Assembly (NCBI RefSeq): GCF_002215035.1
Contig: NZ_NKFP01000004.1
Location: 249,726-313,725, forward strand
Source: Leptolyngbya ohadii IS1
GTDB taxonomy: Bacteria > Cyanobacteriota > Cyanobacteriia > Elainellales > Elainellaceae
Length of the DNA stretch: 64,000 bases
Reading direction: 5' to 3'
This document shows positions 1-64,000 of this stretch, piece after piece. Within the stretch, counting starts at the first letter, position 1; every line of letters starts with the position of its first letter. A program made the position numbers and the translations under genes. The notes below the pieces were generated by a model. It was not told the origin of the DNA, did no database searches, and saw nothing but the letters and a program-made list of their open reading frames with translations.

Positions 1-90
1 ATGGTCAGGCTGTCCCTGCGCCTTCGCCCTAAAGACAATTCGCCGGGTCCTTTTCAGGATCTTTCTTGTTCAAGATCTTTGTTCGAGATC

Positions 91-966
91 CTAAGGACGG
101 TACGCCTGTGGTCCTGCCCAGATGCTGTTGACCGTTTGCCCAAACACAACAGGCTGATCCTGGTTGACCTGTCGCGTCTGACCATCGGTATCGACTGCAT
201 AGAGTGACCATTCCGGATCGCCCAGATGCCCTGCACGGAAGAGGATCTGATTGGGATTGGTCTGACTCCAGCCCAGCAGCACCGCATTGCTGTAGCTGAC
301 CTGGGTAGGGGCGATCGTGCGAGTCAGGTTAGACGACCGATGCCAGACCACGGCAAAGTCGGAGGCAATATCGCTGCCAAAAATCGACTCAAACTCGCGA
401 GCAAGGACACGATCGCCCGACTCCGACCAGGCAACCGGAATGAGAATAGCAATTCGTCCAGCTTCTTCTGGCTCGGCTTCTGCCATAAAAGGATTGTCGG
501 CAAAAGGGGCAGAGGCAGTAATCGTTTGCAGATCTCCGGTCTTCAAGTTTTCCAGGAACAGCACACTTGCCACACGGCTCTGGGTGTAATGGTTTCCCAG
601 CTCTACCTGAATCCGGCTATAGGCGGCATACTCCCCATCGGGCGAAATAAGGGAGGGGCTGCGGTAGTAGCGATATCGAGGCGTTGCATCTGCTTTGGCT
701 TCGGTCAGGACTGCCATGATCCAGTTCCAGGGAACCGGGTAGGGGCTATCGAGTGGGTCAAGCTGCACAGAATTCATGGGATTCGCAGTGTGAGGAAGAG
801 GAGCAGGCTGGAAAACCAGAACGTTGGGTTCAGGCAAAGTACGATGCAGAAATTGGCTTGCAAAACGGGTAACTTCTGTTATGGCAGAATGGTTTTGCAA
901 GAGAGAGCTTGGAACTGGAAAAGGGGTTGGAAGCATCGGCAATACCAGGGGCACCAAGCAGCACAA
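91..966 (-). CDS. secreted beta-propeller-like protein, N-terminus possibly frameshifted
   Basis: Conserved cyanobacterial protein of unknown function, 291 aa as an uninterrupted frame. The middle (about 95-215) reads like a WD40/PD40-type propeller fragment, with 'SPDGEYAAYSR', 'LFLENLKTGDL' and 'VVWHRSS' blades. The C-terminus ends in 'WAGPQAYRP'. The first ~20 residues are unconvincing as a start. A good signal peptide (LLSAIVLLGAPGIADA) lies just upstream in another frame, reachable from ATG at 1027, and the two frames overlap at a C4T4 run near 925. The real product is therefore probably exported and its gene either carries a one-base indel or starts differently. No neighbour explains its role. 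Confidence 0.6.
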   Translation of the reverse strand: MCCLVPLVLPMLPTPFPVPSSLLQNHSAITEVTRFASQFLHRTLPEPNVLVFQPAPLPHTANPMNSVQLDPLDSPYPVPWNWIMAVLTEAKADATPRYRYYRSPSLISPDGEYAAYSRIQVELGNHYTQSRVASVLFLENLKTGDLQTITASAPFADNPFMAEAEPEEAGRIAILIPVAWSESGDRVLAREFESIFGSDIASDFAVVWHRSSNLTRTIAPTQVSYSNAVLLGWSQTNPNQILFRAGHLGDPEWSLYAVDTDGQTRQVNQDQPVVFGQTVNSIWAGPQAYRP

Positions 967-1417
967 TCGCCGACAGCAAGAACCGGGACGAAGCAGTTAG
1001 CCATCCCTCAAAACGGTGTGAATACATTGAATACAGGGAGATCGCCTCTAGACGATCCGCAGATGCGCCCCAAAAGCTGAAACTTTCTACCTTCATGTAT
1101 AGCAAGCGATCATGGTTCCGGAGAGTTTCCTTAGGAAAGTTTTTACTTGCCTTAATGTTGCGAAATATTGGTATTGCCTGACCTTGCTTCATCTCCGGCT
1201 GTGATGCATCAATGATTGATCTTTCTTTGCGGTCACTTGCGCTTTGCTTTATCATTCAGCGACAGCGTTTGCCTTCCTAGCCAGATTTCTCGGAGCGAAT
1301 TCTCTTAGAGTGAATTCTCCTGGAGCGTAGCCTGGCTGAGGAAAACCAAAAAAGTCTGGACATTTTCCCTAATTGAGTTAGCATCATCAGGAACGTAAGG
1401 ATGTGTAAGAGGTGCGT
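967..1417. other. intergenic region between divergent genes
   Basis: It contains the possible displaced signal-peptide coding segment of the upstream minus-strand gene (about 930-1027). From 1280 to 1340 there is a short imperfect repeat of 'GAGCGAATTCTC / GAGTGAATTCTC' (about 1293-1320). I see no further gene. Confidence 0.4.
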
Positions 1418-2449
1418 ATGACCCAATCCCCCTCGACTTCCCCCTCCCCTACAGCGGAGCCAATGCAAAGCGGTTCACCGTCTGACGTTAACGTGCCCCT
1501 TTCTTCTGAAACGGAACAGACTGAAGCCCACACCACAACGATCGCCCCAAAACGCCGGAATCGCGGTTCTGCTTTTCTGTGGCTGTTTCGGCTGCTGTTA
1601 CTGGGTGCGGGAGGGAGTGTGGCAGTTGTAGCAGGAATGGCGATCGCCCAATTCTATCCAGCCCAAACTCAGGAAATGCCGTTTGTGGAACGGCTGCTGC
1701 ATAGCTCGGATACGGTGCTGCGTCAGCTAGAGCGACTGCCCCAAATCTGGCAGGGCAAGCCCGATGCGCCTGCTGCTGTCCCGTCGGCAAGTCCTGTAGA
1801 AAGTGCTGCGTCGCCTTCTTCGACCACGGATGCCGCTTCTCTGCCCCTCACGTCCGCCGATCGTGTAAAGCTTGAGAATGAGCTAAAGCAGCTCCAGCAG
1901 GAGCTAGACCAGATTGGCGATCGTGCCACTGCCCTGGAGAACCGACTGGGAACACCCAACCGCAGTAGCGACATTGCCCAACGGCTTCAGACCATCCAGC
2001 AACAGTTGAACCCTGGTACTGCCACCCGTCCGATCGCCGCTCCCACGAATTCCCCCGCTGCCGCAATTCCACCTGCCACCAGCACTGTAACGCAGGACGA
2101 TCGCCTGATGGTGACGCTTCCTAGCGATACGCTGTTTGAAACAGATCAGACGACGCTGAAACCGGGAACAGAGGCAATTCTCAACAGCATTGTGAACGAT
2201 CTGAAGCAGTATTCCGGCGCAACTATTCGTGTGACTGCCCATCTGGATCAGCAGGGGACGGAAGCCGCCGATCGGGAGCGATCGTTTCAACAGGCAAAGG
2301 CGATCGAGCAGTATTTGGGCGGTCAGTTAAAGGACGGCTATCACTGGCTGGTGGAGGGCTATGGGCACAGTCGTCCGGTGGCGGCAAATGATACAACCGT
2401 GAATCGGCAGCGGAATCGCCGGATTGAGATCATCATTGAGCCAAAATAA
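1418..2449 (+). CDS. OmpA-family peptidoglycan-binding membrane protein
   Basis: A 343-aa protein anchored in the inner or outer envelope. A short proline/serine-rich N-terminus is followed by one hydrophobic segment (about residues 50-72, WLFRLLLLGAGGSVAVVAG). A Pro/Ala-rich linker with a coiled-coil stretch (about 145-185, LENELKQLQQELDQI) follows, then a C-terminal OmpA-like domain (about 225-343) ending in the typical 'GYGHSRPVAAN...NRQRNRRIEIII'. Such domains bind peptidoglycan. ATG at 1418 is preferred over the in-frame GTG at 1412 because AAGAGG sits 5 nt upstream of it. It is followed by three 14-bp tandem units and a hairpin before fmt. Confidence 0.85.
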   Translation: MTQSPSTSPSPTAEPMQSGSPSDVNVPLSSETEQTEAHTTTIAPKRRNRGSAFLWLFRLLLLGAGGSVAVVAGMAIAQFYPAQTQEMPFVERLLHSSDTVLRQLERLPQIWQGKPDAPAAVPSASPVESAASPSSTTDAASLPLTSADRVKLENELKQLQQELDQIGDRATALENRLGTPNRSSDIAQRLQTIQQQLNPGTATRPIAAPTNSPAAAIPPATSTVTQDDRLMVTLPSDTLFETDQTTLKPGTEAILNSIVNDLKQYSGATIRVTAHLDQQGTEAADRERSFQQAKAIEQYLGGQLKDGYHWLVEGYGHSRPVAANDTTVNRQRNRRIEIIIEPK

Positions 2450-2450
2450 C

Positions 2451-2492
2451 TAAACCGAAATAATTAAGCCGAAATAATTGAGCCGAAGTCGT
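2451..2492 (+). repeat. three 14-bp tandem units
   Basis: Units read TAAACCGAAATAAT, TAAGCCGAAATAAT and TGAGCCGAAGTCGT. They start directly after the stop codon of the OmpA-family gene. Function unknown. Confidence 0.7.
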
Positions 2493-2522
2493 TGCTGCTA
2501 AAATCCTGCATTGCCCCCTAAA

Positions 2523-2552
2523 TCCCCCACAGGTGGGGGACTTTGATTTTTT
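2523..2552 (+). terminator. G/C hairpin plus T-run just before fmt
   Basis: TCCCCCAC / GTGGGGGA forms an 8-bp stem (2523-2530 with 2533-2540), followed by a T6 run at 2547-2552. It could terminate the upstream OmpA-family transcript. It also belongs to the 'CCCCCTAAATCCCCC' inverted-repeat style seen elsewhere in this window. It ends only 3 nt before the fmt ATG, so it may also limit fmt translation. Confidence 0.5.
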
Positions 2553-2555
2553 GCT

Positions 2556-3581
2556 ATGAAAATTGTGTTTTTTGGAACGCCTCAGTTTGCTGTCCCCAGT
2601 CTGGAACGACTGATTCGGCACGAGGCAATCGAGGTTTTGGCAGTCGTCACGCAGCCCGATAAGCGACGGGGACGGGGCAATGAGGTAACGCCTTCTCCAG
2701 TGAAAGCGGTGGCGATCGAGCAGGGGTTAACTGTGTGGCAGCCGCAGCGCATCAAAAAGGATGAAACCGTTCTGCAAAGCCTGCGGGAACTGGGAGCCGA
2801 TGCCTTTGTGGTGGTGGCGTATGGTCAGATCCTTTCCCAGGAAATTCTCGATATGCCGCGATTGGGCTGTATTAATGCCCATGGATCGATTTTGCCGAAG
2901 TATCGCGGAGCCGCGCCGATTCAGTGGTGTCTTTACCACGGCGAATCCGAAACCGGAATTACGACGATGCTGATGGATGCCGGGATGGATACGGGCGCAA
3001 TGCTGCTGAAGTCGATCACGCCGATCGCCCTCACGGATCATGCCCTGGATCTGGCGAAAACCCTGTCTTTCGACGCCGCGACGCTGCTGGTGGATACGCT
3101 GTTTGGCTTAGAGCAGGGTATTATTCAGCCGGAACCGCAAAATAACGACGAAGCAACCTACGCCCCGCTAATTAAGAAGGAAGACCATCAGTTAGACTGG
3201 GGGCGATCGGCGCTGGAACTGCACAACCAGATTCGCGGCTTTTATCCCAACTGCGTGACGACCTTCCGGGATGGATCGCTAAAAGTGACTGGAACCCTAC
3301 CGCTGGATAGCTCGATCCGCCAAAGGCGGCAGCGCGAAGCGATCGTAGAATTGCCGCCCGAACTGGAAAAGCTTCAGCAGGAGTGGAACCAGACGGCTGC
3401 ATCAAAGGAGGCTGAGCCGGGAACGATCGTCGGCTTGCTCAAAGGTCAGGGGGCTGTTGTACAAGCAGGAGCGGGAGTGCTATTGCTGAAGGAAGTCCAG
3501 CCTGCCGGAAAACGATCGCAGTCCGGCTGGGATTTCGTCAACGGAATGAGAATTCAGGTCGGCGAAAAACTAGGGAGCTAA
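2556..3581 (+). CDS. fmt: methionyl-tRNA formyltransferase
   Basis: Transfers a formyl group from 10-formyl-THF to Met-tRNA(fMet) in the cytoplasm, giving the initiator tRNA of bacterial translation. The 341 aa match the family's length. The N-terminal Rossmann-like domain begins [16 protein letters not shown]. The catalytic trio is N107, H109 and D145, in '[20 protein letters not shown]' and 'MDAGMDTG'. The C-terminal tRNA-binding domain starts near residue 210 ([18 protein letters not shown]). No Shine-Dalgarno sequence is visible upstream; a T-run precedes the ATG. A convergent DUF6464 gene ends 3 nt downstream. Confidence 0.97.
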
Positions 3582-3583
3582 CC

Positions 3584-3940
3584 TCAGTCAGCAATCTGCT
3601 CGTAATGCTTGCAGCCTTCGCAGGGACCAGAAGGATTGACAACACAGCGGATTAGCTCCGATCGGGCATTGTAGCGGCAGGTGGTATCGCCCAAGACCCA
3701 CAGCCCATTGTGCTGAGTTTGCTCATCCGGGCGCTCGGCAGACTGGACATAGAGGGCAATCTTTTGGAGGCGATATTTTCCCGCCGTGAACTGATAGCGA
3801 TGATGCCGCTCCAGCACTGCATAGGTTTTGCCTTCGAGGTCAAGATACGATCCGGGCTGAGGATTCCAGTTGAGATGCACGCTGCCAAGCGATCGCTTTG
3901 GGTGGCTGAGAATTACCTCAGTCGGCAGGGATGGCTCCAT
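3584..3940 (-). CDS. DUF6464 family protein
   Basis: A 118-aa soluble protein of a cyanobacterial family of unknown function. Recognisable parts are 'GSYLDLEGKTYAVLERHHRYQFTAG' in the first half and a C-terminal cysteine cluster 'C...CVVNPSGPCEGCKHYE', with four cysteines between about 87 and 110 that could bind metal. Its stop codon lies 3 nt from the convergent fmt stop. Downstream of the Nei gene on the same strand, but 293 bp of repeat-containing DNA separates them, so co-transcription is doubtful. Confidence 0.75.
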   Translation of the reverse strand: MEPSLPTEVILSHPKRSLGSVHLNWNPQPGSYLDLEGKTYAVLERHHRYQFTAGKYRLQKIALYVQSAERPDEQTQHNGLWVLGDTTCRYNARSELIRCVVNPSGPCEGCKHYEQIAD

Positions 3941-4096
3941 AGAAATGCTTTGGGAATGGTGTTTTGTGCCGCGCCATCATACGAAAGGCAATACGACAGG
4001 CTCTTTAAGGATGGTATCGTAACTGACTGGCGATCGGCTTTGAAGCGCGATTAAAATTCGCAGGGGCAGGGATTGATCCTAAGCACAACTCACAAC

Positions 4097-4206
4097 TCGT
4101 TCCAATGCTCTGCGTTGGAATGCATTACGGAGGCTCTGCCTCCCCCTCGCTTAATTGGCGGCAGAGCCGCGTCCGATCCGTAGCCAGGTAGAACCTGGAC
4201 ACCAGG
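4097..4206 (-). repeat. modular palindromic repeat, copy 1
   Basis: A string of four short palindromic modules. These are a 28-bp CTCGTTCCAATGCTC...TGGAATGC block (4097-4124), GGAGGCTCTGCCTCC (4129-4143), GCGGCAGAGCCGC (4158-4170) and an ACCTGG-containing block (4184-4206). The same modules recur in the opposite order at 28881-28989 and 32136-32246. Confidence 0.85.
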
Positions 4207-4233
4207 ATTACCAGAATTAAAGAACTCATTTTC

Positions 4234-5055
4234 CTAAACCTTCTGACAGGTGGGGCAGAAGTATAGCCTTCTTCCTGCCAGCATTTCCTTCACGATCGCC
4301 GTACCGCAGCGGAAACAGGGTTTGCCTTCCCGGTTAAAGACCCAGTGGCGATACTCGTAGCGTTTTTTGCCCTCGGCTTTGAGTTTTTGGACGATCGTCA
4401 GATCGTTCGTGATGCCTTTGGTGAGATAGGACTGGTGGGGTAAGTCGATCGAAGCTTTTGCCAATGCAGCGATCTGGGCCGGGGAACAGTCGATCGGGCG
4501 ATAGGTAGGCGGTACGCAAGCCACAAACAGAATTTCGCTTCGCAAGTAGTTACCCAATCCGCAGAGAAAGCCCTGATTCAGCAGCAGTCCGGGCAAGTTG
4601 CGGCGGGAAAACTGTTTGTCTTTGAAGCGATCGATCACCTGTCCCACGGTGGTATCGGGGTCAAGCACATCTACGCCGAGACGAGTCAGAAACGGATGGT
4701 GCAGAACGGCTTCGGGGGTGAGGACTTCGATATCGGAGGCGCTGTAGAGCAGGGCGGATTTTTTGGCGTTGTGGATTGCCAGTCTGAGCTGACGGTTGGT
4801 GTGGGGATACTGGTAGGCACTGCGAATCACCCAAATTCCGTAAAGCTGATTGTGGCTGTAAATCGTCAAATCATTATCAAATCGCGTTAGCAATGCCTTA
4901 CCTTTCGGAATCACTGAAAGAATCTGCCGATCGCGCAAAATCGTTTCGTAGGGCTTCAGATGCTCAAACGCAAAAAACAATTCCCCGACCGGATAGGGGA
5001 CGATCGCCTTTGCAATTTGATCAGCAGCGCGTTTGATTTCGGGTCCTTCGGGCAT
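4234..5055 (-). CDS. nei: endonuclease VIII-type DNA glycosylase
   Basis: Base-excision repair glycosylase/AP lyase of the Fpg/Nei family, 273 aa. It starts MPEGPEI, so after Met removal P2 would be the Schiff-base nucleophile and E3 the catalytic acid. A helix-two-turn-helix region lies around 160-215 ('GLLLNQGFLCGLGNYLRSEILF'). The C-terminal zinc finger is C-x2-C-x16-C-x2-C ('CFRCG...FCPTC'). The sequence favours Nei over Fpg (MPEGPE rather than MPELPE). It lies 3 nt after the GNAT gene stop, so it is likely the last gene of the RND-GNAT-nei run. Confidence 0.92.
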   Translation of the reverse strand: MPEGPEIKRAADQIAKAIVPYPVGELFFAFEHLKPYETILRDRQILSVIPKGKALLTRFDNDLTIYSHNQLYGIWVIRSAYQYPHTNRQLRLAIHNAKKSALLYSASDIEVLTPEAVLHHPFLTRLGVDVLDPDTTVGQVIDRFKDKQFSRRNLPGLLLNQGFLCGLGNYLRSEILFVACVPPTYRPIDCSPAQIAALAKASIDLPHQSYLTKGITNDLTIVQKLKAEGKKRYEYRHWVFNREGKPCFRCGTAIVKEMLAGRRLYFCPTCQKV

Positions 5056-5058
5056 AAC

Positions 5059-5508
5059 CTAATCTGGTTTTCGCTTCACAAATTTAATTTGGCGATCGCT
5101 CTGCACCTCCCCCGGTTGCCAGCCCAAATGCCGATAAAAACCGTATGCCCGCAGATCTGGATTATTGCCCGTGTACAGGTAAATCTCCGTTGTCCCGGTT
5201 GACCACAGCCAGTCTTCCGCCTGCTGCATCAGTGCCCGACCTGCCCCCCGCCCCTCAAATTCCAGCAGCACAAACATCCCGAATACCATGCAATCGGCAG
5301 CATTGGCAAAGGAGAAACCAATGGGCTGTCCATCAATTTCGGCGATCCAGGCGCGGCAGGTGGTTTGCAGCATTTGGGCGATCGTCTCTGGAGTCACGCC
5401 CAGGGTTGCCAGTTCTTCCCACGACTGATGGTTTTCCACCACGCTCGTTCGGATGTGGAACAGGGTCGGGATATCGTCTAAGTGGGCAGGACGGATGTGC
5501 AGGTTCAA
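5059..5508 (-). CDS. GNAT family N-acetyltransferase
   Basis: Acetyl-CoA-dependent acetyltransferase of unknown substrate, 149 aa. The fold is complete: 'LHIRPAHLDDIPTLFHIR' start, 'GFSFANAADCMVFGMFVLLEFEGRGAGRAL' with the acetyl-CoA-binding R/QxxGxG/A loop (about 85-95), and a C-terminal 'AYGFYRHLGW'. No ATG is available. The frame begins at TTG 5508, or possibly CTG 5502, directly after AGGAGG; the longer upstream open frame only shadows the RND gene. It starts 5 nt after the RND pump stop and ends 3 nt before nei, so it is embedded in that operon. Confidence 0.8.
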   Translation of the reverse strand: MNLHIRPAHLDDIPTLFHIRTSVVENHQSWEELATLGVTPETIAQMLQTTCRAWIAEIDGQPIGFSFANAADCMVFGMFVLLEFEGRGAGRALMQQAEDWLWSTGTTEIYLYTGNNPDLRAYGFYRHLGWQPGEVQSDRQIKFVKRKPD

Positions 5509-5513
5509 CCCTC

Positions 5514-8500
5514 CTAAACCTCCGACTTCACCGTTTCCGGCTGTTCTCGCTTCTCGGACGATGGCTCCGGATCGTGAAACTCCCGCTTGCGTTTGGGGAA
5601 GAAGCGATCGGTGGCATTCTTCGTGACGATGTACAGCACGGGCAGAATGAACAGACTCAGGAAGGTGGAAATTAGATAGCCACCAAACAGCGCCGTTCCG
5701 ATCGACTGACGGCTGGCAGCTCCAGCTCCCGTAGCAATCAGCAGGGGAAAGAAGCCCACCAGACCCGAAAGGGAGGTCATCAGAATCGGGCGGAGTCGTT
5801 CCTGTGCCGCTTCGATCGCTGCCTGGGTTGTGGTTAGTCCATCTTCGCGAAGCTGGTTGGCGTATTCCACGACGAGAATCGCGTTTTTGCTGGCAAGTCC
5901 GATCAGCACCACCAGACCAATCTGACAGTACACATCGTTCGATAAGCCTCTGGCGTACTGCATTCCCAGTGCCCCTAAGACCGCCAGCGGAACCGTCAGC
6001 AGAATGATCGTCGGGTCGATAAAGCTCTCGTACTGTGCTGCCAGCACCAGAAACACCAGGATAATTCCCAAGCCAAACACCAGGGGAGCCTGTCCGCCCG
6101 ATTCCACTTCCTCCAGCGCCGTGCCCGTCCACTCAAAGCCCATGCCCGTCGGAAGAGCCTGTTGTGCCGTTTGCGCCATCGCCTCCAACGCCTGACCGGA
6201 ACTCACGCCCGGCGCGGCATTTCCCTGAACCGAAATCGATCGAAACAGGTTGTAGTGGGTAATCGTTTGCGCGGTGGTGCTGGGCGTCACGGTGACAAGA
6301 TTGCTGAGGGGAATCATCTGCCCATTTTGCGATCGCACATAGAACTGCCCAATATCCGCCGGATTCGATCGAAACTGCTGATCCGCCTGGAGGTACACGC
6401 GATAGTTACGCTGATCCAGGTTGAAGTCGTTCACATACTGCGATCCCAGAAAGCTTTGCAGCGTATTGAAAATGTCATCCACATCGACGTTGAGGGATTT
6501 TGCCCGTTCGCGATTCACTTCGATCGTCAACTGGGGCGTATTAGCGGAATAGGTGGTAAACACGCCAGCCACGTTAGGATTCTGGTTTGCCGCACCGAGG
6601 AACTTCTGCATTTCGCCCACGAAAGTACTCAGGGGCAAATTGCCGCGCCGATCCTGTAACTCCATCTGGAAACCACCAAAGTTCCCTAAACCCTGAATTG
6701 AAGGCGGGTTGAGCGCGAAGATCCGGGCTTTCGGGATGCCAAAGAATCCTCCCTGCACCCGCTGAATAATCGCATCGATGCCCTGGTCTGCTCCTTTTCG
6801 TTCTTCCCAGGGTTTGAGCTGAGTAAACATAATGCCCTGGTTCGGGGCAACGCCAGCGAAGCTAAAGCCCGTGACTGCGAAGTTAGACTGCACCTCCGGG
6901 GACTGCCGCACCTGCTCCGACGCCTGATCCAAAATTTGCTTCGTGTAGTTGAGCGATACGCCTTCTGGAGCCTGCACCAGCGTAATAAAGTATCCCTGAT
7001 CCTCCTCTGGCAAAAACGCTGAGGGCACAACCCGATAGAACCACGCCGTAAACGCCAGCGCCGCCACAAACAGCATAATGACCAGATAGCGGAACCGCAC
7101 CACCCGCTGAAGGAATCGCCGATAGCGACGACGGTAGGCATCCTGGAATCGGTTAAACCCTCTAAAGAATCGCGCCATAAATCCCCGACCCTCCGGACGT
7201 TCCCGCAGCAGCAGGGCAGACAGCATCGGTGATAGGGTTAGGGCGTTAAAGGTGGAAATGGCGATCGAGAAAGCAATGGTTAACGCAAACTGCCGATAGA
7301 TCGCGCCTGTGGTTCCCGGAAAGAATGCCACCGGAATAAACACCGCCATCAGCACCAGCGAAGTAGCAATTACCGCCCCGCTCAATTCCTTCATGGACTG
7401 CACCGCCGCCTGATAGGGGTCCATGTGCCGATCCTGCACCTTTGCGGCGATCGACTCCACCACCACGATCGCATCGTCCACCACAATCCCTGTTGCCAGG
7501 GTCAAACCAAACAGAGTCAGGGTGTTAATGGAGAAGCCAAACAGACGGGTAAACAGAAACGTCCCCAGCAGAGACACTGGAATCGCCACCGTGGGAACCA
7601 GGATCGTGCGCCAGTCCTGCAAAAACAGGAACAGCACCAAGACCACCAGAATTACCGCTTCCACCAGGGTTTGCACCACGTCCTGCAAGGATTCCGATAC
7701 AAAGGCAGTGGTATCAAAGGCGATCGCGTATTTCAAACCGGGCGGGAAAGTGCGGCTCAACTGCTCTAGCTCATTCCGAATTGCCTCCGCCGCCTGAAGC
7801 GCATTCGTGCCGGGACGCTGGGTAATCCCCAGACCCACGGCTTCCTGTCCGTTGAAGGTGAGGAACGTGCCGTAGTTTTCGGCTCCTAGCTCCACCCGTC
7901 CCACATCCCGGAGGCGAGTTAAACTGCCGTCGCTGCCCGTCTTCAGCACCAGATTTTCAAATTCACTGGCGCTATTCAGTCGGCTTTCTGCCCGCAGGCT
8001 CAGCTGAAATTCCTGACTGTCCGGCGCAGGCTGCTGACCGATCTGACCCGCCCCTACCTGGATATTCTGTTCGCGAATCGCGGTTGCCACATCCTGCACC
8101 GTCAGCCCCCGACTGGCAAGCCGATTGGGGTCTAGCCAGAGCCGCATGGCATAGCGTCGTTCGCCAAAGATCTGAATATCGCCCACGCCATCAATTCGCC
8201 GCAGCGCATCCACCATAAAGATGTCGGCGTAGTTGCTCATGAACAGGCTGTCGTACTCGTTATTCTCGCTGTAGATGCCGATCGCCATCAGGAAGTTACT
8301 CGACTGCTGGTTGACCGTTACCCCGGTTTGAATCACCGATTCCGGCAGCAGGGGTTGCACCCTGGATACGCGGTTCTGCACGTTCACCGCAGCGATGTCC
8401 GGATCTTGATTTGCCGCAAAAGTGACGGTGATTTGACTCGTGCCATCGCTACCACTGCTCGAGCTGATGTAGCGCATCCCCTCAATGCCGTTAATTGCGC

Positions 8501-8702
8501 GCTCCAGCACGTTGGTTACACCGCTTTCCACCGTCTCTGCGTCTGCGCCCTGGTAGTTGGCAGTGACGATCACCTGCACCGGGCTGATGTCGGGAAACTG
8601 GGCAACCGGAAGGGTCGGCAACGCAATCAGTCCCAGGAAGACGATGATGATGGAACAGACGGCGGTGAAGATTGGGCGTTGGATGAAGAATTTGGCAAAC
8701 AT
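5514..8702 (-). CDS. RND efflux pump inner-membrane permease (HAE1/AcrB type)
   Basis: Proton-driven multidrug or hydrophobe exporter, 1062 aa, the usual size for the family. It starts MFAKFFIQRPIFTAVCSIII, the classic first RND helix. The TM4 proton-relay aspartates appear as 'GIVVDDAIVVVE', and two large periplasmic loops repeat ('GADAETVESGVTNVLERAINGIEGMRYISS'). The C-terminal half repeats the TM set ('LGIILVFLVLAAQYESF'). An in-frame extension to 8798 exists but would add 32 low-complexity residues with no family support. It pairs with the adaptor gene upstream and presumably uses a TolC-like channel encoded elsewhere. Confidence 0.95.
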   Translation of the reverse strand: MFAKFFIQRPIFTAVCSIIIVFLGLIALPTLPVAQFPDISPVQVIVTANYQGADAETVESGVTNVLERAINGIEGMRYISSSSGSDGTSQITVTFAANQDPDIAAVNVQNRVSRVQPLLPESVIQTGVTVNQQSSNFLMAIGIYSENNEYDSLFMSNYADIFMVDALRRIDGVGDIQIFGERRYAMRLWLDPNRLASRGLTVQDVATAIREQNIQVGAGQIGQQPAPDSQEFQLSLRAESRLNSASEFENLVLKTGSDGSLTRLRDVGRVELGAENYGTFLTFNGQEAVGLGITQRPGTNALQAAEAIRNELEQLSRTFPPGLKYAIAFDTTAFVSESLQDVVQTLVEAVILVVLVLFLFLQDWRTILVPTVAIPVSLLGTFLFTRLFGFSINTLTLFGLTLATGIVVDDAIVVVESIAAKVQDRHMDPYQAAVQSMKELSGAVIATSLVLMAVFIPVAFFPGTTGAIYRQFALTIAFSIAISTFNALTLSPMLSALLLRERPEGRGFMARFFRGFNRFQDAYRRRYRRFLQRVVRFRYLVIMLFVAALAFTAWFYRVVPSAFLPEEDQGYFITLVQAPEGVSLNYTKQILDQASEQVRQSPEVQSNFAVTGFSFAGVAPNQGIMFTQLKPWEERKGADQGIDAIIQRVQGGFFGIPKARIFALNPPSIQGLGNFGGFQMELQDRRGNLPLSTFVGEMQKFLGAANQNPNVAGVFTTYSANTPQLTIEVNRERAKSLNVDVDDIFNTLQSFLGSQYVNDFNLDQRNYRVYLQADQQFRSNPADIGQFYVRSQNGQMIPLSNLVTVTPSTTAQTITHYNLFRSISVQGNAAPGVSSGQALEAMAQTAQQALPTGMGFEWTGTALEEVESGGQAPLVFGLGIILVFLVLAAQYESFIDPTIILLTVPLAVLGALGMQYARGLSNDVYCQIGLVVLIGLASKNAILVVEYANQLREDGLTTTQAAIEAAQERLRPILMTSLSGLVGFFPLLIATGAGAASRQSIGTALFGGYLISTFLSLFILPVLYIVTKNATDRFFPKRKREFHDPEPSSEKREQPETVKSEV

Positions 8703-8860
8703 GCGTGGAGGAAGTGGGGAGTAGGAGTGGAGGAGTGAGGGGGAGCAGGGGGGCAGGGAGCAGGGGAGAAAAGAATCGTAGGATGCGTTACGTTGCACTA
8801 ACGCATGGTTTTTGTTCTCGGTTCTCCGATCGAATTGGGTAATGGTTTACTGGATGGTTT
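8703..8860. repeat. purine-rich low-complexity tract between adaptor and pump
   Basis: GGGGAGTAGGAGTGGAGG-like sequence (about 8708-8770), the complement of the CCCTACTCCCC tracts found at 15890-15945, 16665-16760, 18320-18365, 20205-20250 and 63590-63640. It contains no gene. Confidence 0.6.
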
Positions 8861-8861
8861 T

Positions 8862-10139
8862 TTAGGGGCTGGCGGCGGGGGAGGGACTGCCTTCGGGAGC
8901 GATCGTAATGGGGGCATTATCAGTGAGGTTCAGCACGCCGGAGACGATGATCTGATCGCCTGGGTTCAAGCCCGATCGCACCTGGTAGGCGTTGCCCTGG
9001 ATGTCGCCCAGTTCGACCTTGCGCTGGCGAGCGATTTGCTGCGGCTGTCCGTTCTCGCCAGGTTGCCCTGGTTCTGACACAAATACAAAGGTCTGCCCGG
9101 CAATGCGGCTGACGGCATCCGTGGGGACGAGTAATCCGGGCTGGCTGCTCCAAATCACGCGGGCACGCACAAACTGTCCGTCGCGTAACTGTCCGCTGCT
9201 GGGGAAGCTGGCTTTTGCCAGAACGGACTGCTGGGCAGTGTTCACCTGGGGCGAGATGAAGCTAATTTGTCCAGAACCGATCGCCTGTCCCTGCTCGTTG
9301 ACTAGCTGTACGGGTAGACCGATTCGTAACTGGGGGGCACGTTCGATCGGCACAGAAATATTGAGATCCAGGGCTTGGTTCTGAACGATGTTAGTAATCA
9401 CCGTGCTGGTCGTCACGAAGTCGCCCACTTTTACCGGAATGGTGCTGACCTCACCTGCGATTGGAGCAGTGATGCGGCTTTCGCTCAAATCAGCTCCTGC
9501 CGATGCCCGATCTGCCTGGGCACGACCCACCCGCGCATTTGCCTCGTTTAAGGCTGCCTGTGTTGCCCGCACATTCTGTTCTGCTGCCTGAAGGGCTGCC
9601 CTTGCCGTATCGCGGTTATTCCGGGCGCGATCGAGTGCCTGCTGGGACAGCGCCCCTTCTGTGACGAGCTGCTGAGTTCGGGCAAATTCCGTTTCTTGAA
9701 GCCGCGCATTTGCCAGTGCCTGCTGCCGCTCTGCCTGGGCTGCACTCACCTGTGCCTGAGCTGTCGTCCGAGCTGCCTGGGCTGCTGCAACATCGGCTGA
9801 TGCACCGCTCAACTCTGCCTGGTTTTGTTCTGCTCGCAGTTCCACGATCGGCGTACCGGGCTGAACCCGATCGCCCGAAGCCACAAACAAATTCACAATG
9901 CGTCCATCCCGTTCGGGACGCAGTTCTACTTTGCGCTGTGCCTCCAGTGCGCCCACAAATTCAGAGGAGGTTTCGACCCGACTGGTTTCAATCGGCTGAA
10001 CCTGGACGGGAAAGGCGGGGGGTCCTTGTTGCCCGGTTTCGCCGTTTCTGCTGCATCCAATGACGAGGGTAGAAATGAGCAGTGTTGCGCTCAAGATCTG
10101 ACGGGACAGGGAAAGGGAAAGCCTGCTCAGGTTAACCAT
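8862..10139 (-). CDS. RND efflux periplasmic adaptor lipoprotein
   Basis: Membrane-fusion protein that links the RND pump to an outer-membrane channel, 425 aa. A lipoprotein signal ends in the lipobox LVIGC (Cys about residue 31). The barrel-sandwich/lipoyl halves flank a long alanine-rich coiled-coil hairpin (about 95-210, 'AAQAARTTAQAQVSAAQAERQQALANARLQETEFARTQQL'). A beta-barrel domain follows. ATG 10139 is chosen over TTG 10172 because it gives a clean signal peptide. It is first in a minus-strand operon with the pump, GNAT and nei. An inverted repeat 52 bp upstream may be its operator. Confidence 0.92.
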   Translation of the reverse strand: MVNLSRLSLSLSRQILSATLLISTLVIGCSRNGETGQQGPPAFPVQVQPIETSRVETSSEFVGALEAQRKVELRPERDGRIVNLFVASGDRVQPGTPIVELRAEQNQAELSGASADVAAAQAARTTAQAQVSAAQAERQQALANARLQETEFARTQQLVTEGALSQQALDRARNNRDTARAALQAAEQNVRATQAALNEANARVGRAQADRASAGADLSESRITAPIAGEVSTIPVKVGDFVTTSTVITNIVQNQALDLNISVPIERAPQLRIGLPVQLVNEQGQAIGSGQISFISPQVNTAQQSVLAKASFPSSGQLRDGQFVRARVIWSSQPGLLVPTDAVSRIAGQTFVFVSEPGQPGENGQPQQIARQRKVELGDIQGNAYQVRSGLNPGDQIIVSGVLNLTDNAPITIAPEGSPSPAASP

Positions 10140-10190
10140 GCTGGACACCAAAGGAAAAAAGAATGCGCTCAAGTGTTCTGATCAAGTCTC

Positions 10191-10210
10191 TGTACTTGAA
10201 TGGAAGTACA
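10191..10210 (-). promoter_or_regulatory. palindromic operator candidate upstream of the efflux operon
   Basis: TGTACTT-GAATGG-AAGTACA is a perfect 7-bp inverted repeat with a 6-nt spacer, 52 bp upstream of the adaptor start. A 16/20 matching copy lies at 10309-10328. Pumps of this kind are often controlled by dimeric repressors, but no regulator gene is nearby; the role is inferred. Confidence 0.4.
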
Positions 10211-11194
10211 GCGTTTTTCGCTCTCGTAAGGGGCTAGGGGGCTTCTCCCTACGCAGGGGCACAGCCCCTAAACCCCATTTCTTGTACTCTTATTAGCCTG
10301 GAAAAGGCTGTATTTGAATGAAAGTATTTGAGTGGAAAGCCGTTGCTTGTCATTCGTTAGCCGAAGGCGGGCAGAATCCAGGCAGTTCAATCGTCACTTA
10401 GAATCGTCACTTAGAAATTACACCAGACTTCCTCCCGTGCTTGTTTCTGTCGATCGCAGTGCGTTTCCCAGCCGCTCCAACGCCAGACTGATTCAACACT
10501 TAAAAAATGATTATCGTAGCCCGATTGACTGTACTGATTTACCGCTTCTATGCTGCGAAAGAGAACGCTGCGAAGAAGAACTGGGCTGTTGCTGGCAAGC
10601 TATTTCAATCGCAGTCAGTCCCATTGTCGTTGGCTCCAAGGCTACAGATAAAACCGCTCCAAATTATTCCAGCCCGACTCATCTCACATCAAGGTCGATC
10701 GTTTTACAGATAGCGCTTTGTAGATAGCGTGGTTCAAGGTTGCCTTGAAAGAAGTGCCTTTCAGACTATCAAATGCTTTAACCGTCACAGCTACACCCGA
10801 ACGGAGGATTTTTTAGAATCTTGAAATTTCCTCTTTACTGGAGAGAAATCCCGCTCCATCGCTCTTTCGATGCCCATTTCCCGCTCTGGGAATTGATTTC
10901 CGTGCCTGCTTCTCTCCCAAATCGTGCCTTATGCTACCGAATCCCACCCTGCTTTAGAGGATAACGAAGAGAGCAACAAAGAATGCTGCTGTCAAAACGT
11001 CTCGCTACAGGCGCAGAGCGATTCAAGCTTTATCAAACGATCGATCAACGCGATCGGCGTGGGTCTGTGAAGTGAAATGGGCACGATTACCCCTCTGGGA
11101 AACTGTGGAGCGATCGGTTCAGAACAAATCAGTGTCGTGCAAATTCAGGAAAGCATTGCCCTGACCGGACATTACAGCAGCTAGGCATCGTTTT
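10211..11194. other. about 1 kb intergenic region between the divergent efflux and importer operons
   Basis: It holds a G/C-rich fold-back (GGGGCTAGGGGG...CAGCCCCTAAACCCC, about 10229-10277) and a second TGTATTTGAATGAAAGTATT copy (10309-10328). A perfect 13-bp tandem duplication (AATCGTCACTTAG) lies at 10389-10401 and 10402-10414. Open frames here of up to 131 codons have no protein-like character (composition of random sequence, no start signal), so I do not call a gene. Confidence 0.5.
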
Positions 11195-11230
11195 GTACCG
11201 CAGTTCGTACCGTAAGTTGTACCGCAAGCA
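11195..11230 (+). promoter_or_regulatory. three 12-bp tandem GTACCG units before the BMP operon
   Basis: GTACCGCAGTTC, GTACCGTAAGTT and GTACCGCAAGCA follow each other without gap, ending 20 bp before the chosen GTG start at 11251. The spacing places GTA and TAC 10 nt apart twice. This resembles, but does not match, the NtcA GTA-N8-TAC consensus. It may be an operator or a 5'-UTR element. Confidence 0.4.
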
Positions 11231-11250
11231 CATTATTGGAGATCGGCAGA

Positions 11251-12456
11251 GTGAGTAACAAAAAGTATTTCGGTGTGTCGCGCCGTCAGGTCGTTCGGGG
11301 AATTCTGGCAACCACTGCGTTTGGCGCGGTGACAAAGTTTGGAACGGGCTGTGCTCCGGCAGGCAACACGACCCAAGCCAGTGCCGGTGGCGGCGAACCT
11401 CCTGCGTCGGGTGGCGATGGGCTGACGGTTGGCTTTATCTATGTGGGTCCAAAGGACGATTACGGCTACAACCAGGCACATGCAGAAGGCGCGGTAGGCA
11501 TGGCGAAGGCAGTTTCGGGCGTGAAGCTGGTAGAAGAAGCAAACGTTCCCGAAACCACTGCGGTCGCAGAATCCATGCGAAACATGATCGATGTGGACGG
11601 CGCGAAGGTACTGTTTCCCACGTCCTTTGGCTATTTCGAGCCGCACATTCTGAAGATGGCAGAAGAGTACCCGGATGTGCAGTTCTTCCACGCGGGCGGA
11701 CTCTATAAGGAAGGGGTGCATCCCAAGAATATCGGCAGCTACTTTGGCTACATCGACGAAGCACAGTACGTTGCGGGAGTTGTGGCAGGGCTGACTTCTA
11801 AGACGGGCAAGTTGGGCTTTGTTGGTGCTAAACCAATTCCGCAGGTGCTACGAAACATCAACAGCTTTACTCTGGGCGCACGCAGCGTCAGACCGGACGC
11901 CACAACCCAGGTGATCTTTACCGGAAACTGGGCTGAGCCGATCAAAGAAGCAGAAGCGACCAACAGCATGGCGGACCAGGGCATCGACGTTGTGACCTGC
12001 CACGTAGACAGCCCCAAAGTGGTGATGGAAACCGCTGAAAAGCGCGGCATTTTCTCCTCTGGCTACCACGCCAACCAAACTGCTCTGGCTCCTAAGGGAT
12101 ATCTAACCGGCGCAGAATGGGATTGGACAAACATCTACAGCCGCATTGCCAAAGACATCGAAGCGGGCAAAACCCTCGACAATGGCGGTATTCCCCACCT
12201 GATGCGCGGCGGCTTAAAGGATGGATTCTGTAAAGTCTCTGACTATGGTCCGGCAGTCAGCTCAGAGACGAAGCAAAAAGCCGATGCTGTGAAAGCCCAG
12301 TTTATGGACGGCAGCATGGTCATCTACAAGGGCGGACTAAGGGACAACAAAGGCAATGTGATCATCCCAGCCGGACAGGATCAGAAGCAGCAAGATCCCA
12401 AACTGGAGGAAATGAATTACCTGGTGGAAGGGGTGATTGGCTCGATCGGTAGCTAA
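11251..12456 (+). CDS. BMP-family ABC importer substrate-binding lipoprotein
   Basis: Periplasmic solute receptor of the Bmp/PnrA (Med) family, 401 aa. The family binds nucleosides; here the neighbours suggest a small nitrogen-rich compound. The N-terminus carries a twin-arginine signal (SRRQVVRG, R11-R12) followed by FGTGC, so it is probably a Tat-exported lipoprotein anchored at C34. Typical family blocks are 'VGFIYVGPKDDYGYNQAHAEG' and 'GKLGFVGAKPIPQV'. The GTG at 11251 has GGAG 9 nt upstream; an in-frame TTG at 11236 is less likely. First gene of a plus-strand cluster running to 19.7 kb. Confidence 0.9.
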   Translation: MSNKKYFGVSRRQVVRGILATTAFGAVTKFGTGCAPAGNTTQASAGGGEPPASGGDGLTVGFIYVGPKDDYGYNQAHAEGAVGMAKAVSGVKLVEEANVPETTAVAESMRNMIDVDGAKVLFPTSFGYFEPHILKMAEEYPDVQFFHAGGLYKEGVHPKNIGSYFGYIDEAQYVAGVVAGLTSKTGKLGFVGAKPIPQVLRNINSFTLGARSVRPDATTQVIFTGNWAEPIKEAEATNSMADQGIDVVTCHVDSPKVVMETAEKRGIFSSGYHANQTALAPKGYLTGAEWDWTNIYSRIAKDIEAGKTLDNGGIPHLMRGGLKDGFCKVSDYGPAVSSETKQKADAVKAQFMDGSMVIYKGGLRDNKGNVIIPAGQDQKQQDPKLEEMNYLVEGVIGSIGS

Positions 12457-12511
12457 ACGAGTTCTTGTTTGCATCCAACTTTTCCCTCAGGTCGTCATTC
12501 CCCCTACCCCT

Positions 12512-13606
12512 ATGCAAAGCTGGCGAAGAACGCTTGAATCTATCTGTTTGCCGATCGGCGCAATCCTGGTAGGACTGCTGCTGTTTGGCGTTTTTTGTGC
12601 GGCAGTCGGGGCAAATCCGATCGCCGTCTATGGCTCGATCTGGAAATCTGCCTTTGGTCGCTGGAATACCTTTCAAAACACACTCATTCGGGCGGCCCCG
12701 CTGATGCTGTCGTCCCTTTGTACGGCATTGCCTGCCCGTCTTGGACTAGTGATTATCGGCAATGAGGGTGCCTTAGTGGTCGGCGGATTGGCGGCAGTGT
12801 CGATGGGGTTAACGCTGGGAACTGCTGTACCCGCGACGATCGTGCAAATTGCGATGGCGCTGGCGGGCATGGTTGCGGGCGGTCTGTGGATCGGCTTTGC
12901 GGGTGCATTGCGCCACTATCGGGCAGTGAACGAAACGATTAGCAGTTTATTGCTGAACTATATTGCGATCGCTCTGCTGAACCATCTGGTAGGCGGTCCC
13001 ATGCGCGATCCCAGTTCGCTGAACAAGCCCTCGACCTATCCGCTGGCAGAAATCAATATGCTGACGACGATTCCGGGGACGCGGGTTCACTGGGGTTTGA
13101 TCTTTGGCTTAGCTGCCTGCATCATTGCCTATTTTCTGATGCAGCGGACGACCTTTGGCTTCGCAGCCCGGACGGCAGGCGGCAATATTCGGGCGGCAAG
13201 AATTGCGGGTCTTCCCGTGGGACAACTGACCATCCTTGTTTGCTTCCTGGCAGGAGCCTGTGCGGGTCTGGCGGGCATGGTGGAAGTGGCAGCGGTTCAG
13301 GGGGCGGCAAATGAATCCCTCAACGTGGGCTACGGCTATGGCGGCATCCTGGTCGCGTTCGCGGCAAGGCATAACCCGTTAGCGGCGGTGCTGGTGTCTC
13401 TTCTGGTAGGCGGCATTCTGGCAAGCGGCGGCATTCTCCAGCGGGCACACGATCTACCGGACGCAACAGTGCTGGTGTTCCAGGGGATTATATTCCTCTG
13501 CGTGCTGTACAGCGATTCCCTGTTCGGCAGGTTTGCCTTCTTTAAGGAACGCCCTGATCCCCTGCCCCCTGCTCCCCCGCTCTCCAATCCTACCGTCCCC
13601 ACCTAA
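12512..13606 (+). CDS. ABC importer permease (BMP/ribose-type), subunit 1
   Basis: Integral membrane subunit, 364 aa, with about 8-9 hydrophobic segments starting at residues 14-38 ('ICLPIGAILVGLLLFGVFCAAVGANP'). It has the BPD_transp_2 family signatures 'LPARLGLVIIGNEGALVVGG' and 'GIPVG-like RAARIAGLPVGQ', and 'AANESLNVGYGYGGILVAFAARHNP' near the C-terminus. ATG 12512 is chosen; the frame extends upstream into the BMP gene end but without family sequence. The last ~15 residues are proline-rich (PLPPAPPLSNPTVPT). It pairs with the next gene to form the channel. Confidence 0.9.
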   Translation: MQSWRRTLESICLPIGAILVGLLLFGVFCAAVGANPIAVYGSIWKSAFGRWNTFQNTLIRAAPLMLSSLCTALPARLGLVIIGNEGALVVGGLAAVSMGLTLGTAVPATIVQIAMALAGMVAGGLWIGFAGALRHYRAVNETISSLLLNYIAIALLNHLVGGPMRDPSSLNKPSTYPLAEINMLTTIPGTRVHWGLIFGLAACIIAYFLMQRTTFGFAARTAGGNIRAARIAGLPVGQLTILVCFLAGACAGLAGMVEVAAVQGAANESLNVGYGYGGILVAFAARHNPLAAVLVSLLVGGILASGGILQRAHDLPDATVLVFQGIIFLCVLYSDSLFGRFAFFKERPDPLPPAPPLSNPTVPT

Positions 13607-13643
13607 CGCCCCTATTACGCCCCAAATACAAGGAGTCGATCAA

Positions 13644-14579
13644 ATGACGACAGAAGTTTCTCAAGCCCTCGGCTGGTGGGGGGTTCCGCTGGCAATTCTG
13701 GCAGGAACAATGCGAGGCGGTACGCCCTTCCTGTTTGTCAGCTTGGGAGAATGCCTCACGGAAAAAAGCGGCAAAATTAACCTCGGACTGGAGGGCACGC
13801 TCCTCTTCGGTGCTATGTCGGCTTACGGCGTTTCCTACCTGACGGGTTCTCCCTGGCTGGGAGTTCTGGTGGCAGGATTTGCAGGGGCGTTTCTGGGCTG
13901 CATCCACGGCTGGCTTTCCCAGCAGCGTCGAGTAAATGATGTGGCGGTCGGCATTGCCATGATTATCTTCGGCAGTGGACTCGCCTTTTTCTTTGGGAAG
14001 CCCTTCATTCAGCCCTCTGCCCCTCAGTTACCGACCATTAACTTAGGAGCCTGGAGCAGCAATCCGGCAGTACAGGCGGCGCTGGCAATCAGTCCGCTGT
14101 TTCTTATAGGCTTGGCGATCGCCCCGATTATGCGCTGGTTCTTTCGATCGACCCGCTGGGGCTTATTTATCCGGGCAGCAGGCGATAGTCCAGAGGCAGC
14201 CAGAGCGATGGGCATCTCGATCTTTAAGGTGCGGTTACTCAGCGTCATTTTTGGCAGTTTTCTCGCAGGCATCGGCGGCGCGGCATTGTCCCTCTACTAT
14301 CCCGGAGTTTGGACGGAGCGCATTTCGAGCGGTCAGGGGTTGATGGCGGTGGCGCTGGTGATTTTCGCCCGCTGGAACCCGATTAACTGTCTTTGGGCTT
14401 CCCTGCTGTTTGGCGGCGCACAGGCACTCGGACCTGCCCTGCAATCCGTGGGCATCAAGGAGGGCTACTACCTGTTCAACGCCGCTCCCTACGTGCTGAC
14501 CCTGTTCATCATGATTTTTACCTGCTCTCCGAAGCGATCGCTGTTTGGCGCACCCGGCGCGTTAGGCATGGAGAACTGA
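13644..14579 (+). CDS. ABC importer permease (BMP/ribose-type), subunit 2
   Basis: Second channel subunit, 311 aa, BPD_transp_2 family. It starts MTTEVSQALGWWGVPLAILAGTMRGGTPFLFVSLGECLTEKSGKINLGLEG; the 'KINLGLEG' block mirrors 'LGLVIIGNEG' in subunit 1. Several membrane helices follow, and 'GISIFKVRLLSVIFGSFLAGIGGA' is the cytoplasmic coupling region. ATG 13644 has AAGGAG about 9 nt upstream. It follows subunit 1 by 37 nt and must work with the receptor (11251) and the ATPase (16765). Confidence 0.9.
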   Translation: MTTEVSQALGWWGVPLAILAGTMRGGTPFLFVSLGECLTEKSGKINLGLEGTLLFGAMSAYGVSYLTGSPWLGVLVAGFAGAFLGCIHGWLSQQRRVNDVAVGIAMIIFGSGLAFFFGKPFIQPSAPQLPTINLGAWSSNPAVQAALAISPLFLIGLAIAPIMRWFFRSTRWGLFIRAAGDSPEAARAMGISIFKVRLLSVIFGSFLAGIGGAALSLYYPGVWTERISSGQGLMAVALVIFARWNPINCLWASLLFGGAQALGPALQSVGIKEGYYLFNAAPYVLTLFIMIFTCSPKRSLFGAPGALGMEN

Positions 14580-14608
14580 TAGTAACAGGTCATCTCCCCA
14601 ATCAAATC

Positions 14609-14641
14609 TCTTGTGGGGTGGGCATCCTGCCCGCCCAGTGC
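14609..14641 (+). repeat. short dispersed repeat TTGTGGGGTGGGCATCCTGC
   Basis: The element TTGTGGGGTGGGCATC-CTGCCCGCCCAGTGC recurs with small changes at 20262-20296 (plus) and 33252-33279 (minus). It contains the short palindrome GGGCATCCTGCCC. It is intergenic in all three places. Confidence 0.7.
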
Positions 14642-14690
14642 AAAAAAGCAATTCCACACAACCAATCCTTCATTTCACTGAAATCAAACC

Positions 14691-15719
14691 ATGAGCGGAC
14701 TCGGTGGCTTAAACAAAACTCCTAACGGTGTCGTGATGGGACTGGTACAGCTCCAGCTCCCTGTAGTCGTCACGCCGGACGATCTGGCAGCACAAACCCA
14801 GCGCATCTGTGACCTGGTGGCAAAAGCTCGGCGCAATATGCCGACGATGGATCTGGTGGTCTTCCCGGAGTATTCGCTGCACGGGCTATCAATGGACACC
14901 AATCCTGAAATTATGTGTCGCCTGGATGGTCCAGAGGTAGAGGCATTTCGGCAAGCCTGCCGCGATCAGAAAATTTGGGGCTGCTTCTCGATCATGGAGT
15001 ACAACCCCAACGGCAATCCCTACAACAGCGGCATCATTATTGACGACCAGGGCGAACTGAAGCTCTACTATCGCAAGCTGCATCCGTGGGTTCCGGTCGA
15101 ACCGTGGGAACCGGGGAATCTGGGAATCCCGGTCTGTGAAGGTCCCAACGGCAGCACGATCGCCCTCATCATCTGCCACGACGGAATGTTTCCCGAAATG
15201 GCGCGGGAATGTGCCTACAAGGGCGCAGAAATCATGATTCGCACGGCGGGCTATACTGCCCCGATTCGCCACTCCTGGCAGATCACCAATCAGGCAAACG
15301 CCTTTTGCAACCTGATGTACACCGCTTCGGTCTGTATGTGCGGCAGCGACGGCACGTTCGACTCAATGGGCGAAGGAATGTTCGTTAACTTTGACGGCAC
15401 GCCTCTGGCGATGGGCAGCCACCGCCCCGACGAAATCATCACCGCCGAACTGCGCCCCGATCTGGTACGCGAAGCCCGTCAACACTGGGGCGTGGAAAAT
15501 AACATCTACCAGTTTGGACATCGCGGCTATGTCGCAGTCAAAGGTGGCGCTCAGGATTGCCCTTATACCTACATGCAGGATTTGGTGAACGGCAACTATC
15601 GCCTGCCCTGGGAAGATTCTGTGGTCTACACTGACGGGACTTCCTGCGGTTTCCCGGCTCCGACTCGCACCTACGAGGGAATGCCTTCTGTGCCCGAACC
15701 TTCTGAGGAGAATGTCTGA
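14691..15719 (+). CDS. amiF: formamidase (nitrilase superfamily)
   Basis: Hydrolyses formamide to formate and ammonia in characterised family members, 342 aa. The Glu-Lys-Cys triad is visible: E60 in 'VVFPEYSLHG', K129 in 'LYYRKLHPW', and C162 in 'ALIICHDGMFPE'. The 33-residue Lys-Cys spacing matches formamidase. The whole sequence, from 'MSGLGGLNKTPNGVVMGLVQLQLPVV' to the C-terminal 'DGTSCGFPAPTRTYEGMP', reads as AmiF rather than aliphatic amidase AmiE. It sits between the permeases and the biuret-hydrolase homologue, so its in vivo substrate may be a formamide-like or carbamoyl nitrogen compound; that is inference. Confidence 0.88.
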   Translation: MSGLGGLNKTPNGVVMGLVQLQLPVVVTPDDLAAQTQRICDLVAKARRNMPTMDLVVFPEYSLHGLSMDTNPEIMCRLDGPEVEAFRQACRDQKIWGCFSIMEYNPNGNPYNSGIIIDDQGELKLYYRKLHPWVPVEPWEPGNLGIPVCEGPNGSTIALIICHDGMFPEMARECAYKGAEIMIRTAGYTAPIRHSWQITNQANAFCNLMYTASVCMCGSDGTFDSMGEGMFVNFDGTPLAMGSHRPDEIITAELRPDLVREARQHWGVENNIYQFGHRGYVAVKGGAQDCPYTYMQDLVNGNYRLPWEDSVVYTDGTSCGFPAPTRTYEGMPSVPEPSEENV

Positions 15720-15946
15720 ACCCGAACCGCCCCCTTGCCCCCCACTTCTGGGGGGAATCAAGCTAATCAAGTACAGTCTTTTTGTTTCCCAGGAGCTTCA
15801 CCGTGAGTTCAAAGTCCCCCATTCGTAGGGGATTTAGGGGCAATGTAGAACCTCTTACACTCTTAACCATTCTCGTCAACCGATCGCCCACTCCCTACTC
15901 CCCACTCCCTTTCATCACCCATCCACCCATCCACCCATCCACCTCT
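15720..15946. repeat. inverted-repeat and C/T-rich tract between amiF and the biuret-hydrolase gene
   Basis: It contains CCCCCCACTTCTGGGGGG (about 15738-15755) and TCCCCCATTC-GTAGGGGATTTAGGGG (about 15816-15842), both G/C hairpins. A C/T-rich tract with ATCCACCC repeated three times (about 15920-15943) then runs right up to the start codon at 15947. No gene. Confidence 0.6.
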
Positions 15947-16660
15947 ATGGGCACCTACCTCCCCGCCGACCCCTACCCCTACCCCTACAACGGTGACTTT
16001 CGCCCCGCCAACACCGCCCTGATCATCATCGATATGCAGACGGACTTCTGCGGCAAAGGCGGCTACGTAGATCAAATGGGCTACGACCTTTCCCTCACCC
16101 GATCGCCGATCGCCCCCCTGCAAAAACTCCTGGCAACCATGCGGGAAGCAGGCTTTCACATCATCCACACCCGCGAAGGACACCGCCCCGATCTGTCTGA
16201 CCTGCCGGAAAACAAGCAGTGGCGATCGCGGCAAATTGGGGCAGGTATTGGCGATCCCGGTCCCTGCGGCAAAATTCTGGTCAGGGGCGAACCGGGCTGG
16301 GAAATCATCCCCGAACTGGCTCCCCTCCCCGACGAACCCATCATCGACAAACCGGGCAAAGGCTCCTTCTACGCCACTGATCTCGATCTGCTGCTAAAGC
16401 GCAAAGGCATCCAAAACCTGATCCTGACAGGCATCACCACCGATGTCTGCGTCCACACCACCATGCGCGACGCCAACGATCGTGGCTACGAATGCCTCAT
16501 CCTCTCGGACTGCACGGGCGCAACCGACTACGGTAACCACCTCGCCGCCCTCAAAATGGTCACTATGCAAGGAGGCGTTTTCGGCGCAGTCTCCACCTCC
16601 CAAGCCGTCCTTGAAGCGATCGCCCAATCCACCCCCCACGCAGTCCCCACCCCCGTCTAA
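15947..16660 (+). CDS. biuH: biuret hydrolase-like cysteine hydrolase (isochorismatase superfamily)
   Basis: Probably hydrolyses biuret to allophanate and ammonia, 237 aa. The triad Asp-Lys-Cys is present: D33 ('[23 protein letters not shown]'), K138 ('[13 protein letters not shown]') and C168 ('[23 protein letters not shown]'). Long blocks such as '[17 protein letters not shown]', '[15 protein letters not shown]' and '[17 protein letters not shown]' match my memory of rhizobial biuret hydrolase closely, more than RutB or nicotinamidase. ATG 15947 is chosen; the frame extends to 15782 but only through repeat DNA. It lies inside an ABC importer operon. Confidence 0.82.
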
Positions 16661-16764
16661 CCTCCCCTGCTCCCTGCTCCCCTCTCCCTTTCTTACCCAT
16701 CCACTCATCCACCCATCTACTCATCCACCCATCTACTCATCCACTCCCCCCTACTCCCCCACTC
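16661..16764. repeat. C/T-rich (CATCCACCCAT)n tract before the ATPase gene
   Basis: Alternating CATCCACCCATCTACT units (about 16696-16745) and CCCCCTACTCCCCCACTC lead directly into the ATG at 16765, with no purine-rich Shine-Dalgarno sequence. The same kind of tract precedes the genes at 15947 and 18371. Confidence 0.65.
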
Positions 16765-18315
16765 ATGACAACCACCATCACCGCCGCCCAGCCGATCGTC
16801 GAAATCGAAAAACCCCCTGAACTCGAAGTCGTCAACATGACCAAGCGATTTGGCAGTCTGGTTGCGCTCGATCGCGTTTCGATGATGCTGAAGTCGGGCA
16901 CGTTCCATGCACTGCTGGGCGAAAACGGAGCCGGGAAAAGTACGCTCGTAAAGTGCATTATGGGCTTCTATCGGGCAGACGAAGGCGAAGTGCTGATCCA
17001 GAAGCAGGCGCGATCGATCGAGAGTCCGCGGGATGCCCAGCGATACCACATCGGCATGGTGTACCAGCATTTCACCTCAGTTCCGGCGATGACGGTGGCG
17101 GAAAATCTGGTGCTGTCCCAGGCGGACGGGTCAAAGGTCATTAACTGGAAACAGGAACTCGATCGCTTGCAGGCGTTTATGGCCAGTGCGCCGTTTCAAG
17201 TGCCACTAGATTTGCCGATCGCCCAACTTGCCGCCGGACAAAAGCAAAAGCTGGAAATCCTGAAGCAGCTTTATCTGAAGAACAAAATCCTGATCCTGGA
17301 CGAGCCGACCTCTGTGCTGACCCCCGACGAGGCGGACGAGGTATTGGGACTGATTCGCCAGGAAGTGACCGCTGGAAAACTGAGCGTCCTGCTAATCAGC
17401 CACAAATTCCGGGAAGTGACGACCTTTGCGGACGAAGTAACGGTGCTGCGGAAGGGCAAGTTTGCCGGACATGGCTATGTCTCTGATATGAGCGTAGCGG
17501 ACATGGCAGAAATGATGATGGGCGAACGGCGTGAACCGCGAGAAGTCCCCAAAACGCCTCAGGATCAGACCGTTCCAGTTCTGGAAATTAATCAGCTGCG
17601 AGCAGACAAAGATAGCGGCGTAGAAGCCGTGAAGGGCGTGAACCTAACAGTGCATAAAGGCGAGATTGTCGGAATCGCAGGGGTGTCTGGTAACGGACAG
17701 AAGGAACTCGTCGAAGTGCTAGCAGGACAGCGATCGGCAACCGGAGGAGAAGTTTTGGTTAACGGAAAGTCTTACCGGGCAACTCGCGCCGAAATCGCTC
17801 AACAGTCGGTCTTTGTGCTGCCAGAAGAACCCCTTCGCAATGCCTGCGTGCCCTACATGAGCGTGGCGGAGAATATGGCACTCCGCACCTTCGATCGCCC
17901 TCCTCAGGCAAAAGGGATCATGCTGCTCCTGAAAGCGATCCGACAGGCGGCAGTAGGGCTAATTCAGCAGTTCTCCGTCAAAACGCCTTCCCCCGAAACT
18001 CCCATTCATAATCTTTCTGGCGGCAACGTGCAGCGGGCAGTCCTGGCAAGGGAACTCTCCTCCGATCGCATCAATCTCCTGATTGCCGCTAACCCCTGCT
18101 TCGGCTTAGATTTCGCCGCCGTCGAATTCATTCACGGACAGATCGTAGAAGCCCGGAATCGCGGCGTTGCCGTCCTCCTGGTGAGCGAAGATCTGGACGA
18201 GTTGCTGACCCTCTCCGATCGCATTGTCGTCATCAGCGGCGGACAGTTTGCCTACGAGAGTCCTACCGCCACGGCAGACTTTGCCCAAATCAGCCACAGC
18301 ATGGCAGGACACTAA
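16765..18315 (+). CDS. ABC importer ATPase (two nucleotide-binding domains)
   Basis: Energises the BMP-type importer, 516 aa. NBD1 (about 20-245) has Walker A GENGAGKST, Walker B 'ILILDEPTSVLTPDE' and a weak signature 'LAAGQKQKLEIL'. NBD2 (about 265-505) has a degenerate Walker A, GVSGNGQKE, a canonical signature 'NLSGGNVQRAVLARELS' and 'LLIAANPCFGLD' in place of a full Walker B. This asymmetry is normal in RbsA/BMP-type ATPases. It completes the transporter begun at 11251, although two hydrolase genes separate it from the permeases. Confidence 0.92.
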   Translation: MTTTITAAQPIVEIEKPPELEVVNMTKRFGSLVALDRVSMMLKSGTFHALLGENGAGKSTLVKCIMGFYRADEGEVLIQKQARSIESPRDAQRYHIGMVYQHFTSVPAMTVAENLVLSQADGSKVINWKQELDRLQAFMASAPFQVPLDLPIAQLAAGQKQKLEILKQLYLKNKILILDEPTSVLTPDEADEVLGLIRQEVTAGKLSVLLISHKFREVTTFADEVTVLRKGKFAGHGYVSDMSVADMAEMMMGERREPREVPKTPQDQTVPVLEINQLRADKDSGVEAVKGVNLTVHKGEIVGIAGVSGNGQKELVEVLAGQRSATGGEVLVNGKSYRATRAEIAQQSVFVLPEEPLRNACVPYMSVAENMALRTFDRPPQAKGIMLLLKAIRQAAVGLIQQFSVKTPSPETPIHNLSGGNVQRAVLARELSSDRINLLIAANPCFGLDFAAVEFIHGQIVEARNRGVAVLLVSEDLDELLTLSDRIVVISGGQFAYESPTATADFAQISHSMAGH

Positions 18316-18370
18316 TACCTTCTCCCCCGCTTCCTACTCCCCTGCTCCCCCTCTACTCATCCACCCCTGA

Positions 18371-19006
18371 ATGCCCATCTCTCCTGCCCCCCTCCTCCTC
18401 TTCTCCCTGGCAGCCATGACCCTTGCGCTGATTCCCGGACCCGCAACGCTCTATATCGTAGCGAGAGGCATTCATCAGGGGCGGATGGCGGGCATTGTTT
18501 CTGCCTGGGGGATTGCGTCTGGCAACGTGGTACATATCACCGCTGCTGCTCTAGGAGTTTCGACGCTGTTGCTGTCCTCGGCATTGGCATTCAGCATCGT
18601 TAAATATCTGGGGGCGGCATATCTGATCTATCTGGGCGTTCAGCAGCTTCTCGATCGATCACACCATTCCACTGTCCAAACCCCAAGACCACAGAGCCTC
18701 AAACAAATCTTCGCGCAGGGATTCGTCGTCAACGCCCTGAACCCGAAAGCTGCCCTGTTTTTTGTGGCATTTCTACCGCAGTTCATCGATCCGTCCAGAA
18801 ATGTCCTGATGCAGGTTCTATTCCTGGGTGCGGTGTTTACCCTCGTTGCCAATGCGGTTGACAGCAGCTATGCCCTGATTTCAGGGACGCTGGGCGGATG
18901 GCTTACCCGGAATCGGCGCTTTCACAAAACCCAAAAGTACGTGGCAGGCGGAACTTACATCGGACTGGGGATGGCAACCGCACTCACAGGCTCACACAGC
19001 AAGTAA
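18371..19006 (+). CDS. LysE/RhtB family exporter
   Basis: Small inner-membrane exporter of amino acids or related molecules, 211 aa, six predicted helices. It has the family motif 'LIPGPATLYIVARGIHQGRMAGIVSAWGIASGNVVHI' near residues 20-60, then 'YLGAAYLIYLGVQQL' (about 80-95) and 'GFVVNALNPKAALFFVAFLPQF' (about 118-140). Located between the importer ATPase and the second isochorismatase-like gene. It may export a by-product of the pathway, or merely share the operon. Substrate unknown. Confidence 0.88.
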   Translation: MPISPAPLLLFSLAAMTLALIPGPATLYIVARGIHQGRMAGIVSAWGIASGNVVHITAAALGVSTLLLSSALAFSIVKYLGAAYLIYLGVQQLLDRSHHSTVQTPRPQSLKQIFAQGFVVNALNPKAALFFVAFLPQFIDPSRNVLMQVLFLGAVFTLVANAVDSSYALISGTLGGWLTRNRRFHKTQKYVAGGTYIGLGMATALTGSHSK

Positions 19007-19027
19007 CCCTCTCTTCCTCGGAGCAAT

Positions 19028-19717
19028 ATGGCACTGATTGACGCGCAACCCTATGAATACGCCTTGCCGGCTGACCTGACTCACTTGGCGCTCGTGATTA
19101 TTGATATGCAGCGCGATTTCATGGAACCCGGCGGCTTTGGCGATGCGCTGGGCAATGATGTCACCCGGCTTCAGGCGATCGTCCCCACGCTCAAATCTTT
19201 ACTATCCTGTTTCCGAGAAAACGGCTTGCCCGTAATTCATACGCTGGAATGCCACCAGCCCGACTTGTCTGACTGTCCTCCCGCCAAGCGCGATCGCGGC
19301 AAAGGTTCCCTCAAGATCGGCGACGCAGGACCCATGGGACGGATTCTGATCGCAGGTGAACCCGGAAACGGCATTATCCCAGAGCTTCAGCCCCTCCCCG
19401 GCGAAATCGTGATCCAGAAGCCCGGAAAAGGCGCATTCTACGCGACTCCGCTTCAGTCCATCTTGCAGGAACGGGGCATTACCCATCTGCTGTTTACGGG
19501 CGTGACGACCGAAGTATGCGTCCAAACCACCATGCGCGAAGCAAACGATCGCGGCTACGAATGCCTGATGGTGGAGGACTGCACGGAAAGCTATTTCCCA
19601 GAATTCAAGCAGTCTACGCTGGACATGGTTCGCGCCCAGGGCGGCATCGTGGGCTGGACGGCTCCCGCCTCGGCAGTGATGGCGGCAATCCAGACGGCAA
19701 AACCGACAGCGGTTTAA
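19028..19717 (+). CDS. isochorismatase-like hydrolase, candidate triuret hydrolase
   Basis: Cysteine hydrolase of 229 aa, paralogous to the biuret-hydrolase-like gene at 15947. Triad residues are D30 ('[22 protein letters not shown]'), K134 ('[12 protein letters not shown]') and C164 ('[23 protein letters not shown]'). '[11 protein letters not shown]' replaces the '[11 protein letters not shown]' of BiuH and indicates a different substrate pocket. This subfamily resembles what I recall of triuret hydrolase TrtA, which releases biuret; ureidoacrylate hydrolase is the alternative. ATG 19028 lies 22 nt after the LysE stop with CTCGGAG upstream. It is the last gene of the cluster. Confidence 0.72.
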
Positions 19718-19735
19718 TTGTTTAGATAGCCTAGT

Positions 19736-20194
19736 CTAGATAGCCTGCACCTGACTCAAAATTCTCAGCGCGATCGCCTCTTCCACAGGCATTACGGATA
19801 AACGATTCCCCTGCCGCACGACCCACAACTCATCCGGGGTGAACTGCTGCCGCAGCAGATCCAGCGTGAAAATTTCCGCAAATTCCTTCTCAAATTCCAG
19901 CCGCACGGTTTGCCATCGCGGACTATCGGGCTTCGATTTTGCGTCGTAGTATTCGCTCTGCGGATCAAACTGCGTCGGGTCAATCACATTCGTCTCCACC
20001 ACCTGCATCATCCCCACAATTCCCGGCGGCGTGGTATTCGAGTGATAAAAAAACGCCCGATCGCCCACCTGCATCGATCGCATAAAATTCCGCGCCTGGT
20101 AGTTTCGCACCCCATCCCAGATTGTTTGGCGATCGCGCTTCAAGTCGGCAATGCCGTAGACGGAGGGTTCGGATTTCATCAGCCAGTAGTTCAT
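19736..20194 (-). CDS. EVE domain protein
   Basis: A 152-aa single-domain protein of the EVE/PUA-like fold (thymocyte nuclear protein 1 family). The family binds modified bases in DNA or RNA. Recognisable from 'MNYWLMKSEPSVYGIADL', 'WDGVRNYQARNFMRSMQVGDRAFFYHSNTTPPGIVGMMQVV' and 'RLSVMPV'. The conserved WDGVRNYQARN and FYHS segments form the binding pocket. It converges on the hydrolase gene at 19028 with an 18-bp gap. Standalone; no restriction partner is adjacent. Confidence 0.92.
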   Translation of the reverse strand: MNYWLMKSEPSVYGIADLKRDRQTIWDGVRNYQARNFMRSMQVGDRAFFYHSNTTPPGIVGMMQVVETNVIDPTQFDPQSEYYDAKSKPDSPRWQTVRLEFEKEFAEIFTLDLLRQQFTPDELWVVRQGNRLSVMPVEEAIALRILSQVQAI

Positions 20195-20261
20195 CGAGCG
20201 GGTGAGTAGGTGAGGGAATGGGGAGTAAGGGAGTAGGAAGCAGGGAGCGAAAGGCTTTCCT

Positions 20262-20296
20262 CTCTTGTAGAGTGGGCATCTTACCCGCCCAGTGCA
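20262..20296 (+). repeat. short dispersed repeat, second copy
   Basis: TTGTAGAGTGGGCATC-TTACCCGCCCAGTGC, a diverged copy of the element at 14609. It lies between two minus-strand genes, next to a purine-rich tract at 20205-20250. Confidence 0.65.
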
Positions 20297-20305
20297 GCCC
20301 GACTG

Positions 20306-21820
20306 CTAACGATTAATCTGTTTCTTCGAGGACTGCGGGGAATCGGGCAAGCTAGTGCCTTCGTCCGTCAGAGAGTCTATCAGATCTCCCGTTTCCGAGA
20401 GAATGGCTTCTGAGAGGGCATCGGCTTGATCGGATTGGAGGTCGATCGGGGCTTCCAGCAGGTGAATCAGGATTTTTTGCAGGCGAGGTCCGTCTGCGGC
20501 TTCAACGGTCATTTCGTAGGACGCATAGAGCAGTATTTCCCCAACAGAGGGAATTTTTTGCAGCTGATAGATTAAAAAGCCGCCGATCGTCTGATAGTCC
20601 TCCGATAACGGCAGTTCTAGATTCAGCAGATCGTTGACCTCCTCCAGGTCGGTTTGTGCCTGCACCCGGAAATTTCGATCATCGATGACCTCAATGTCGG
20701 GTTCTTCCAGGTTCTCGGCTTCGTGGCTTTCGCCCATAATTTCCGATGCCAGGTCTTGCAGCGTCACCAGTCCTGCCGTGCCGCCAAACTCATCCACCAC
20801 GATCGCCATTGGCTGACCCGATCGCTGCATCAGTTGCAGGAGTTCGCTCAGGTGAATATTCTCCGAAACAAACTGCGCCGGACGTACCCACGACTGAATC
20901 GGGCTATCCAGCGTCAGTGCCCCCTGTCCTAGGGGCTTTGCCAGTTCCTTAAAGTGCAGAATTCCCGCAATGTCGTCCAGCGATTCGCCCATCACCGGAT
21001 AGCGAGAATGCCCGGAGGACGCAACTTCCTGCAACAAATCCTGAAAGGTTGCCTGCCGCGACAGTGCCACAATATCAATCCGGGGAATCATAATTTCTCC
21101 GGCAGTGACATCGGCAAAGGCAAACACATTGCTCAATAGCTCCCGCTCCTCCTCCTCCAGTCCGGGGGATTCCGTCGAGGTGGCGATAATTAGCTCCAGT
21201 TCCTCCGGCGTTACACGGTTATACCAGCCCTGCCCCGTATAGGGAACGCCCACCAGCCGCAGCAGCCAGCGGGTAGACTGATTCAAAATCCAGATAAACG
21301 GATTAAAGAACCGGGCGATCGCCTGACTCGGTGCCCCCAGAAAACGAGCCAACTGCTCCGGGTACATCAGCGCCACGGACTTGGGGCAAAGCTCGCCCAG
21401 CACGATTTGCAGATAGGCAATCAGCAGAAAAGCAATCGGCAACGCCAGCGAATGGGATAAAACGTTCACGGTTCCCGCAGGCAAGGGCAGCCGCAAAAAC
21501 AGCGCCGACAGCAGCACCGCCACCGTACTTTCGCCAATAAAGCCCAGCGCTAAGCTCGATAGGGTAATGCCAATCTGGGTCGTAGACAGCAGCCGATCGA
21601 TGCCTCGCTGCAAATCCTGTACCGTTTTTGCCTGCACATCTCCGGCAGACACCAACTGGCTGATCCGCGATCGCCTCACGGAGACGATCGAAAACTCGGC
21701 TGCCACAAAAAAACCATTGATAGCAATCAACAGCAGCACTGCCAGAATTCGCAGCAGCACATCGGAACCGCTCAAGACCGGAAGTGTATCGGCTGATGCG
21801 CTTAGGGCAGGAGAAACCAT
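20306..21820 (-). CDS. CNNM/CorC family transmembrane CBS protein
   Basis: A 504-aa membrane protein of the HlyC/CorC (CNNM, DUF21) family, linked to magnesium or cobalt transport. The N-terminal DUF21 domain (about 20-205) has four hydrophobic stretches, starting 'LLRILAVLLLIAINGFFVAAEFSIVSVRRSRI'. A CBS pair spans about 235-360 ('IMIPRIDIVALSRQATFQDLL', 'IVVDEFGGTAGLVTLQDLASEIMGE'). The CorC_HlyC transporter-associated domain follows (about 375-460). An acidic/serine tail ends the protein. The 'hemolysin' label sometimes given to the family is not supported by function. Confidence 0.92.
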   Translation of the reverse strand: MVSPALSASADTLPVLSGSDVLLRILAVLLLIAINGFFVAAEFSIVSVRRSRISQLVSAGDVQAKTVQDLQRGIDRLLSTTQIGITLSSLALGFIGESTVAVLLSALFLRLPLPAGTVNVLSHSLALPIAFLLIAYLQIVLGELCPKSVALMYPEQLARFLGAPSQAIARFFNPFIWILNQSTRWLLRLVGVPYTGQGWYNRVTPEELELIIATSTESPGLEEEERELLSNVFAFADVTAGEIMIPRIDIVALSRQATFQDLLQEVASSGHSRYPVMGESLDDIAGILHFKELAKPLGQGALTLDSPIQSWVRPAQFVSENIHLSELLQLMQRSGQPMAIVVDEFGGTAGLVTLQDLASEIMGESHEAENLEEPDIEVIDDRNFRVQAQTDLEEVNDLLNLELPLSEDYQTIGGFLIYQLQKIPSVGEILLYASYEMTVEAADGPRLQKILIHLLEAPIDLQSDQADALSEAILSETGDLIDSLTDEGTSLPDSPQSSKKQINR

Positions 21821-21914
21821 TGATTCGATTAACTCAACAAAACATAGTTCCCCCCAGAACTGCCTGGAGGGTGAGAAGGGCGATTAGAATTCCACAATAT
21901 CTCCAAGCAGCTTC

Positions 21915-22184
21915 TTATGGATTCGGATTGCCTGACTCTATTTTGTCTTTTACTTGCTTCAGGATGTCTTCTTCTTTAAGAAGGGTTATGCCTTCGCCAC
22001 GAGCAGGTTTAGCCTGGGTATCAGGGGCACTATTCACCGGACGGGCATCGGGCTGGGTAATTCCCTTCAGCGCATCGCGCCCAGTGCGGTATCCCCAGGC
22101 GGCACTGCCAATTCCCGCCCCAATCATGACGGTCAACAAAAAAAGCGTTAGGACAACAGTTGAATTCACAAGGGTTGCTGCCAT
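21915..22184 (-). CDS. small single-pass membrane protein, unknown function
   Basis: An 89-aa protein with one N-terminal transmembrane helix (about 4-31, 'LVNSTVVLTLFLLTVMIGAGIGSAAWGY'). 'GYRTGRDALKGITQPDARP' follows, and then a charged, lysine-rich C-terminus ('LLKEEDILKQVKDKIES'). The reading frame is supported by its signal-anchor composition and by the lack of an alternative gene in this interval. It lies just upstream of, and divergent from, the tRNA gene. I do not recognise a named family. Confidence 0.65.
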   Translation of the reverse strand: MAATLVNSTVVLTLFLLTVMIGAGIGSAAWGYRTGRDALKGITQPDARPVNSAPDTQAKPARGEGITLLKEEDILKQVKDKIESGNPNP

Positions 22185-22230
22185 TCGTCAAGCATCAGGA
22201 TACAATAGAAGCCAAAATATCGAAACGTTC

Positions 22231-22303
22231 CCAGGGTTGGCCGAGCGGTTTAGGCAGCGAACTCATAATTCGCCTCAGGCGGGTTCAACTCCTGCACCCT
22301 GGA
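22231..22303 (+). tRNA. tRNA with CAU anticodon, probably tRNA-Ile2 (lysidine-modified)
   Basis: A 73-nt cloverleaf. Acceptor CCAGGGT pairs with ACCCTGG, discriminator A. D-arm GCC...GGC. Anticodon stem GCGAA/TTCGC with loop CTCATAA. T stem GCGGG/CCTGC with loop TTCAACT. CCA is not encoded. CTCATAAT around the anticodon resembles plastid trnI-CAU rather than initiator or elongator Met (TTTCATA), so Ile with lysidine at C34 is favoured. The acceptor does not look like an initiator tRNA. Confidence 0.88.
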
Positions 22304-22664
22304 CTCTTGGCTCATAGCTTGGCTTATAGTTCGGTCTCATAGTTTTGGTCATAGCTGTTTGATCATAATTTGACTGACTTCCACCTTTTCGCATTGTTCC
22401 GGTCAAGCTTCCGGTCAAGCTTCCAGTCAAGCTTCCGGGTCAAGGCTCTGGGTTAAGCTAAAGCAGCAGATTCGCAATTACTCTGCCTGGTAGGATGATG
22501 GATAAATGCGTTGATCGGGCAGGTTAACGATCGACCTTCGCCGTCTGTCCTAAACTGGTCTAGAATGACCTAGAACTGATGGGTTTTGACGGATCGAGCC
22601 TGATCCCCGAAATCCAAACATCTTCAGATTATGCTACTTTCCGCAGTTGCATTACTTTCGCCGA
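22304..22664. other. tRNA 3' flank with 12-bp tandem repeats
   Basis: Directly after the tRNA lie imperfect GGCTTATAG/GGTCTCATAG units. From 22397 to 22445 there are four tandem copies of TTCCGGTCAAGC (the third has A for G, the fourth an extra G). TCTAGAATGACCTAGAAC (about 22559-22576) is a loose direct repeat. No gene or clear terminator was seen. Confidence 0.6.
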
Positions 22665-23096
22665 ATGACTTCAGCACCCCATCAGAGCCATCTATTAATC
22701 ATCGAGGACGATAAGGGACGGTGTGAATACACCCTAGATCAGCCGATTTATTCGATCGGTCGTGACCCCCGCTGCGATATCCGGCTCGTCTCCCAGTTTG
22801 TCTCCCGTCGTCACGCCACCCTGATCCAGCAGCCCAACGAAGACGGCAGCTATAGCTATCGCATTGTGGATGGCGATCTGAAAGGGCAGGTGAGCGCAAA
22901 CGGACTGTTAATTAATGGGCGGAAGCTCCAGGCGCACAATCTTCAGCACGAGGATCGGGTGATTTTTGGACCCCGTGTGCAGGCAATTTACCACCTGCTC
23001 CAGCGCGATGCGATCACCACCGTACCGCCAGACGAGTACGATATTACGCTCATCAGCCCCAATATGGCGGGCGACCCGGAAGACTCCGCAGGTTAA
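22665..23096 (+). CDS. FHA domain protein
   Basis: A 143-aa phosphothreonine-binding signalling protein. The forkhead-associated domain spans about 15-100: '[25 protein letters not shown]' carries the conserved GR, SRRH and a later '[10 protein letters not shown]'. No kinase or other domain is attached. ATG 22665 is preferred over TTG 22647. Its stop codon overlaps the convergent yidD stop by 4 nt. It presumably reads out Ser/Thr kinase activity encoded elsewhere. Confidence 0.9.
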
Positions 23097-23320
23097 GGAA
23101 TTTCCTCCTTGGGTGGCACCGGGTCATACCCCCCCGGATGAAAGGGATGGCACCGCAAAATTCGCCGCACCGTAAGCCAACTGCCCTTGACCGCACCAAA
23201 CCGCTGAATTGCCTCAATGCCGTACTGGGAACAGGTGGGCTGAAACCGACAGGAGGGTGGAAACAGGGGCGAAATCAGCAGCCGATACGCCTGAATCAGC
23301 CAGATTAAAAGTTGCTTCAT
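23093..23320 (-). CDS. yidD: membrane protein insertion efficiency factor YidD
   Basis: A 75-aa protein that assists YidC/Sec-dependent insertion of membrane proteins at the inner membrane. The signature is clear: '[35 protein letters not shown]...[16 protein letters not shown]', with the conserved cysteines. Length is typical. It overlaps the FHA gene tail to tail. No yidC, rnpA or rpmH is adjacent, unlike the common bacterial arrangement. Confidence 0.96.
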
Positions 23321-23385
23321 TCTTCTATTCTATTGGGTCTATGACGTGTCTATTGCGTCTATGACGTGCCGTCTATTGCGGCTCT

Positions 23386-23964
23386 CTATTCCAGGGAACA
23401 GGGCTGCTGGACTGCCCTACGCAGCAATTGCTTGTACTCCCGATCGCCAATTTCAAACGATCCAAACCGTTCCAGGTGAGCATTGGTCATTTGAGCATCA
23501 AACAAAAGGAACTGACGCGATCGCAGCCGCTCCACCAGTTTCACCATCGCCACCTTGGAGCCGTCCGGAATCCGGTAGAACATGGATTCTCCGATAAAAG
23601 CGCCACCAATCACAATGCCGAGAATTCCGCCTGCCAGTTCATCCCCCTGCCAGGTTTCAAAGCTGTGCGCCCAGCCAGCCCGGTGCAGTTCCCCATAGAT
23701 TTCTTGAAGTTCGCCCGAAATCCAGGTGGTCTCGCGATCGGCACAGCCTGCCACCACCTCCGGAAAAGCCCGATCGATCGCCACCGTAAAGCGATTTTGG
23801 TTTAACACCCGCTGAAGCGATCGGGGGTAGCGAAACCGCTCATCCAGGGGAATGAGTGCCCGTTTGCGGCTGCTGTACCAGTCGAGGTTGCCCTGCTCAT
23901 CTGCCATTAAAAAATAGCCCTGGGCATAGGCAGTCACGATCGAAGGAATGTCGTAGCGAGTCAT
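23386..23964 (-). CDS. aat: leucyl/phenylalanyl-tRNA-protein transferase
   Basis: Adds Leu or Phe from aminoacyl-tRNA to N-terminal Arg/Lys of proteins, marking them for ClpS/ClpAP degradation (N-end rule). At 192 aa it is shorter than the E. coli enzyme and lacks an N-terminal domain. The GNAT-like catalytic domain is intact: '[30 protein letters not shown]', '[52 protein letters not shown]' and '[15 protein letters not shown]'. It is divergent from the small gene at 24017, 52 bp apart. Confidence 0.95.
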
Positions 23965-24016
23965 AGCCTGAGGCGCGGCATTGCGATAATCTGAGGGTAC
24001 GATACCCCAAAAAACG

Positions 24017-24349
24017 ATGGCTGAACCAATTCCCCCCGTAACCCTGCCCCCCGCAACCCATGCTGAACAGGAGGGCGAATGGCTGAAAGCTTCCCTGCAC
24101 CGCTGGCTGGACGAAGAATTTCTTCCAGAAGCCGTGAACGATCAAATTGCGGCAAGAGCAGCCCAGGTGTATGTGCGGCACCGGATGGAGGGCGAAAACG
24201 ATGTCGGATCGCTGGTCATTGCGATCGTCACAGAGATGCAGTCGTTCGACTTCTCGAAAAGCTTCTACAGCGAGTTTGCCGTTGCCAATGCAGTTAGCGA
24301 CCTGCTGCTCGACAGCTTGGGGATCGATCGCTGCTGTGGACAGGGTTAG
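24017..24349 (+). CDS. conserved cyanobacterial protein, unknown function
   Basis: A 110-aa soluble, acidic protein that I do not recognise. A proline-rich start ('[13 protein letters not shown]') precedes a mostly helical body ('[55 protein letters not shown]'). The tail is '[22 protein letters not shown]'. HIP1-containing codons and composition fit the neighbourhood, so it is likely real. It shares a 52-bp divergent spacer with aat. Confidence 0.7.
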
Positions 24350-24610
24350 TTTTTAAGGACTTTCCGCAATTCGTTCATTTTTTCAAATCGTTTGCCTTCA
24401 ATTCACCCGATCAGCTGATGGGAAGGGGTTATTTCGCTCTCTAACTTCGCCATTTCTAACACCGAACTTTAACTATTTGCTTCATTTAATAAGCTCAATG
24501 TTTTGTGAATTTATCATTAAAAATAGCAACCTAAAATAAATTATTGCCCTCACCAGCGATCCGTTAGGACTCTGGTAATATGGGCTTGAAGCACCGCAAA
24601 GCAAATACTT

Positions 24611-25372
24611 ATGCTGCCTACCCTGTCTCCAGAAGCTACCCGCTACAAGCAAGAGGTTAAGCTTGGACGCGTTTTACTGGTTGAAGACGAAGAGCTGATT
24701 CGAGAAACGATCGCCTTGGCACTGGCTGAGGAAGGCTATGAAGTCATCACTGCTGAAGATGGGCGACGCGGCTTGGATTTGATTGGTCGCAATGGAGAAC
24801 TGGGACAAACTGAAACGCTACCGTTTGATCTGGTCATTCTGGATCTGATGTTGCCCTACGTAAACGGTTTAGATCTCTGTCGGCTATTACGGCATGAAGG
24901 CAGCAGTGTGCCAATTCTAATGCTGAGTGCCAAGGGCAGCGAAACCGATCGCGTGGTGGGCTTAGAAGTCGGGGCAGACGATTACCTGACGAAACCCTTT
25001 GGAATGCGAGAGCTAATCGCTCGCTGTCGGGCACTGCTGCGTCGGCATCACCATACTCAGCACAAGACGCAGGAGGCGGTTTTGCGCTTCCAGGACATCG
25101 TTCTGTACCCCCAGGAATGCCGGGTAACGGTGCGCGGCGAAGAAATCAACCTGTCGCCCAAGGAATTTAGGATTCTGGAACTGTTTATGTCCAATCCCCG
25201 GCGCGTGTGGTCGCGGGAACAGCTGATCGAGCGGATCTGGGGTCCAGACTTCATGGGCGACAGCAAAACTGTAGATGTGCATATTCGCTGGCTGCGCGAA
25301 AAACTGGAGCTTGACCCCAGCCGTCCGGGGTATTTGCTAACGGTTAGAGGATTTGGCTACCGCTTTGGCTGA
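24611..25372 (+). CDS. sphR: OmpR/PhoB-type response regulator, SphR-like
   Basis: DNA-binding response regulator of 253 aa. Receiver domain (about 20-135): acidic pocket E26/D27, phospho-acceptor D78 in 'LVILDLMLPYVNGLDLCR', and K128 in 'DDYLTKPF'. Winged-helix domain (about 155-250): 'LSPKEFRILELFMSNPRRVWSREQLIERIWG...VDVHIRWLREKLE...VRGFGYRF'. The next gene encodes a kinase with SphS-like architecture, so this is probably the phosphate-starvation regulator SphR. The 260-bp AT-rich upstream region may hold its promoter (TAATAT at about 24576). No pho-regulon target gene is in the window. Confidence 0.85.
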   Translation: MLPTLSPEATRYKQEVKLGRVLLVEDEELIRETIALALAEEGYEVITAEDGRRGLDLIGRNGELGQTETLPFDLVILDLMLPYVNGLDLCRLLRHEGSSVPILMLSAKGSETDRVVGLEVGADDYLTKPFGMRELIARCRALLRRHHHTQHKTQEAVLRFQDIVLYPQECRVTVRGEEINLSPKEFRILELFMSNPRRVWSREQLIERIWGPDFMGDSKTVDVHIRWLREKLELDPSRPGYLLTVRGFGYRFG

Positions 25373-25460
25373 TTGGTGAGCAGCTCATTAGATGGAAATT
25401 AGGCGATTGCAGATGAGCGCTCTTTAAACAGGAACATCCTGCGATCGATTGCCCTAAATC

Positions 25461-25511
25461 CCCCGTTTTGTGATGTACCCCGTTTTGTGATGTACCCCGT
25501 TTTGTGATGTA
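25461..25511 (+). repeat. three exact 17-bp tandem copies between sphR and sphS
   Basis: CCCCGTTTTGTGATGTA is repeated three times without interruption, at 25461-25477, 25478-25494 and 25495-25511. It lies in the 232-bp spacer between regulator and kinase. The 17-bp period is not a multiple of three, and no start codon lies in it. It may be neutral slippage or a protein-binding array. Confidence 0.9.
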
Positions 25512-25604
25512 CCGTCCTGGGGAGCAATCTGACCGGCTCTGTTCCAGCCGACCTGACCACGCGATCGACTGAGAATGGTTCGCGGGTAAGTCCAATGCCA
25601 TAAT

Positions 25605-27122
25605 TTGCGAGTACGCTGGAAGAAAACGATTGAATTTCTAGCCATTCTCTGGCAACCTTCACGAGGGGCAATCCTTGAGGCTGTGGCGGTTCTGTATTTT
25701 TGGGTCGGATTACTGATTGGACTCATGCTGCTATTTTGGCAGCAGTCCCGTTCTAATGCGCGGCTAAAAAAACTGCTGCGCCAGTTTCAATCGCCCGACC
25801 AGGGTGTCAATTTTTCCGCTGCCACCCAGCTTTCCCGCGCCCTCACCTACCAGCAGCAGCAGCTTGATCAGCTTCATCAAGAGGTCGAAACCTATCAGAA
25901 AGTGCTGCAAATTGCGCCGATCGGCTATCTGCAAGTAGACGACGAGAATCGGTTGCTCTGGTGCAATACCCAGGCAAAAAATCTGCTGGGCATCAGCGGC
26001 GATTACCTAACGGCAAAGCCCCGTTTGCTGCTGGAACTGGTGCGCTCCTATGAGCTGGATGACTTGATCGAGCAAACCCGCACCGCCGGAAAGCCCTGCC
26101 AGAGCCACTGGACATTCTATCCCGTCAGTGCCGACCCTTCCCGACTGTCGGAACAGCAGGCATACGCGGTTCGCGGCTATGGCATTCCCCTGGCAGATAA
26201 TCAGGTGGCAATTCTTCTAGAAAATCGGCAGGAGGCGATGACTCTGCTGCAACAGCGCGATCGGTGGGCGTCGGATCTGGCACATGAGTTCAAAACACCG
26301 TTAACCTCGATCCGGCTCGTGGCGGAAACGCTTCAGCTCCGGCTGGAACCCACCCTGCGCGTCTGGATCGATCGCTTGATTAACGAAACAGTGCGGCTGA
26401 GCAATCTGGTGCAGGACTTGCTGGATCTCAACCGCATGGAGCGTGGCTCATTTGAAACCCTTCAGCTTCAGACGGTCGATCTGGTGGCGCTGCTGCACTC
26501 GGTCTGGGAAATGCTGGAACCGCTAAGCCGGGAAAAGCATCTGCGGCTGGACTATCAGGGACCGGATGACCTGCTGATGCAAATTGACCCCGCCCGGATT
26601 CACCGTCTGCTGATGAACCTGCTGGACAACAGCATTAAGTACAGCCCGATCGACTCGACGATTCAGGTGCGGGTAGCGCTGGAGTCGGCTTCAGACAAAC
26701 CGATGCTGGATCGGCGGATAGCGCAGGATACGATCGTCCGCATTGATGTGGTTGATGCCGGACAGGGATTTCCTGAAAAAGCGTTGCCTCATGTCTTTGA
26801 GCGATTTTATCGGGCAGACCCGTCGCGGACTCGGCACCTGGAGGAAGATTCGGCGGAAGTTCCGGCGGAAATGGCAGAGCGGCACAACCCGTTTGACTGG
26901 TATGCCCAGGGCGGTAGTGGGCTGGGGCTGGCGATCGTGCGGCAAATTGTGGAAGCGCATCGGGGTTCGGTCAGTGCCCGGAATCATCCCGAAACTGGAG
27001 GGGCATGGCTTCAGGTGCGGCTCCCCTTACTGTTTGCTCAGCAATCGATCGCGCCAGGAACAGGCTCAATGGGGGGTAAGCTGGTCATTCCCGGATCTCA
27101 GTCAGAATCGCGAGTGGAATAG
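25605..27122 (+). CDS. sphS: PAS-domain sensor histidine kinase, SphS-like
   Basis: Membrane-tethered histidine kinase, 505 aa. A single N-terminal hydrophobic segment (about 26-44, 'VAVLYFWVGLLIGLMLLFW') is followed by a short coiled coil and a PAS domain (about 90-200, 'APIGYLQVDDENRLLWCNTQAKNLLGI'). The HisKA domain has H228 in 'DLAHEFKTPLTSIRL', and the HATPase has N ('LMNLLDNSIKY'), G1 ('DAGQGFP') and G2 ('GSGLGLAIV') boxes. The lack of a periplasmic sensor loop is typical of SphS/PhoR. The only long start is TTG 25605; a GTG at 25683 would also keep the helix. Partner of the upstream regulator. Confidence 0.87.
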   Translation: MRVRWKKTIEFLAILWQPSRGAILEAVAVLYFWVGLLIGLMLLFWQQSRSNARLKKLLRQFQSPDQGVNFSAATQLSRALTYQQQQLDQLHQEVETYQKVLQIAPIGYLQVDDENRLLWCNTQAKNLLGISGDYLTAKPRLLLELVRSYELDDLIEQTRTAGKPCQSHWTFYPVSADPSRLSEQQAYAVRGYGIPLADNQVAILLENRQEAMTLLQQRDRWASDLAHEFKTPLTSIRLVAETLQLRLEPTLRVWIDRLINETVRLSNLVQDLLDLNRMERGSFETLQLQTVDLVALLHSVWEMLEPLSREKHLRLDYQGPDDLLMQIDPARIHRLLMNLLDNSIKYSPIDSTIQVRVALESASDKPMLDRRIAQDTIVRIDVVDAGQGFPEKALPHVFERFYRADPSRTRHLEEDSAEVPAEMAERHNPFDWYAQGGSGLGLAIVRQIVEAHRGSVSARNHPETGGAWLQVRLPLLFAQQSIAPGTGSMGGKLVIPGSQSESRVE

Positions 27123-27128
27123 GGCAAT

Positions 27129-27863
27129 ATGGCTGAACGGGTGCAAAAAATCCTATCCCAGCGGGGCATTGCCTCCCGGCGTCAGGCGGAGCAGATGATT
27201 CTGGAGGGGCGAGTCCGGATCAACGGACAAGTAATCCAGCTGGGGCAACTGGCAGACCCAGAGCGCGATCGAATTGAGGTCGATGGTCGGCTCATTCCGC
27301 GCCAGCGTCCCACAAAACTATATATGCTGCTGAACAAGCCTGCGGGAGTGGTCTCAACGCGCCGCGATCCCGAAGGACGAATCACGGTGATGGATCTGCT
27401 GCCGCCAGAACTGCACGAGGCGGGCGTTCATCCTGTGGGACGATTAGATACGGCTTCCACTGGGGCACTGCTGCTAACCAACGATGGCGATCTAACCCTG
27501 GGGCTAACCCATCCCCGGCATACAATCCCCAAGCTCTATCGCGTCTGGGTCAAAGGACAACCAACCAATGCGACATTAAACCGCTGGCGACAGGGCATTC
27601 TATTAGAGGAACGCAAAACCCTGCCTGCCCTTGTGGAGGTGATGCAGGTCAAGCCCGATCGCACCCTACTCGAAATTGAACTGCGGGAAGGACGAAACCG
27701 CCAGATTCGCAAAGTGGCAGACCTGCTGGGTCATCCGGTGATTCGGCTGCGGCGAGTGGCAATCGGGGCGATCCATCTGGGACAATTACCAGAAGGGCAT
27801 TATCGATCGCTGACAGATAACGAAATTAAGGCTTTAAAAGCGCAGATAAAACCGACAAAATAA
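27129..27863 (+). CDS. RsuA/RluB-family pseudouridine synthase
   Basis: Converts a specific rRNA uridine to pseudouridine, 244 aa. An N-terminal S4 RNA-binding domain (about 1-60, 'ERVQKILSQRGIASRRQAEQMILEGRVRING') precedes the catalytic domain. Catalytic D107 lies in the motif 'GRLDTASTGALLLTNDGDL', followed by 'KLYRVWV' and 'LREGRNRQIRKVADLLGHPVIRLRR'. The sequence alone does not decide between 23S (RluB/RluE) and 16S (RsuA) targets; the RluB-like 'GRNRQIR' form is favoured. It starts 7 nt after sphS. Confidence 0.92.
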   Translation: MAERVQKILSQRGIASRRQAEQMILEGRVRINGQVIQLGQLADPERDRIEVDGRLIPRQRPTKLYMLLNKPAGVVSTRRDPEGRITVMDLLPPELHEAGVHPVGRLDTASTGALLLTNDGDLTLGLTHPRHTIPKLYRVWVKGQPTNATLNRWRQGILLEERKTLPALVEVMQVKPDRTLLEIELREGRNRQIRKVADLLGHPVIRLRRVAIGAIHLGQLPEGHYRSLTDNEIKALKAQIKPTK

Positions 27864-28029
27864 ATCTACACAAATAAATCTCAATAAAACCAATCAGGCT
27901 CATCAATCGCAGCAAACTTTTCCAGCAAATGGGATAGCCCCTTTCGGGGAACGGTGTTGCGATCGTCATGAAGTGCAGAACAGCCGGGTGCAGTACAGGC
28001 AAAATGGTGATGTGGAGAGGGCGAGGTAA

Positions 28030-28869
28030 ATGATGACAAGAGAATCCCAGCGGCAGCAGGAACAGCTTGAGCGGCTCATGCAGATTGGCGGCTATTTGCG
28101 CGAAGTCCGCGAGGACATGGGCTGGACGCTCGAAGAAGTAGCCTCCCGGACGCTGATCCAGTCTCGTCTGCTGCGGGCGATCGAGGAGGGCAAGATTCAG
28201 CAGTTGCCGGAACCCGTGTACATTCAAGGCTTTATTCGCCGCTACGCCGAGGCTCTGGGGCTAGACAGCAGCGCGATCGCTGAGGCATTTCCCACCACCA
28301 CCACCATCAAGCAGGCAACCCCGTCCTGGGGCGTTTCCCCGGCGCAGCTGCGTCCTGTACACCTGTACATTGCCTATATCACGCTGATTGTGGCGTCCGT
28401 GAGCTGGCTTTCCCACCTGATGAATCGATCGGCTCCTCCAACCGCACCGCAAATTAACGCTACCCTGCCTGCTCCCGCCAATTCCCCCCGTCCTGCTGCC
28501 AGTCCTGCCGCCAAGCCCTCTCCCAACGCCAGTTCCGCCAATCGGCAACCCGTTCAGGTGGATATCAAGCTAAGAGCGCAGTCCTGGATGGAAATTGAGT
28601 CCGACGGAAAAGTGCTGCTTGCGGAAGTATTGCCCGAAGGGACAGAGCGCACTCTGACCGCCAATTCCCAGCTTCGCATCAGAGCCGGAAATGCGGGCGG
28701 CGTTTTGGTTGCCTACAACGGCGAGGAAGCCAAACCTTTAGGGGCACCGGGCGCGGTGGAAGAAAGAACTTTTTCGGCATCTGCTGCCAGTCGTCCTGCG
28801 GCGAATTCGGCAACTTCATCGGATACTGCGCCAGCGGATTCCGCTCAACCTTCCCCAGCCGCAAGATAA
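28030..28869 (+). CDS. RodZ-like HTH membrane protein
   Basis: Bitopic protein linked to cell shape in the RodZ family, 279 aa. A cytoplasmic Xre-type helix-turn-helix (about 20-90, 'GGYLREVREDMGWTLEEVASRTLIQSRLLRAIEEG...YIQGFIRRYAEALGLD') is followed by one transmembrane helix (about 117-136, 'IAYITLIVASVSWLSHLM'). An Ala/Pro-rich linker and a DUF4115-like domain ('VQVDIKLRAQSWMEIESDGKVLLAEVLPEGTERTL') complete it. Two adjacent ATGs (28030, 28033) are possible. A second Ala/Ser-rich tail ends the protein. No mreB is adjacent. Confidence 0.85.
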   Translation: MMTRESQRQQEQLERLMQIGGYLREVREDMGWTLEEVASRTLIQSRLLRAIEEGKIQQLPEPVYIQGFIRRYAEALGLDSSAIAEAFPTTTTIKQATPSWGVSPAQLRPVHLYIAYITLIVASVSWLSHLMNRSAPPTAPQINATLPAPANSPRPAASPAAKPSPNASSANRQPVQVDIKLRAQSWMEIESDGKVLLAEVLPEGTERTLTANSQLRIRAGNAGGVLVAYNGEEAKPLGAPGAVEERTFSASAASRPAANSATSSDTAPADSAQPSPAAR

Positions 28870-28880
28870 TTTGTGGTCTC

Positions 28881-28989
28881 TGATGTCCAGGCTCAGCCTG
28901 GATGCTGTTCGGGGGAGGCTCTGCCTAGTCAGCGTAATAGGGGAGGCTCTGCCTCCAAAAGGTATTCCAACGCGGAGCATTGGAACGAG
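28881..28989 (+). repeat. modular palindromic repeat, copy 2
   Basis: Modules in order: a TGTCCAGGCTCAGCCTGGAT block (from about 28884), GGGAGGCTCTGCCTAG and GGGAGGCTCTGCCTCC (28912-28956), and TATTCCAACGCGGAGCATTGGAACGAG split around the loop (28963-28989). Reverse order relative to the copy at 4097-4206; same order as 32136-32246. The GCGGCAGAGCCGC module is replaced by a second GGAGGCTCTGCC module. Confidence 0.85.
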
Positions 28990-29127
28990 GAAGATTTTGT
29001 CCGACACCCCAGAAACTCGATCGCCAGAGAAAAACGTCAGGAAAATTTGATAGATCGAATATAGAAACGCGACCGACCTCCTAGAATGGCAGTAATGAGA
29101 TCGAAATGATTCCGCTTTAGCGAGAAC

Positions 29128-29159
29128 TGTATTACAAAAAGCTACAGTTGTAGTATTAT
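29128..29159 (+). promoter_or_regulatory. leuA promoter candidate with embedded palindromes
   Basis: TTACAA (29132-29137) and TATTAT (29154-29159), 16 nt apart, fit a sigma70-type promoter about 105 bp upstream of leuA. Two small palindromes overlap it: TGTATTACA (29128-29136) on the -35 and CTACAGTTGTAG (29142-29153) filling the spacer. A repressor bound there would block polymerase; this is inferred from position only. Confidence 0.4.
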
Positions 29160-29264
29160 CAGGTAGAGTAGATTGGGCAAATTGATTCACCCGATCGACA
29201 CCGCAACAAACGATTTGTTTTCATTTCACAGCGTTTTTCACTCGTTACACACCAAATCCGAACT

Positions 29265-30884
29265 ATGAACACTCCGTCCAACCCAGAGCGCATTATTATC
29301 TTCGACACAACGCTTCGCGATGGTGAGCAATCTCCCGGCGCAACTCTAAACGTCGATGAAAAGCTAACGATCGCTCGGCAGCTGGCGCGACTGGGTGTGG
29401 ACGTGATTGAGGCGGGTTTTCCCTTCGCCAGTCCGGGAGACTTTGAGGCGGTCAGCAAGATTGCCCAGCAGGTCGGCACAGAGGACGGTCCCACGATTTG
29501 CGGTTTAGCCCGCGCCACCAAGCAGGACATCGAAACGGCGGCAAAGGCACTGAAGGCGGCAGCCAAGCCTCGCATCCATACCTTCATTGCTACGTCGGAT
29601 ATTCATTTGCAGTACAAGCTGAAAAAGACCCGCAAAGAGGTTTTGGAAATTGCGCCGGAAATGGTGGCGTATGCCAAGAGCTTCGTGAACGACGTGGAAT
29701 TCTCTCCCGAAGATGCCGGACGCTCTGACCCCGAATTCCTCTACGAGGTGCTGGAACGGGCGATCGCCGCTGGAGCTACCACGATTAATATCCCGGATAC
29801 GGTGGGCTACACGACGCCGCAGGAATTTGGCGCAATCATTCGCGGTATTAAGGAGAACGTACCAAACATCGATCAGGCAATTATTTCCGTTCACGGTCAC
29901 AACGACCTGGGCTTGGCGGTGGCGAACTTCCTGGAAGCGGTGAAAAACGGCGCACGTCAGTTGGAATGTACGATCAACGGCATTGGCGAGCGGGCAGGGA
30001 ATGCGGCTCTGGAAGAGCTGGTGATGGCACTCCACGTCCGCAGACAGTATTTCAATCCCTTCCTGGGCAGACCTGTGGAGTCGGAAGCTCCCCTGACCCA
30101 AATCGACACCCGCCAGATCTACAAGACCTCTCGCCTAGTGTCGAACCTCACCGGAATGCTGGTACAGCCGAATAAGGCGATCGTCGGGGCAAATGCCTTT
30201 GCTCACGAGTCGGGCATTCACCAGGATGGCGTGCTGAAGCACAAGCTGACCTACGAGATCATGGACGCGCAATCGATCGGCTTAACCGATAACCAGATCG
30301 TGCTGGGCAAACATTCGGGACGCAACGCCTTCCGCACCCGCCTGAAGGAATTGGGCTTCGACCTCTCCGATCAGGAACTCAACCGGGCATTCCTGCGCTT
30401 TAAGGAAATGGCGGACAAGAAGAAAGAAATCACAGACTGGGATCTGGAGGCGATCGTCAACGACGAAACCCAGCAGGCTCCCGAACTGTTTAAGCTGGAG
30501 CACGTTCAGGTCTCTTGCGGCGATCATGCCCGTCCCACGGCTACCGTCATTCTTCGCACTCCCGACGGTCAGGAACTGATGGATGCGGCGATTGGCACGG
30601 GTCCGGTAGATGCCATCTACAAGGCAATCAATCGGGTCGTCAACGTGCCCAATCAGCTGATCGAATACTCGGTGCAGTCCGTGACGGCAGGCATTGATGC
30701 GATCGGGGAAGTGACGATTCGCCTGAAGTACGACGAGCGGATTTACTCCGGTCACGCGGCAAACACCGATATTATTGTGGCTTCTGCCCATGCCTACGTG
30801 AACGCCCTGAATCGGCTCTACGGCAATCTGCAAGGGGTGAAGTCGCTCCATCCGCAGCACGGCGAAGTCCAGGCAGTGAGCTAA
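29265..30884 (+). CDS. leuA: 2-isopropylmalate synthase
   Basis: Condenses 2-ketoisovalerate with acetyl-CoA, the first committed step of leucine synthesis, 539 aa. The N-terminal HMGL-like TIM barrel has '[16 protein letters not shown]' (D and R of the active site), '[14 protein letters not shown]' (metal-binding HxH) and '[14 protein letters not shown]'. A linker ('[16 protein letters not shown]') leads to the C-terminal LeuA regulatory domain (about 395-535), the leucine feedback site. Length and blocks separate it from homocitrate or citramalate synthases. It stands alone, with its own promoter candidate and a terminator about 94 bp downstream. Confidence 0.96.
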
Positions 30885-30977
30885 TTGCCTCAGAGGTTTG
30901 TGGGGTGCGTTGGCATCTGGACTGGCAAACCCCACGGACATATCGTGACGGACATATTGTGATATAAACAGCTTGAC

Positions 30978-31002
30978 GGGTGGGTTATGGCTCACCCTTT
31001 TT
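30978..31002 (+). terminator. Rho-independent terminator after leuA
   Basis: GGGTG (30978-30982) pairs with CACCC (30993-30997), extended by GG/CT pairs inside the loop, followed by T5 (30998-31002). Confidence 0.65.
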
Positions 31003-31017
31003 ACTGCGGGTTTGTTG

Positions 31018-31160
31018 AGATCCCCCTAAATCCCCCGCTTATTAATTGCCGCTCCTGAGGAGCGAGAAGGGGGACTTTGAGACGTACAAATTGCCATTTG
31101 CTAAAAGACTTTCTGCAAGGGTTCGGTTCCCCCCTTCTCAAGTGGGGCTAGGGGGGATCT
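31018..31160. mobile_element. MITE-like element with terminal inverted repeats
   Basis: About 143 bp bounded by AGATCCCCCTA and TAGGGGGGATCT. It also holds internal stems (CGCTCCTGAGGAGCG, and CCCCCTTCTCAAGTGGGG near the right end) and no coding capacity. The related CCCCCTAAATCCCCC...GGGGGACTTTGA motif occurs at 2513-2546. A non-autonomous element or a fold-back repeat are both possible; no clear target duplication was identified. Confidence 0.5.
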
Positions 31161-31205
31161 TCAGGGTCAAGCAACAAAGTCGATAAAACGATCGCCACGC
31201 CAACC

Positions 31206-32102
31206 ATGAGCAAGCAAATTCCCCTCTCCGGCAAACAATCTTCTGTCTCTCCCTGGGAAACGGTGGGACGATTCGCCCAAAGCTCCCCCGTAAAAACGAT
31301 CGCCACCTATCTGCTGCTGGGCACGATCGCCGTGGTGATGCTGCTGCCGCTGGTCTGGCTGGTGAGTACCGCCTTTAAGTCACCCACGGAGGATATTTTT
31401 CAGTTTCCGCCACAGTTTATTCCGGCGCAGCCGACGATCGCCAATTTCATCGAGGTTTGGCAGACCAATCCGTTTGGACGCTATTTATTTAACAGTACGC
31501 TGGTGGCGCTGCTGACCGTGGGACTGAATCTGCTGTTCTGTTCGCTGGCGGCATATCCCCTGGCGCGGCTGGACTTTCGCGGACGCAATGCCCTGTTTAC
31601 CCTGATTGTGTCTACGATTCTGATTCCCTTCCAGATTGTGATGATTCCGCTGTATATCCTCACAGTTCAGTTGGGTTTGCGGAATAGCTATCTAGGACTG
31701 ATCTTTCCGGCAATCGCCTCAGCTTTTGGAATCTTCCTGCTGCGGCAGGCGTTTCAGGGAGTCCCTAAAGAACTGGAAGAAGCGGCGCGGATGGACGGCT
31801 GTTCAGAACTGGGAATCTGGTGGTTTGTGATGCTGCCTTCGATTCGTCCGGCACTGGTGACGCTGGCGATCTTTGTGTTTATCGGTGCCTGGAGCGATTT
31901 CCTCTGGCCCCTGATTATCCTGGATCAGCCGGAATACTACACCCTGCCTTTAGGAGTGGCAAAGCTAGCGGGCGCATTTTCCCTGGACTGGCGATTAATT
32001 GCCGCAGGTTCAGTCATTTCGATCGCCCCGATTCTGCTGTTTTTCCTGGTGATGCAGCGGTACATTGTGCCTAGCGAGACGGGCAGCGGCGTGAAGGGTT
32101 AG
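31206..32102 (+). CDS. carbohydrate ABC importer permease (MalG type)
   Basis: Inner-membrane permease of 298 aa with six hydrophobic segments, the first at about 34-55 ('TYLLLGTIAVVMLLPLVWLVSTAFKSP'). The cytoplasmic EAA loop for ATPase docking reads 'EEAARMDGCSELGIWWFVMLPSIRPAL'. The C-terminus 'FLVMQRYIVPSETGSGVKG' is the usual MalG/UgpE end. No partner MalF-type permease, binding protein or ATPase is adjacent, so its complex must be assembled from elsewhere. Distinct from the BMP importer at 11-18 kb. Confidence 0.92.
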   Translation: MSKQIPLSGKQSSVSPWETVGRFAQSSPVKTIATYLLLGTIAVVMLLPLVWLVSTAFKSPTEDIFQFPPQFIPAQPTIANFIEVWQTNPFGRYLFNSTLVALLTVGLNLLFCSLAAYPLARLDFRGRNALFTLIVSTILIPFQIVMIPLYILTVQLGLRNSYLGLIFPAIASAFGIFLLRQAFQGVPKELEEAARMDGCSELGIWWFVMLPSIRPALVTLAIFVFIGAWSDFLWPLIILDQPEYYTLPLGVAKLAGAFSLDWRLIAAGSVISIAPILLFFLVMQRYIVPSETGSGVKG

Positions 32103-32135
32103 AGCATCGGTACACCGCATTATTATTGGTGAAGT

Positions 32136-32246
32136 CTGGTGTCCAGGCTGAGCCTGGATACGGGTTGGATGCGGCTCTGCCGCTAACTCATCGGATCTGG
32201 AGGCAGAGCCTCCTATTTGCATTCCAACGCAGAGCATTGGAACGAG
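32136..32246 (+). repeat. modular palindromic repeat, copy 3
   Basis: Modules: a GTGTCCAGGCTGAGCCTGGAT block (about 32140-32159), GCGGCTCTGCCGC (32171-32183), GGAGGCAGAGCCTCC (32199-32213) and a 28-bp GCATTCCAACGCAGAGC...GAACGAG block (32219-32246). This is the most complete copy, with all four modules in the reverse order of 4097-4206. Confidence 0.87.
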
Positions 32247-32273
32247 TAGCAGGGTGAATAGAGAAGGGTTGAA

Positions 32274-33176
32274 TTATTTCATAGCAAATCGCCGCACTCC
32301 AAACAAGCTACCGATTAATCCAACAATTCCGCCCAGTGCCAGCAGCGAGAGGGGCAACAACACGGTTTCCAGGGGGCTAAGCTGCATTCCTGCGGTCAAA
32401 AACTGAATCAGGGCGGGCTGCTGGGAGAGTAATTCCTGCATAAACCGCTGCACGGCGATAATCAATCCCCAGGCAATTAGCGCCCCGATCGCACCCAGTG
32501 CCAACCCCTGCAAGATAAACGGCATATAGATCCAGGTCGTTGTGGCTCCCACAAGCTGCATGACTTCGATTTCGCGCCGCCTTGCCATCACAATCAGGCG
32601 AATGGTTGTGGTCGTCACTGCGATCGCCGTGAGGGTTAACACGATCGTCATCATCAAGCTGATCCAGTGCAGCCCTTGATTGAGTTGGGCGATGCGCTGC
32701 ACGGCTTCGTCGATGTACTGTACTTCGTCTACCCCTTGAATTTGCTTCAGTTTTTGCGCCAGGGCAGGAACGTCTGAGGAGGTTTTCGCTTTGACTTTCA
32801 GTTCGTCCACCAGCGGATTGCCGTTAAGCTGTGCCGTTGCGCCTTCAATATCCGACAGTCCCATTTCTTCGAGCAACCCAGACCAGGCATCCTCTTTAGT
32901 GACGGGTTCGGTAGACAGGACTTCTGGAATTGCCTGCACAATCGGCTGGAGATCTGCTGCCTGAACTCCCGTATCCAGAAAAACCGACACCTCAAGCTGA
33001 CTGCCAAACTGATTTAGCAGCCCATCCACCTGCCAGGACAACTGCAAACTTAAGCCAAACAAAAACAGCAGCACCGTCACCGTACTCACCGCTGCCCAGT
33101 TCATCCAGCCGCCACGCCGCAATCCCAGCACCGTTTCCCGCAGCAGATAATCCGATCGCGTCAACCACTGAAACAC
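32274..33176 (-). CDS. ftsX: FtsX-like cell-division ABC permease
   Basis: Membrane subunit that, with FtsE, couples division to peptidoglycan hydrolases, 300 aa. It has four transmembrane helices: one near 28-50 ('WAAVSTVTVLLFLFGLSL') and three in the last 130 residues. Between them is the extracytoplasmic FtsX domain ('LEVSVFLDTGVQAADLQPIVQAIPEVLSTEPVTKEDA'). 'MARRREIEVMQLVGATTTWIYMPF' is the cytoplasmic hinge typical of FtsX. GTG 33176 (GAGG 8 nt upstream) is preferred over GTG 33275, because the extra 33 codons come from a dispersed repeat. No ftsE is adjacent. Confidence 0.88.
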   Translation of the reverse strand: MFQWLTRSDYLLRETVLGLRRGGWMNWAAVSTVTVLLFLFGLSLQLSWQVDGLLNQFGSQLEVSVFLDTGVQAADLQPIVQAIPEVLSTEPVTKEDAWSGLLEEMGLSDIEGATAQLNGNPLVDELKVKAKTSSDVPALAQKLKQIQGVDEVQYIDEAVQRIAQLNQGLHWISLMMTIVLTLTAIAVTTTTIRLIVMARRREIEVMQLVGATTTWIYMPFILQGLALGAIGALIAWGLIIAVQRFMQELLSQQPALIQFLTAGMQLSPLETVLLPLSLLALGGIVGLIGSLFGVRRFAMK

Positions 33177-33251
33177 AGGTTCAGCCTCACAAAAAACCTG
33201 CCCTATTGTGCCATGCCGTTTGGTGGAGAGCGCAGGAATAGTAATTAAAGA

Positions 33252-33279
33252 AGGCGGACAAGATGCCCACCCCACAAGT
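33252..33279 (-). repeat. short dispersed repeat, third copy
   Basis: Reverse-strand CTTGTGGGGTGGGCATC-TTGTCCGCC, matching the elements at 14609 and 20262. Its presence here explains the artificial upstream extension of the ftsX frame. Confidence 0.65.
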
Positions 33280-33309
33280 TAGTACAGCCTAATCATTAAA
33301 TCTAGGCAT

Positions 33310-33729
33310 TCAGCAGTCTCGGCGGGATAGCTTCCCATTAGGCGCGATCGTGTCACAAAGACGAGCCGTGTCGAGGGTCACGCGGGATAGCTTTGCGTCC
33401 TTCAGGTTTGCCCCACTGAGATCGATCGCCAGCAAATCGGCTTGCCGCAGATCGGTTCCCTGCAAGTTAGCATCGCGCAGATACGCCGCCATCAGGTTTG
33501 CCTTGTTCAGGCTGGCGTTCTGCAAATTAGCACGGCTGAGGTTAACGCCTCTCAGATCCTGACCGCTTAAATCCGCATCTTGCAGATTGCAGCCAATGCA
33601 CGATCGGGTTTCCAGCAGGCGAGCGGTAAGATCACTTAAAGAATTTTGGGAAGTGGTATCAGCGTAGGCAGGCAACCAAAAAGAAAAAAGTGCCAGGACT
33701 CCAGCTGCAAATAGAATGGCAATTCTCAT
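33310..33729 (-). CDS. exported pentapeptide-repeat protein
   Basis: A 139-aa protein with a signal peptide (1-23, 'RIAILFAAGVLALFSFWLPAYA'). A run of about 12 pentapeptide repeats (A(D/N)LxX) follows: 'LQDADLSGQDLRGVNLSRANLQNASLNKANLMAAYLRDANLQGTDLRQADLLAIDLSGANLKDAKL'. These form a right-handed quadrilateral beta-helix. 'RSCIGCNLQDADL' brings two cysteines, a hallmark of the thylakoid-lumen/periplasmic members. Partner unknown. It lies between ftsX and the M16 peptidases on the same strand. Confidence 0.92.
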   Translation of the reverse strand: MRIAILFAAGVLALFSFWLPAYADTTSQNSLSDLTARLLETRSCIGCNLQDADLSGQDLRGVNLSRANLQNASLNKANLMAAYLRDANLQGTDLRQADLLAIDLSGANLKDAKLSRVTLDTARLCDTIAPNGKLSRRDC

Positions 33730-33807
33730 TGCGATTCCTCGTTAGCAAATGAACGACAGTTTTTTGTTTAGATTACCCTTTTATGACGGCTTTATTGCGC
33801 TGAGACA

Positions 33808-35097
33808 TCACCGCTTCACCTGTTCCACCAGATCGATCGCCTTTTCTGAACCCACCAGCGAGACATAGGGCTGGGTAAAGTAACGGTTTGCCACTGCCTG
33901 AATATCGGCGGCGGCGATTTGGGGGATGCGCTCCTGGAAGCGATCGTCATAGTCGATGCCCAGTTGCAGAGTCTCGTACCAGCCCGAAATTTGGGCGAGT
34001 TGGGCGTTGGTTTGCTTGCCCAGGGCGTACTGTCCCAGCAGCTTATTCTTTGCCGCCTGAAGTTCCTCGTCGCTGAGCAGAATCGTTTGCAGCCGCTCCA
34101 TCTCCGATCGCAGTCCTTCTAGAGCAACGGCGGCATTATCGGGGGCAGTGCCAATGTAGGCGACAAAGTGGGACGTATCGATGCGGGTGGGATAAAAAGC
34201 GGACACCTCATACGCCAGCCCTTGCTTTTCCCGCAGTTCTACAAATAGTCGGCTGGAAAGTCCGCTGCCCAGATAGGTATTCAGCAGCTTGAGCGTCAGG
34301 TGGTCTGTGCTGTGAACCTCGCTTGCCAGATAGCCCAGCATTACGATCGCCTGCTGCGTATCCTGGGGGGTGATCTTCCACTGAGGATTGGGCATAACGG
34401 CGGGCAGCTCCAGTTCCGGCAGGGGCAGCACCGAGCCGTCAGTTTGCAAAGGCTGTTCCCAGTCGCCAAACACCTTCTCAACCAGTTTCATTGCCGCTTC
34501 AGACTGAATCCGTCCCGCGATGCTGATGACGAGATTATCCGGGCGGAAGTAGGTTTTGTGATAGTGGCGCAGGTCGGTCGGAGTCAGACTAGATACGGTT
34601 TCGGAGGTTCCTAACCCAGGTAGGGCGTAGGGATGCTGACCGTACAGTGCCTGCCGCAGCTGATTGTTTGCCACGGAGAAAGGCTGTTCCTGCATCGATC
34701 GAATCCCTTGCAGGGTGAGCCGTCGCTCTAGCTCCACTTCCATTTCGGGGAAGGCGGGCGATCGCAGCAGTTCGGCAGCCAGTTCCAGCATCTCGGCAAA
34801 GTCACCGGACACAGTTTTAATGCTGAGCAAACAGTAGTCTGCCGCTGCATCTGCCCCCAAACTCGCCCCTACGGATTCCACTCGCTCCGCAATTTCCTGA
34901 GAGGTGAGGCGATCGGTTCCCTTCGTCATGACGGCGGCAAGCAGATGGGAAAGACCTGCTTGGGCGATCGGCTCATAGCGTCCACCCGCTCGGATAAAGA
35001 TTCGTGCCGCAACAATATCCGCTGCTGCATTTTCGGTACACAAAACAGTCATCCCGTTGGGCAGGACAGCACGATGGACAATACGGTTTTGCATCAA
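33808..35097 (-). CDS. M16 peptidase-like protein, non-catalytic subunit
   Basis: A 429-aa member of the pitrilysin/MPP family. The zinc-ligand motif HxxEH is replaced by HLLAA (H51, A54, A55, in 'GLSHLLAAVMTKGTDRL'), so it cannot hydrolyse peptides itself. The rest of the two M16 halves is intact, including 'YHKTYFRPDNLVISIAGRI' and 'YLGSGLSSRLFVELREKQGLAYEVSAFY', the C-domain part that binds substrate. Upstream is a catalytic paralogue, so the two probably form a heterodimer. A 13-bp tandem repeat, purine-rich on the sense strand, overlaps its ribosome-binding region. Confidence 0.9.
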   Translation of the reverse strand: MMQNRIVHRAVLPNGMTVLCTENAAADIVAARIFIRAGGRYEPIAQAGLSHLLAAVMTKGTDRLTSQEIAERVESVGASLGADAAADYCLLSIKTVSGDFAEMLELAAELLRSPAFPEMEVELERRLTLQGIRSMQEQPFSVANNQLRQALYGQHPYALPGLGTSETVSSLTPTDLRHYHKTYFRPDNLVISIAGRIQSEAAMKLVEKVFGDWEQPLQTDGSVLPLPELELPAVMPNPQWKITPQDTQQAIVMLGYLASEVHSTDHLTLKLLNTYLGSGLSSRLFVELREKQGLAYEVSAFYPTRIDTSHFVAYIGTAPDNAAVALEGLRSEMERLQTILLSDEELQAAKNKLLGQYALGKQTNAQLAQISGWYETLQLGIDYDDRFQERIPQIAAADIQAVANRYFTQPYVSLVGSEKAIDLVEQVKR

Positions 35098-35100
35098 CTT

Positions 35101-35152
35101 CTCTCTTTCCTGGCTCTCTTTCCTGGCTCTCTTTCCTGGCTCTCTTTCCTGA
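35101..35152 (-). repeat. four 13-bp tandem units at the ribosome-binding region
   Basis: Plus-strand CTCTCTTTCCTGG is repeated at 35101, 35114 and 35127, and a fourth copy at 35140 ends in A. On the sense strand this reads CCAGGAAAGAGAG, an AGGA-containing unit repeated four times, ending 4 nt before the ATG of the gene at 35097. Confidence 0.9.
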
Positions 35153-35190
35153 CCCTATTTTTTGACCCTGTTTTTCTAATTTTTTTGAGG

Positions 35191-36471
35191 TTAGCAGGGC
35201 TTCAGCACCGTTACAGCATAACGTAGCGGCGACAGGTATTGTCGGGCAATGTTTCGCAGTTCTTCCGGGCTAAAGGACTGAATCACCTGGGGATATGCCG
35301 TTGCAATGCGTGGGTCGGCGATCGTGCTGTAGTAGCCGTAGAGTCCTGCTAGCTGTCCTGCCGTTTCGGTGGAGAAAGCATAGTCGTTGCAGAGCAGTCT
35401 TTGATAGCGGTTGAGTTCGCTATGCAGGGGGGGAACCTCTGCCAGTTCTGCCAGCCGATCGCCAATGATTGCCTCTACCTGACTCAGATGCTCCGGCTCC
35501 AGCCACGCCGTAATCGTAAACAGGCTCGAATCCTGCTGAAGCGAAAAGCTGCTCATGATGTCCTGCACCAGATAGCGTTCTTCCCGCAGTTCGCGCACCA
35601 GCCGAGAAGTCCTACCCCCCGCTAGCAAAACCGACAGCAGATCCAGCCCGTAGGCACTCCGCAAATGCTCTACCCCTGGTCCCGTCCAAGCCATCATCAA
35701 TCGCGCCTGCTCTAACCGGGGCAAATAAAGCTCCTGTCGCCGGATGTCGGTAATCGGCGGTTCCGCTTCCACTTCAGGTAACGGACAGTTCGATCGCGGG
35801 GCAAACTGGGCAAACGATCGGCTCACCATGTCCAGCGTCGGTTCCCATGCCACATTACCCACAATTACCACCGTCATATTTTCGGGCTGGTAGTGGGTGC
35901 GGTGAAAGTGCCGCATTTCGTCGGGCGATCGATCGAGCAAAAGCTGAGCATCACCCAAAATGGGACGACCGTAAGGATGCCGCTGATACACGCTTTCGAC
36001 CAATGACTGAAAGCCTATATAGTCCGGCTCATCAAGGGACTGACGAATTTCCTCTAGAACCACATCCCGTTCCAGATCAAACTCCTCGTCGGGGATCTGG
36101 GCATTGAGCAGCAGATCCGCCAGGTGGGGCAGGGTTTCGGGCAGATGAATGGCTGCGGTGTTGATGAAAAAATGGGCGTAGTCGTGGCTGGTGGCTGCGT
36201 TGGTCATTCCACCGCGACTTTCAATAATGTGATCAAACAAGCCGGGCGGAAGCTGATGCGTACCCTTGAAAATCATGTGTTCCAGGAAGTGTGCCATCCC
36301 CGACCAGGGTTCTGGCTCCACGATCGCCCCTGCCTTAACCCACACATCAACCGTAACCACGGGTGCTGCTGGCGTTTGCTGATGAATCAGCGTTAGCCCG
36401 TTGCTGAATTGATACTGCTTTGCCGGAAACGGATGGGTCTGGAGCAATTCAGGGGTTAGGAGAGATATCAA
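35191..36471 (-). CDS. M16 family zinc peptidase, catalytic subunit
   Basis: A 426-aa peptidase of the pitrilysin/mitochondrial-processing-peptidase family. The inverted zinc motif HFLEH is at H61-H65 ('WSGMAHFLEHMIFKGT'), with the third ligand Glu downstream in 'RDVVLEEIRQS'. 'YQPENMTVVIVGNV' and 'LAGGRTSRLVRELREERYLVQDIMSSF' follow. The only plausible start is TTG at 36471 (ISLLTPELLQTHPFPAKQYQFSNGLTLI follows). It is paired with the non-catalytic paralogue 93 bp downstream; such pairs act as heterodimeric processing peptidases in other bacteria. Confidence 0.92.
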   Translation of the reverse strand: MISLLTPELLQTHPFPAKQYQFSNGLTLIHQQTPAAPVVTVDVWVKAGAIVEPEPWSGMAHFLEHMIFKGTHQLPPGLFDHIIESRGGMTNAATSHDYAHFFINTAAIHLPETLPHLADLLLNAQIPDEEFDLERDVVLEEIRQSLDEPDYIGFQSLVESVYQRHPYGRPILGDAQLLLDRSPDEMRHFHRTHYQPENMTVVIVGNVAWEPTLDMVSRSFAQFAPRSNCPLPEVEAEPPITDIRRQELYLPRLEQARLMMAWTGPGVEHLRSAYGLDLLSVLLAGGRTSRLVRELREERYLVQDIMSSFSLQQDSSLFTITAWLEPEHLSQVEAIIGDRLAELAEVPPLHSELNRYQRLLCNDYAFSTETAGQLAGLYGYYSTIADPRIATAYPQVIQSFSPEELRNIARQYLSPLRYAVTVLKPC

Positions 36472-37017
36472 AATAGCTCTGCTCTGATTTTCAAAGGGTG
36501 GGGATGAACGTTCAGTCCTGCGGGCTATCGGGAAATAATGGTTGCGATCGGGCGACCCAGATCAACCCTCAAGATCGATCCGGTCAAATTAATCTCTTAA
36601 ATAGCTAGGATAGCGTATTCCCAGGGCAGCAACCGGATTTTACCCAAAATCGAATCCACTTCGGATTATCTCGCTTTAGATATCCAGGAAGTTTGGTTCT
36701 GGGAAAACAGCAAAACCAGTATCTATTCACTAACCTCGACAGACTATCAATAAGCTGATGAAAGCCAGTTCATCAAAGGCGTTAACCTCGATCGACTGGC
36801 TCCATGTACGGCGATCGCTTCACGCTGCCCGTTTTGCGGAGTCAAATCTAAATTGCAGGCGGTTCGGGAGGTCAGGCGCAGTAGTTCTTAGCTGCAAATC
36901 TGCACATTCTATGTCTTGAGCAATGGCTCACATCTTTACTCAGAGTTCATAACGTTTTCAAGTGAGACACATGCTTTATTAAGCAAAATAAATTCAGTTC
37001 TATAGTAGTTAGTACTA
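36472..37017. other. 545-bp divergent intergenic region
   Basis: It separates the M16 pair from the restriction-modification island. The left part has ordinary composition; from about 36890 it becomes AT-rich ('AAGCAAAATAAATTCAG'), like the island. I saw no gene, RNA or strong repeat. Confidence 0.4.
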
Positions 37018-37584
37018 ATGAGTATAAAAAAGCAGTCACCTAACGAGTGGATAATTTTGCCCGTTTCAGAAGAGACGATTACTCAAGCAAAGTCCATCCG
37101 GGATGGACGTGACAAGCAATATAGAAACATTTTTCGGGAGTACACCACAGACGATCGCTGGGTCGGTGAGGTTGGTGAGATATGTTTTAAAGATTGGTTA
37201 GCGCAAAGTTCAAGTCTACCTTTTGAGTGGATTACCGAAAACGCGGCGGGCAAAGCCGATTTTGTCGCTAATGGAAAAGCGATCGGGGTAAAAACGGTTA
37301 AGCGCAAAGTGCCTATGAAACCTGATTACACAGCCCAAATTACGGCGCGTCATGCAGAAGAATCTGTCGATTATTTCTTCTTTTGCTGTTATGAGTTTCC
37401 CAGACAACAGCTATGGCTACTTGGTGGATTGGACAAGGACAGTTTCCTGAAAAAAGCCCGCTATTACAGTGAAGGGGAATCGGTTCACCCAAATTACCAA
37501 ATTAGACCAGGGCATGAAATCTATAATATTCAGGTAGATCATCTAACCAGACCGCTGAAGTGGTTAGACCAGCTAAGACATTAA
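37018..37584 (+). CDS. PD-(D/E)XK nuclease-like protein next to the R-M gene
   Basis: A 188-aa soluble protein I cannot name. It has the layout of a PD-(D/E)XK nuclease: a helix with 'WVGEVGEICFKDWL' (E51, E54), then 'GKADFVANGKAIGVKTVKRK' with D81 and K92. The acidic residue expected two positions before K92 is G90, so catalysis is uncertain unless E51/E54 compensate. 'DYFFFCCYEFPRQQLWLLGGLDKDSFLKKARYY' follows. AT-rich and poor in HIP1 sites like its convergent neighbour, which it overlaps by 4 nt at the stop codons. It is probably an accessory or solitary endonuclease acquired with the methyltransferase gene. Confidence 0.65.
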   Translation: MSIKKQSPNEWIILPVSEETITQAKSIRDGRDKQYRNIFREYTTDDRWVGEVGEICFKDWLAQSSSLPFEWITENAAGKADFVANGKAIGVKTVKRKVPMKPDYTAQITARHAEESVDYFFFCCYEFPRQQLWLLGGLDKDSFLKKARYYSEGESVHPNYQIRPGHEIYNIQVDHLTRPLKWLDQLRH

Positions 37585-40118
37585 AGCGGTTCAACCCTAT
37601 AAGCTTGAAGCAGATGCTGTCCATTGAAATGGATTAGATGAGTTGCATCTTCCGCTACCCAAACATCAGTTTCCCATGCTATTTCGGGAAGATATTCAAC
37701 CATCGCCCGACGGTTTAAGAAGGCTGTCACCATCACTAGAGGAATGGTTACGCCAGCAAACAGCTTTTCTAGTTCCTTCTTGCGTTTAGGGTTGATAGGT
37801 CCGTGGGATGTAACTGCCTCAATCAGAATTAACCAATTTTTTCTACGAAAATAAATGATTACATCTGGCATTTTACCGTGAGAATTTATATTAACACCTA
37901 ATTCAGCAAGAGCATCCTTCATGAAGTGAGCGAATTTTTTGTCTGTATCTCCTACATATAGAAATGACCCATCAGGGGTAAAACAAGGTCTGAATTCGTC
38001 AATAATCTTCTTAACTAAGATATTTTGACCACCAGGAGATAAAGTTTTCTCCTGCCCTTCAATCATAATTGGAATGCGTAACAACTCGCGTTCCTGTGCG
38101 TATTTCTGTTTTAGCGTTCCAACAGAAGCCAAATAAGCATTTAATGCTTTGTACCACTCATTTGTATTGTATTGCCGTACAAGTTCTAGCGCACTTTCTT
38201 CAATTTTATAGACTGTTTTAGGGCTATTAGTAGGACGTTCTGGGTTATCAGGGTTGATTGTGACTAAGGCAGCATCCAGGAACTGGTGCACTGTTTGGCG
38301 ACGTACAGTTTCTCGAGTATTAGGCTTATATGTTTTACCATAATAGTCTGCCATAAATTCCATTATTGGGGTTATACCAATTAGCCGAGCATTCGCCTGT
38401 TCCCACAGGGCGGAGGGTTTTGTATCAGTCAGGGCAAGCAGAGTAAGTGCTGATCGCTCGTTGAGCTGCTGCTTTGGAAAGCCCAATTGTTTCAGGATAT
38501 CCAACGCTTCATCAATTTTTGTTTTAGCCTTAAGGGGATTGATTTTATTACTCTCGGACATAGTAAGTAATTCTTTCTCTACAAGAGAATCGATTTCCTG
38601 ATATGTAAGTTTTTTATCTCCAACCTTTTTACCTAGAAGGAGCAGCTTTTCTTTCGTTGGATATCTCAAACTGCGTAGATCAGACACATTAATCTGAGTA
38701 TGTCCGTTAAATAGTCGAAAAAAGTTATCAAGCAAACTAGAGTTAAGAAAGATAGACAGACCTCTTGCTAGATCAAGATCTAGACCTCGCCCCCCCTGAT
38801 GAAAGTAATTCAGATGATTCTCAAAGCCAATCCTAGAAGTTCCTAAACTTCCAGCTTCATAAATTGCTGTAACGACTCTACGCTTCTCCTCCTTTGAAGA
38901 GAATCGCTTACAAAGGACATAGTTTCCATCCGGCACAAGCAAGTTTTCTACCTCTGGATCAATTACAAGAGCTTGAGGTTTTCTACCTAGCACTGGATAT
39001 ACAATACTGTCCCCTGCAAAGTTAATCGGATAAATCAAAGGCACAGTATTCTTGCCAGGTGTCCAGCGGAGATACTCCTTCGATCGAAAGTCCACAACTC
39101 GTCCCGTAGAAACTGAGATGCCAAGATCCTCCAGCGTACAGTCGAACTGACCCATTAGCTGGGAAATCAATTGACTATAAGCATCAGGAAGTATTCTAAT
39201 GAACTTCTCATCATCATCAGATCGCACTACCTCACTGTATGGCAATCGATGACAAAGCAGCATATCGTCATTTGTTCCCGAACTTGTAGTGATTGCAACT
39301 ACATCGCTTTTCTTTTGTTGCTGTTTGAGGCAGTGAAAGATAATTGTTTCCTGAAGAACAGCATCATCACTAAAAACTTTATCTCTTGATTCAAACAGAT
39401 GAACTTGACGTAAACTCATCAAGTTGAGAAAAAAATCTCGAAAAGGGCGAAAGTAAGTTCCACTACAGAAACTACGTGGAGTAATAGATACTATCTCACC
39501 CTGAGGCTCTAGCAATAGTGCTGCTGCTGCCATAAAGCCCGTATAAATATTTGTTGTTTTAACACCAATTTGCTTTAAAAGATAGCAAGTTTTTGATGTT
39601 GAACTAATTTTTGAATAAGGTGGATTCAAGATAGCATGGGTGAAGAATTCCTGCTTATACTCATTCCATAAAGTAGGAAGCAAGATCCTTGCTGTATCCT
39701 CTATAAAGTCCTTATTTCTAACCTCGTACTCACAATCAATTTCAGCGGAAACGCAAGCAGCCCTACAAAGTTTCAGGGTGTACTCCAAATATGGAAGAAG
39801 CTTACAATCTATTTCATAAGCAACGATACTCAGTTTTTTGGGTGGGGTTTGAATCTGGCATATCTTTTGCACTACAGCAGCCAGCAAAATGCCTGTACCT
39901 GCTCCTACGTCCAACAGGGAAATCTCTGGCTTGCTCAAATCCTCAAATAACCCAGACATTAGTTCTGCGATCGGAGCTGGGGTAAGAAACTGCTCCAGTA
40001 CCTTCTGATTATCTAAGGCAGCTTGGTTGCTTAGAAGAAGACGCTGAAAATCAACCTCAGTTAACAAGTTAGCTACTGAGTTAGATTTAGCGAATGGTTC
40101 AAAGCTCAGAGCTTCCAA
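37581..40118 (-). CDS. fused N6-adenine methyltransferase / BsuBI-PstI-type restriction endonuclease
   Basis: Single-chain restriction-modification enzyme, 845 aa. The N-terminal methyltransferase has motif X 'QFLTPAPIAELM' (43-54), motif I 'LLDVGAGTG' (68-76) and motif IV 'NPPY' (165-168), an Eco57I-like m6A type. The middle (about 320-520) looks like a target-recognition domain. The C-terminal part has the helical BsuBI/PstI domain (about 550-690) and the nuclease domain with 'MPDVIIYFRRKNWLILIEAVTSHGP' (P751, D752, E767). In known BsuBI/PstI systems these are separate proteins. TTG 40118 is the only good start; it begins 20 bp after the dnaN stop. Low GC and few HIP1 sites indicate transfer. 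Confidence 0.88.
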   Translation of the reverse strand: MEALSFEPFAKSNSVANLLTEVDFQRLLLSNQAALDNQKVLEQFLTPAPIAELMSGLFEDLSKPEISLLDVGAGTGILLAAVVQKICQIQTPPKKLSIVAYEIDCKLLPYLEYTLKLCRAACVSAEIDCEYEVRNKDFIEDTARILLPTLWNEYKQEFFTHAILNPPYSKISSTSKTCYLLKQIGVKTTNIYTGFMAAAALLLEPQGEIVSITPRSFCSGTYFRPFRDFFLNLMSLRQVHLFESRDKVFSDDAVLQETIIFHCLKQQQKKSDVVAITTSSGTNDDMLLCHRLPYSEVVRSDDDEKFIRILPDAYSQLISQLMGQFDCTLEDLGISVSTGRVVDFRSKEYLRWTPGKNTVPLIYPINFAGDSIVYPVLGRKPQALVIDPEVENLLVPDGNYVLCKRFSSKEEKRRVVTAIYEAGSLGTSRIGFENHLNYFHQGGRGLDLDLARGLSIFLNSSLLDNFFRLFNGHTQINVSDLRSLRYPTKEKLLLLGKKVGDKKLTYQEIDSLVEKELLTMSESNKINPLKAKTKIDEALDILKQLGFPKQQLNERSALTLLALTDTKPSALWEQANARLIGITPIMEFMADYYGKTYKPNTRETVRRQTVHQFLDAALVTINPDNPERPTNSPKTVYKIEESALELVRQYNTNEWYKALNAYLASVGTLKQKYAQERELLRIPIMIEGQEKTLSPGGQNILVKKIIDEFRPCFTPDGSFLYVGDTDKKFAHFMKDALAELGVNINSHGKMPDVIIYFRRKNWLILIEAVTSHGPINPKRKKELEKLFAGVTIPLVMVTAFLNRRAMVEYLPEIAWETDVWVAEDATHLIHFNGQHLLQAYRVEPL

Positions 40119-40138
40119 GTTCAGCGTCTTGTTTACGT

Positions 40139-41272
40139 TTAACTACGAATCTGAACAGGCATGACCAAATAAGTCATCTTCACCCCACCCAGCGGAGTCA
40201 CGATCGATGGACTGGTTGCGGTGTTGAACTGCATCTGAATCTCGGTGGTATTAAGTGCCTTGAGACCTTCCAGCAGGTATTTCACGTTGAAGGCAATCTC
40301 CAGGTCGTCACCCGAAATTTGGGCGGGGATAGCTTCTCTGCCACTGCCCACATCCTGCGCGTCTACGGAAAGGACAAGCTCCTGCACCACACCGCTGAGG
40401 CTGAGTTTAACGATACTGTTTTTCTGATCTGCCAGCACCGCAATCCGCTCCAGGGCACTGATAATCTGACGCCGATCGACCGTCATCTGGCGGGCAAACT
40501 GACGGGGAATGAGCTGGCGATAGTTGGGGTACTGTCCCTCTAAGAGACGGCTGGTGAGGCGCTGATTGCCTTCCCAGACAAATGCAAGCTGTCCCTGATC
40601 AAACCGGACGGTGATTGTTTCTCCGGTGCCATTCGTTTGCAGCATCCGCTCCAGTTCGCGCAGGGCTTTACCGGGAACCGTGACGCCAAACTCTGCTTCA
40701 TCCCGTTCGTCTTCGCTGATCGTCTGTACCACTGAAAGACGGTGCCCATCCGTAGCAGCAAATTCCAGTCCGTTCGCTTCGGCAGTGATGTGAACGCCTG
40801 TAAGAACCTGCTTGGTTTCGTCGGAGCTGGTGGCAAACAGGGAGCCGCGCAGCCCTTCGATCAGTGCCTCCACCGGAAGCTGTGCCACTTCTCCCTCTTC
40901 GATCGTCGGCAGCTCTGGATATTCCTCTGCGCCCATTCCGCGCACCTGGTAGCGTCCCGATGAACAGGTCAGGGTGACTAACGCCTCACTACCTTCGTCC
41001 GACAGGATAATTTCCCCTTCTGGAAGGCGCGACACAATATCGGAAAGCAGCTTTGCCGGAAGGGTTAGCGTTCCGCCAGACTCGACCTGGGCACTGAAGC
41101 TAGTCTGAACCCCCAGGCTCAGATCAAATCCCGTCAGGCTGACCTGCTGCGTTTCCTCATTTGCCGTCAGCAGCACATTTGCCAGCACCGGATGGCTCGG
41201 ACGCGAAGGGACAGCACGGCTCACCAGGGACAGATGGGTATTCAGTTCGCTTTGGGTGCAGATGAGTTTCAT
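40139..41272 (-). CDS. dnaN: DNA polymerase III beta subunit (sliding clamp)
   Basis: Ring-shaped processivity clamp, 377 aa, the normal length. It starts MKLICTQSELNTHLSLVSRAVPSRPSHPVLANVLL. Three clamp folds follow ('LPAKLLSDIVSRLPEGEIIL', 'VTVPGKALRELERML', 'RQIISALERIAVLADQKNSIVKLSL'), and the protein ends 'GVKMTYLVMPVQIRS', the peptide-binding end. ATG 41272 is chosen over an upstream frame extension that carries no family sequence. DnaA boxes crowd the upstream region, placing it beside the probable replication origin. dnaA is not in the window. Confidence 0.97.
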   Translation of the reverse strand: MKLICTQSELNTHLSLVSRAVPSRPSHPVLANVLLTANEETQQVSLTGFDLSLGVQTSFSAQVESGGTLTLPAKLLSDIVSRLPEGEIILSDEGSEALVTLTCSSGRYQVRGMGAEEYPELPTIEEGEVAQLPVEALIEGLRGSLFATSSDETKQVLTGVHITAEANGLEFAATDGHRLSVVQTISEDERDEAEFGVTVPGKALRELERMLQTNGTGETITVRFDQGQLAFVWEGNQRLTSRLLEGQYPNYRQLIPRQFARQMTVDRRQIISALERIAVLADQKNSIVKLSLSGVVQELVLSVDAQDVGSGREAIPAQISGDDLEIAFNVKYLLEGLKALNTTEIQMQFNTATSPSIVTPLGGVKMTYLVMPVQIRS

Positions 41273-41599
41273 GGACGGAAGGTCGCGTGGAAGGGCAAAA
41301 GGCAACAGCGGACAAAACAAACTTTGTATCTGCGGTCTGGTCTGGATTCGATGCGGGTCGGCATCCGGTTGGACCCAACCTGCGGCGATCGACTGGCATG
41401 AAATATAACGTGGATCTGGAAAAGTGAGTAGAGGATCTTTGAGAGAGGTTCCCCAACTGATCCCAATTTCGCTTCAGATCTAGCCCCCGATCAGGATGCC
41501 AATCGTAACACCCTTGTTGACCCCGTTCAATTGAACAAAGATACTCCCGATCGGGCACCAGTAATACAAAAATACTGCCTTGATCGTTCGATCGTTTGA

Positions 41600-41920
41600 T
41601 CCGAGTATTCTTAAATAGTTTTAAAGAGATCTAGCAGTAGTAGGGGCTGTGGAAACTGTGGAAAAAATTGTTAAGCCCTGATTTAATCCGCATTTCAAGC
41701 GATCTAACTTGTGGAAAACCTGTGGGGAAGATGAGGGTTTAATCGCATGAGTATTTATACTTACTTAAGTTCTCCTCTTTAAAGCACCCCTTTTCCACGG
41801 CTTTTCAACAAGTTTTCCACAGGAAGAAGGGGGTTTTCCACAGGGTGAAACTTGCTTTACATTGCGTTACATCTCAAGAAGGACGTCTGTTTAAATTAAT
41901 GGTAAAAAATACCAGAAATA
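41600..41920. other. probable chromosomal replication origin (oriC)
   Basis: Eight DnaA-box matches to TTTTCCACA/TGTGGAAAA cluster here. Perfect copies are at 41657-41665, 41710-41718, 41813-41821 and 41834-41842. One-mismatch copies are at 41648-41656, 41721-41729, 41791-41799 and 41802-41810. AT-rich blocks flank them (about 41608-41630 and 41889-41912) and could be the unwinding element. The position beside dnaN matches known cyanobacterial origins. The rest of 41273-42195 holds no gene. Confidence 0.85.
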
Positions 41921-42195
41921 TTCCAAGGGGAGTGTGACAGTTCTGCAAGGGCTTAAATACCAGGGCGATCGACAGCTTCAGGGATTTTCTGGGATGAAGA
42001 AGTAATGAAGTTCTTTTATAGATTCGCCGAGGTTTTCTAAATCGATATTCCTGTTTCTGTAGTCTGGGAAGTGCAATAGAGAAAAAGCGCTGATTTTTTC
42101 AAAAATTTGCCTGTTTATCACGGTGAGCGGGAACGTTCCAAAAAGCACCCTCGCTCAGGTCGTGGGTCACTTCCATTTCTACTGAGAGGCATTCT

Positions 42196-43218
42196 ATGGT
42201 TCAAACGCAAATCGCGGCATTCTCCCTGGCGATCGGATTGGGATTGACGACGATCGCTCAGACGGCTCAAGCAGCTAGTTTTACCCCCGACCCACTGCTT
42301 TCCCCCTCTGCTGAAACGGTTTCTGAAACCACGATCGCCCAGGCAACTCCCCAAACCCGTCGGCGAATTGCCGTGCTTGATTTTGACTTTGCTAGTACAG
42401 GTGGTTCCTACGGAGGTTGGTGGAGCGGTGAGGGTCCGTCGAAAGGGGTCAGCGATATGTTGACTAATAAGCTGGTGCAGGGCGGCAACTACATCGTGGT
42501 GGAGCGCGAGCGAATTCAGCAGATCCTTGATGAGCAAAACCTGGGTCAGTCCGGTCGGGTGGATGCCTCCACAGCGGCTCAAATCGGGCGGATTCTGGGT
42601 GTGGATGCGGTAGTGGTGGGGTCGATCACGCGCTTTAACCTGGAGGAAGGCAGTTCGGGAACCAGTGTGCTGGGCGTATCTGTGGGCGGTCGGCGCGGCA
42701 GTGCGGATGTAAGGCTCTCGGCGCGGCTCATTAGCACCAGTACGGCAGAGATTTTAGCAGCGGTGGAAAGTAGCGGTACTGCACAGCAGCGGGGCAATTC
42801 GGTGTCGGTCGCTGGACTTTTTGGGCAGCAGTCCAATACCAGCGGCTCGGATCAGATTTTGAGTGAAGCGGCGGAAACGGCAGTGAATCAGCTTGCAGAA
42901 CAGCTCAACGCCCAGGCGAATCTGCTATCGGCATTACCCCAAACGGTTCCTGCGGTAACGGCAATTATCGCGGACGTGGCGGGCAATCAAATCACGCTGA
43001 ATCGCGGTACCAGAGACGGCTTCCGATCGGGGATGGTGGTCTCAGTGGAGCGGGTAACTCGCGAAATTAAAGACCCGACAACGGGTGAGGTGATTCGCTC
43101 CGTGACTTCTCCCGTTGGGCAAATTCGGATTACGGAAGTTGACGATCGCTCCAGTGTGGGGACAATCGTGCAGGGTAGCGGCTTCCGAGTGGGAGATCAG
43201 GCAGTTCCAGTGCAGTAA
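42196..43218 (+). CDS. CsgG/HfaB-family exported protein
   Basis: A 340-aa envelope protein. A signal peptide (1-26, 'FSLAIGLGLTTIAQTAQAA') precedes a CsgG-type domain (about 55-245, 'RRRIAVLDFDFASTGG...GVSDMLTNKLVQGGNYIVVERERIQQILDEQNLGQSGRVDASTAAQIGRILGVDAVVVGSITRF'). Its C-terminal third ('IADVAGNQITLNRGTRDGFRSGMVVSVERV') looks like a small beta-domain also found in curli-related assembly proteins. No other curli genes are adjacent, so an outer-membrane or penicillin-binding-protein-activator-like role is only suggested. A terminator follows 55 bp downstream. Confidence 0.87.
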   Translation: MVQTQIAAFSLAIGLGLTTIAQTAQAASFTPDPLLSPSAETVSETTIAQATPQTRRRIAVLDFDFASTGGSYGGWWSGEGPSKGVSDMLTNKLVQGGNYIVVERERIQQILDEQNLGQSGRVDASTAAQIGRILGVDAVVVGSITRFNLEEGSSGTSVLGVSVGGRRGSADVRLSARLISTSTAEILAAVESSGTAQQRGNSVSVAGLFGQQSNTSGSDQILSEAAETAVNQLAEQLNAQANLLSALPQTVPAVTAIIADVAGNQITLNRGTRDGFRSGMVVSVERVTREIKDPTTGEVIRSVTSPVGQIRITEVDDRSSVGTIVQGSGFRVGDQAVPVQ

Positions 43219-43273
43219 AATCGCAGCCTATCCGCTATTAAAAACTTTAGTAAAAACCTTCAGCAAGTGTTTG

Positions 43274-43302
43274 CCCGATCCGTAAAATGATCGGGTTTTT
43301 TG
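43274..43302 (+). terminator. Rho-independent terminator after the CsgG-like gene
   Basis: CCCGAT (43274-43279) and ATCGGG (43290-43295) form a stem with a 10-nt loop, followed by T6 (43296-43301). Confidence 0.75.
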
Positions 43303-43425
43303 TTTTGGGATGGGAACAAGTGTTTTTAACACTTTTGCTTTTTGGGATGTATGAATCTTGGTGAAGTTCTGATGACTCATCCTCGCTGAGTTTGTTATAT
43401 CGGAGGCATTAATGAGTGAACGCCT

Positions 43426-44229
43426 ATGACTTCGACTCATCCCTCCCCAACCCTCCCCCCTTCAATCGAAGAGCATATTATTAAAACCTATGGTGCACTC
43501 CGGCGTGGGATTGGGATTCTGGCGATCGTGCTTCCCGTACTTCTGGCAGTATGGGGAGTTCTCAAGTATGGACTGCCGCTCCAGGATTCAATCAGTGCCT
43601 ACTACCATGCCTTTGTGCCGACAGGTCAGCCTCCGGGATTATTCGATGTGGCGGGCAATGGGGTGATGCGAAACTGGTTTGTTGGCATTCTTTGGGCGAT
43701 CGGCGTTTTTCTGGTGCTGTACAGAGGGTACGGACGGCGAGAGAATATAGCCCTCAACATTGCCGGAGTGCTGCTGATTGCAGTTGCAATGTTTCCGATG
43801 GACTGGACTTGTGGCGCAACCTGTCCGAAGGTGTCGATTCATGGAATTGCCGCAATTTTGTTTTTCCTGGCGATCGGCTACGTTTGTATTTTCCGCTCCG
43901 GAGATACATTGCCCCTGCTTGACAACCCGGATGCGAGAGCGTTTTACAAACGGTGGTATCGCACCATTGGACTGGTGATGTGGGTATTTCCGCTGGTGGT
44001 CGCCGTGCTGGAGTTCTTTCAGCTCCGTCCTTTTGGGACGCGCACTGTGTTTTTTATCGAGGTTGCGGGCATCTGGACGTTTGCGGCTTACTGGTTGCTC
44101 AAGAGCCGCGAGATCGATCGCAATAAGGCAGATGTTAAAGCTGTGAATGGAGAACTGGAACGAACTCCCCGCAAGCCTGGTGTGGTTCCCTACTTGCTTG
44201 ATACCACCCCCTCCGTTGAGGAAAAATAA
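43426..44229 (+). CDS. multi-pass membrane protein, DUF998-like
   Basis: A 267-aa membrane protein of unknown function with about six hydrophobic segments, near 29-47, 85-100, 110-128, 137-157, 180-200 and 205-225. A soluble tail follows. Distinct blocks are 'YGLPLQDSISAYYHAFVPTGQPPGLFDVAGNGVMRNWFVGILW' and 'AMFPMDWTCGATCPKVSIHGIAAILFF'. The DSISAYYH segment and the C-x3-C pair between helices are conserved-looking features. Resembles DUF998/frag-like proteins but I cannot name a substrate. Separately transcribed from the preceding gene by virtue of the terminator. Confidence 0.75.
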   Translation: MTSTHPSPTLPPSIEEHIIKTYGALRRGIGILAIVLPVLLAVWGVLKYGLPLQDSISAYYHAFVPTGQPPGLFDVAGNGVMRNWFVGILWAIGVFLVLYRGYGRRENIALNIAGVLLIAVAMFPMDWTCGATCPKVSIHGIAAILFFLAIGYVCIFRSGDTLPLLDNPDARAFYKRWYRTIGLVMWVFPLVVAVLEFFQLRPFGTRTVFFIEVAGIWTFAAYWLLKSREIDRNKADVKAVNGELERTPRKPGVVPYLLDTTPSVEEK

Positions 44230-44334
44230 GTCTCCTCAATTTGTATCTGCTTCAAAGCTTGATGAGAATTGGTTGGTTGGGGACGATCGGCGGGGAAGTT
44301 CGTTAGTGTTGCTTGTTCCACCGGGAGGTTGGAT

Positions 44335-44751
44335 ATGAGAATCAGCGCTCGCGTCCAGAATAGCGAAGGGGATCATCAAGTGATCCTAAACACCAATGGC
44401 ACTGCTCATACGGTGACGATCGCACCCAAAGCAACAGGGTTTGGCTCCAGCGCTAACGGTGGCGAGCTGCTATTTCTGGCTTTGGCAACTTGCTATTGCA
44501 ATGATATTTACCGAGAAGCGGACAAGCGCGGAATCAAGGTATCCCAGGTGACGGTAGAGGTCGAAGGTGACTTTGGGGCAGAAGGGGAACCGGCTCAAAA
44601 CATCACCTACCGCGCGAAAGTTACAGCAAAGGCAAGCGAAGCAGACATCCGTGAGTTGATGCAGCAAACCGATCGGGTGGCAGAAATTCAGAACACTCTA
44701 CGAGTGGGAACGCCCGTGATGCTGAGCCAGTTAGAAGCTGTAAGCCAGTAG
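44335..44751 (+). CDS. OsmC family peroxiredoxin-like protein
   Basis: A 138-aa OsmC/Ohr-fold protein, a family that reduces organic hydroperoxides with paired cysteines. 'GFGSSANGGELLFLALATCYCNDIYREADKRGI' holds the C-x-C pair (about C58/C60) at the helix start. The second conserved OsmC cysteine, usually about 60 residues later, is not apparent, so thiol-peroxidase activity is uncertain. 'VTVEVEGDFGAEG' is the usual strand. ATG 44335 has GGGAGG 6 nt upstream; the frame's earlier part (from 44269) lacks family sequence. Confidence 0.87.
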   Translation: MRISARVQNSEGDHQVILNTNGTAHTVTIAPKATGFGSSANGGELLFLALATCYCNDIYREADKRGIKVSQVTVEVEGDFGAEGEPAQNITYRAKVTAKASEADIRELMQQTDRVAEIQNTLRVGTPVMLSQLEAVSQ

Positions 44752-44992
44752 ACTATCGTGTACGTGAGCTTCAATTGATAAGAATAGGCGACGCTGCGAA
44801 GCTGATTCAGATTGCCTGGAGGCGTGACATTACGCCATATAGGAGCGTGATCCCCGATCGCCCCGTCTTCATATTTCTCCCTAAAATAAAGTCACTGGGG
44901 TCAGTGGTATCGAGTGGCAGGTAGGCGGCACATCCGGTCACGCAAAATTTGACCCTGCTATCCTTTATTCCCCCCGTTCCCGAGTAGTGCCT

Positions 44993-47617
44993 ATGCAACC
45001 AACGAACCCGAATCAATTTACGGAGAAAGCGTGGGAGGCGATCGTTCGCACTCCGGATATCGCGAAACAGGCGCAGCATCAGCAGCTTGAATCCGAACAT
45101 TTGATGCTGGCAATTCTGGAGCAGCCAGAGGGACTGGCGACGAGTATCCTTAATAAACTCGGTGTCAATGTGCAGCGGGTACGCGAGTACACAGAAGGCT
45201 TCATTCAGCGGCAGCCGAAGATCTCTGGAGCAGGCGGCTCGGTTTACCTGGGTCGATCGCTCGATACATTGCTCGATCGGGCTGATGCGCTGCGGAAAGA
45301 GTATGGGGACGAATATATTTCGGTGGAACATTTGCTGCTGGCGTATGCCAGGGACGATCGCTTCGGTAAGGCTCTGTTCCAGGAATTCAAACTAAACGAG
45401 AATACACTAAAGACTACTGTGGATCAGGTAAGAGGTAATCAGAAAGTGACGGATCAAAACCCAGAGGGCAAGTACGAAGCTCTAGAGAAGTATGGGCGGG
45501 ATCTGACGGAGGCGGCGCGTCAGGGCAAGCTTGATCCGGTGATTGGTCGCGATGATGAAATCCGCCGCACAATTCAGATTCTCTCCCGACGCACGAAGAA
45601 TAACCCGGTGCTGATCGGGGAACCCGGTGTGGGTAAAACGGCGATCGCGGAAGGTCTGGCACAGCGCATTATTGCCGGAGACGTGCCCGAATCCCTGAAG
45701 GATCGCAAGCTGATTGCTCTCGATATGGGTGCCCTGATCGCGGGTGCGAAGTTCCGGGGTGAATTCGAGGAGCGGTTAAAAGCCGTCCTGAAGGAAGTCA
45801 CGGATTCTAACGGCAGCATCATTCTATTTATTGACGAGATTCACACCGTCGTTGGTGCGGGTGCAACCCAGGGCGCAATGGATGCCGGAAACCTGTTGAA
45901 GCCGATGCTGGCAAGGGGTGAGTTGCGCTGTATTGGTGCCACAACGCTGGACGAGTACCGCAAGTACATCGAGAAGGACGCGGCTCTAGAGCGACGTTTC
46001 CAGCAGGTCTATGTGGATCAGCCTTCGGTAGAAGACACGATCTCGATTCTGCGCGGTCTGAAGGAGCGTTACGAAGTTCACCACGGGGTCAAAATCTCTG
46101 ACTCTTCGGTGGTGGCGGCAGCGACCCTCTCAAACCGCTATATCTCCGATCGCTTCCTGCCGGACAAGGCAATTGACCTCGTAGACGAAGCGGCGGCAAA
46201 GCTGAAGATGGAAATCACCTCCAAGCCGGAAGAACTGGATGAGGTCGATCGCAAAATCCTTCAGCTTGAGATGGAAAAGCTGTCTCTGCAAAAGGAAAGT
46301 GATGCGGCTTCTCGCGAACGGTTAGAGCGGCTAGAAAAAGAGCTGTCTGACCTGAAGGAAGAACACAACTCCCTCAATGCCCAATGGCAGGCAGAGAAGG
46401 AAGTGATTACCGACATTCAGACGTTGAAGGAAGAGATCGATCGCGTCAACCTGGAAGTGCAGCAGGCGGAGCGGGACTACGACCTCAACCGGGCGGCGGA
46501 ACTGAAGTACGGCAAGCTGACCGACCTGCAACGCAAGCTGGAAGAAGCCGAGCAGCGACTCACCCAGACGCAAACCAGCGGCAAATCAATGCTGCGTGAA
46601 GAAGTCACCGAGTCCGACATTGCAGAGATTATTTCCAAGTGGACGGGCATTCCGGTGAGCAAGCTGGTCGAGTCCGAAATGCAGAAGCTCCTGCACCTGG
46701 AAGACGAACTGCACCGTCGCGTCATTGGTCAGGATGAGGCTGTTACCGCAGTTGCAGATGCGATCCAGCGTTCCCGTGCCGGACTGGCTGACCCCAATCG
46801 ACCGATCGCCAGCTTTATCTTCCTGGGTCCAACGGGCGTCGGTAAGACCGAGCTTGCAAAGGCACTCGCCTCCTATATGTTCGACACCGAAGAGGCAATG
46901 GTGCGGATCGATATGTCCGAATACATGGAGAAGCACGCCGTCTCGCGTCTGATCGGTGCGCCTCCCGGATACGTGGGCTACGAGGAAGGCGGTCAGCTCA
47001 CGGAAGCGATTCGTCGTCGTCCCTATGCGGTGATTCTGTTTGACGAGATCGAGAAAGCCCATCCGGATGTGTTCAACATCATGCTGCAAATCCTCGACGA
47101 TGGGCGTGTGACGGATTCTCAGGGTCGCACGGTCGATTTCAAGAACACCGTCATCATCATGACCAGCAACATCGGGTCGCAGTACATCCTCGATCTGGCA
47201 GGCAACGATGAACTGTACGAAGAAATGCGCTCCCGTGTGATGGAGGCACTGCGATCAAACTTCCGTCCGGAGTTCCTGAACCGGGTTGATGAGCTAATCA
47301 TCTTCCACAGCCTCAACCGTTCCGAGCTGCGTCATATCGTTCAGCTCCAGGCAAATCGTTTAGCACAGCGTTTGGCAGAGCGCAAGATGTCCCTCCGCCT
47401 GTCCGAGTCGGCTCTGGACTTCCTGGCAGAAGTGGGCTACGACCCCGTGTTTGGTGCCCGTCCGCTGAAGCGAGCCATCCAGCGTGAACTGGAAACGCCG
47501 ATCGCCAAAGCCATCCTGCGGGGCGAATTCCAGGACGGAGACACGATCTACGTGGATATCGAAAACGAGCGGCTGGCGCTGAAGCGACTCCCGGCGGAAC
47601 TGCTGACGACGATGTAA
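44993..47617 (+). CDS. clpB: ClpB disaggregase chaperone
   Basis: ATP-driven hexameric disaggregase that works with DnaK, 874 aa. A Clp-N double repeat (about 1-150, '[34 protein letters not shown]') is followed by NBD1 with Walker A GEPGVGKT and Walker B '[15 protein letters not shown]'. The coiled-coil middle domain (about 410-530, '[40 protein letters not shown]') identifies ClpB rather than ClpC. NBD2 has Walker A GPTGVGKT and '[14 protein letters not shown]'. A GTG at 44987 is an alternative start. It is followed by a terminator. Confidence 0.97.
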
Positions 47618-47655
47618 TTGCAGATGTAATCGCTGCTATTCTGGTCTGCAAAACG

Positions 47656-47706
47656 AACCCTCTGTCGATCTGCCTCCAGCGTGAAGCGATCGGGCAGGGG
47701 GTTTTT
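47656..47706 (+). terminator. terminator after clpB
   Basis: AACCCTCTG (47656-47664) pairs with CAGGGGGTT (47695-47703; one G-T), with an inner CGATC/GATCG stem, then a T-run to 47706. Confidence 0.7.
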
Positions 47707-47849
47707 AGCTTGGTTTATTGGGCAGGACTAATTTGTCAGGATTAAACAATTCGGTATTCGCCCCTGAGTTAGATTTTTCTTTAGCTCAACTCCTGCAAGA
47801 TAGATCAAAGAGAATTTGGCAGTCCTGGAAGTGATTGTGAAGCCTACTA

Positions 47850-48746
47850 ATGAAACCCGTACTGCAAAAAGTTCAGCAGAGAATCGCTAAAGTAACTTCG
47901 GATCTAAGCTATCGGTGCAATCAGTTAAAACACACTCCAGAAGTGCCTGCGTTGTCTCCAGCCGATCGCCAGATTGTTGAGGAAATAGAACGGGAAGGGG
48001 TTGCGGTTCGATCGCTTAACGATTTGGACGGTGCTTCAACCTTATTCCTGCAAAAAACATGCATTTCTCTGGTTCAAGAGCTAGAGCAATCGGCATTGGT
48101 CGATCGGCAGGAACTAGAATACGCATCAGGTTTTCGTCATTGCGTTCCAGTGAATCCCAGCCGAATTGCCAGTGAATATCCAGCCGTTTATCTTTGGGGA
48201 TTAGACAATCGAATTCTCGACATTGTTGAAAACTGTATTGGTTTACCTGTTGCGTACCACGGCGTTATTGTCCGTAAAGAAATCAATGATGGCAGGCAAA
48301 TTAGCACCCGATTGTGGCATCAAGATCAGGACGATCGAAATGCCATTCGCATTACCATTTATTTGAATGATGTCGGGATTGATGATGGTCCTTTTGAATA
48401 CATCCCGAAAGCTTTAACGCCCTCAATTCGTGCATTCAAAGACGCAAATTATGTGATTAGCGATGAGGCAATGGCGAAGGTTATTTCGCCTTCTTCCTGG
48501 AAAGCCTGTACGGGTGCCGCTGGGACGATAATTTTTTCTGCAACGGCCAAAGTATTTCATCATGGTAGGGTGCCGCGATCGAATCATCGCAGAATTGCCG
48601 CGTCCTATCACTACACGAGCCGCCAGCCAACCAATCCAGAGCTGTGTAAAACCTTTTCATTTCAACCCGGCATTCCTTACCTGGATTGCTCCCTGACCAC
48701 ACGCCAGCGGGAGGTGCTTTGGGAGTATCAAGCCCTTTTACCGTAG
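47850..48746 (+). CDS. 2OG-Fe(II) dioxygenase, phytanoyl-CoA hydroxylase-like
   Basis: A 298-aa non-haem iron oxygenase using 2-oxoglutarate. The iron triad is visible: H157 and D159 in 'RLWHQDQDDRNAIRITIYLNDV', and a second histidine at 237/238 in 'AKVFHHGRVPRSNHRRIAASYHYTS', with R243 or R247/R248 likely binding 2-oxoglutarate. A double-stranded beta-helix with 'GPFEYIPKALTP' fits the PhyH family. The N-terminal ~90 residues are helical. Substrate unknown; a small-molecule or natural-product hydroxylation is likely, but no biosynthetic cluster surrounds it apart from an SDR downstream. Confidence 0.85.
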   Translation: MKPVLQKVQQRIAKVTSDLSYRCNQLKHTPEVPALSPADRQIVEEIEREGVAVRSLNDLDGASTLFLQKTCISLVQELEQSALVDRQELEYASGFRHCVPVNPSRIASEYPAVYLWGLDNRILDIVENCIGLPVAYHGVIVRKEINDGRQISTRLWHQDQDDRNAIRITIYLNDVGIDDGPFEYIPKALTPSIRAFKDANYVISDEAMAKVISPSSWKACTGAAGTIIFSATAKVFHHGRVPRSNHRRIAASYHYTSRQPTNPELCKTFSFQPGIPYLDCSLTTRQREVLWEYQALLP

Positions 48747-48796
48747 GTCAAATTGCCCTATGGTTTAAAATCTAGCTGAAATAATATCTAACCGGG

Positions 48797-49669
48797 ATGC
48801 CCATCACACTGATTACCGGAGCCAACTCCGGCATGGGTTACGAGACAGCACTCAGCCTGGGACAACTGGGACATGAGCTAATTTTGTGTACGCGATCGCT
48901 TGAAAAAGGCAACGAAGCCCTGCACAGAATCAAGCAGCAGGATAACACTATCAAAGCCTCTGTTTTTGCCCTCGATTTGGCATCTTTTCGATCGATTCGG
49001 GACTGTGCCGCAAAAGTTCTGGCAGTTTATCCAACGATCGATCATCTGATTTTTAATGCAGGGGTAATGACACCACCCTATACAAAAACCGAGGATGGAT
49101 TCGAGCTACAGTTTCAGGCAAATTATTTGGGTCATTTCTATCTGTTTCATCTTTTGAAGCAAGCATTACTGGCGTCAACCGCTAAAAAGGTCGTCAGCAT
49201 TTCATCCCTATCGAGCGAGAAGGGCGTCAACGATTCCATTCAAAAATACGAAGCCGATGCCTATTGTTCACCGGAATCCTACGACGCGATGAAGTGCTAC
49301 CGGGAATCAAAATTGGCTCAGGTTCTGTTTACCAGAGAACTCGATCGCCGCTTTCGGGAATATGACGTTAAAAGCTATGCCGTCCATCCGGGCGTGGTGA
49401 ATACCAGTTTGTTCTATCGCAACTCTGGCTCCCTCTATTCTCTGGTGATGAAGCCGTTTGTCTGGCTGGGCTATGCCACAGGAAAGTTATTGACCCCTCA
49501 AAAAGGAGCCGCAACCGCGATTTATCTGGCAAGTCATGATGTAGAGTCCAGCGGTCTGTATTGGGAGAATTGCGCTATCCGTCCACACAACCCGATCGCC
49601 AACCAGGAGGACTTTTGCTGCGAATTCTGGGACTGGTCGCTGAGCCTGATTCCAGCTATAGAATCCTAA
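48797..49669 (+). CDS. short-chain dehydrogenase/reductase
   Basis: A 290-aa NAD(P)-dependent oxidoreductase of the SDR superfamily. The Rossmann motif TGANSGMG is at 7-14, 'NAG' at 87-89, the catalytic serine in 'VVSISSLSS' (about 137) and Y168-x3-K172 in 'YRESKLA'. Extended YDAMKCYRESKLAQVLFTREL and 'VHPGVVNTSLF' regions place it near the retinol-dehydrogenase/protochlorophyllide-reductase-like group; substrate not decided. It begins 51 bp after the dioxygenase gene on the same strand, so the two may be cotranscribed. Confidence 0.9.
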   Translation: MPITLITGANSGMGYETALSLGQLGHELILCTRSLEKGNEALHRIKQQDNTIKASVFALDLASFRSIRDCAAKVLAVYPTIDHLIFNAGVMTPPYTKTEDGFELQFQANYLGHFYLFHLLKQALLASTAKKVVSISSLSSEKGVNDSIQKYEADAYCSPESYDAMKCYRESKLAQVLFTRELDRRFREYDVKSYAVHPGVVNTSLFYRNSGSLYSLVMKPFVWLGYATGKLLTPQKGAATAIYLASHDVESSGLYWENCAIRPHNPIANQEDFCCEFWDWSLSLIPAIES

Positions 49670-49701
49670 TAAAATTTGAAGGTGACAATTTGACAGTGAA
49701 A

Positions 49702-50280
49702 ATGCTATCAACAATCGATCGCCAGCAAATCATCCGCTGCATTGAGCAACATCAGCCGTTAGGCGATCGGGAGGCACAGCATCGGACGGCAATTTTGGAT
49801 TTGCTGCACAACTGCCCTGCACCGCTCAGCCGGGAAAACTACGAGCCGGGACACATTACCGCAAGTGCCTGGATTGTCGCGGAGGAAACTAATCAGATTG
49901 CGCTAATTTACCATCGCCGAATTACTCGCTGGCTTCAGCCTGGGGGTCATGTCGATCCGGGCGAGACGGATTTGCGATCGGTTGCCCTGCGGGAAGTTCA
50001 GGAAGAAATGGGAATCGCCCCCGACCCGCTGAAGACCACCCTATTTGATGTGGATGTTCACTCAATTCCGGCAACTCCTCTCCATCCTAGCCACCAGCAT
50101 TTCGATGTCCGGTTTCTGTGCCGGGTCGAGCCGCAGCCCCTATTTCCCGCTTCTGATGCCGAACAGGGCAAATGGTTTTCGATCGATGAGGTCAGGCATT
50201 TGGCAAGCGATGACGGGACGGGGGGAAGTATGGAACGAATGTTGAAAAAGTGCCTACAGCAGGGCATTCTGCGGGAATGA
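49702..50280 (+). CDS. Nudix hydrolase
   Basis: A 192-aa hydrolase of nucleoside-diphosphate-linked molecules. The Nudix box GX5EX7REUXEEXGU is intact: 'GGHVDPGETDLRSVALREVQEEMGI'. The N-terminal ~60 residues ('STIDRQQIIRCIEQHQPLGDREAQHRTAILDLLHNCPAPLSRENYEPGHITASAWIVAEE') are characteristic of a mid-size Nudix subgroup. ATG 49702 is used; the open frame extends upstream through the SDR gene end but lacks family residues. It ends 2 nt before the convergent glycosyltransferase. Confidence 0.9.
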   Translation: MLSTIDRQQIIRCIEQHQPLGDREAQHRTAILDLLHNCPAPLSRENYEPGHITASAWIVAEETNQIALIYHRRITRWLQPGGHVDPGETDLRSVALREVQEEMGIAPDPLKTTLFDVDVHSIPATPLHPSHQHFDVRFLCRVEPQPLFPASDAEQGKWFSIDEVRHLASDDGTGGSMERMLKKCLQQGILRE

Positions 50281-50282
50281 CT

Positions 50283-51512
50283 TCAGCTCACGTGGGTTTT
50301 GTCCAGATAGTCCGCCAAGATTTTGGCGCTGCGGGTGGAGCTAAACTTTGCCACAATCTTTTCGCGAGATTTCTGGCTGAGGCTGCGGGCAAGTGCTTCG
50401 TTGCAGACAACTTTTTCGATCGTGTCAGCCAACTGAACCGGATTCTCAGGCTGAATCAGGATACCGTCCACACCATCGTCGATCAGTTCTGCATTGCCGC
50501 CTACATCCGTGACGACCACAGGCATCGCCATTGCCATTGCTTCCATCACTGCGACGGGAATGCCCTCATTCAGGCTGGCAAGTGCAAAAACATGGGCATT
50601 CTCCAGACCCTCTCTGACCTTTTCTTCGGACACCGCTCCTAGGAGCTGAACGCAGTCTGAAAGGTTCAGTTCTCGAATCAGCTGATCGAGATATTGGTGA
50701 TAGCCCGTACCTCCCTGCTCGTCTTCTCCAGCAATTTTAAGGTGGGCATTGATGCCTCTTTCCCGCAGCATTTTGACGGCTTGAAGCAGATAGTTGTGTC
50801 CTTTAATCAGATTTAAGCGTCCACAGGCGAATATATTGCAAATTTCCCCCTGCTTCCAGGGAATATATTCACTGCGGCGTTTAATCTTATTGAGATCAAC
50901 CCCCATCGGAATCACTTCAACGGGAGGCAAATCGCGTCCAATTTGTTCTTTCAGAGCCTCATACAGTTTTTGCGAAACTGCGAAGCCAAACGAAGCATGT
51001 TTCCATTTCTGTCTCTGGTTCGGGCCATACTCCGACAACACAGGACCATGCAGCGTCATGCTGTAGGAAATATTGCCAATAATTGAAGCAAACATGGCAA
51101 CATTGGCGGAGTTGGCGCAGGAGTGAACGTGAATGTGAGACCACCCTGTTTCTCGCGCCAGACGGACGAGTTTTCCAGAAGCGATTAGCAGCGCAAACAG
51201 CTGAAGCTTTTGCTTAAGGGATGTGCCGTCGGAGTTCAAAATTAGCTTTAAGCAATAAAACCACTTCGCTGGGCCTGCCTTAATAACCTCTTGCAGTGAT
51301 AGCAGCAAATCTTTTTTTGTCAGGGGCGAAAGATAGGTGGTTAAATCTTCTGCCTCATTTGCCCAGGCATGGGAAGCGATCGCTCTAGGGGGGCGGCGAG
51401 TGGAAATAATATCGGTTGTAATATCGAATTCTGAGAGAATTTGCCTTTCCCGCCAAAAAAAGATATGCGTTTGTCCAGGAAATTCTGGAATAAAGTATCC
51501 GATTTCAGGCAT
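50283..51512 (-). CDS. glycosyltransferase family 4
   Basis: A 409-aa retaining glycosyltransferase (GT-B fold) likely building exopolysaccharide or a glycolipid. N-terminal acceptor domain: 'EIGYFIPEFPGQTHIFFWRERQIL', and 'HIHVHSCANSANVAMFASIIG' in the DGxxxH region. C-terminal donor domain (about 215-400): 'IFACGRLNLIKGHNYLLQAVKML' and the GT4 E-x7-E motif 'SLNEGIPVAVMEAMAMAMPVVVTDVGGNAELI'. Standalone; no polymerase or flippase is adjacent. Starts at ATG 51512. Confidence 0.92.
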   Translation of the reverse strand: MPEIGYFIPEFPGQTHIFFWRERQILSEFDITTDIISTRRPPRAIASHAWANEAEDLTTYLSPLTKKDLLLSLQEVIKAGPAKWFYCLKLILNSDGTSLKQKLQLFALLIASGKLVRLARETGWSHIHVHSCANSANVAMFASIIGNISYSMTLHGPVLSEYGPNQRQKWKHASFGFAVSQKLYEALKEQIGRDLPPVEVIPMGVDLNKIKRRSEYIPWKQGEICNIFACGRLNLIKGHNYLLQAVKMLRERGINAHLKIAGEDEQGGTGYHQYLDQLIRELNLSDCVQLLGAVSEEKVREGLENAHVFALASLNEGIPVAVMEAMAMAMPVVVTDVGGNAELIDDGVDGILIQPENPVQLADTIEKVVCNEALARSLSQKSREKIVAKFSSTRSAKILADYLDKTHVS

Positions 51513-52180
51513 TGTTACAACCTTCTATAACCGTAATGGTTCAACTGCGCTTCCGCGACCCTATTACGCTCGATTATAGGGGTTGAGTTCTGAGTCCCCA
51601 GGAAGTTTCCAGCGACTTTACGAAATCTATAGCAAGCCTTTATTGGAATTTGAACGAAGCATTTGTCAATTCCGTCTGTCAATTCCGTTTGCCGATCTCG
51701 TTTGCCGATCTCATTTATTAATTTCATGTTCCCTGTATTAATTTCATGTTCCCTGTCAGGCTGTGGTAGAGCGATCGTTTCCAGTGATGCAGGTGTTCGC
51801 CTCGGTTGATTGCTTATGATTCTGCAATGTCGGTTTTGCGGTGGATGGCTTTTTGTGCGGATGACTTTTTGTAAGGGATAGCGTTTTAGCGGACAGTAGA
51901 TTCGCTTAAGTTCCTGCTTAAGATCCTAAATTTAGGTTGTACGTTAGGGGATTAACCGACAAACTAGATAGCGTTGCGGGGATGGCTGAGGCTGAACCTG
52001 ATGGGATGATTGAGATTCACTGGACGTTTCGTTTTCGTTGATCGTCTGGATATCCGCTGATAGACCCTGCTTTAAACTGTGGATTTCCTTAAGTGTTTCT
52101 AAATTATCTACTTAGCCATACCTCATTTCTTATTTTCAAGTTTGTTACCCAGTTCCGTCACTTATCTCTAGGAGTTCCCT
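51513..52180. other. intergenic region with consecutive tandem duplications
   Basis: From 51664 to 51755 three different segments are each duplicated in place: TGTCAATTCCGT, TTTGCCGATCTC, and a perfect 20-bp unit starting TATTAATTTCATG (51716-51735 and 51736-51755). The remainder, up to the start codon at 52181, has no gene that I can support. Confidence 0.7.
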
Positions 52181-52498
52181 ATGCTGTCATCTGTACCGTC
52201 GTCATCTCATTTGCTAACGCTTGCTCAGCAAAAGCTCCAAGTCGCAGATATTCCCTTCGAGCTGCGTGTTGCTTACTACCTTCGCCTCTCCTGTGCTGCA
52301 CTCAAGCATTCTTCCGTCACTTATACAAACTTGATGCAGGCATTGTTCTCGCACGATCGCCACTGGATTGCCACCTGCCGGGTTTCCAGCACCGGATTGT
52401 TAACATCGAGCGATCCCACGATCGAAGTTCTGCTGAGCGTCGTTACTGATCTGCATCAGCCTAAATTACAGCCAGAGCAAGACCTGATGGCTGCTTAA
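52181..52498 (+). CDS. small conserved protein, unknown function
   Basis: A 105-aa protein, mostly helical in its first two thirds ('LLTLAQQKLQVADIPFELRVAYYLRLSCAALKHSSVTYTNLMQALFSHDRHWIATCRV'). I do not recognise a family. The start is well supported: AGGAG sits 7 nt before ATG 52181. Composition and codon use match neighbours, so it is likely a real cyanobacterial gene. It is flanked by two minus-strand genes. Confidence 0.65.
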   Translation: MLSSVPSSSHLLTLAQQKLQVADIPFELRVAYYLRLSCAALKHSSVTYTNLMQALFSHDRHWIATCRVSSTGLLTSSDPTIEVLLSVVTDLHQPKLQPEQDLMAA

Positions 52499-52622
52499 AT
52501 TCTCCTCGCTCCTTAAGGCTCATACTTATCGTTTCTTGCCAACCAGGGGGGCAACTGCCCCTCTCTTTTTTATCTTTGGGCTTTTCTCTCTTTGCACTAT
52601 TGCGGCGGATGCGGGGAATGCT

Positions 52623-53111
52623 TTAGGAAAGGATTTGTCTGATTCGATCGATCGCCTCATCCACCTGTTCCACGATAATTACCCGATCGCCCCCAAGCTG
52701 CCTGAAGAATTCTGCTGTCGTGCGATTGACCTGAATCAGGATCACGGGTTTTTGTGCTTTGAGAGCGAGTGCCACTTCTGAGGCGGTTCCGGCTCCCATG
52801 CCGCAGGCAATAATGACTGTACTGGTGAGGATGTTGATGTGATTGCGGGCGCTGTCCATTCCGGTGAGGATGGGAATATCGATCGCTTCAGACATTCCTG
52901 CCTCAGTGGTTCCGGGCAGAATGCCGATCGTCAGTCCCCCTGCCTGCTTTGCCCCACGACTGGCGGCATCCATCACTCCAGCGGCGCGTCCTCCCGTCAG
53001 CAAGATCCATCCCTGCTGAGCAATCTGCTGTCCCAGTAAAAAGGCAATCTCGCAGGTGCGAGGACTGGCGGTTTCACCCGGTCCCATGACGCCGATGATG
53101 GGGGAACGCAT
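52623..53111 (-). CDS. SLOG-fold protein (TIGR00725 family)
   Basis: A 162-aa Rossmann-like protein related to LOG/lysine-decarboxylase-like nucleotide-binding proteins. Features are 'IIGVMGPGETASP' (nucleotide loop), 'GWILLTGGRAAGVMDAASRGAKQAGGLTIGILPGTT' (the GGR..G.M motif corresponding to LOG PGGxGT) and 'IIACGMGAGTASEVALALKAQKPVILI'. Enzymatic role uncertain; the fold binds nucleotides or nucleotide-derived signals. ATG 53111 is preferred to TTG 53138. It diverges from the GT2 gene, about 100 bp apart. Confidence 0.88.
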   Translation of the reverse strand: MRSPIIGVMGPGETASPRTCEIAFLLGQQIAQQGWILLTGGRAAGVMDAASRGAKQAGGLTIGILPGTTEAGMSEAIDIPILTGMDSARNHINILTSTVIIACGMGAGTASEVALALKAQKPVILIQVNRTTAEFFRQLGGDRVIIVEQVDEAIDRIRQILS

Positions 53112-53214
53112 TGCGGAATACTCAGTGAACCTGTGCAATTAACTCGTGCATTAATCAATTCTGCCTGACTTGATCCCCAGCCCGATCGATCTGGGTATGC
53201 TCAGGGAGTTCAGC

Positions 53215-54315
53215 ATGAAATTCTATTGCCTGTGCGCTATGGAAACGGTAAGTCTGCCTGAATCGGATTTGACTTCGCTGCCAACCGTCTCGGTGATTGT
53301 GCCGATCTATAACGGCGAGGCAGATTTGCCTGAGTTGATTCAGTGCCTCCAGGCGCAGCGCTACCCGACCGATCGCGTAGAATACCTGCTGGTGGACAAT
53401 GGCAGCCGCGATCGTACTTCAGAGCTGCTTCAGTCTATTCTGCACAGTCTTTCTTTAACGCAGGACAACATTCGGGTTCGGGTACTATCCGAAACGCAAA
53501 TTCAAAGTTCCTATGCAGCGCGTAACTGCGGCATTCGGGCAACCAGCAGCGAAATTCTTGCCTTTACCGATGCGGATTGTCGTCCCCAGCCCGACTGGTT
53601 ACTGCATCTGGTGCAGCCCTTTGTGCAGAAAGTAGGGCAGCCAGAAATTGACCCAGAAATTAATCTAGAGATTGGCGTTGTAGCCGGCGAAATTCTGCCG
53701 CTTTCCGGTAATACCCTACTGGAGCGGTACGCCGATCGTCACGAAATATTGTCGCAGCGCCACACCCTCTCCCATTCGTTTTATTCCTACGGGCAGACGG
53801 CAAATCTGGCGGTTCGGCGTCAAGCTTTAGAACAAGTCGGATCATTCCGTCCCTGGCTCACGACTGGGGGGGATGCGGATCTGTGCTGGCGAATTCAGCA
53901 GACGGGTTCCTGGCAGCTTCAGTATGCAGAGCAGGCGATCGTCCAACATCGTCACCGTTCAACATGTCGTGAACTGCGGCATCAGTGGATGCGCTACGGG
54001 CGATCGAATCGCTATTTGCATGAGCTGTATGGGGTTACGCTTGAGCAGTCGCTTACGGCACGGGAGGTTGTTTATCGGCTGGGTCGTTGGTTGGTGAAGG
54101 AGATCCCGCTCGTCTGTCGGCAGTCCCTCTCTCAACAGAATACTTCCAGGCTTAATGCTTCACGGCTGCAAACCTGGATCGATTCGATGCTGGATACACC
54201 GATCGGCTTACTGTGCCGCTATTGGCGTACGGTCGGACAGCAGCAGACTAAACTGCCGGAAATGGCTCGACACATTGAACCGCTACCCGTTGCTGCCCCG
54301 GCAAGAAACCTTTAG
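53215..54315 (+). CDS. glycosyltransferase family 2
   Basis: A 366-aa inverting glycosyltransferase (GT-A fold). 'VSVIVPIYNGEADLPELIQCLQAQRYP' binds the nucleotide; the DxD-like metal site is 'LAFTDADCRPQPDWLLHLVQP'; 'LTTGGDADLCWRIQQTGS' contains the ED-like catalytic acid region. The helical C-terminus ('RELRHQWMRYGRSNRYL') resembles membrane-associated family members, though no long hydrophobic helix is seen. ATG 53215 is chosen because AGGGAG lies 8 nt upstream; ATG 53197 and 53239 are alternatives. Confidence 0.9.
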   Translation: MKFYCLCAMETVSLPESDLTSLPTVSVIVPIYNGEADLPELIQCLQAQRYPTDRVEYLLVDNGSRDRTSELLQSILHSLSLTQDNIRVRVLSETQIQSSYAARNCGIRATSSEILAFTDADCRPQPDWLLHLVQPFVQKVGQPEIDPEINLEIGVVAGEILPLSGNTLLERYADRHEILSQRHTLSHSFYSYGQTANLAVRRQALEQVGSFRPWLTTGGDADLCWRIQQTGSWQLQYAEQAIVQHRHRSTCRELRHQWMRYGRSNRYLHELYGVTLEQSLTAREVVYRLGRWLVKEIPLVCRQSLSQQNTSRLNASRLQTWIDSMLDTPIGLLCRYWRTVGQQQTKLPEMARHIEPLPVAAPARNL

Positions 54316-54561
54316 AAAAGCTTGTTCCGTCATCAAAATATCAAAAACCGCATTACAAAGATGTTACAGAATGAGATCAGGCTGGCAAGATCAGGAAATA
54401 CTAGAAGGCGATGTCGGTGGTCTGCCTTACACCAGCCAGGTTGGTTTGATTCGTGCAACATGGCTTAATTTTCAGGCTTTTCAGGCTAATTCTCAGGTTG
54501 ATTTTTCAAGCTAATTTTCCAGGCTTAAATCCCCCCAGTCTGCTGTATTAATTGCCCTACA

Positions 54562-56514
54562 ATGACCGAGCATCAGCCTCTCCCGTCCAGACTTCACCGA
54601 TCCATGTCTAAGCCTCGCGTTGTGCCCCTTGTCCCCCAATCGCCCTTTGCGCCTCGTGTCGATCGCCCCTGGCAGCGGCTCAGGGGATTTCTGTGGGGAA
54701 TTGGGCTGGGACTGGGTTGGGGAATGACAGCTCCGGCAATGGCGGCAAATCAGCTTGCGATTCGGGTGGGTCCCTTTCAGCAGTCGATCCAGATTTCCGA
54801 CCTGGAATACTTTGCCCAGACCGGACATGTCCCTACCGATTTGCGTCTGTATGCCCCGCTGTTAACCGATCAGGTGCGCTATGCCCTTCGCAGTCGGCTG
54901 CACCTCGACCCCAACGTGGGCGATAAGCTGGTGGAGGATCTGCTCCACTCCTCATCGGGGGAACGCTTTCTTAATACGCTTCAGGTGGCGATTCCCAGTG
55001 CCAGTCCTGCCCAGCTTCGTGCCACGTTAATGCAGGCGGCGCGTCGTCCCGATGGTATGAGTCTGCTGGGTCTGCTGCGATCGTTCCCGGAGGATACTGT
55101 AACGCTGGATGCAGCTTCGGCAGTGGCGCTGGCTTCCCAGGTCAACCTTCCCTACTGGCAAAGTCAAACCCTGAGTTCGGTGCTGGAACGGGAATTAACA
55201 GTCGATAGTCCGCCCCTGCGCTCCCGGATTGATCCGTCGGAAATGGGGCAGCAGTGGGTCTGGAAACAGTCCTTGACGCTGCGGGACTATCAGCGCGATC
55301 GATCGATTCCGATTGACCTTTACTGGAGTCGCCGTACTCAGGGTCCGCTGGTCGTGCTCTCCCACGGATTTGGAGCCGATCGGCGGTTTCTCAGCTATAT
55401 GGCTTACCATTTGGCATCCAACGGGATCAGCGTCGTGGCGATCGAGCATCCCGGCAGCAATGTGGCGTGGCTCACCAGCAATTCCCTCGACAAGGCAGGG
55501 GTGAATGCAATGAGTACGATTCTGCCCGCCTCCGAATTTGTCGATCGTCCCAAAGATGTCAGCTTTGTGCTGGATCGGTTGCAGCAGATGAACCGTTTTT
55601 CCAGTCGGCTGCGGGGCAAGCTGAATACGGAACAGGTGACGATTATGGGGCATTCGCTGGGTGGCTATACCGCTCTGGCATTAGCAGGGGCACAGCCTAA
55701 CCTTAAGCATTTGCGGCAGTTTTGCAATGATCCTACCCCGATCGCCTTTTCGCCTGCGGATCTGCTTCAGTGCAATGCGGCGGATCTGCCAGAAACTGTA
55801 GACAAGCTGCGCGATTCCCGAATTGCCCAGGTGGTTTTGCTGAATCCGGTGATTGGGCGACTGTTTGACCAAAAGAGCCTGGAGCAGGTCGATGTCCCAA
55901 CGCTGATGCTTGCCAGTACGGACGATGCAATTACGCCTGCGGTGAGCCAGCAGTTTCTTCCCTTCACTGAGCTGAAGACTTCGCAAAAGTATCTGCTCAC
56001 GGCGATCGGGGCAACTCACCTCAGCGTCGGCGATCCGGCAAACCTGAACCACTCCCTCACCCAGAGCATTTTTGTGCGGGAACGACCCGATGAGGAAACG
56101 AAGGCACTGCGGGAGCTATTGCAGGGAGTGAGTCTGGCATTTATCAAGCAGCTGACCCCGGAAGCCGATCGCTATAAGCCTTTCCTGTCGCCCGCCTACG
56201 CCCAGTCTTTTTCGACGCAGAACATCCAGCTTCGGCTAAATGCCGATCTGCCGCCCAACTTTACTAACTGGCTGAAGGTAGCGGCACTGCCAATGGAGCA
56301 GATCGTATCGGGAACGCTGGCTCAGCGGCGGCAGGCGGCTCAGCAAAATCTGTGCGACCTGAATCCTGATTGTTTGATGAACAACCTGCCGCTGGTGATG
56401 TTCATTCTGCCGGGAGGCTTGCCCCTCGCTGCCACCCAACTGCTCCGCCGCCGGAAACGCAATCAAAAGCTAGAGGCGATCGAGGACACAACCGAAGCTT
56501 CGCAGGATTCGTAG
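54562..56514 (+). CDS. alpha/beta hydrolase with N-terminal DUF1400
   Basis: A 650-aa exported lipase-like hydrolase. An N-terminal hydrophobic signal/anchor (about 40-61, ending APAMAA) precedes a DUF1400 domain (about 63-185, 'IRVGPFQQSIQISDLEYFAQTGHVPTDLRLYAPLL'). A serine-hydrolase core follows, with S365 in 'MGHSLGGYTALAL', an Asp in 'LASTDDAITP' and the His in 'IGATHLSVG'. A C-terminal hydrophobic segment ('LPLVMFILPGGLPLAATQLL', about 610-630) may anchor it. The pairing with DUF1400 is typical of cyanobacteria. ATG 54604 is an alternative start. Substrate unknown. Confidence 0.85.
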   Translation: MTEHQPLPSRLHRSMSKPRVVPLVPQSPFAPRVDRPWQRLRGFLWGIGLGLGWGMTAPAMAANQLAIRVGPFQQSIQISDLEYFAQTGHVPTDLRLYAPLLTDQVRYALRSRLHLDPNVGDKLVEDLLHSSSGERFLNTLQVAIPSASPAQLRATLMQAARRPDGMSLLGLLRSFPEDTVTLDAASAVALASQVNLPYWQSQTLSSVLERELTVDSPPLRSRIDPSEMGQQWVWKQSLTLRDYQRDRSIPIDLYWSRRTQGPLVVLSHGFGADRRFLSYMAYHLASNGISVVAIEHPGSNVAWLTSNSLDKAGVNAMSTILPASEFVDRPKDVSFVLDRLQQMNRFSSRLRGKLNTEQVTIMGHSLGGYTALALAGAQPNLKHLRQFCNDPTPIAFSPADLLQCNAADLPETVDKLRDSRIAQVVLLNPVIGRLFDQKSLEQVDVPTLMLASTDDAITPAVSQQFLPFTELKTSQKYLLTAIGATHLSVGDPANLNHSLTQSIFVRERPDEETKALRELLQGVSLAFIKQLTPEADRYKPFLSPAYAQSFSTQNIQLRLNADLPPNFTNWLKVAALPMEQIVSGTLAQRRQAAQQNLCDLNPDCLMNNLPLVMFILPGGLPLAATQLLRRRKRNQKLEAIEDTTEASQDS

Positions 56515-56807
56515 CGAGCCATTGCAGAATCAAAGTTAAACATCCCGTAGGGGCAGTTCGCGAACTCCTTTACCTTGTGTCTATCCCAGCAATATTTGCA
56601 GAAAAATTCCTTCAAAGATTAAGGTTCGCAGCACTTTACGCTGAGGGGCGATCGTTTCGGCTAGATTTGAAGCATTCTCGCAAAAATTCGGAACTCTAAT
56701 GTTAGCCGAGACATCGGTAAGAGAGAGCCGTAAGAGAGCCGAACGCTATCTTTGCGTCACTTGTGCCCTGCATCAATCTGTTTGCTTAACCCTCGCTGCC
56801 TAATCCT

Positions 56808-57272
56808 ATGTTGAGCCTGCCTCCCTTCACGCTTTGGCTATTGCTTGGCTTCCTGTGTTTGATGGCAGGAATGCTGAGCGGTGAACCCAGTGCAGCGGCG
56901 ATCGGTTTAGCAGCTCTGATCACCGGAATTGCTGCCCTCTCCGTTCCCGATGTGGTGACTCAGGTGATTCTCTGGGGAGTGCTGTCGATCGCCCTCATTG
57001 TTGTGCTGCGCGGGATGATGCCCAAGGCGTCGAGCGATCGCGATCGAATTCAGGAAGCGACTGTCACTGAAACGATTCCCAAAGGGGGGATTGGTATGGT
57101 CATTTACGAGGGCGCCCTGTGGCGGGCACGCTGCCAGATTTCCGATGTTGCCATTGCCCCCAAACAAATCGTTCATGTTGTGGGACGACAGGGACTCACG
57201 CTGATGGTGTTGCCGACCACATTTTCTGATGAGTTTGAGGATGTATCCGATCGTCCGAGGATCAGGAGTTAG
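56808..57272 (+). CDS. NfeD-like membrane protein
   Basis: A 154-aa protein with two to three N-terminal transmembrane helices ('LWLLLGFLCLMAGMLSGEPSAAAIGLAALITGIAALSVPDVVTQVILWGVLSIALIVVLRGM'). A small C-terminal OB-fold-like domain follows ('GGIGMVIYEGALWRARCQISDVAIAPKQIVHVVGRQGLTLMVLP'). NfeD proteins assist membrane-protease or stomatin partners; none is adjacent here. This copy looks intact. Pieces of it (56921-57130 direct; 57143-57350 inverted) recur downstream in a scrambled locus. Confidence 0.85.
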   Translation: MLSLPPFTLWLLLGFLCLMAGMLSGEPSAAAIGLAALITGIAALSVPDVVTQVILWGVLSIALIVVLRGMMPKASSDRDRIQEATVTETIPKGGIGMVIYEGALWRARCQISDVAIAPKQIVHVVGRQGLTLMVLPTTFSDEFEDVSDRPRIRS

Positions 57273-57350
57273 GTAAGTGCCCCGCCCCCCTAACCCCCCA
57301 ATCCTGGGGGGAACTGTGTTTCTTACAGCATTTCTGATAACCCGATCGCC
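57143..57350 (+). repeat. source arm of a 208-bp inverted repeat (nfeD 3' end)
   Basis: The reverse complement occurs at 57982-58189. The arms are identical as far as I can read by eye, breaking at 57350/57982 and 57143/58189. Weaker homology continues for about 20 bp beyond 58189. Confidence 0.85.
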
Positions 57351-57424
57351 CAAACTTTCACCCGTCACCATTCAACGCTAAGCTAATCACTGAAATATTT
57401 TCTCCCCCGCTGATGGGCCGTCAC

Positions 57425-57479
57425 CGGATCTTCGTTGGGTTCGATCGTGCCCGCCGGAAACTCCAGCAGTCTCCCCTGC
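57425..57479 (-). repeat. inverted 55-bp fragment of the Nudix gene
   Basis: Reverse complement of 58500-58554, with one mismatch (57473). It carries the coding segment around 'LEFPAGTIEPNED' in the opposite orientation, just ahead of the direct nfeD fragment. Confidence 0.85.
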
Positions 57480-57520
57480 CCCCCAAAAAAAACGTTTCTG
57501 GTGTGGGGGGCAAAAGAAAA

Positions 57521-57730
57521 CACCGGAATTGCTGCCCTCTCCGTTCCCGATGTGGTGACTCAGGTGATTCTCTGGGGAGTGCTGTCGATCGCCCTCATTG
57601 TTGTGCTGCGCGGGATGATGCCCAAGGCGTCGAGCGATCGCGATCGAATTCAGGAAGCGACTGTCACTGAAACGATTCCCAAAGGGGGGATTGGTATGGT
57701 CATTTACGAGGGCGCCCTGTGGCGGGCACG
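57521..57730 (+). repeat. 210-bp direct copy of an internal nfeD segment
   Basis: Identical to 56921-57130 at an exact 600-bp offset. It starts and ends inside the coding sequence. The right end is a 10-bp microhomology, GGCGGGCACG, shared with the Nudix gene at 58524-58533. Confidence 0.9.
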
Positions 57731-57982
57731 ATCGAACCCAACGAAGATCCGTTGACGACCATTCAGCGGGAGATCGAAGAGGAGACGGGCTACCACGCCG
57801 ATCGCTGGCAAACGCTGGGACAGTTCTACCTGGCACCGGGCTATTCCGATGAGATTATCTACGCTTATCTGGCGCAGGATTTGCACAAGCTGGAAACGCC
57901 GCCCCAGCAGGATGAGGACGAAGATATTGAAACGGTGCTGCTGTCTCCCGCTGAGCTAGATCAGGCAATTTTGCAGGGAGAG
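57721..57982 (+). repeat. 262-bp direct copy of the Nudix gene core
   Basis: Matches 58524-58785 at an 803-bp offset. The left junction uses the GGCGGGCACG microhomology shared with nfeD. The right junction continues into the inverted nfeD 3' arm at 57982. Confidence 0.9.
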
Positions 57983-58189
57983 GCGATCGGGTTATCAGAA
58001 ATGCTGTAAGAAACACAGTTCCCCCCAGGATTGGGGGGTTAGGGGGGCGGGGCACTTACCTAACTCCTGATCCTCGGACGATCGGATACATCCTCAAACT
58101 CATCAGAAAATGTGGTCGGCAACACCATCAGCGTGAGTCCCTGTCGTCCCACAACATGAACGATTTGTTTGGGGGCAATGGCAACATCG
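57982..58189 (-). repeat. inverted 208-bp copy of the nfeD 3' region
   Basis: Reverse complement of 57143-57350. It is followed (about 58213-58244) by the reverse complement of nfeD 56902-56930, skipping the middle of the gene. That piece ends at a GCTGCTAAACCGA stretch also present, inverted, at the Nudix gene end. Confidence 0.88.
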
Positions 58190-58233
58190 AAAATCGGGCG
58201 GCGGGCCCGCTGCCGGAATTCCGGTGATCAGAG

Positions 58234-58322
58234 CTGCTAAACCGACAGGAACGGACGCGCCAGAAAATAGCTGCAAATGGATTTGGCATCAAGGCGAAGC
58301 AGTTCTCCTTCCCAGACGATCG
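58234..58322 (-). repeat. inverted 89-bp copy of the Nudix gene 3' end
   Basis: Reverse complement of 58787-58875. It sits exactly where the 5' end of the Nudix gene should be, and joins genuine Nudix coding sequence at a GATCG site. Confidence 0.9.
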
Positions 58323-58416
58323 CCTCCAAGACAAACTCTTCTACCGTGGACGCAAATTCAACTTCGAGGTCACGCGTCTGAAGCTGCCCAATGGGGCGAT
58401 CGGTGACTGGGAATGT

Positions 58417-58872
58417 GTGCGGCATCCGGGCGGGGCGCTGGCGGTTCCCATCACGCCTGAAGGGAAGCTGGTTTTAGTGCGGCAGTATCGCTTTGCGGCG
58501 CAGGGTAGACTGCTGGAGTTTCCGGCGGGCACGATCGAACCCAACGAAGATCCGTTGACGACCATTCAGCGGGAGATCGAAGAGGAGACGGGCTACCACG
58601 CCGATCGCTGGCAAACGCTGGGACAGTTCTACCTGGCACCGGGCTATTCCGATGAGATTATCTACGCTTATCTGGCGCAGGATTTGCACAAGCTGGAAAC
58701 GCCGCCCCAGCAGGATGAGGACGAAGATATTGAAACGGTGCTGCTGTCTCCCGCTGAGCTAGATCAGGCAATTTTGCAGGGAGAGCCGATCGTCTGGGAA
58801 GGAGAACTGCTTCGCCTTGATGCCAAATCCATTTGCAGCTATTTTCTGGCGCGTCCGTTCCTGTCGGTTTAG
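58417..58872 (+). CDS. Nudix hydrolase (ADP-ribose pyrophosphatase-like), 5' end replaced
   Basis: The remaining 151 aa contain a full Nudix box ('GTIEPNEDPLTTIQREIEEETGY') and C-terminus ('CSYFLARPFLSV'). Genuine family sequence continues in frame upstream of the only usual start codon (GTG 58417): 'KLFYRGRKFNFEVTRLKLPNGAIGDWECVRHPGG' from about 58330. Before that, the frame runs into an inverted copy of the gene's own 3' end (58234-58322), with no ATG, GTG or TTG before a stop at 58225. The natural N-terminus (about 40-45 residues) is therefore lost or untranslatable. Function likely impaired; an assembly artefact is possible. Confidence 0.75.
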   Translation: MRHPGGALAVPITPEGKLVLVRQYRFAAQGRLLEFPAGTIEPNEDPLTTIQREIEEETGYHADRWQTLGQFYLAPGYSDEIIYAYLAQDLHKLETPPQQDEDEDIETVLLSPAELDQAILQGEPIVWEGELLRLDAKSICSYFLARPFLSV

Positions 58873-58880
58873 CAGTGCAG

Positions 58881-59381
58881 CTACGTCCGGTCGAAACGCT
58901 TCTCGTACAGAATCTCATAGGGCTGATAGCCCACTTTGCTATAAAAACGGGCTGCGGGTTCATTGCTAGAGAGCAGACTCACTCTAACCACAGTCAAGCC
59001 CAATTCGCGAAAATGCTGTTCTGCTGCTGCCATCAGTGCCGCACCAACTCCGTACTTTCGCAGGGTTGGAATGACATATAGATCTGAGATATAGCCGAAC
59101 GATCGCTCCGATGGGGTAACGTGCCGATCGCCGTCGTCTAGCTTGTCAACAAAGCAAACAACGAAGCCCAGCAGGTCTGCTTGAGATTCCGCCACATAGA
59201 TTCGACCCTGCTGTTTCGCCGCTAATTGCTCCAGGTAGGCAAGGTGGGGGTCAGCGATCTCAGCGCCGATCGTGCGATTGGCACAAAGCTCTCGTTCCGC
59301 TTCCTGAAGCGCCTCCATAAACGAGACGAGAATGGGACGGTCTGCTGCCCTGGCAACACGAACGATAAATTGAGCCGTCAT
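58881..59381 (-). CDS. GNAT family N-acetyltransferase
   Basis: A 166-aa acetyltransferase with unknown substrate. 'IVRVARAADRPILVSFMEALQEAERELCANRTIGAEIADPHLAYLEQLAAKQQGRIYVAES' carries the N-terminal strands; 'ISDLYVIPTLRKYGVGAALMAAAEQHFRELG' carries the acetyl-CoA loop (RKYGVG); 'NEPAARFYSKVGYQPYE' is motif B. Complete and ordinary. It converges on the rearranged Nudix gene, ending 8 bp from its stop. Confidence 0.92.
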   Translation of the reverse strand: MTAQFIVRVARAADRPILVSFMEALQEAERELCANRTIGAEIADPHLAYLEQLAAKQQGRIYVAESQADLLGFVVCFVDKLDDGDRHVTPSERSFGYISDLYVIPTLRKYGVGAALMAAAEQHFRELGLTVVRVSLLSSNEPAARFYSKVGYQPYEILYEKRFDRT

Positions 59382-59419
59382 TCAACTACCTCATCCTGCA
59401 AGGGAAGTCCGGTCGTCAA

Positions 59420-59461
59420 CCCAATCTTAGAAGCTGTTTGCCCAATCTTAGAAGCTGTTTG
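59420..59461 (+). repeat. 21-bp perfect tandem duplication
   Basis: CCCAATCTTAGAAGCTGTTT plus G occurs at 59420-59440 and again at 59441-59461, in the spacer upstream of the GNAT gene at 59381 and the SH3-like gene at 59601. Confidence 0.92.
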
Positions 59462-59600
59462 ATAGAGAGGGTCTTGTAATCTGAGCTGCTCTCTAGCCGG
59501 GATTTGAGGAAATCCAGCAATCCTGCTAAATGCTCATGCCCAGGTGAGTCCCGTGCTATTATTCCATCGCATTCAGATTTCGTGTTGTGGGTGGGAAAAG

Positions 59601-60602
59601 ATGGGTATGCTGGGCTTTTCTTCGGTAGATCGGGTTGCATTAAGCGGACTGCTGGGTGGACTGACGATCGCCCTGAGCAGCTTTCCGGGTCTTGCAACCG
59701 ATCGATCGACGCTGGAGCAGAATGGGCAATTCCGGGAGTCTGTAGGGCAAATGGCTCAGAGCGGTGATACCACCTGCCGTCAAACCAATGCCGTTACGGC
59801 AATTTACCAGCAGCCGGATACGCTGAGCGTTTCTCAGGGAGTGCTTCCTCCAGGGCGAACCGTGCGCTTAGAAGTCGTAGGAACGGGGACGGGCTGGAGC
59901 CGCATTCGGGAACCGATCGTCGGTTGGGTAGAAGCCCGCTATCTGACGCCGCCCACTCCCTGCCCCTATTCCACTTTGCCGCAGTCCAATCGACCGCTTC
60001 GCGCAGCAGCCGCAGACCGATCGTCCCAGGGCAGTAATCCTGCACCCGCAATTCCTGTTGCTCAATCCAGTCCGGCTCTCCCTTCCCTGCCGTTGGCACC
60101 TTCTCAGCCAATCGCCTCCCGCGCCCCAATCATGACCGCCGCTCCCTCTAGTTTCCCCTCCCCCAATCTGCCGCCCAGACGATCGCAGGTGACAGTACCG
60201 CCCCTTCCCGCTGTGCCCTTTCAGCCCTCACCGCAGTTCCAGCCCTTCCCGCAGCCTGTACCGTTGCAAAATCTAGCCTCGCGAAACAGCCTTGCCGCCC
60301 GTCCTACCGTTCCCCCCATTCCAGCGATCGTTGCCCCGCGACCTGTGCAAACCGAAAGAACGATCGTGACAGTTACCTGCGATGTTCTGCCTACCGAAGG
60401 CTTAATCGTGCGCCAACAGCCGAATCTGGATAGTCCGGGAAGTGCGGTGCTGGCTCCGGGTACCTACAATTTTCGCTTCACAGGCGCAACGGAGACGATC
60501 GGCAGAAGACGATTAGCCTATATTGTCGTTCCGGCACAAGGCTGGATTCAGGTACTTACGCAGGACAGAAGTTCAACGCTGGGAGGCGATCGCTGTGGTT
60601 AG
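59601..60602 (+). CDS. exported SH3-like protein with Pro-rich linker
   Basis: A 333-aa protein. A signal peptide (about 1-33, 'VALSGLLGGLTIALSSFPGLA') is followed by a first bacterial SH3-like domain (about 58-120, 'CRQTNAVTAIYQQPDTLSVSQGVLPPGRTVRLEVVGTGTGWSRIREPIVGWVEARYL'). A long Pro/Ser/Ala-rich linker (about 120-250) leads to a second SH3-like domain ('CDVLPTEGLIVRQQPNLDSPGSAVLAPGTYNFRFTGATET...GWIQVLTQD'). Such domains bind cell-wall peptides. ATG 59601 is chosen over the longer frame from 59544. Its last 8 bp overlap the next gene. Confidence 0.83.
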   Translation: MGMLGFSSVDRVALSGLLGGLTIALSSFPGLATDRSTLEQNGQFRESVGQMAQSGDTTCRQTNAVTAIYQQPDTLSVSQGVLPPGRTVRLEVVGTGTGWSRIREPIVGWVEARYLTPPTPCPYSTLPQSNRPLRAAAADRSSQGSNPAPAIPVAQSSPALPSLPLAPSQPIASRAPIMTAAPSSFPSPNLPPRRSQVTVPPLPAVPFQPSPQFQPFPQPVPLQNLASRNSLAARPTVPPIPAIVAPRPVQTERTIVTVTCDVLPTEGLIVRQQPNLDSPGSAVLAPGTYNFRFTGATETIGRRRLAYIVVPAQGWIQVLTQDRSSTLGGDRCG

Positions 60603-62118
60603 TCAAGAGTCCGCTGCTCCGAAGGTCGTTGTGGTTGGCGCGGGCTGGGCAGGACTGGGGGCGAGCTACCATCTGGCAAAGCAGGGTTATGACGTGACAC
60701 TCCTGGAGGCGGGGGCTTATCCGGGCGGACTGGTCGCAGGCTGGCAAACTCCCGGTGGTCGCTCAGTGGAGGCAGGGATTCACGGCTTCTGGTATCCCTA
60801 TCGCAACATCTTCTCCCTGGTGTGTGAGTTGGGGCTTCAGCCCTTTACCCAGTGGACGCGATCGTCCCAGTATTCTCCGGCAGGACTGGAGGTGGAGTCG
60901 CCAATTTTTCAGCAGGAACCGAGGCTGCCCACGCCGCTCGGCACGTTTCTCTACACGCGGTTTAAGCGACTGCCGCTGATCGATCGCCTTTCTGCCCTGC
61001 CGTTGCTCTATGCGGTGGTGGATTTCGATAATTCGGATGAGGCTTGGCGACGCTATGACGGGGTGACTGCCCGTGAGCTGTTTAAGCAGTTTGGCGTTTC
61101 GGCGCGGCTCTACAAAGAGTCGTTTGAACCGATGCTGCTGGTGGGGCTGTTTGCTCCGGGGGAGCAGTGTTCGGCAGCGGCGGCGTTGGGAATGCTCTAC
61201 TACTTCATCCTGGCGCATCAGCCGGATTTTGATGTGGTCTGGTGTCGCGGCACGGTGGGCAAGGAGATTTTCAGTCCGTGGGTCGATCGCATCCAGCAGG
61301 CGGGCGGCAGGGTGTTAACGAATCGGCGAGTGAGCGATTTGATTCTGGACGAGTCCTCGGCTCAACCCAAAGTAAAAGGCGTGGTCTGCGGGGACGAAAC
61401 CTTTGAAGCAGATGCGGTAATTTTCTCTGTGGGCGTGACGGGCATGCAGAAGATCGTCAGCAATAGCCCTGCCCTGCGTCAGTTTCCCGAATTTTGTAAT
61501 CTGATGAATCTAGGGGCGATCGATGTGCTGGCAACGCGGCTATGGTTCGATCGCAAAGTGAATGTGCCCCTGCCCTCGAATGCCTGCTTTGGTTTTGATG
61601 CCACAACGGGGTGGACGTTTTTCGACTTGAACGTGCTGCACGATGAATTCCGCGACACTCCCGGCAGCGTTATTGAGGCAGATTTCTACCACGCCAACCA
61701 GCTTTTACCCCGTGACGACGAGCAAATCATCGCCAAAGTGCAGCGGGATCTCGCCACCTGCGTCCCCGAATTCGCCCAGGCAAACGTGATCGATAGCAGC
61801 GTGATTCGCCTGCCCAGAGCCGTTACCCACTTCTCCCCCGGCAGCTACGCCAATATGTTGCCCGTCACTACGCCGATTTCTAATCTCTTCATGAGCGGCG
61901 ACTGGATTATTACGCGCCACGGCTCCTGGTCGCAGGAGAAAGCCTATGTAACGGGATTAGAAGCGGCAAATCAGGTGATCGACCGCTTCCGTCGGGGCAC
62001 TGCTGCCGATATTCTGCCGATCGAACCAGATGAACCGCATATTCAGGTTGCTAGAAATTTGAATCGATCGATCCGGGAAGTCGGGAAGTCGGTGCTGCCG
62101 CAGTTTTGGTTGCCGTAA
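60595..62118 (+). CDS. FAD-dependent amine-oxidase-family oxidoreductase
   Basis: A 507-aa flavoprotein of the amine oxidase/phytoene-desaturase superfamily. The dinucleotide motif 'KVVVVGAGWAGLGASYHLAKQGYDVTLLEAG' is near residues 10-40, followed by 'YPGGLVAGW'. The C-terminal 'NLFMSGDWIITRHGSWSQEKAYVTGLEAANQV' is the second FAD contact. 'SVEAGIHGFWYPYRNIFSLVCELGLQP' is typical of cyanobacterial carotene-desaturase-like proteins, but the sequence is not CrtQ/CrtP. GTG 60595 has GGGAGG 8 nt upstream and overlaps the SH3 gene by 8 bp, implying translational coupling. Substrate unknown. Confidence 0.87.
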   Translation: MVSQESAAPKVVVVGAGWAGLGASYHLAKQGYDVTLLEAGAYPGGLVAGWQTPGGRSVEAGIHGFWYPYRNIFSLVCELGLQPFTQWTRSSQYSPAGLEVESPIFQQEPRLPTPLGTFLYTRFKRLPLIDRLSALPLLYAVVDFDNSDEAWRRYDGVTARELFKQFGVSARLYKESFEPMLLVGLFAPGEQCSAAAALGMLYYFILAHQPDFDVVWCRGTVGKEIFSPWVDRIQQAGGRVLTNRRVSDLILDESSAQPKVKGVVCGDETFEADAVIFSVGVTGMQKIVSNSPALRQFPEFCNLMNLGAIDVLATRLWFDRKVNVPLPSNACFGFDATTGWTFFDLNVLHDEFRDTPGSVIEADFYHANQLLPRDDEQIIAKVQRDLATCVPEFAQANVIDSSVIRLPRAVTHFSPGSYANMLPVTTPISNLFMSGDWIITRHGSWSQEKAYVTGLEAANQVIDRFRRGTAADILPIEPDEPHIQVARNLNRSIREVGKSVLPQFWLP

Positions 62119-62232
62119 GGGGCGATGGGTGAGCAGGATACTGTGAGGAGAAGCTGCAACGCTTTAATTTCCAGAATTTGGGAAATGGAAGGATGTTTGG
62201 CGATCGATGAAGTAGCCGATCGTGGGATAGGT

Positions 62233-62732
62233 ATGAACAAAAAACAGGAGAAAAAACTCTTTAAAGTTCGCAATGTACGCCCCTGTGATTATGACTCCAT
62301 TATTCGTGTTGTGGATGATTGGTGGGGGGACGGCAAATGAGTAATATGCTGCCCAAACTCTTTTTTGTTCACTTCTGCGAGACGAGCTTTATTGCAGAGA
62401 TAGACAATCAAACGGTCGGTTTTTTGATTGGGTTTCTATCCCAAACTCACCCTGAAGAAGCATATATTCACTTTGTTGGGATTCATCCAGATTTTAGAAG
62501 ACAGGGTTTGGGTAGTGTTTTGTATGAAACCTTTTTTCAGGCAGTGCGAAGATTCAATTGTGTCCGAGTTAGATGTGTTACTTCCCCTGTCAACAAAAGC
62601 TCAGTTACCTATCATCTCCGCATGGGATTTGAAGCGGAAACGAGTGAAACTCAAGTAGCTGGCGTGCCCTATTATTCAGACTATGACGGTGTAGGGCAAC
62701 ATCGGGTACTCTTTGTCAAATACCTTCCCTAA
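62233..62732 (+). pseudogene. GNAT acetyltransferase broken by a frameshift in a G6 run
   Basis: ATG 62233 begins 'MNKKQEKKLFKVRNVRPCDYDSIIRVVDDWWG' and the frame then stops at 62338-62340. The rest of the protein continues in the next frame: 'GRQMSNMLPKLFFVHFCETSFIAEIDNQTVGFLIGFLSQTHPEEAYIHFVGIHPDFRRQGLGSVLYETFF...YHLRMGFE' to 62732. The join falls at GGTGGGGGGAC (62321-62331). One more G would restore 'VVDDWWGGRQMSNMLPKLFF'. The cause may be mutation, phase-variable slippage or a homopolymer sequencing error. The acetyl-CoA loop (RRQGLG) is intact. Confidence 0.85.
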
Positions 62733-62820
62733 CACCATCCTATAGAGCTGTATAGAAAACAGATAAATTAGACGATCGCCTACAATTGAAGCAAACTCAG
62801 GGAATCCTTGAGGGAAAGCC

Positions 62821-63516
62821 ATGCTGCCCATCGACCTCCAACACCTGCCCACCAGCGAAGAGTTACCCTGCTCCGACGATACCCCGGTGGATAACGAAGA
62901 CCAAAATCTTTTACCGAATATCCTACTGTCCCTGCTGAACGCCATCTGGGGGGAACGTCAGGACTGGTACTTTGGGGTAGACATGGGCATTTATCACACC
63001 ACGGGCAAAAGTCCGAGGGTGCCCGTGATTCCTGACGGCTTTCTTAGTTTAGGCGTGGAACGTCGCAAACCCAGCCGCAAAGGACGAGGACGGCTCAGCT
63101 ATGTGCTGTGGGAAGAAGACAACATCCCGCCGATAATGACGTTGGAATTGGTATCGCACAGCTATGGCGGCGAGTACGACGAAAAGATGGAGATCTACGC
63201 GAAGCTGGGCGTGCTGTACTACGTCATCTACAACCCCGAATACTGGCGAAGAGACGGGCATCAGCCGTTTGAAGTGTACAAGCTGGTTGAAGGGGAGTAC
63301 TGTTTGCAGCTAGGCGAACCCTACTGGATGCCGGAAGTGGGACTAGGTATTGGACGAGTGCAAGCGACATGGGCGAATTTGCCGCAGGAGCAGTTAGCCT
63401 GGTTTGACCAGAGGGGCGATCGTTATCTCACCGAAGCTGAACAGGAAAGACAAAGAGCCGATCGACTTGCCGCCCGACTGCGGGAACTAGGGGAAGATCC
63501 TGATTGTTTGCTTTAG
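62821..63516 (+). CDS. Uma2 family (DUF820) restriction-endonuclease-fold protein
   Basis: A 231-aa member of a family strongly expanded in cyanobacteria, with a PD-(D/E)xK nuclease fold. Typical blocks are 'RVPVIPDGFLSLGVERR' (D of the active site) and 'IMTLELVSHSYGGEYDEKMEIYAKLGVLYYVIYNPEYW' (ELVS motif, then the K/Y helix). The C-terminus is a charged, coiled-coil tail ('DRYLTEAEQERQRADRLAARLRELGEDPD'), also usual for the family. Biological role unproven; possibly linked to mobile DNA or to toxin-like activity. Confidence 0.93.
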   Translation: MLPIDLQHLPTSEELPCSDDTPVDNEDQNLLPNILLSLLNAIWGERQDWYFGVDMGIYHTTGKSPRVPVIPDGFLSLGVERRKPSRKGRGRLSYVLWEEDNIPPIMTLELVSHSYGGEYDEKMEIYAKLGVLYYVIYNPEYWRRDGHQPFEVYKLVEGEYCLQLGEPYWMPEVGLGIGRVQATWANLPQEQLAWFDQRGDRYLTEAEQERQRADRLAARLRELGEDPDCLL

Positions 63517-63624
63517 CAAATTTACAGCACTTCCAGGACTAATAATTCCATGCCTTGTGGCTCTGCCTAGCATCATCCTAAAACCTCTCCCCCACTCCTT
63601 GCTCCTCACTCCCCATTCCCCCCC
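63517..63624. repeat. C/T-rich low-complexity tract
   Basis: CTCCCCCACTCCTTGCTCC and similar (about 63588-63632), of the same class as the tracts in the importer operon at 15.9-18.4 kb, here between two convergent genes. Confidence 0.6.
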
Positions 63625-64000
63625 TCATCCATTAAACACCTCAAAACTCTGCCGACAAAACTCCCGAATCTGCTCCTTCATCTCCTCGATCGGCTCAACC
63701 TTCCCGACAAACTGCCAGTTTTCGATCGTAGACATCCGCCACTGTTCGCCCAGGTGAGTAAAGCCTGCGGCTTCGATGCCGATCGCTCGTTTCGTCTCAG
63801 CTACAGGATCTTGGTAGAAGCGAATTTGCACTAACACACTGCGACTTTGCAGGCGGCGACTCCAGCCCGGAAAGTGAAAGCCAATGTCGATCGAGTCTGG
63901 ATCGACCAGATCGCGGGTATCCGGATCGTTTGCCCAGGGCTTCAGGTCTGCCCGCGCATCGGGAAACTGTGCCTTAAACAAGTTCACCACGGCGGCTATT
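63625..64000 (-). CDS. conserved cyanobacterial protein, 5' end beyond the window
   Basis: The last ~125 residues of a protein of unknown function. 'NLFKAQFPDARADLKPWANDPDTRDLVDPDSIDIGFHFPGWSRRLQSRSVLVQIRFYQDP' is followed by 'GFTHLGEQWRMSTIENWQFVG' and a helical, charged end. The reading frame stays open through position 64000 (two possible GTG starts at 63990 and 63987), so the true start is probably outside. I cannot assign a family. Confidence 0.65.
   Translation of the reverse strand, partial: IAAVVNLFKAQFPDARADLKPWANDPDTRDLVDPDSIDIGFHFPGWSRRLQSRSVLVQIRFYQDPVAETKRAIGIEAAGFTHLGEQWRMSTIENWQFVGKVEPIEEMKEQIREFCRQSFEVFNG

What the first reader, a model, noticed from the sequence alone, without database searches (positions are those of the whole stretch)
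56808..58875. Scrambled nfeD-Nudix locus with direct and inverted partial copies joined at microhomologies
Five segments of two neighbouring genes recur. They are 210 bp direct (56921=57521), 262 bp direct (57721=58524), 208 bp inverted (57143-57350 vs 57982-58189), 89 bp inverted (58234-58322 vs 58787-58875) and 55 bp inverted (57425-57479 vs 58500-58554). The visible junctions use short shared sequence: GGCGGGCACG (10 bp), a GCTGCTAAACCGA-like stretch, and GATCG. Near-identity means the event is recent. This pattern fits repeated template switching (fold-back or microhomology-mediated replication), or chimera formation during multiple displacement amplification. If real, it is an unusually dense rearrangement with HIP1-like GATCG as one breakpoint.
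Basis: partly seen in the sequence, partly recalled or inferred. Interest (0 to 1): 0.7.

Follow-up and report, generated by a model that had tools for sequence, protein, structure and literature searches.

The report
Assembly artefact between nfeD and Nudix
The jumbled copies of two neighbouring genes are really in the deposited sequence, but the same kind of jumble recurs across this one genome, is joined at overlaps that are too often exactly ten bases, and cuts an essential gene, so it is almost certainly a genome-assembly mistake and not a biological rearrangement.

Summary
The repeats are in the sequence at the stated coordinates. But this is not one unusual locus. In 1,255 kb sampled from the same assembly (G000) there are 21 such local scrambles, 16 with exact inverted copies. 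In 1,040 kb from three relatives the same scan finds six loci, all direct repeats, none inverted. Seam overlaps pile up at exactly 10 bp (11 of 33; none of 6-8 bp), whereas random local joins share 9 bp or more in under 1 in 10,000. Ten loop-less perfect palindromes of 78-1,020 bp and one of at least 6,954 bp were measured, although sbcD is intact. One scramble removes the start and the first 39 profile positions of the only purH. Here the Nudix gene has lost its start. Best reading: contig joining or gap closing with a minimum overlap of about 10 nt, not template switching in the cell. Separately, nfeD and Nudix are not neighbours in relatives; the junction is one end of an apparent 472-kb inversion whose other end (folK|SPFH) is clean. 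That inversion may be real or a misjoin.

The parts
56808..57272 (+). nfeD gene, complete (154 aa)
   Evidence: ORF; Pfam NfeD; 73% DNA identity to G026 over its length
57273..57402 (.). nfeD 3' flank; carries at 57283-57314 a short hairpin-type repeat found at 40 other listed places in the genome
57403..57487 (-). inverted Nudix piece, partner 58492-58576 (exact core 57425-57472 vs 58507-58554; edges mismatched)
57488..57520 (.). filler that matches nothing nearby
57521..57730 (+). direct copy of nfeD 56921-57130, 100%
57721..57982 (+). direct copy of Nudix 58524-58785, exact; 10-bp overlap GGCGGGCACG with the previous piece
57982..58210 (-). inverted copy of nfeD end and 3' flank 57122-57350 (exact 57982-58189)
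58217..58245 (-). inverted copy of nfeD 56902-56930, exact
58234..58322 (-). inverted copy of the Nudix 3' end 58787-58875, exact; 12-bp overlap CTGCTAAACCGA with the previous piece
58317..58872 (+). Nudix gene body without its usual start codon; 9 extra residues (VWEGELLRL) near the C-terminus absent from the 29 relatives' loci compared

Best explanation
The scramble is an assembly artefact. At a spot that reads covered poorly, an assembler or gap closer extended or joined contig ends drawn from the same neighbourhood, in either orientation, and merged ends that shared about 10 nt or more. This left a chain of direct and inverted partial copies of nfeD and Nudix in place of the true sequence. 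Shown: the copies, the excess of 10-bp overlaps, the genome-wide recurrence, the perfect palindromes, the broken purH. Inferred: the kind of software step. Not known: the sequencing method and program used for this genome.
For: 21 scrambles in 1,255 kb of G000 (16 with inverted copies) against 0 with inverted copies in 1,040 kb of G026, G030 and G029. Overlap lengths at 33 places: 11 exactly 10 bp, three of 9, none of 6-8, against under 1 in 10,000 at 9 bp or more for random local joins. GapFiller, one published gap closer, demands by default an overlap of at least 10 nt (PMC3446322, passages). Loop-less perfect palindromes: where a second copy shows the original centre, it is 10, 10, 10 and 12 bp. 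Palindrome of at least 6,954 bp with sbcD intact. purH, single copy, matches only positions 40-511 where 28 of 36 genomes have it whole, cut by a scramble. Nudix without start here; a 716-aa gene of G026 cut at 514 kb.
Against: No reads, coverage or method are at hand. GapFiller as described would merge once per gap, yet some loci hold two or three 10-bp overlaps, so that exact program is not shown; 7 of 33 overlaps are 5 bp or less. One of the 11 ten-bp cases in our locus (CACCGGAATT) is an overlap of two source pieces at the native place. Scrambles at 509 and 611 kb lie mainly between genes, as selection on real events would also give. No N run was seen in the 540 kb of C4.
Confidence: 0.9

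Rival explanations
1. A real rearrangement: replication-fork template switching (microhomology-mediated) in the cell copied pieces of both flanks while a break was sealed, perhaps at one end of a 472-kb inversion.
For: nfeD-SPFH adjacency (26 of 29 relatives' loci) and folK-Nudix adjacency (19 of 29) are both lost in G000, and SPFH now abuts folK about 472 kb away in the orientation that an inversion predicts, with a clean junction. A second scramble (804 kb) also lies at a gene-order break relative to G026. Copies are exact, hence recent if real.
Against: 10-bp overlap peak; loop-less palindromes up to at least 6,954 bp with sbcD intact; purH truncated; three of the five scrambles compared with G026 lie in collinear sequence; by extrapolation over a hundred events with no divergence would be needed.
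Confidence: 0.04
2. Chimeras made by phi29 polymerase during multiple displacement amplification, carried into the consensus.
For: Inverted and direct local joins with short shared sequence. In the reference study 85% of 475 chimeras were inverted and complementarity ranged up to 21 bp (PMC1855051, passages).
Against: In that study local joins (<10 kb) were 337 inverted to 11 direct; in C4 here 14 of 39 exact pairs are direct. An excess at exactly 10 bp is not expected from annealing (inference; the study's histogram figure was not seen). Nothing shows that this DNA was amplified.
Confidence: 0.06

Closest known systems
Gap-closing and contig-joining errors of read assembly (GapFiller-type minimum overlap of 10 nt, PMC3446322)
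   Same: Ends merged on a short fixed minimum overlap; wrong neighbourhood sequence in either orientation; perfect self-merges at short palindromes
   Different: The program used for this genome is unknown; several 10-bp overlaps per locus exceed the single merge per gap that GapFiller describes
MDA (phi29) chimeras (PMC1855051)
   Same: Local inverted joins with short complementary sequence
   Different: Too many direct copies and an excess of exactly 10-bp overlaps
Microhomology-mediated template-switch scars (MMBIR/FoSTeS; recalled)
   Same: Direct and inverted templated insertions joined at shared short sequence
   Different: Overlap lengths, genome-wide number, palindromes and loss of an essential gene's start do not fit

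Membership tests
Assembly joining/gap-closing artefact | Overlaps at joins reflect a fixed minimum length, not a decaying microhomology distribution | tested here: met
   11 of 33 exactly 10 bp, none of 6-8; random expectation
Assembly joining/gap-closing artefact | Recurs across the assembly and not in relatives | tested here: met
   21 loci in 1,255 kb against no inverted copies in 1,040 kb of three relatives
Assembly joining/gap-closing artefact | Breaks genes the cell needs | tested here: met
   Only purH lacks positions 1-39; essentiality in this organism is inferred
Assembly joining/gap-closing artefact | No reads span the joins | not testable with these tools
   No reads held
Template-switch (MMBIR-type) scar | Templated direct and inverted local copies | tested here: met
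Template-switch (MMBIR-type) scar | Mostly 0 to a few bp of microhomology, decaying with length (recalled) | tested here: not met
   seams without any overlap could not be counted by that method
MDA chimera | Local joins overwhelmingly inverted | tested here: not met
   14 of 39 exact pairs direct in C4 against 11 of 348 local joins in the reference study
MDA chimera | DNA was amplified by phi29 polymerase | not testable with these tools
   No library record; genome unnamed

The most novel reading that the evidence does not exclude
A cyanobacterial lineage that went through a genome-wide burst of template switching needing about 10 nt of annealing, leaving templated inverted insertions and perfect palindromes at over a hundred sites, one of them sealing a 472-kb inversion.
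Probability: 0.03. Interest if true: 0.85.

Novelty: not a real feature. Interest (0 to 1): 0.1.

Why it matters
It warns that in this assembly local duplications, palindromes, truncated genes and perhaps some large gene-order breaks can be false. By extrapolation there may be around 130 such spots, so other findings from this genome that rest on scrambled, split or duplicated genes need reads before belief. Counting overlap lengths at joins is a cheap way to tell such artefacts from template-switch scars when no reads are at hand.

Tried and rejected
A scar of a real inversion was the leading idea: the reciprocal adjacency folK|SPFH is clean and in the right orientation. It was demoted when the same kind of scramble turned up across the assembly, also inside sequence collinear with G026. 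The inversion itself is left open: real, or a misjoin.

Loss of the palindrome-cutting nuclease as a biological reason for stable palindromes: SbcD was tested and is intact. SbcC was not tested.

Substitutions at copy edges that equal a neighbouring base (by eye) hinted at dephased read ends or at dislocation by an error-prone polymerase. The pattern holds at two edges of this locus but not at the 529-kb locus (by eye), so it carries little weight.

The scan of genome contigs returned only distant organisms and did not name the genome. Six literature searches (listings only, apart from passages of three papers) listed no paper whose title or abstract start describes this genome or such scrambles; nothing wider is claimed. 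I recall that the SPAdes gap closer also uses a minimum intersection of 10; no source read confirms it.

Full report
Observation. The window is G000:C4:249726-313725 of a 7.90-Mb, 8-contig assembly. A further 29-bp inverted piece and about 33 bp of unmatched filler lie in the same block. From left to right the block reads: nfeD with its 3' flank; an inverted Nudix piece; filler; a direct nfeD piece; a direct Nudix piece; an inverted nfeD 3' piece; an inverted nfeD 5' piece; an inverted Nudix 3' piece; then Nudix without its start. Nine residues near the Nudix C-terminus (VWEGELLRL) are absent from the 29 relatives' loci compared, and its N-terminus lacks the start seen in relatives. Pfam finds NfeD, NUDIX, a GNAT acetyltransferase and a DUF1400 hydrolase.

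Surroundings. In the one other genome of the genus that is held (G026), hydrolase-nfeD-SPFH lies on one contig and cobQ-folK-Nudix-SH3 on another (cobQ, folK and SPFH are my names from the sequences). Among the family loci fetched, SPFH follows nfeD in 26 of 29 and folK precedes Nudix in 19 of 29 (loci with about 1.5 kb of flank, some cut by contig ends), so both look like old adjacencies. In G000, SPFH and folK abut each other at C4:780,397-780,511 on the other strand. That is what an inversion of about 472 kb would give, with one end clean and the other the scramble. Gene order between G000 and the G026 stretches held is otherwise conserved only in pieces, so a break here is not remarkable by itself.

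Not one locus but many. A scan of 540 kb of C4, chosen because it spans both ends of the apparent inversion, found nine separate scrambles; the first 50.3 kb of the window had none; 640 kb of G026 had no inverted pair. With 20-kb samples every 100 kb from C6 (26 samples) and C1 (10 samples, one holding 5,000 N) the count is 21 loci in 1,255 kb, 16 with inverted copies. The same scan of G026, G030 and G029 (1,040 kb) gave six loci, all direct repeats. A BLAST scan of the same stretches found six weaker inverted pairs (72-90% identity) in G030 and none in G026 or G029. Of the five scrambles compared with G026, two (this one and 804 kb) lie at gene-order breaks and three (509, 514, 611 kb) in collinear sequence.

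Seams. Overlap lengths between neighbouring copied pieces were counted at 20 of the 21 loci (the long palindrome left out): 33 overlaps, of which 11 exactly 10 bp, three of 9, none of 6-8, seven of 5 or fewer, twelve of 11 or more. Five of the 33 lie in short tandem arrays. One of the 11, CACCGGAATT in our locus, is an overlap of two source pieces at the native place. The method sees only overlaps of at least 1 bp. Random local joins give 0-2 bp in about 95% of cases and 9 bp or more in under 1 in 10,000. The 10-mers differ from one another, so a length rule and not a motif is at work. GapFiller states such a rule: two extensions must overlap by at least 10 nt by default (PMC3446322, passages). 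That GapFiller itself was used is not claimed.

Palindromes. Ten loop-less perfect palindromes of 78-1,020 bp were measured, plus one of at least 6,954 bp (L294:13047-20000, i.e. C1:913,046-919,999) that runs to the end of the stretch held. Where a second copy shows the original centre, it is a palindrome of 10, 10, 10 and 12 bp. A strand cannot fold back on itself without a loop, whereas a contig end with a 10-bp palindrome can be merged with its own reverse complement (inference). SbcD, part of the nuclease that attacks long palindromes in E. coli (recalled; the passages seen of PMC3315005, concern mainly an interrupted palindrome), is present with an open frame.

Genes. The scramble at L262:4054-4985 (C6:304,053-304,984) replaces the start of the only purH; its match begins at profile position 40. 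Of 36 family genomes, 28 have purH in one frame from position 1-3 to 511, four have it in two pieces that include the beginning, one from 1 to 478, two have none (69% and 72% complete), and G000 alone has 40-511. A photosynthetic cell that makes its own purines would not be expected to lack this part (inference). The 514-kb scramble cuts a gene that is one 716-aa frame in G026; those at 509 and 611 kb lie mainly between genes. Of ten frames beside other scrambles scanned with Pfam, the purH frame was the clear truncation of a known domain; the others were inconclusive or whole.

Judgement. Recurrence, the length rule at joins, loop-less palindromes and a broken essential gene together make a joining or gap-closing error by far the likeliest cause (0.9). 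The in-cell reading is not excluded without reads but would need a genome-wide burst with an odd 10-nt rule. Whether the 472-kb inversion is real cannot be told here.

Noticed in passing
window 57273-58322 (C4:~307-308 kb) and C4:780,397-780,511 (L066): Apparent 472-kb inversion relative to G026: nfeD|Nudix at one end (scrambled) and folK|SPFH at the other (clean). Real or a misjoin.
   Followed up: partly
L294:13047-20000 (G000 C1:913,046-919,999): Perfect loop-less palindrome of at least 6,954 bp, running off the stretch held.
   Followed up: partly
L262:4054-6391 (G000 C6:~304.0-306.4 kb): The only purH of the genome lacks its first 39 profile positions, replaced by a mosaic with a 78-bp palindrome.
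   Followed up: yes
window 58881-59381: A GNAT acetyltransferase gene sits between Nudix and the SH3-type gene in G000; no match to it lies in the 29 relatives' Nudix loci compared.
   Followed up: no
window 57283-57314 and 58018-58049: Short intergenic hairpin-type repeat (CCCCCTAACCCCCCAATCCTGGGGGG core) listed at 40 other places in G000 (only 40 of 107 candidates scored) and also present in G026.
   Followed up: no
L288:2502-7501 (G000 C1): Run of exactly 5,000 N: a scaffold gap or a withheld stretch.
   Followed up: no
G000 C4:511.98-512.09 kb and 804.6-806.3 kb: Second pair of gene-order breaks relative to G026 (contig C30 split at 43.13-43.15 kb), one end at the 804-kb scramble, the other near the hairpin-type repeat.
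   Followed up: partly
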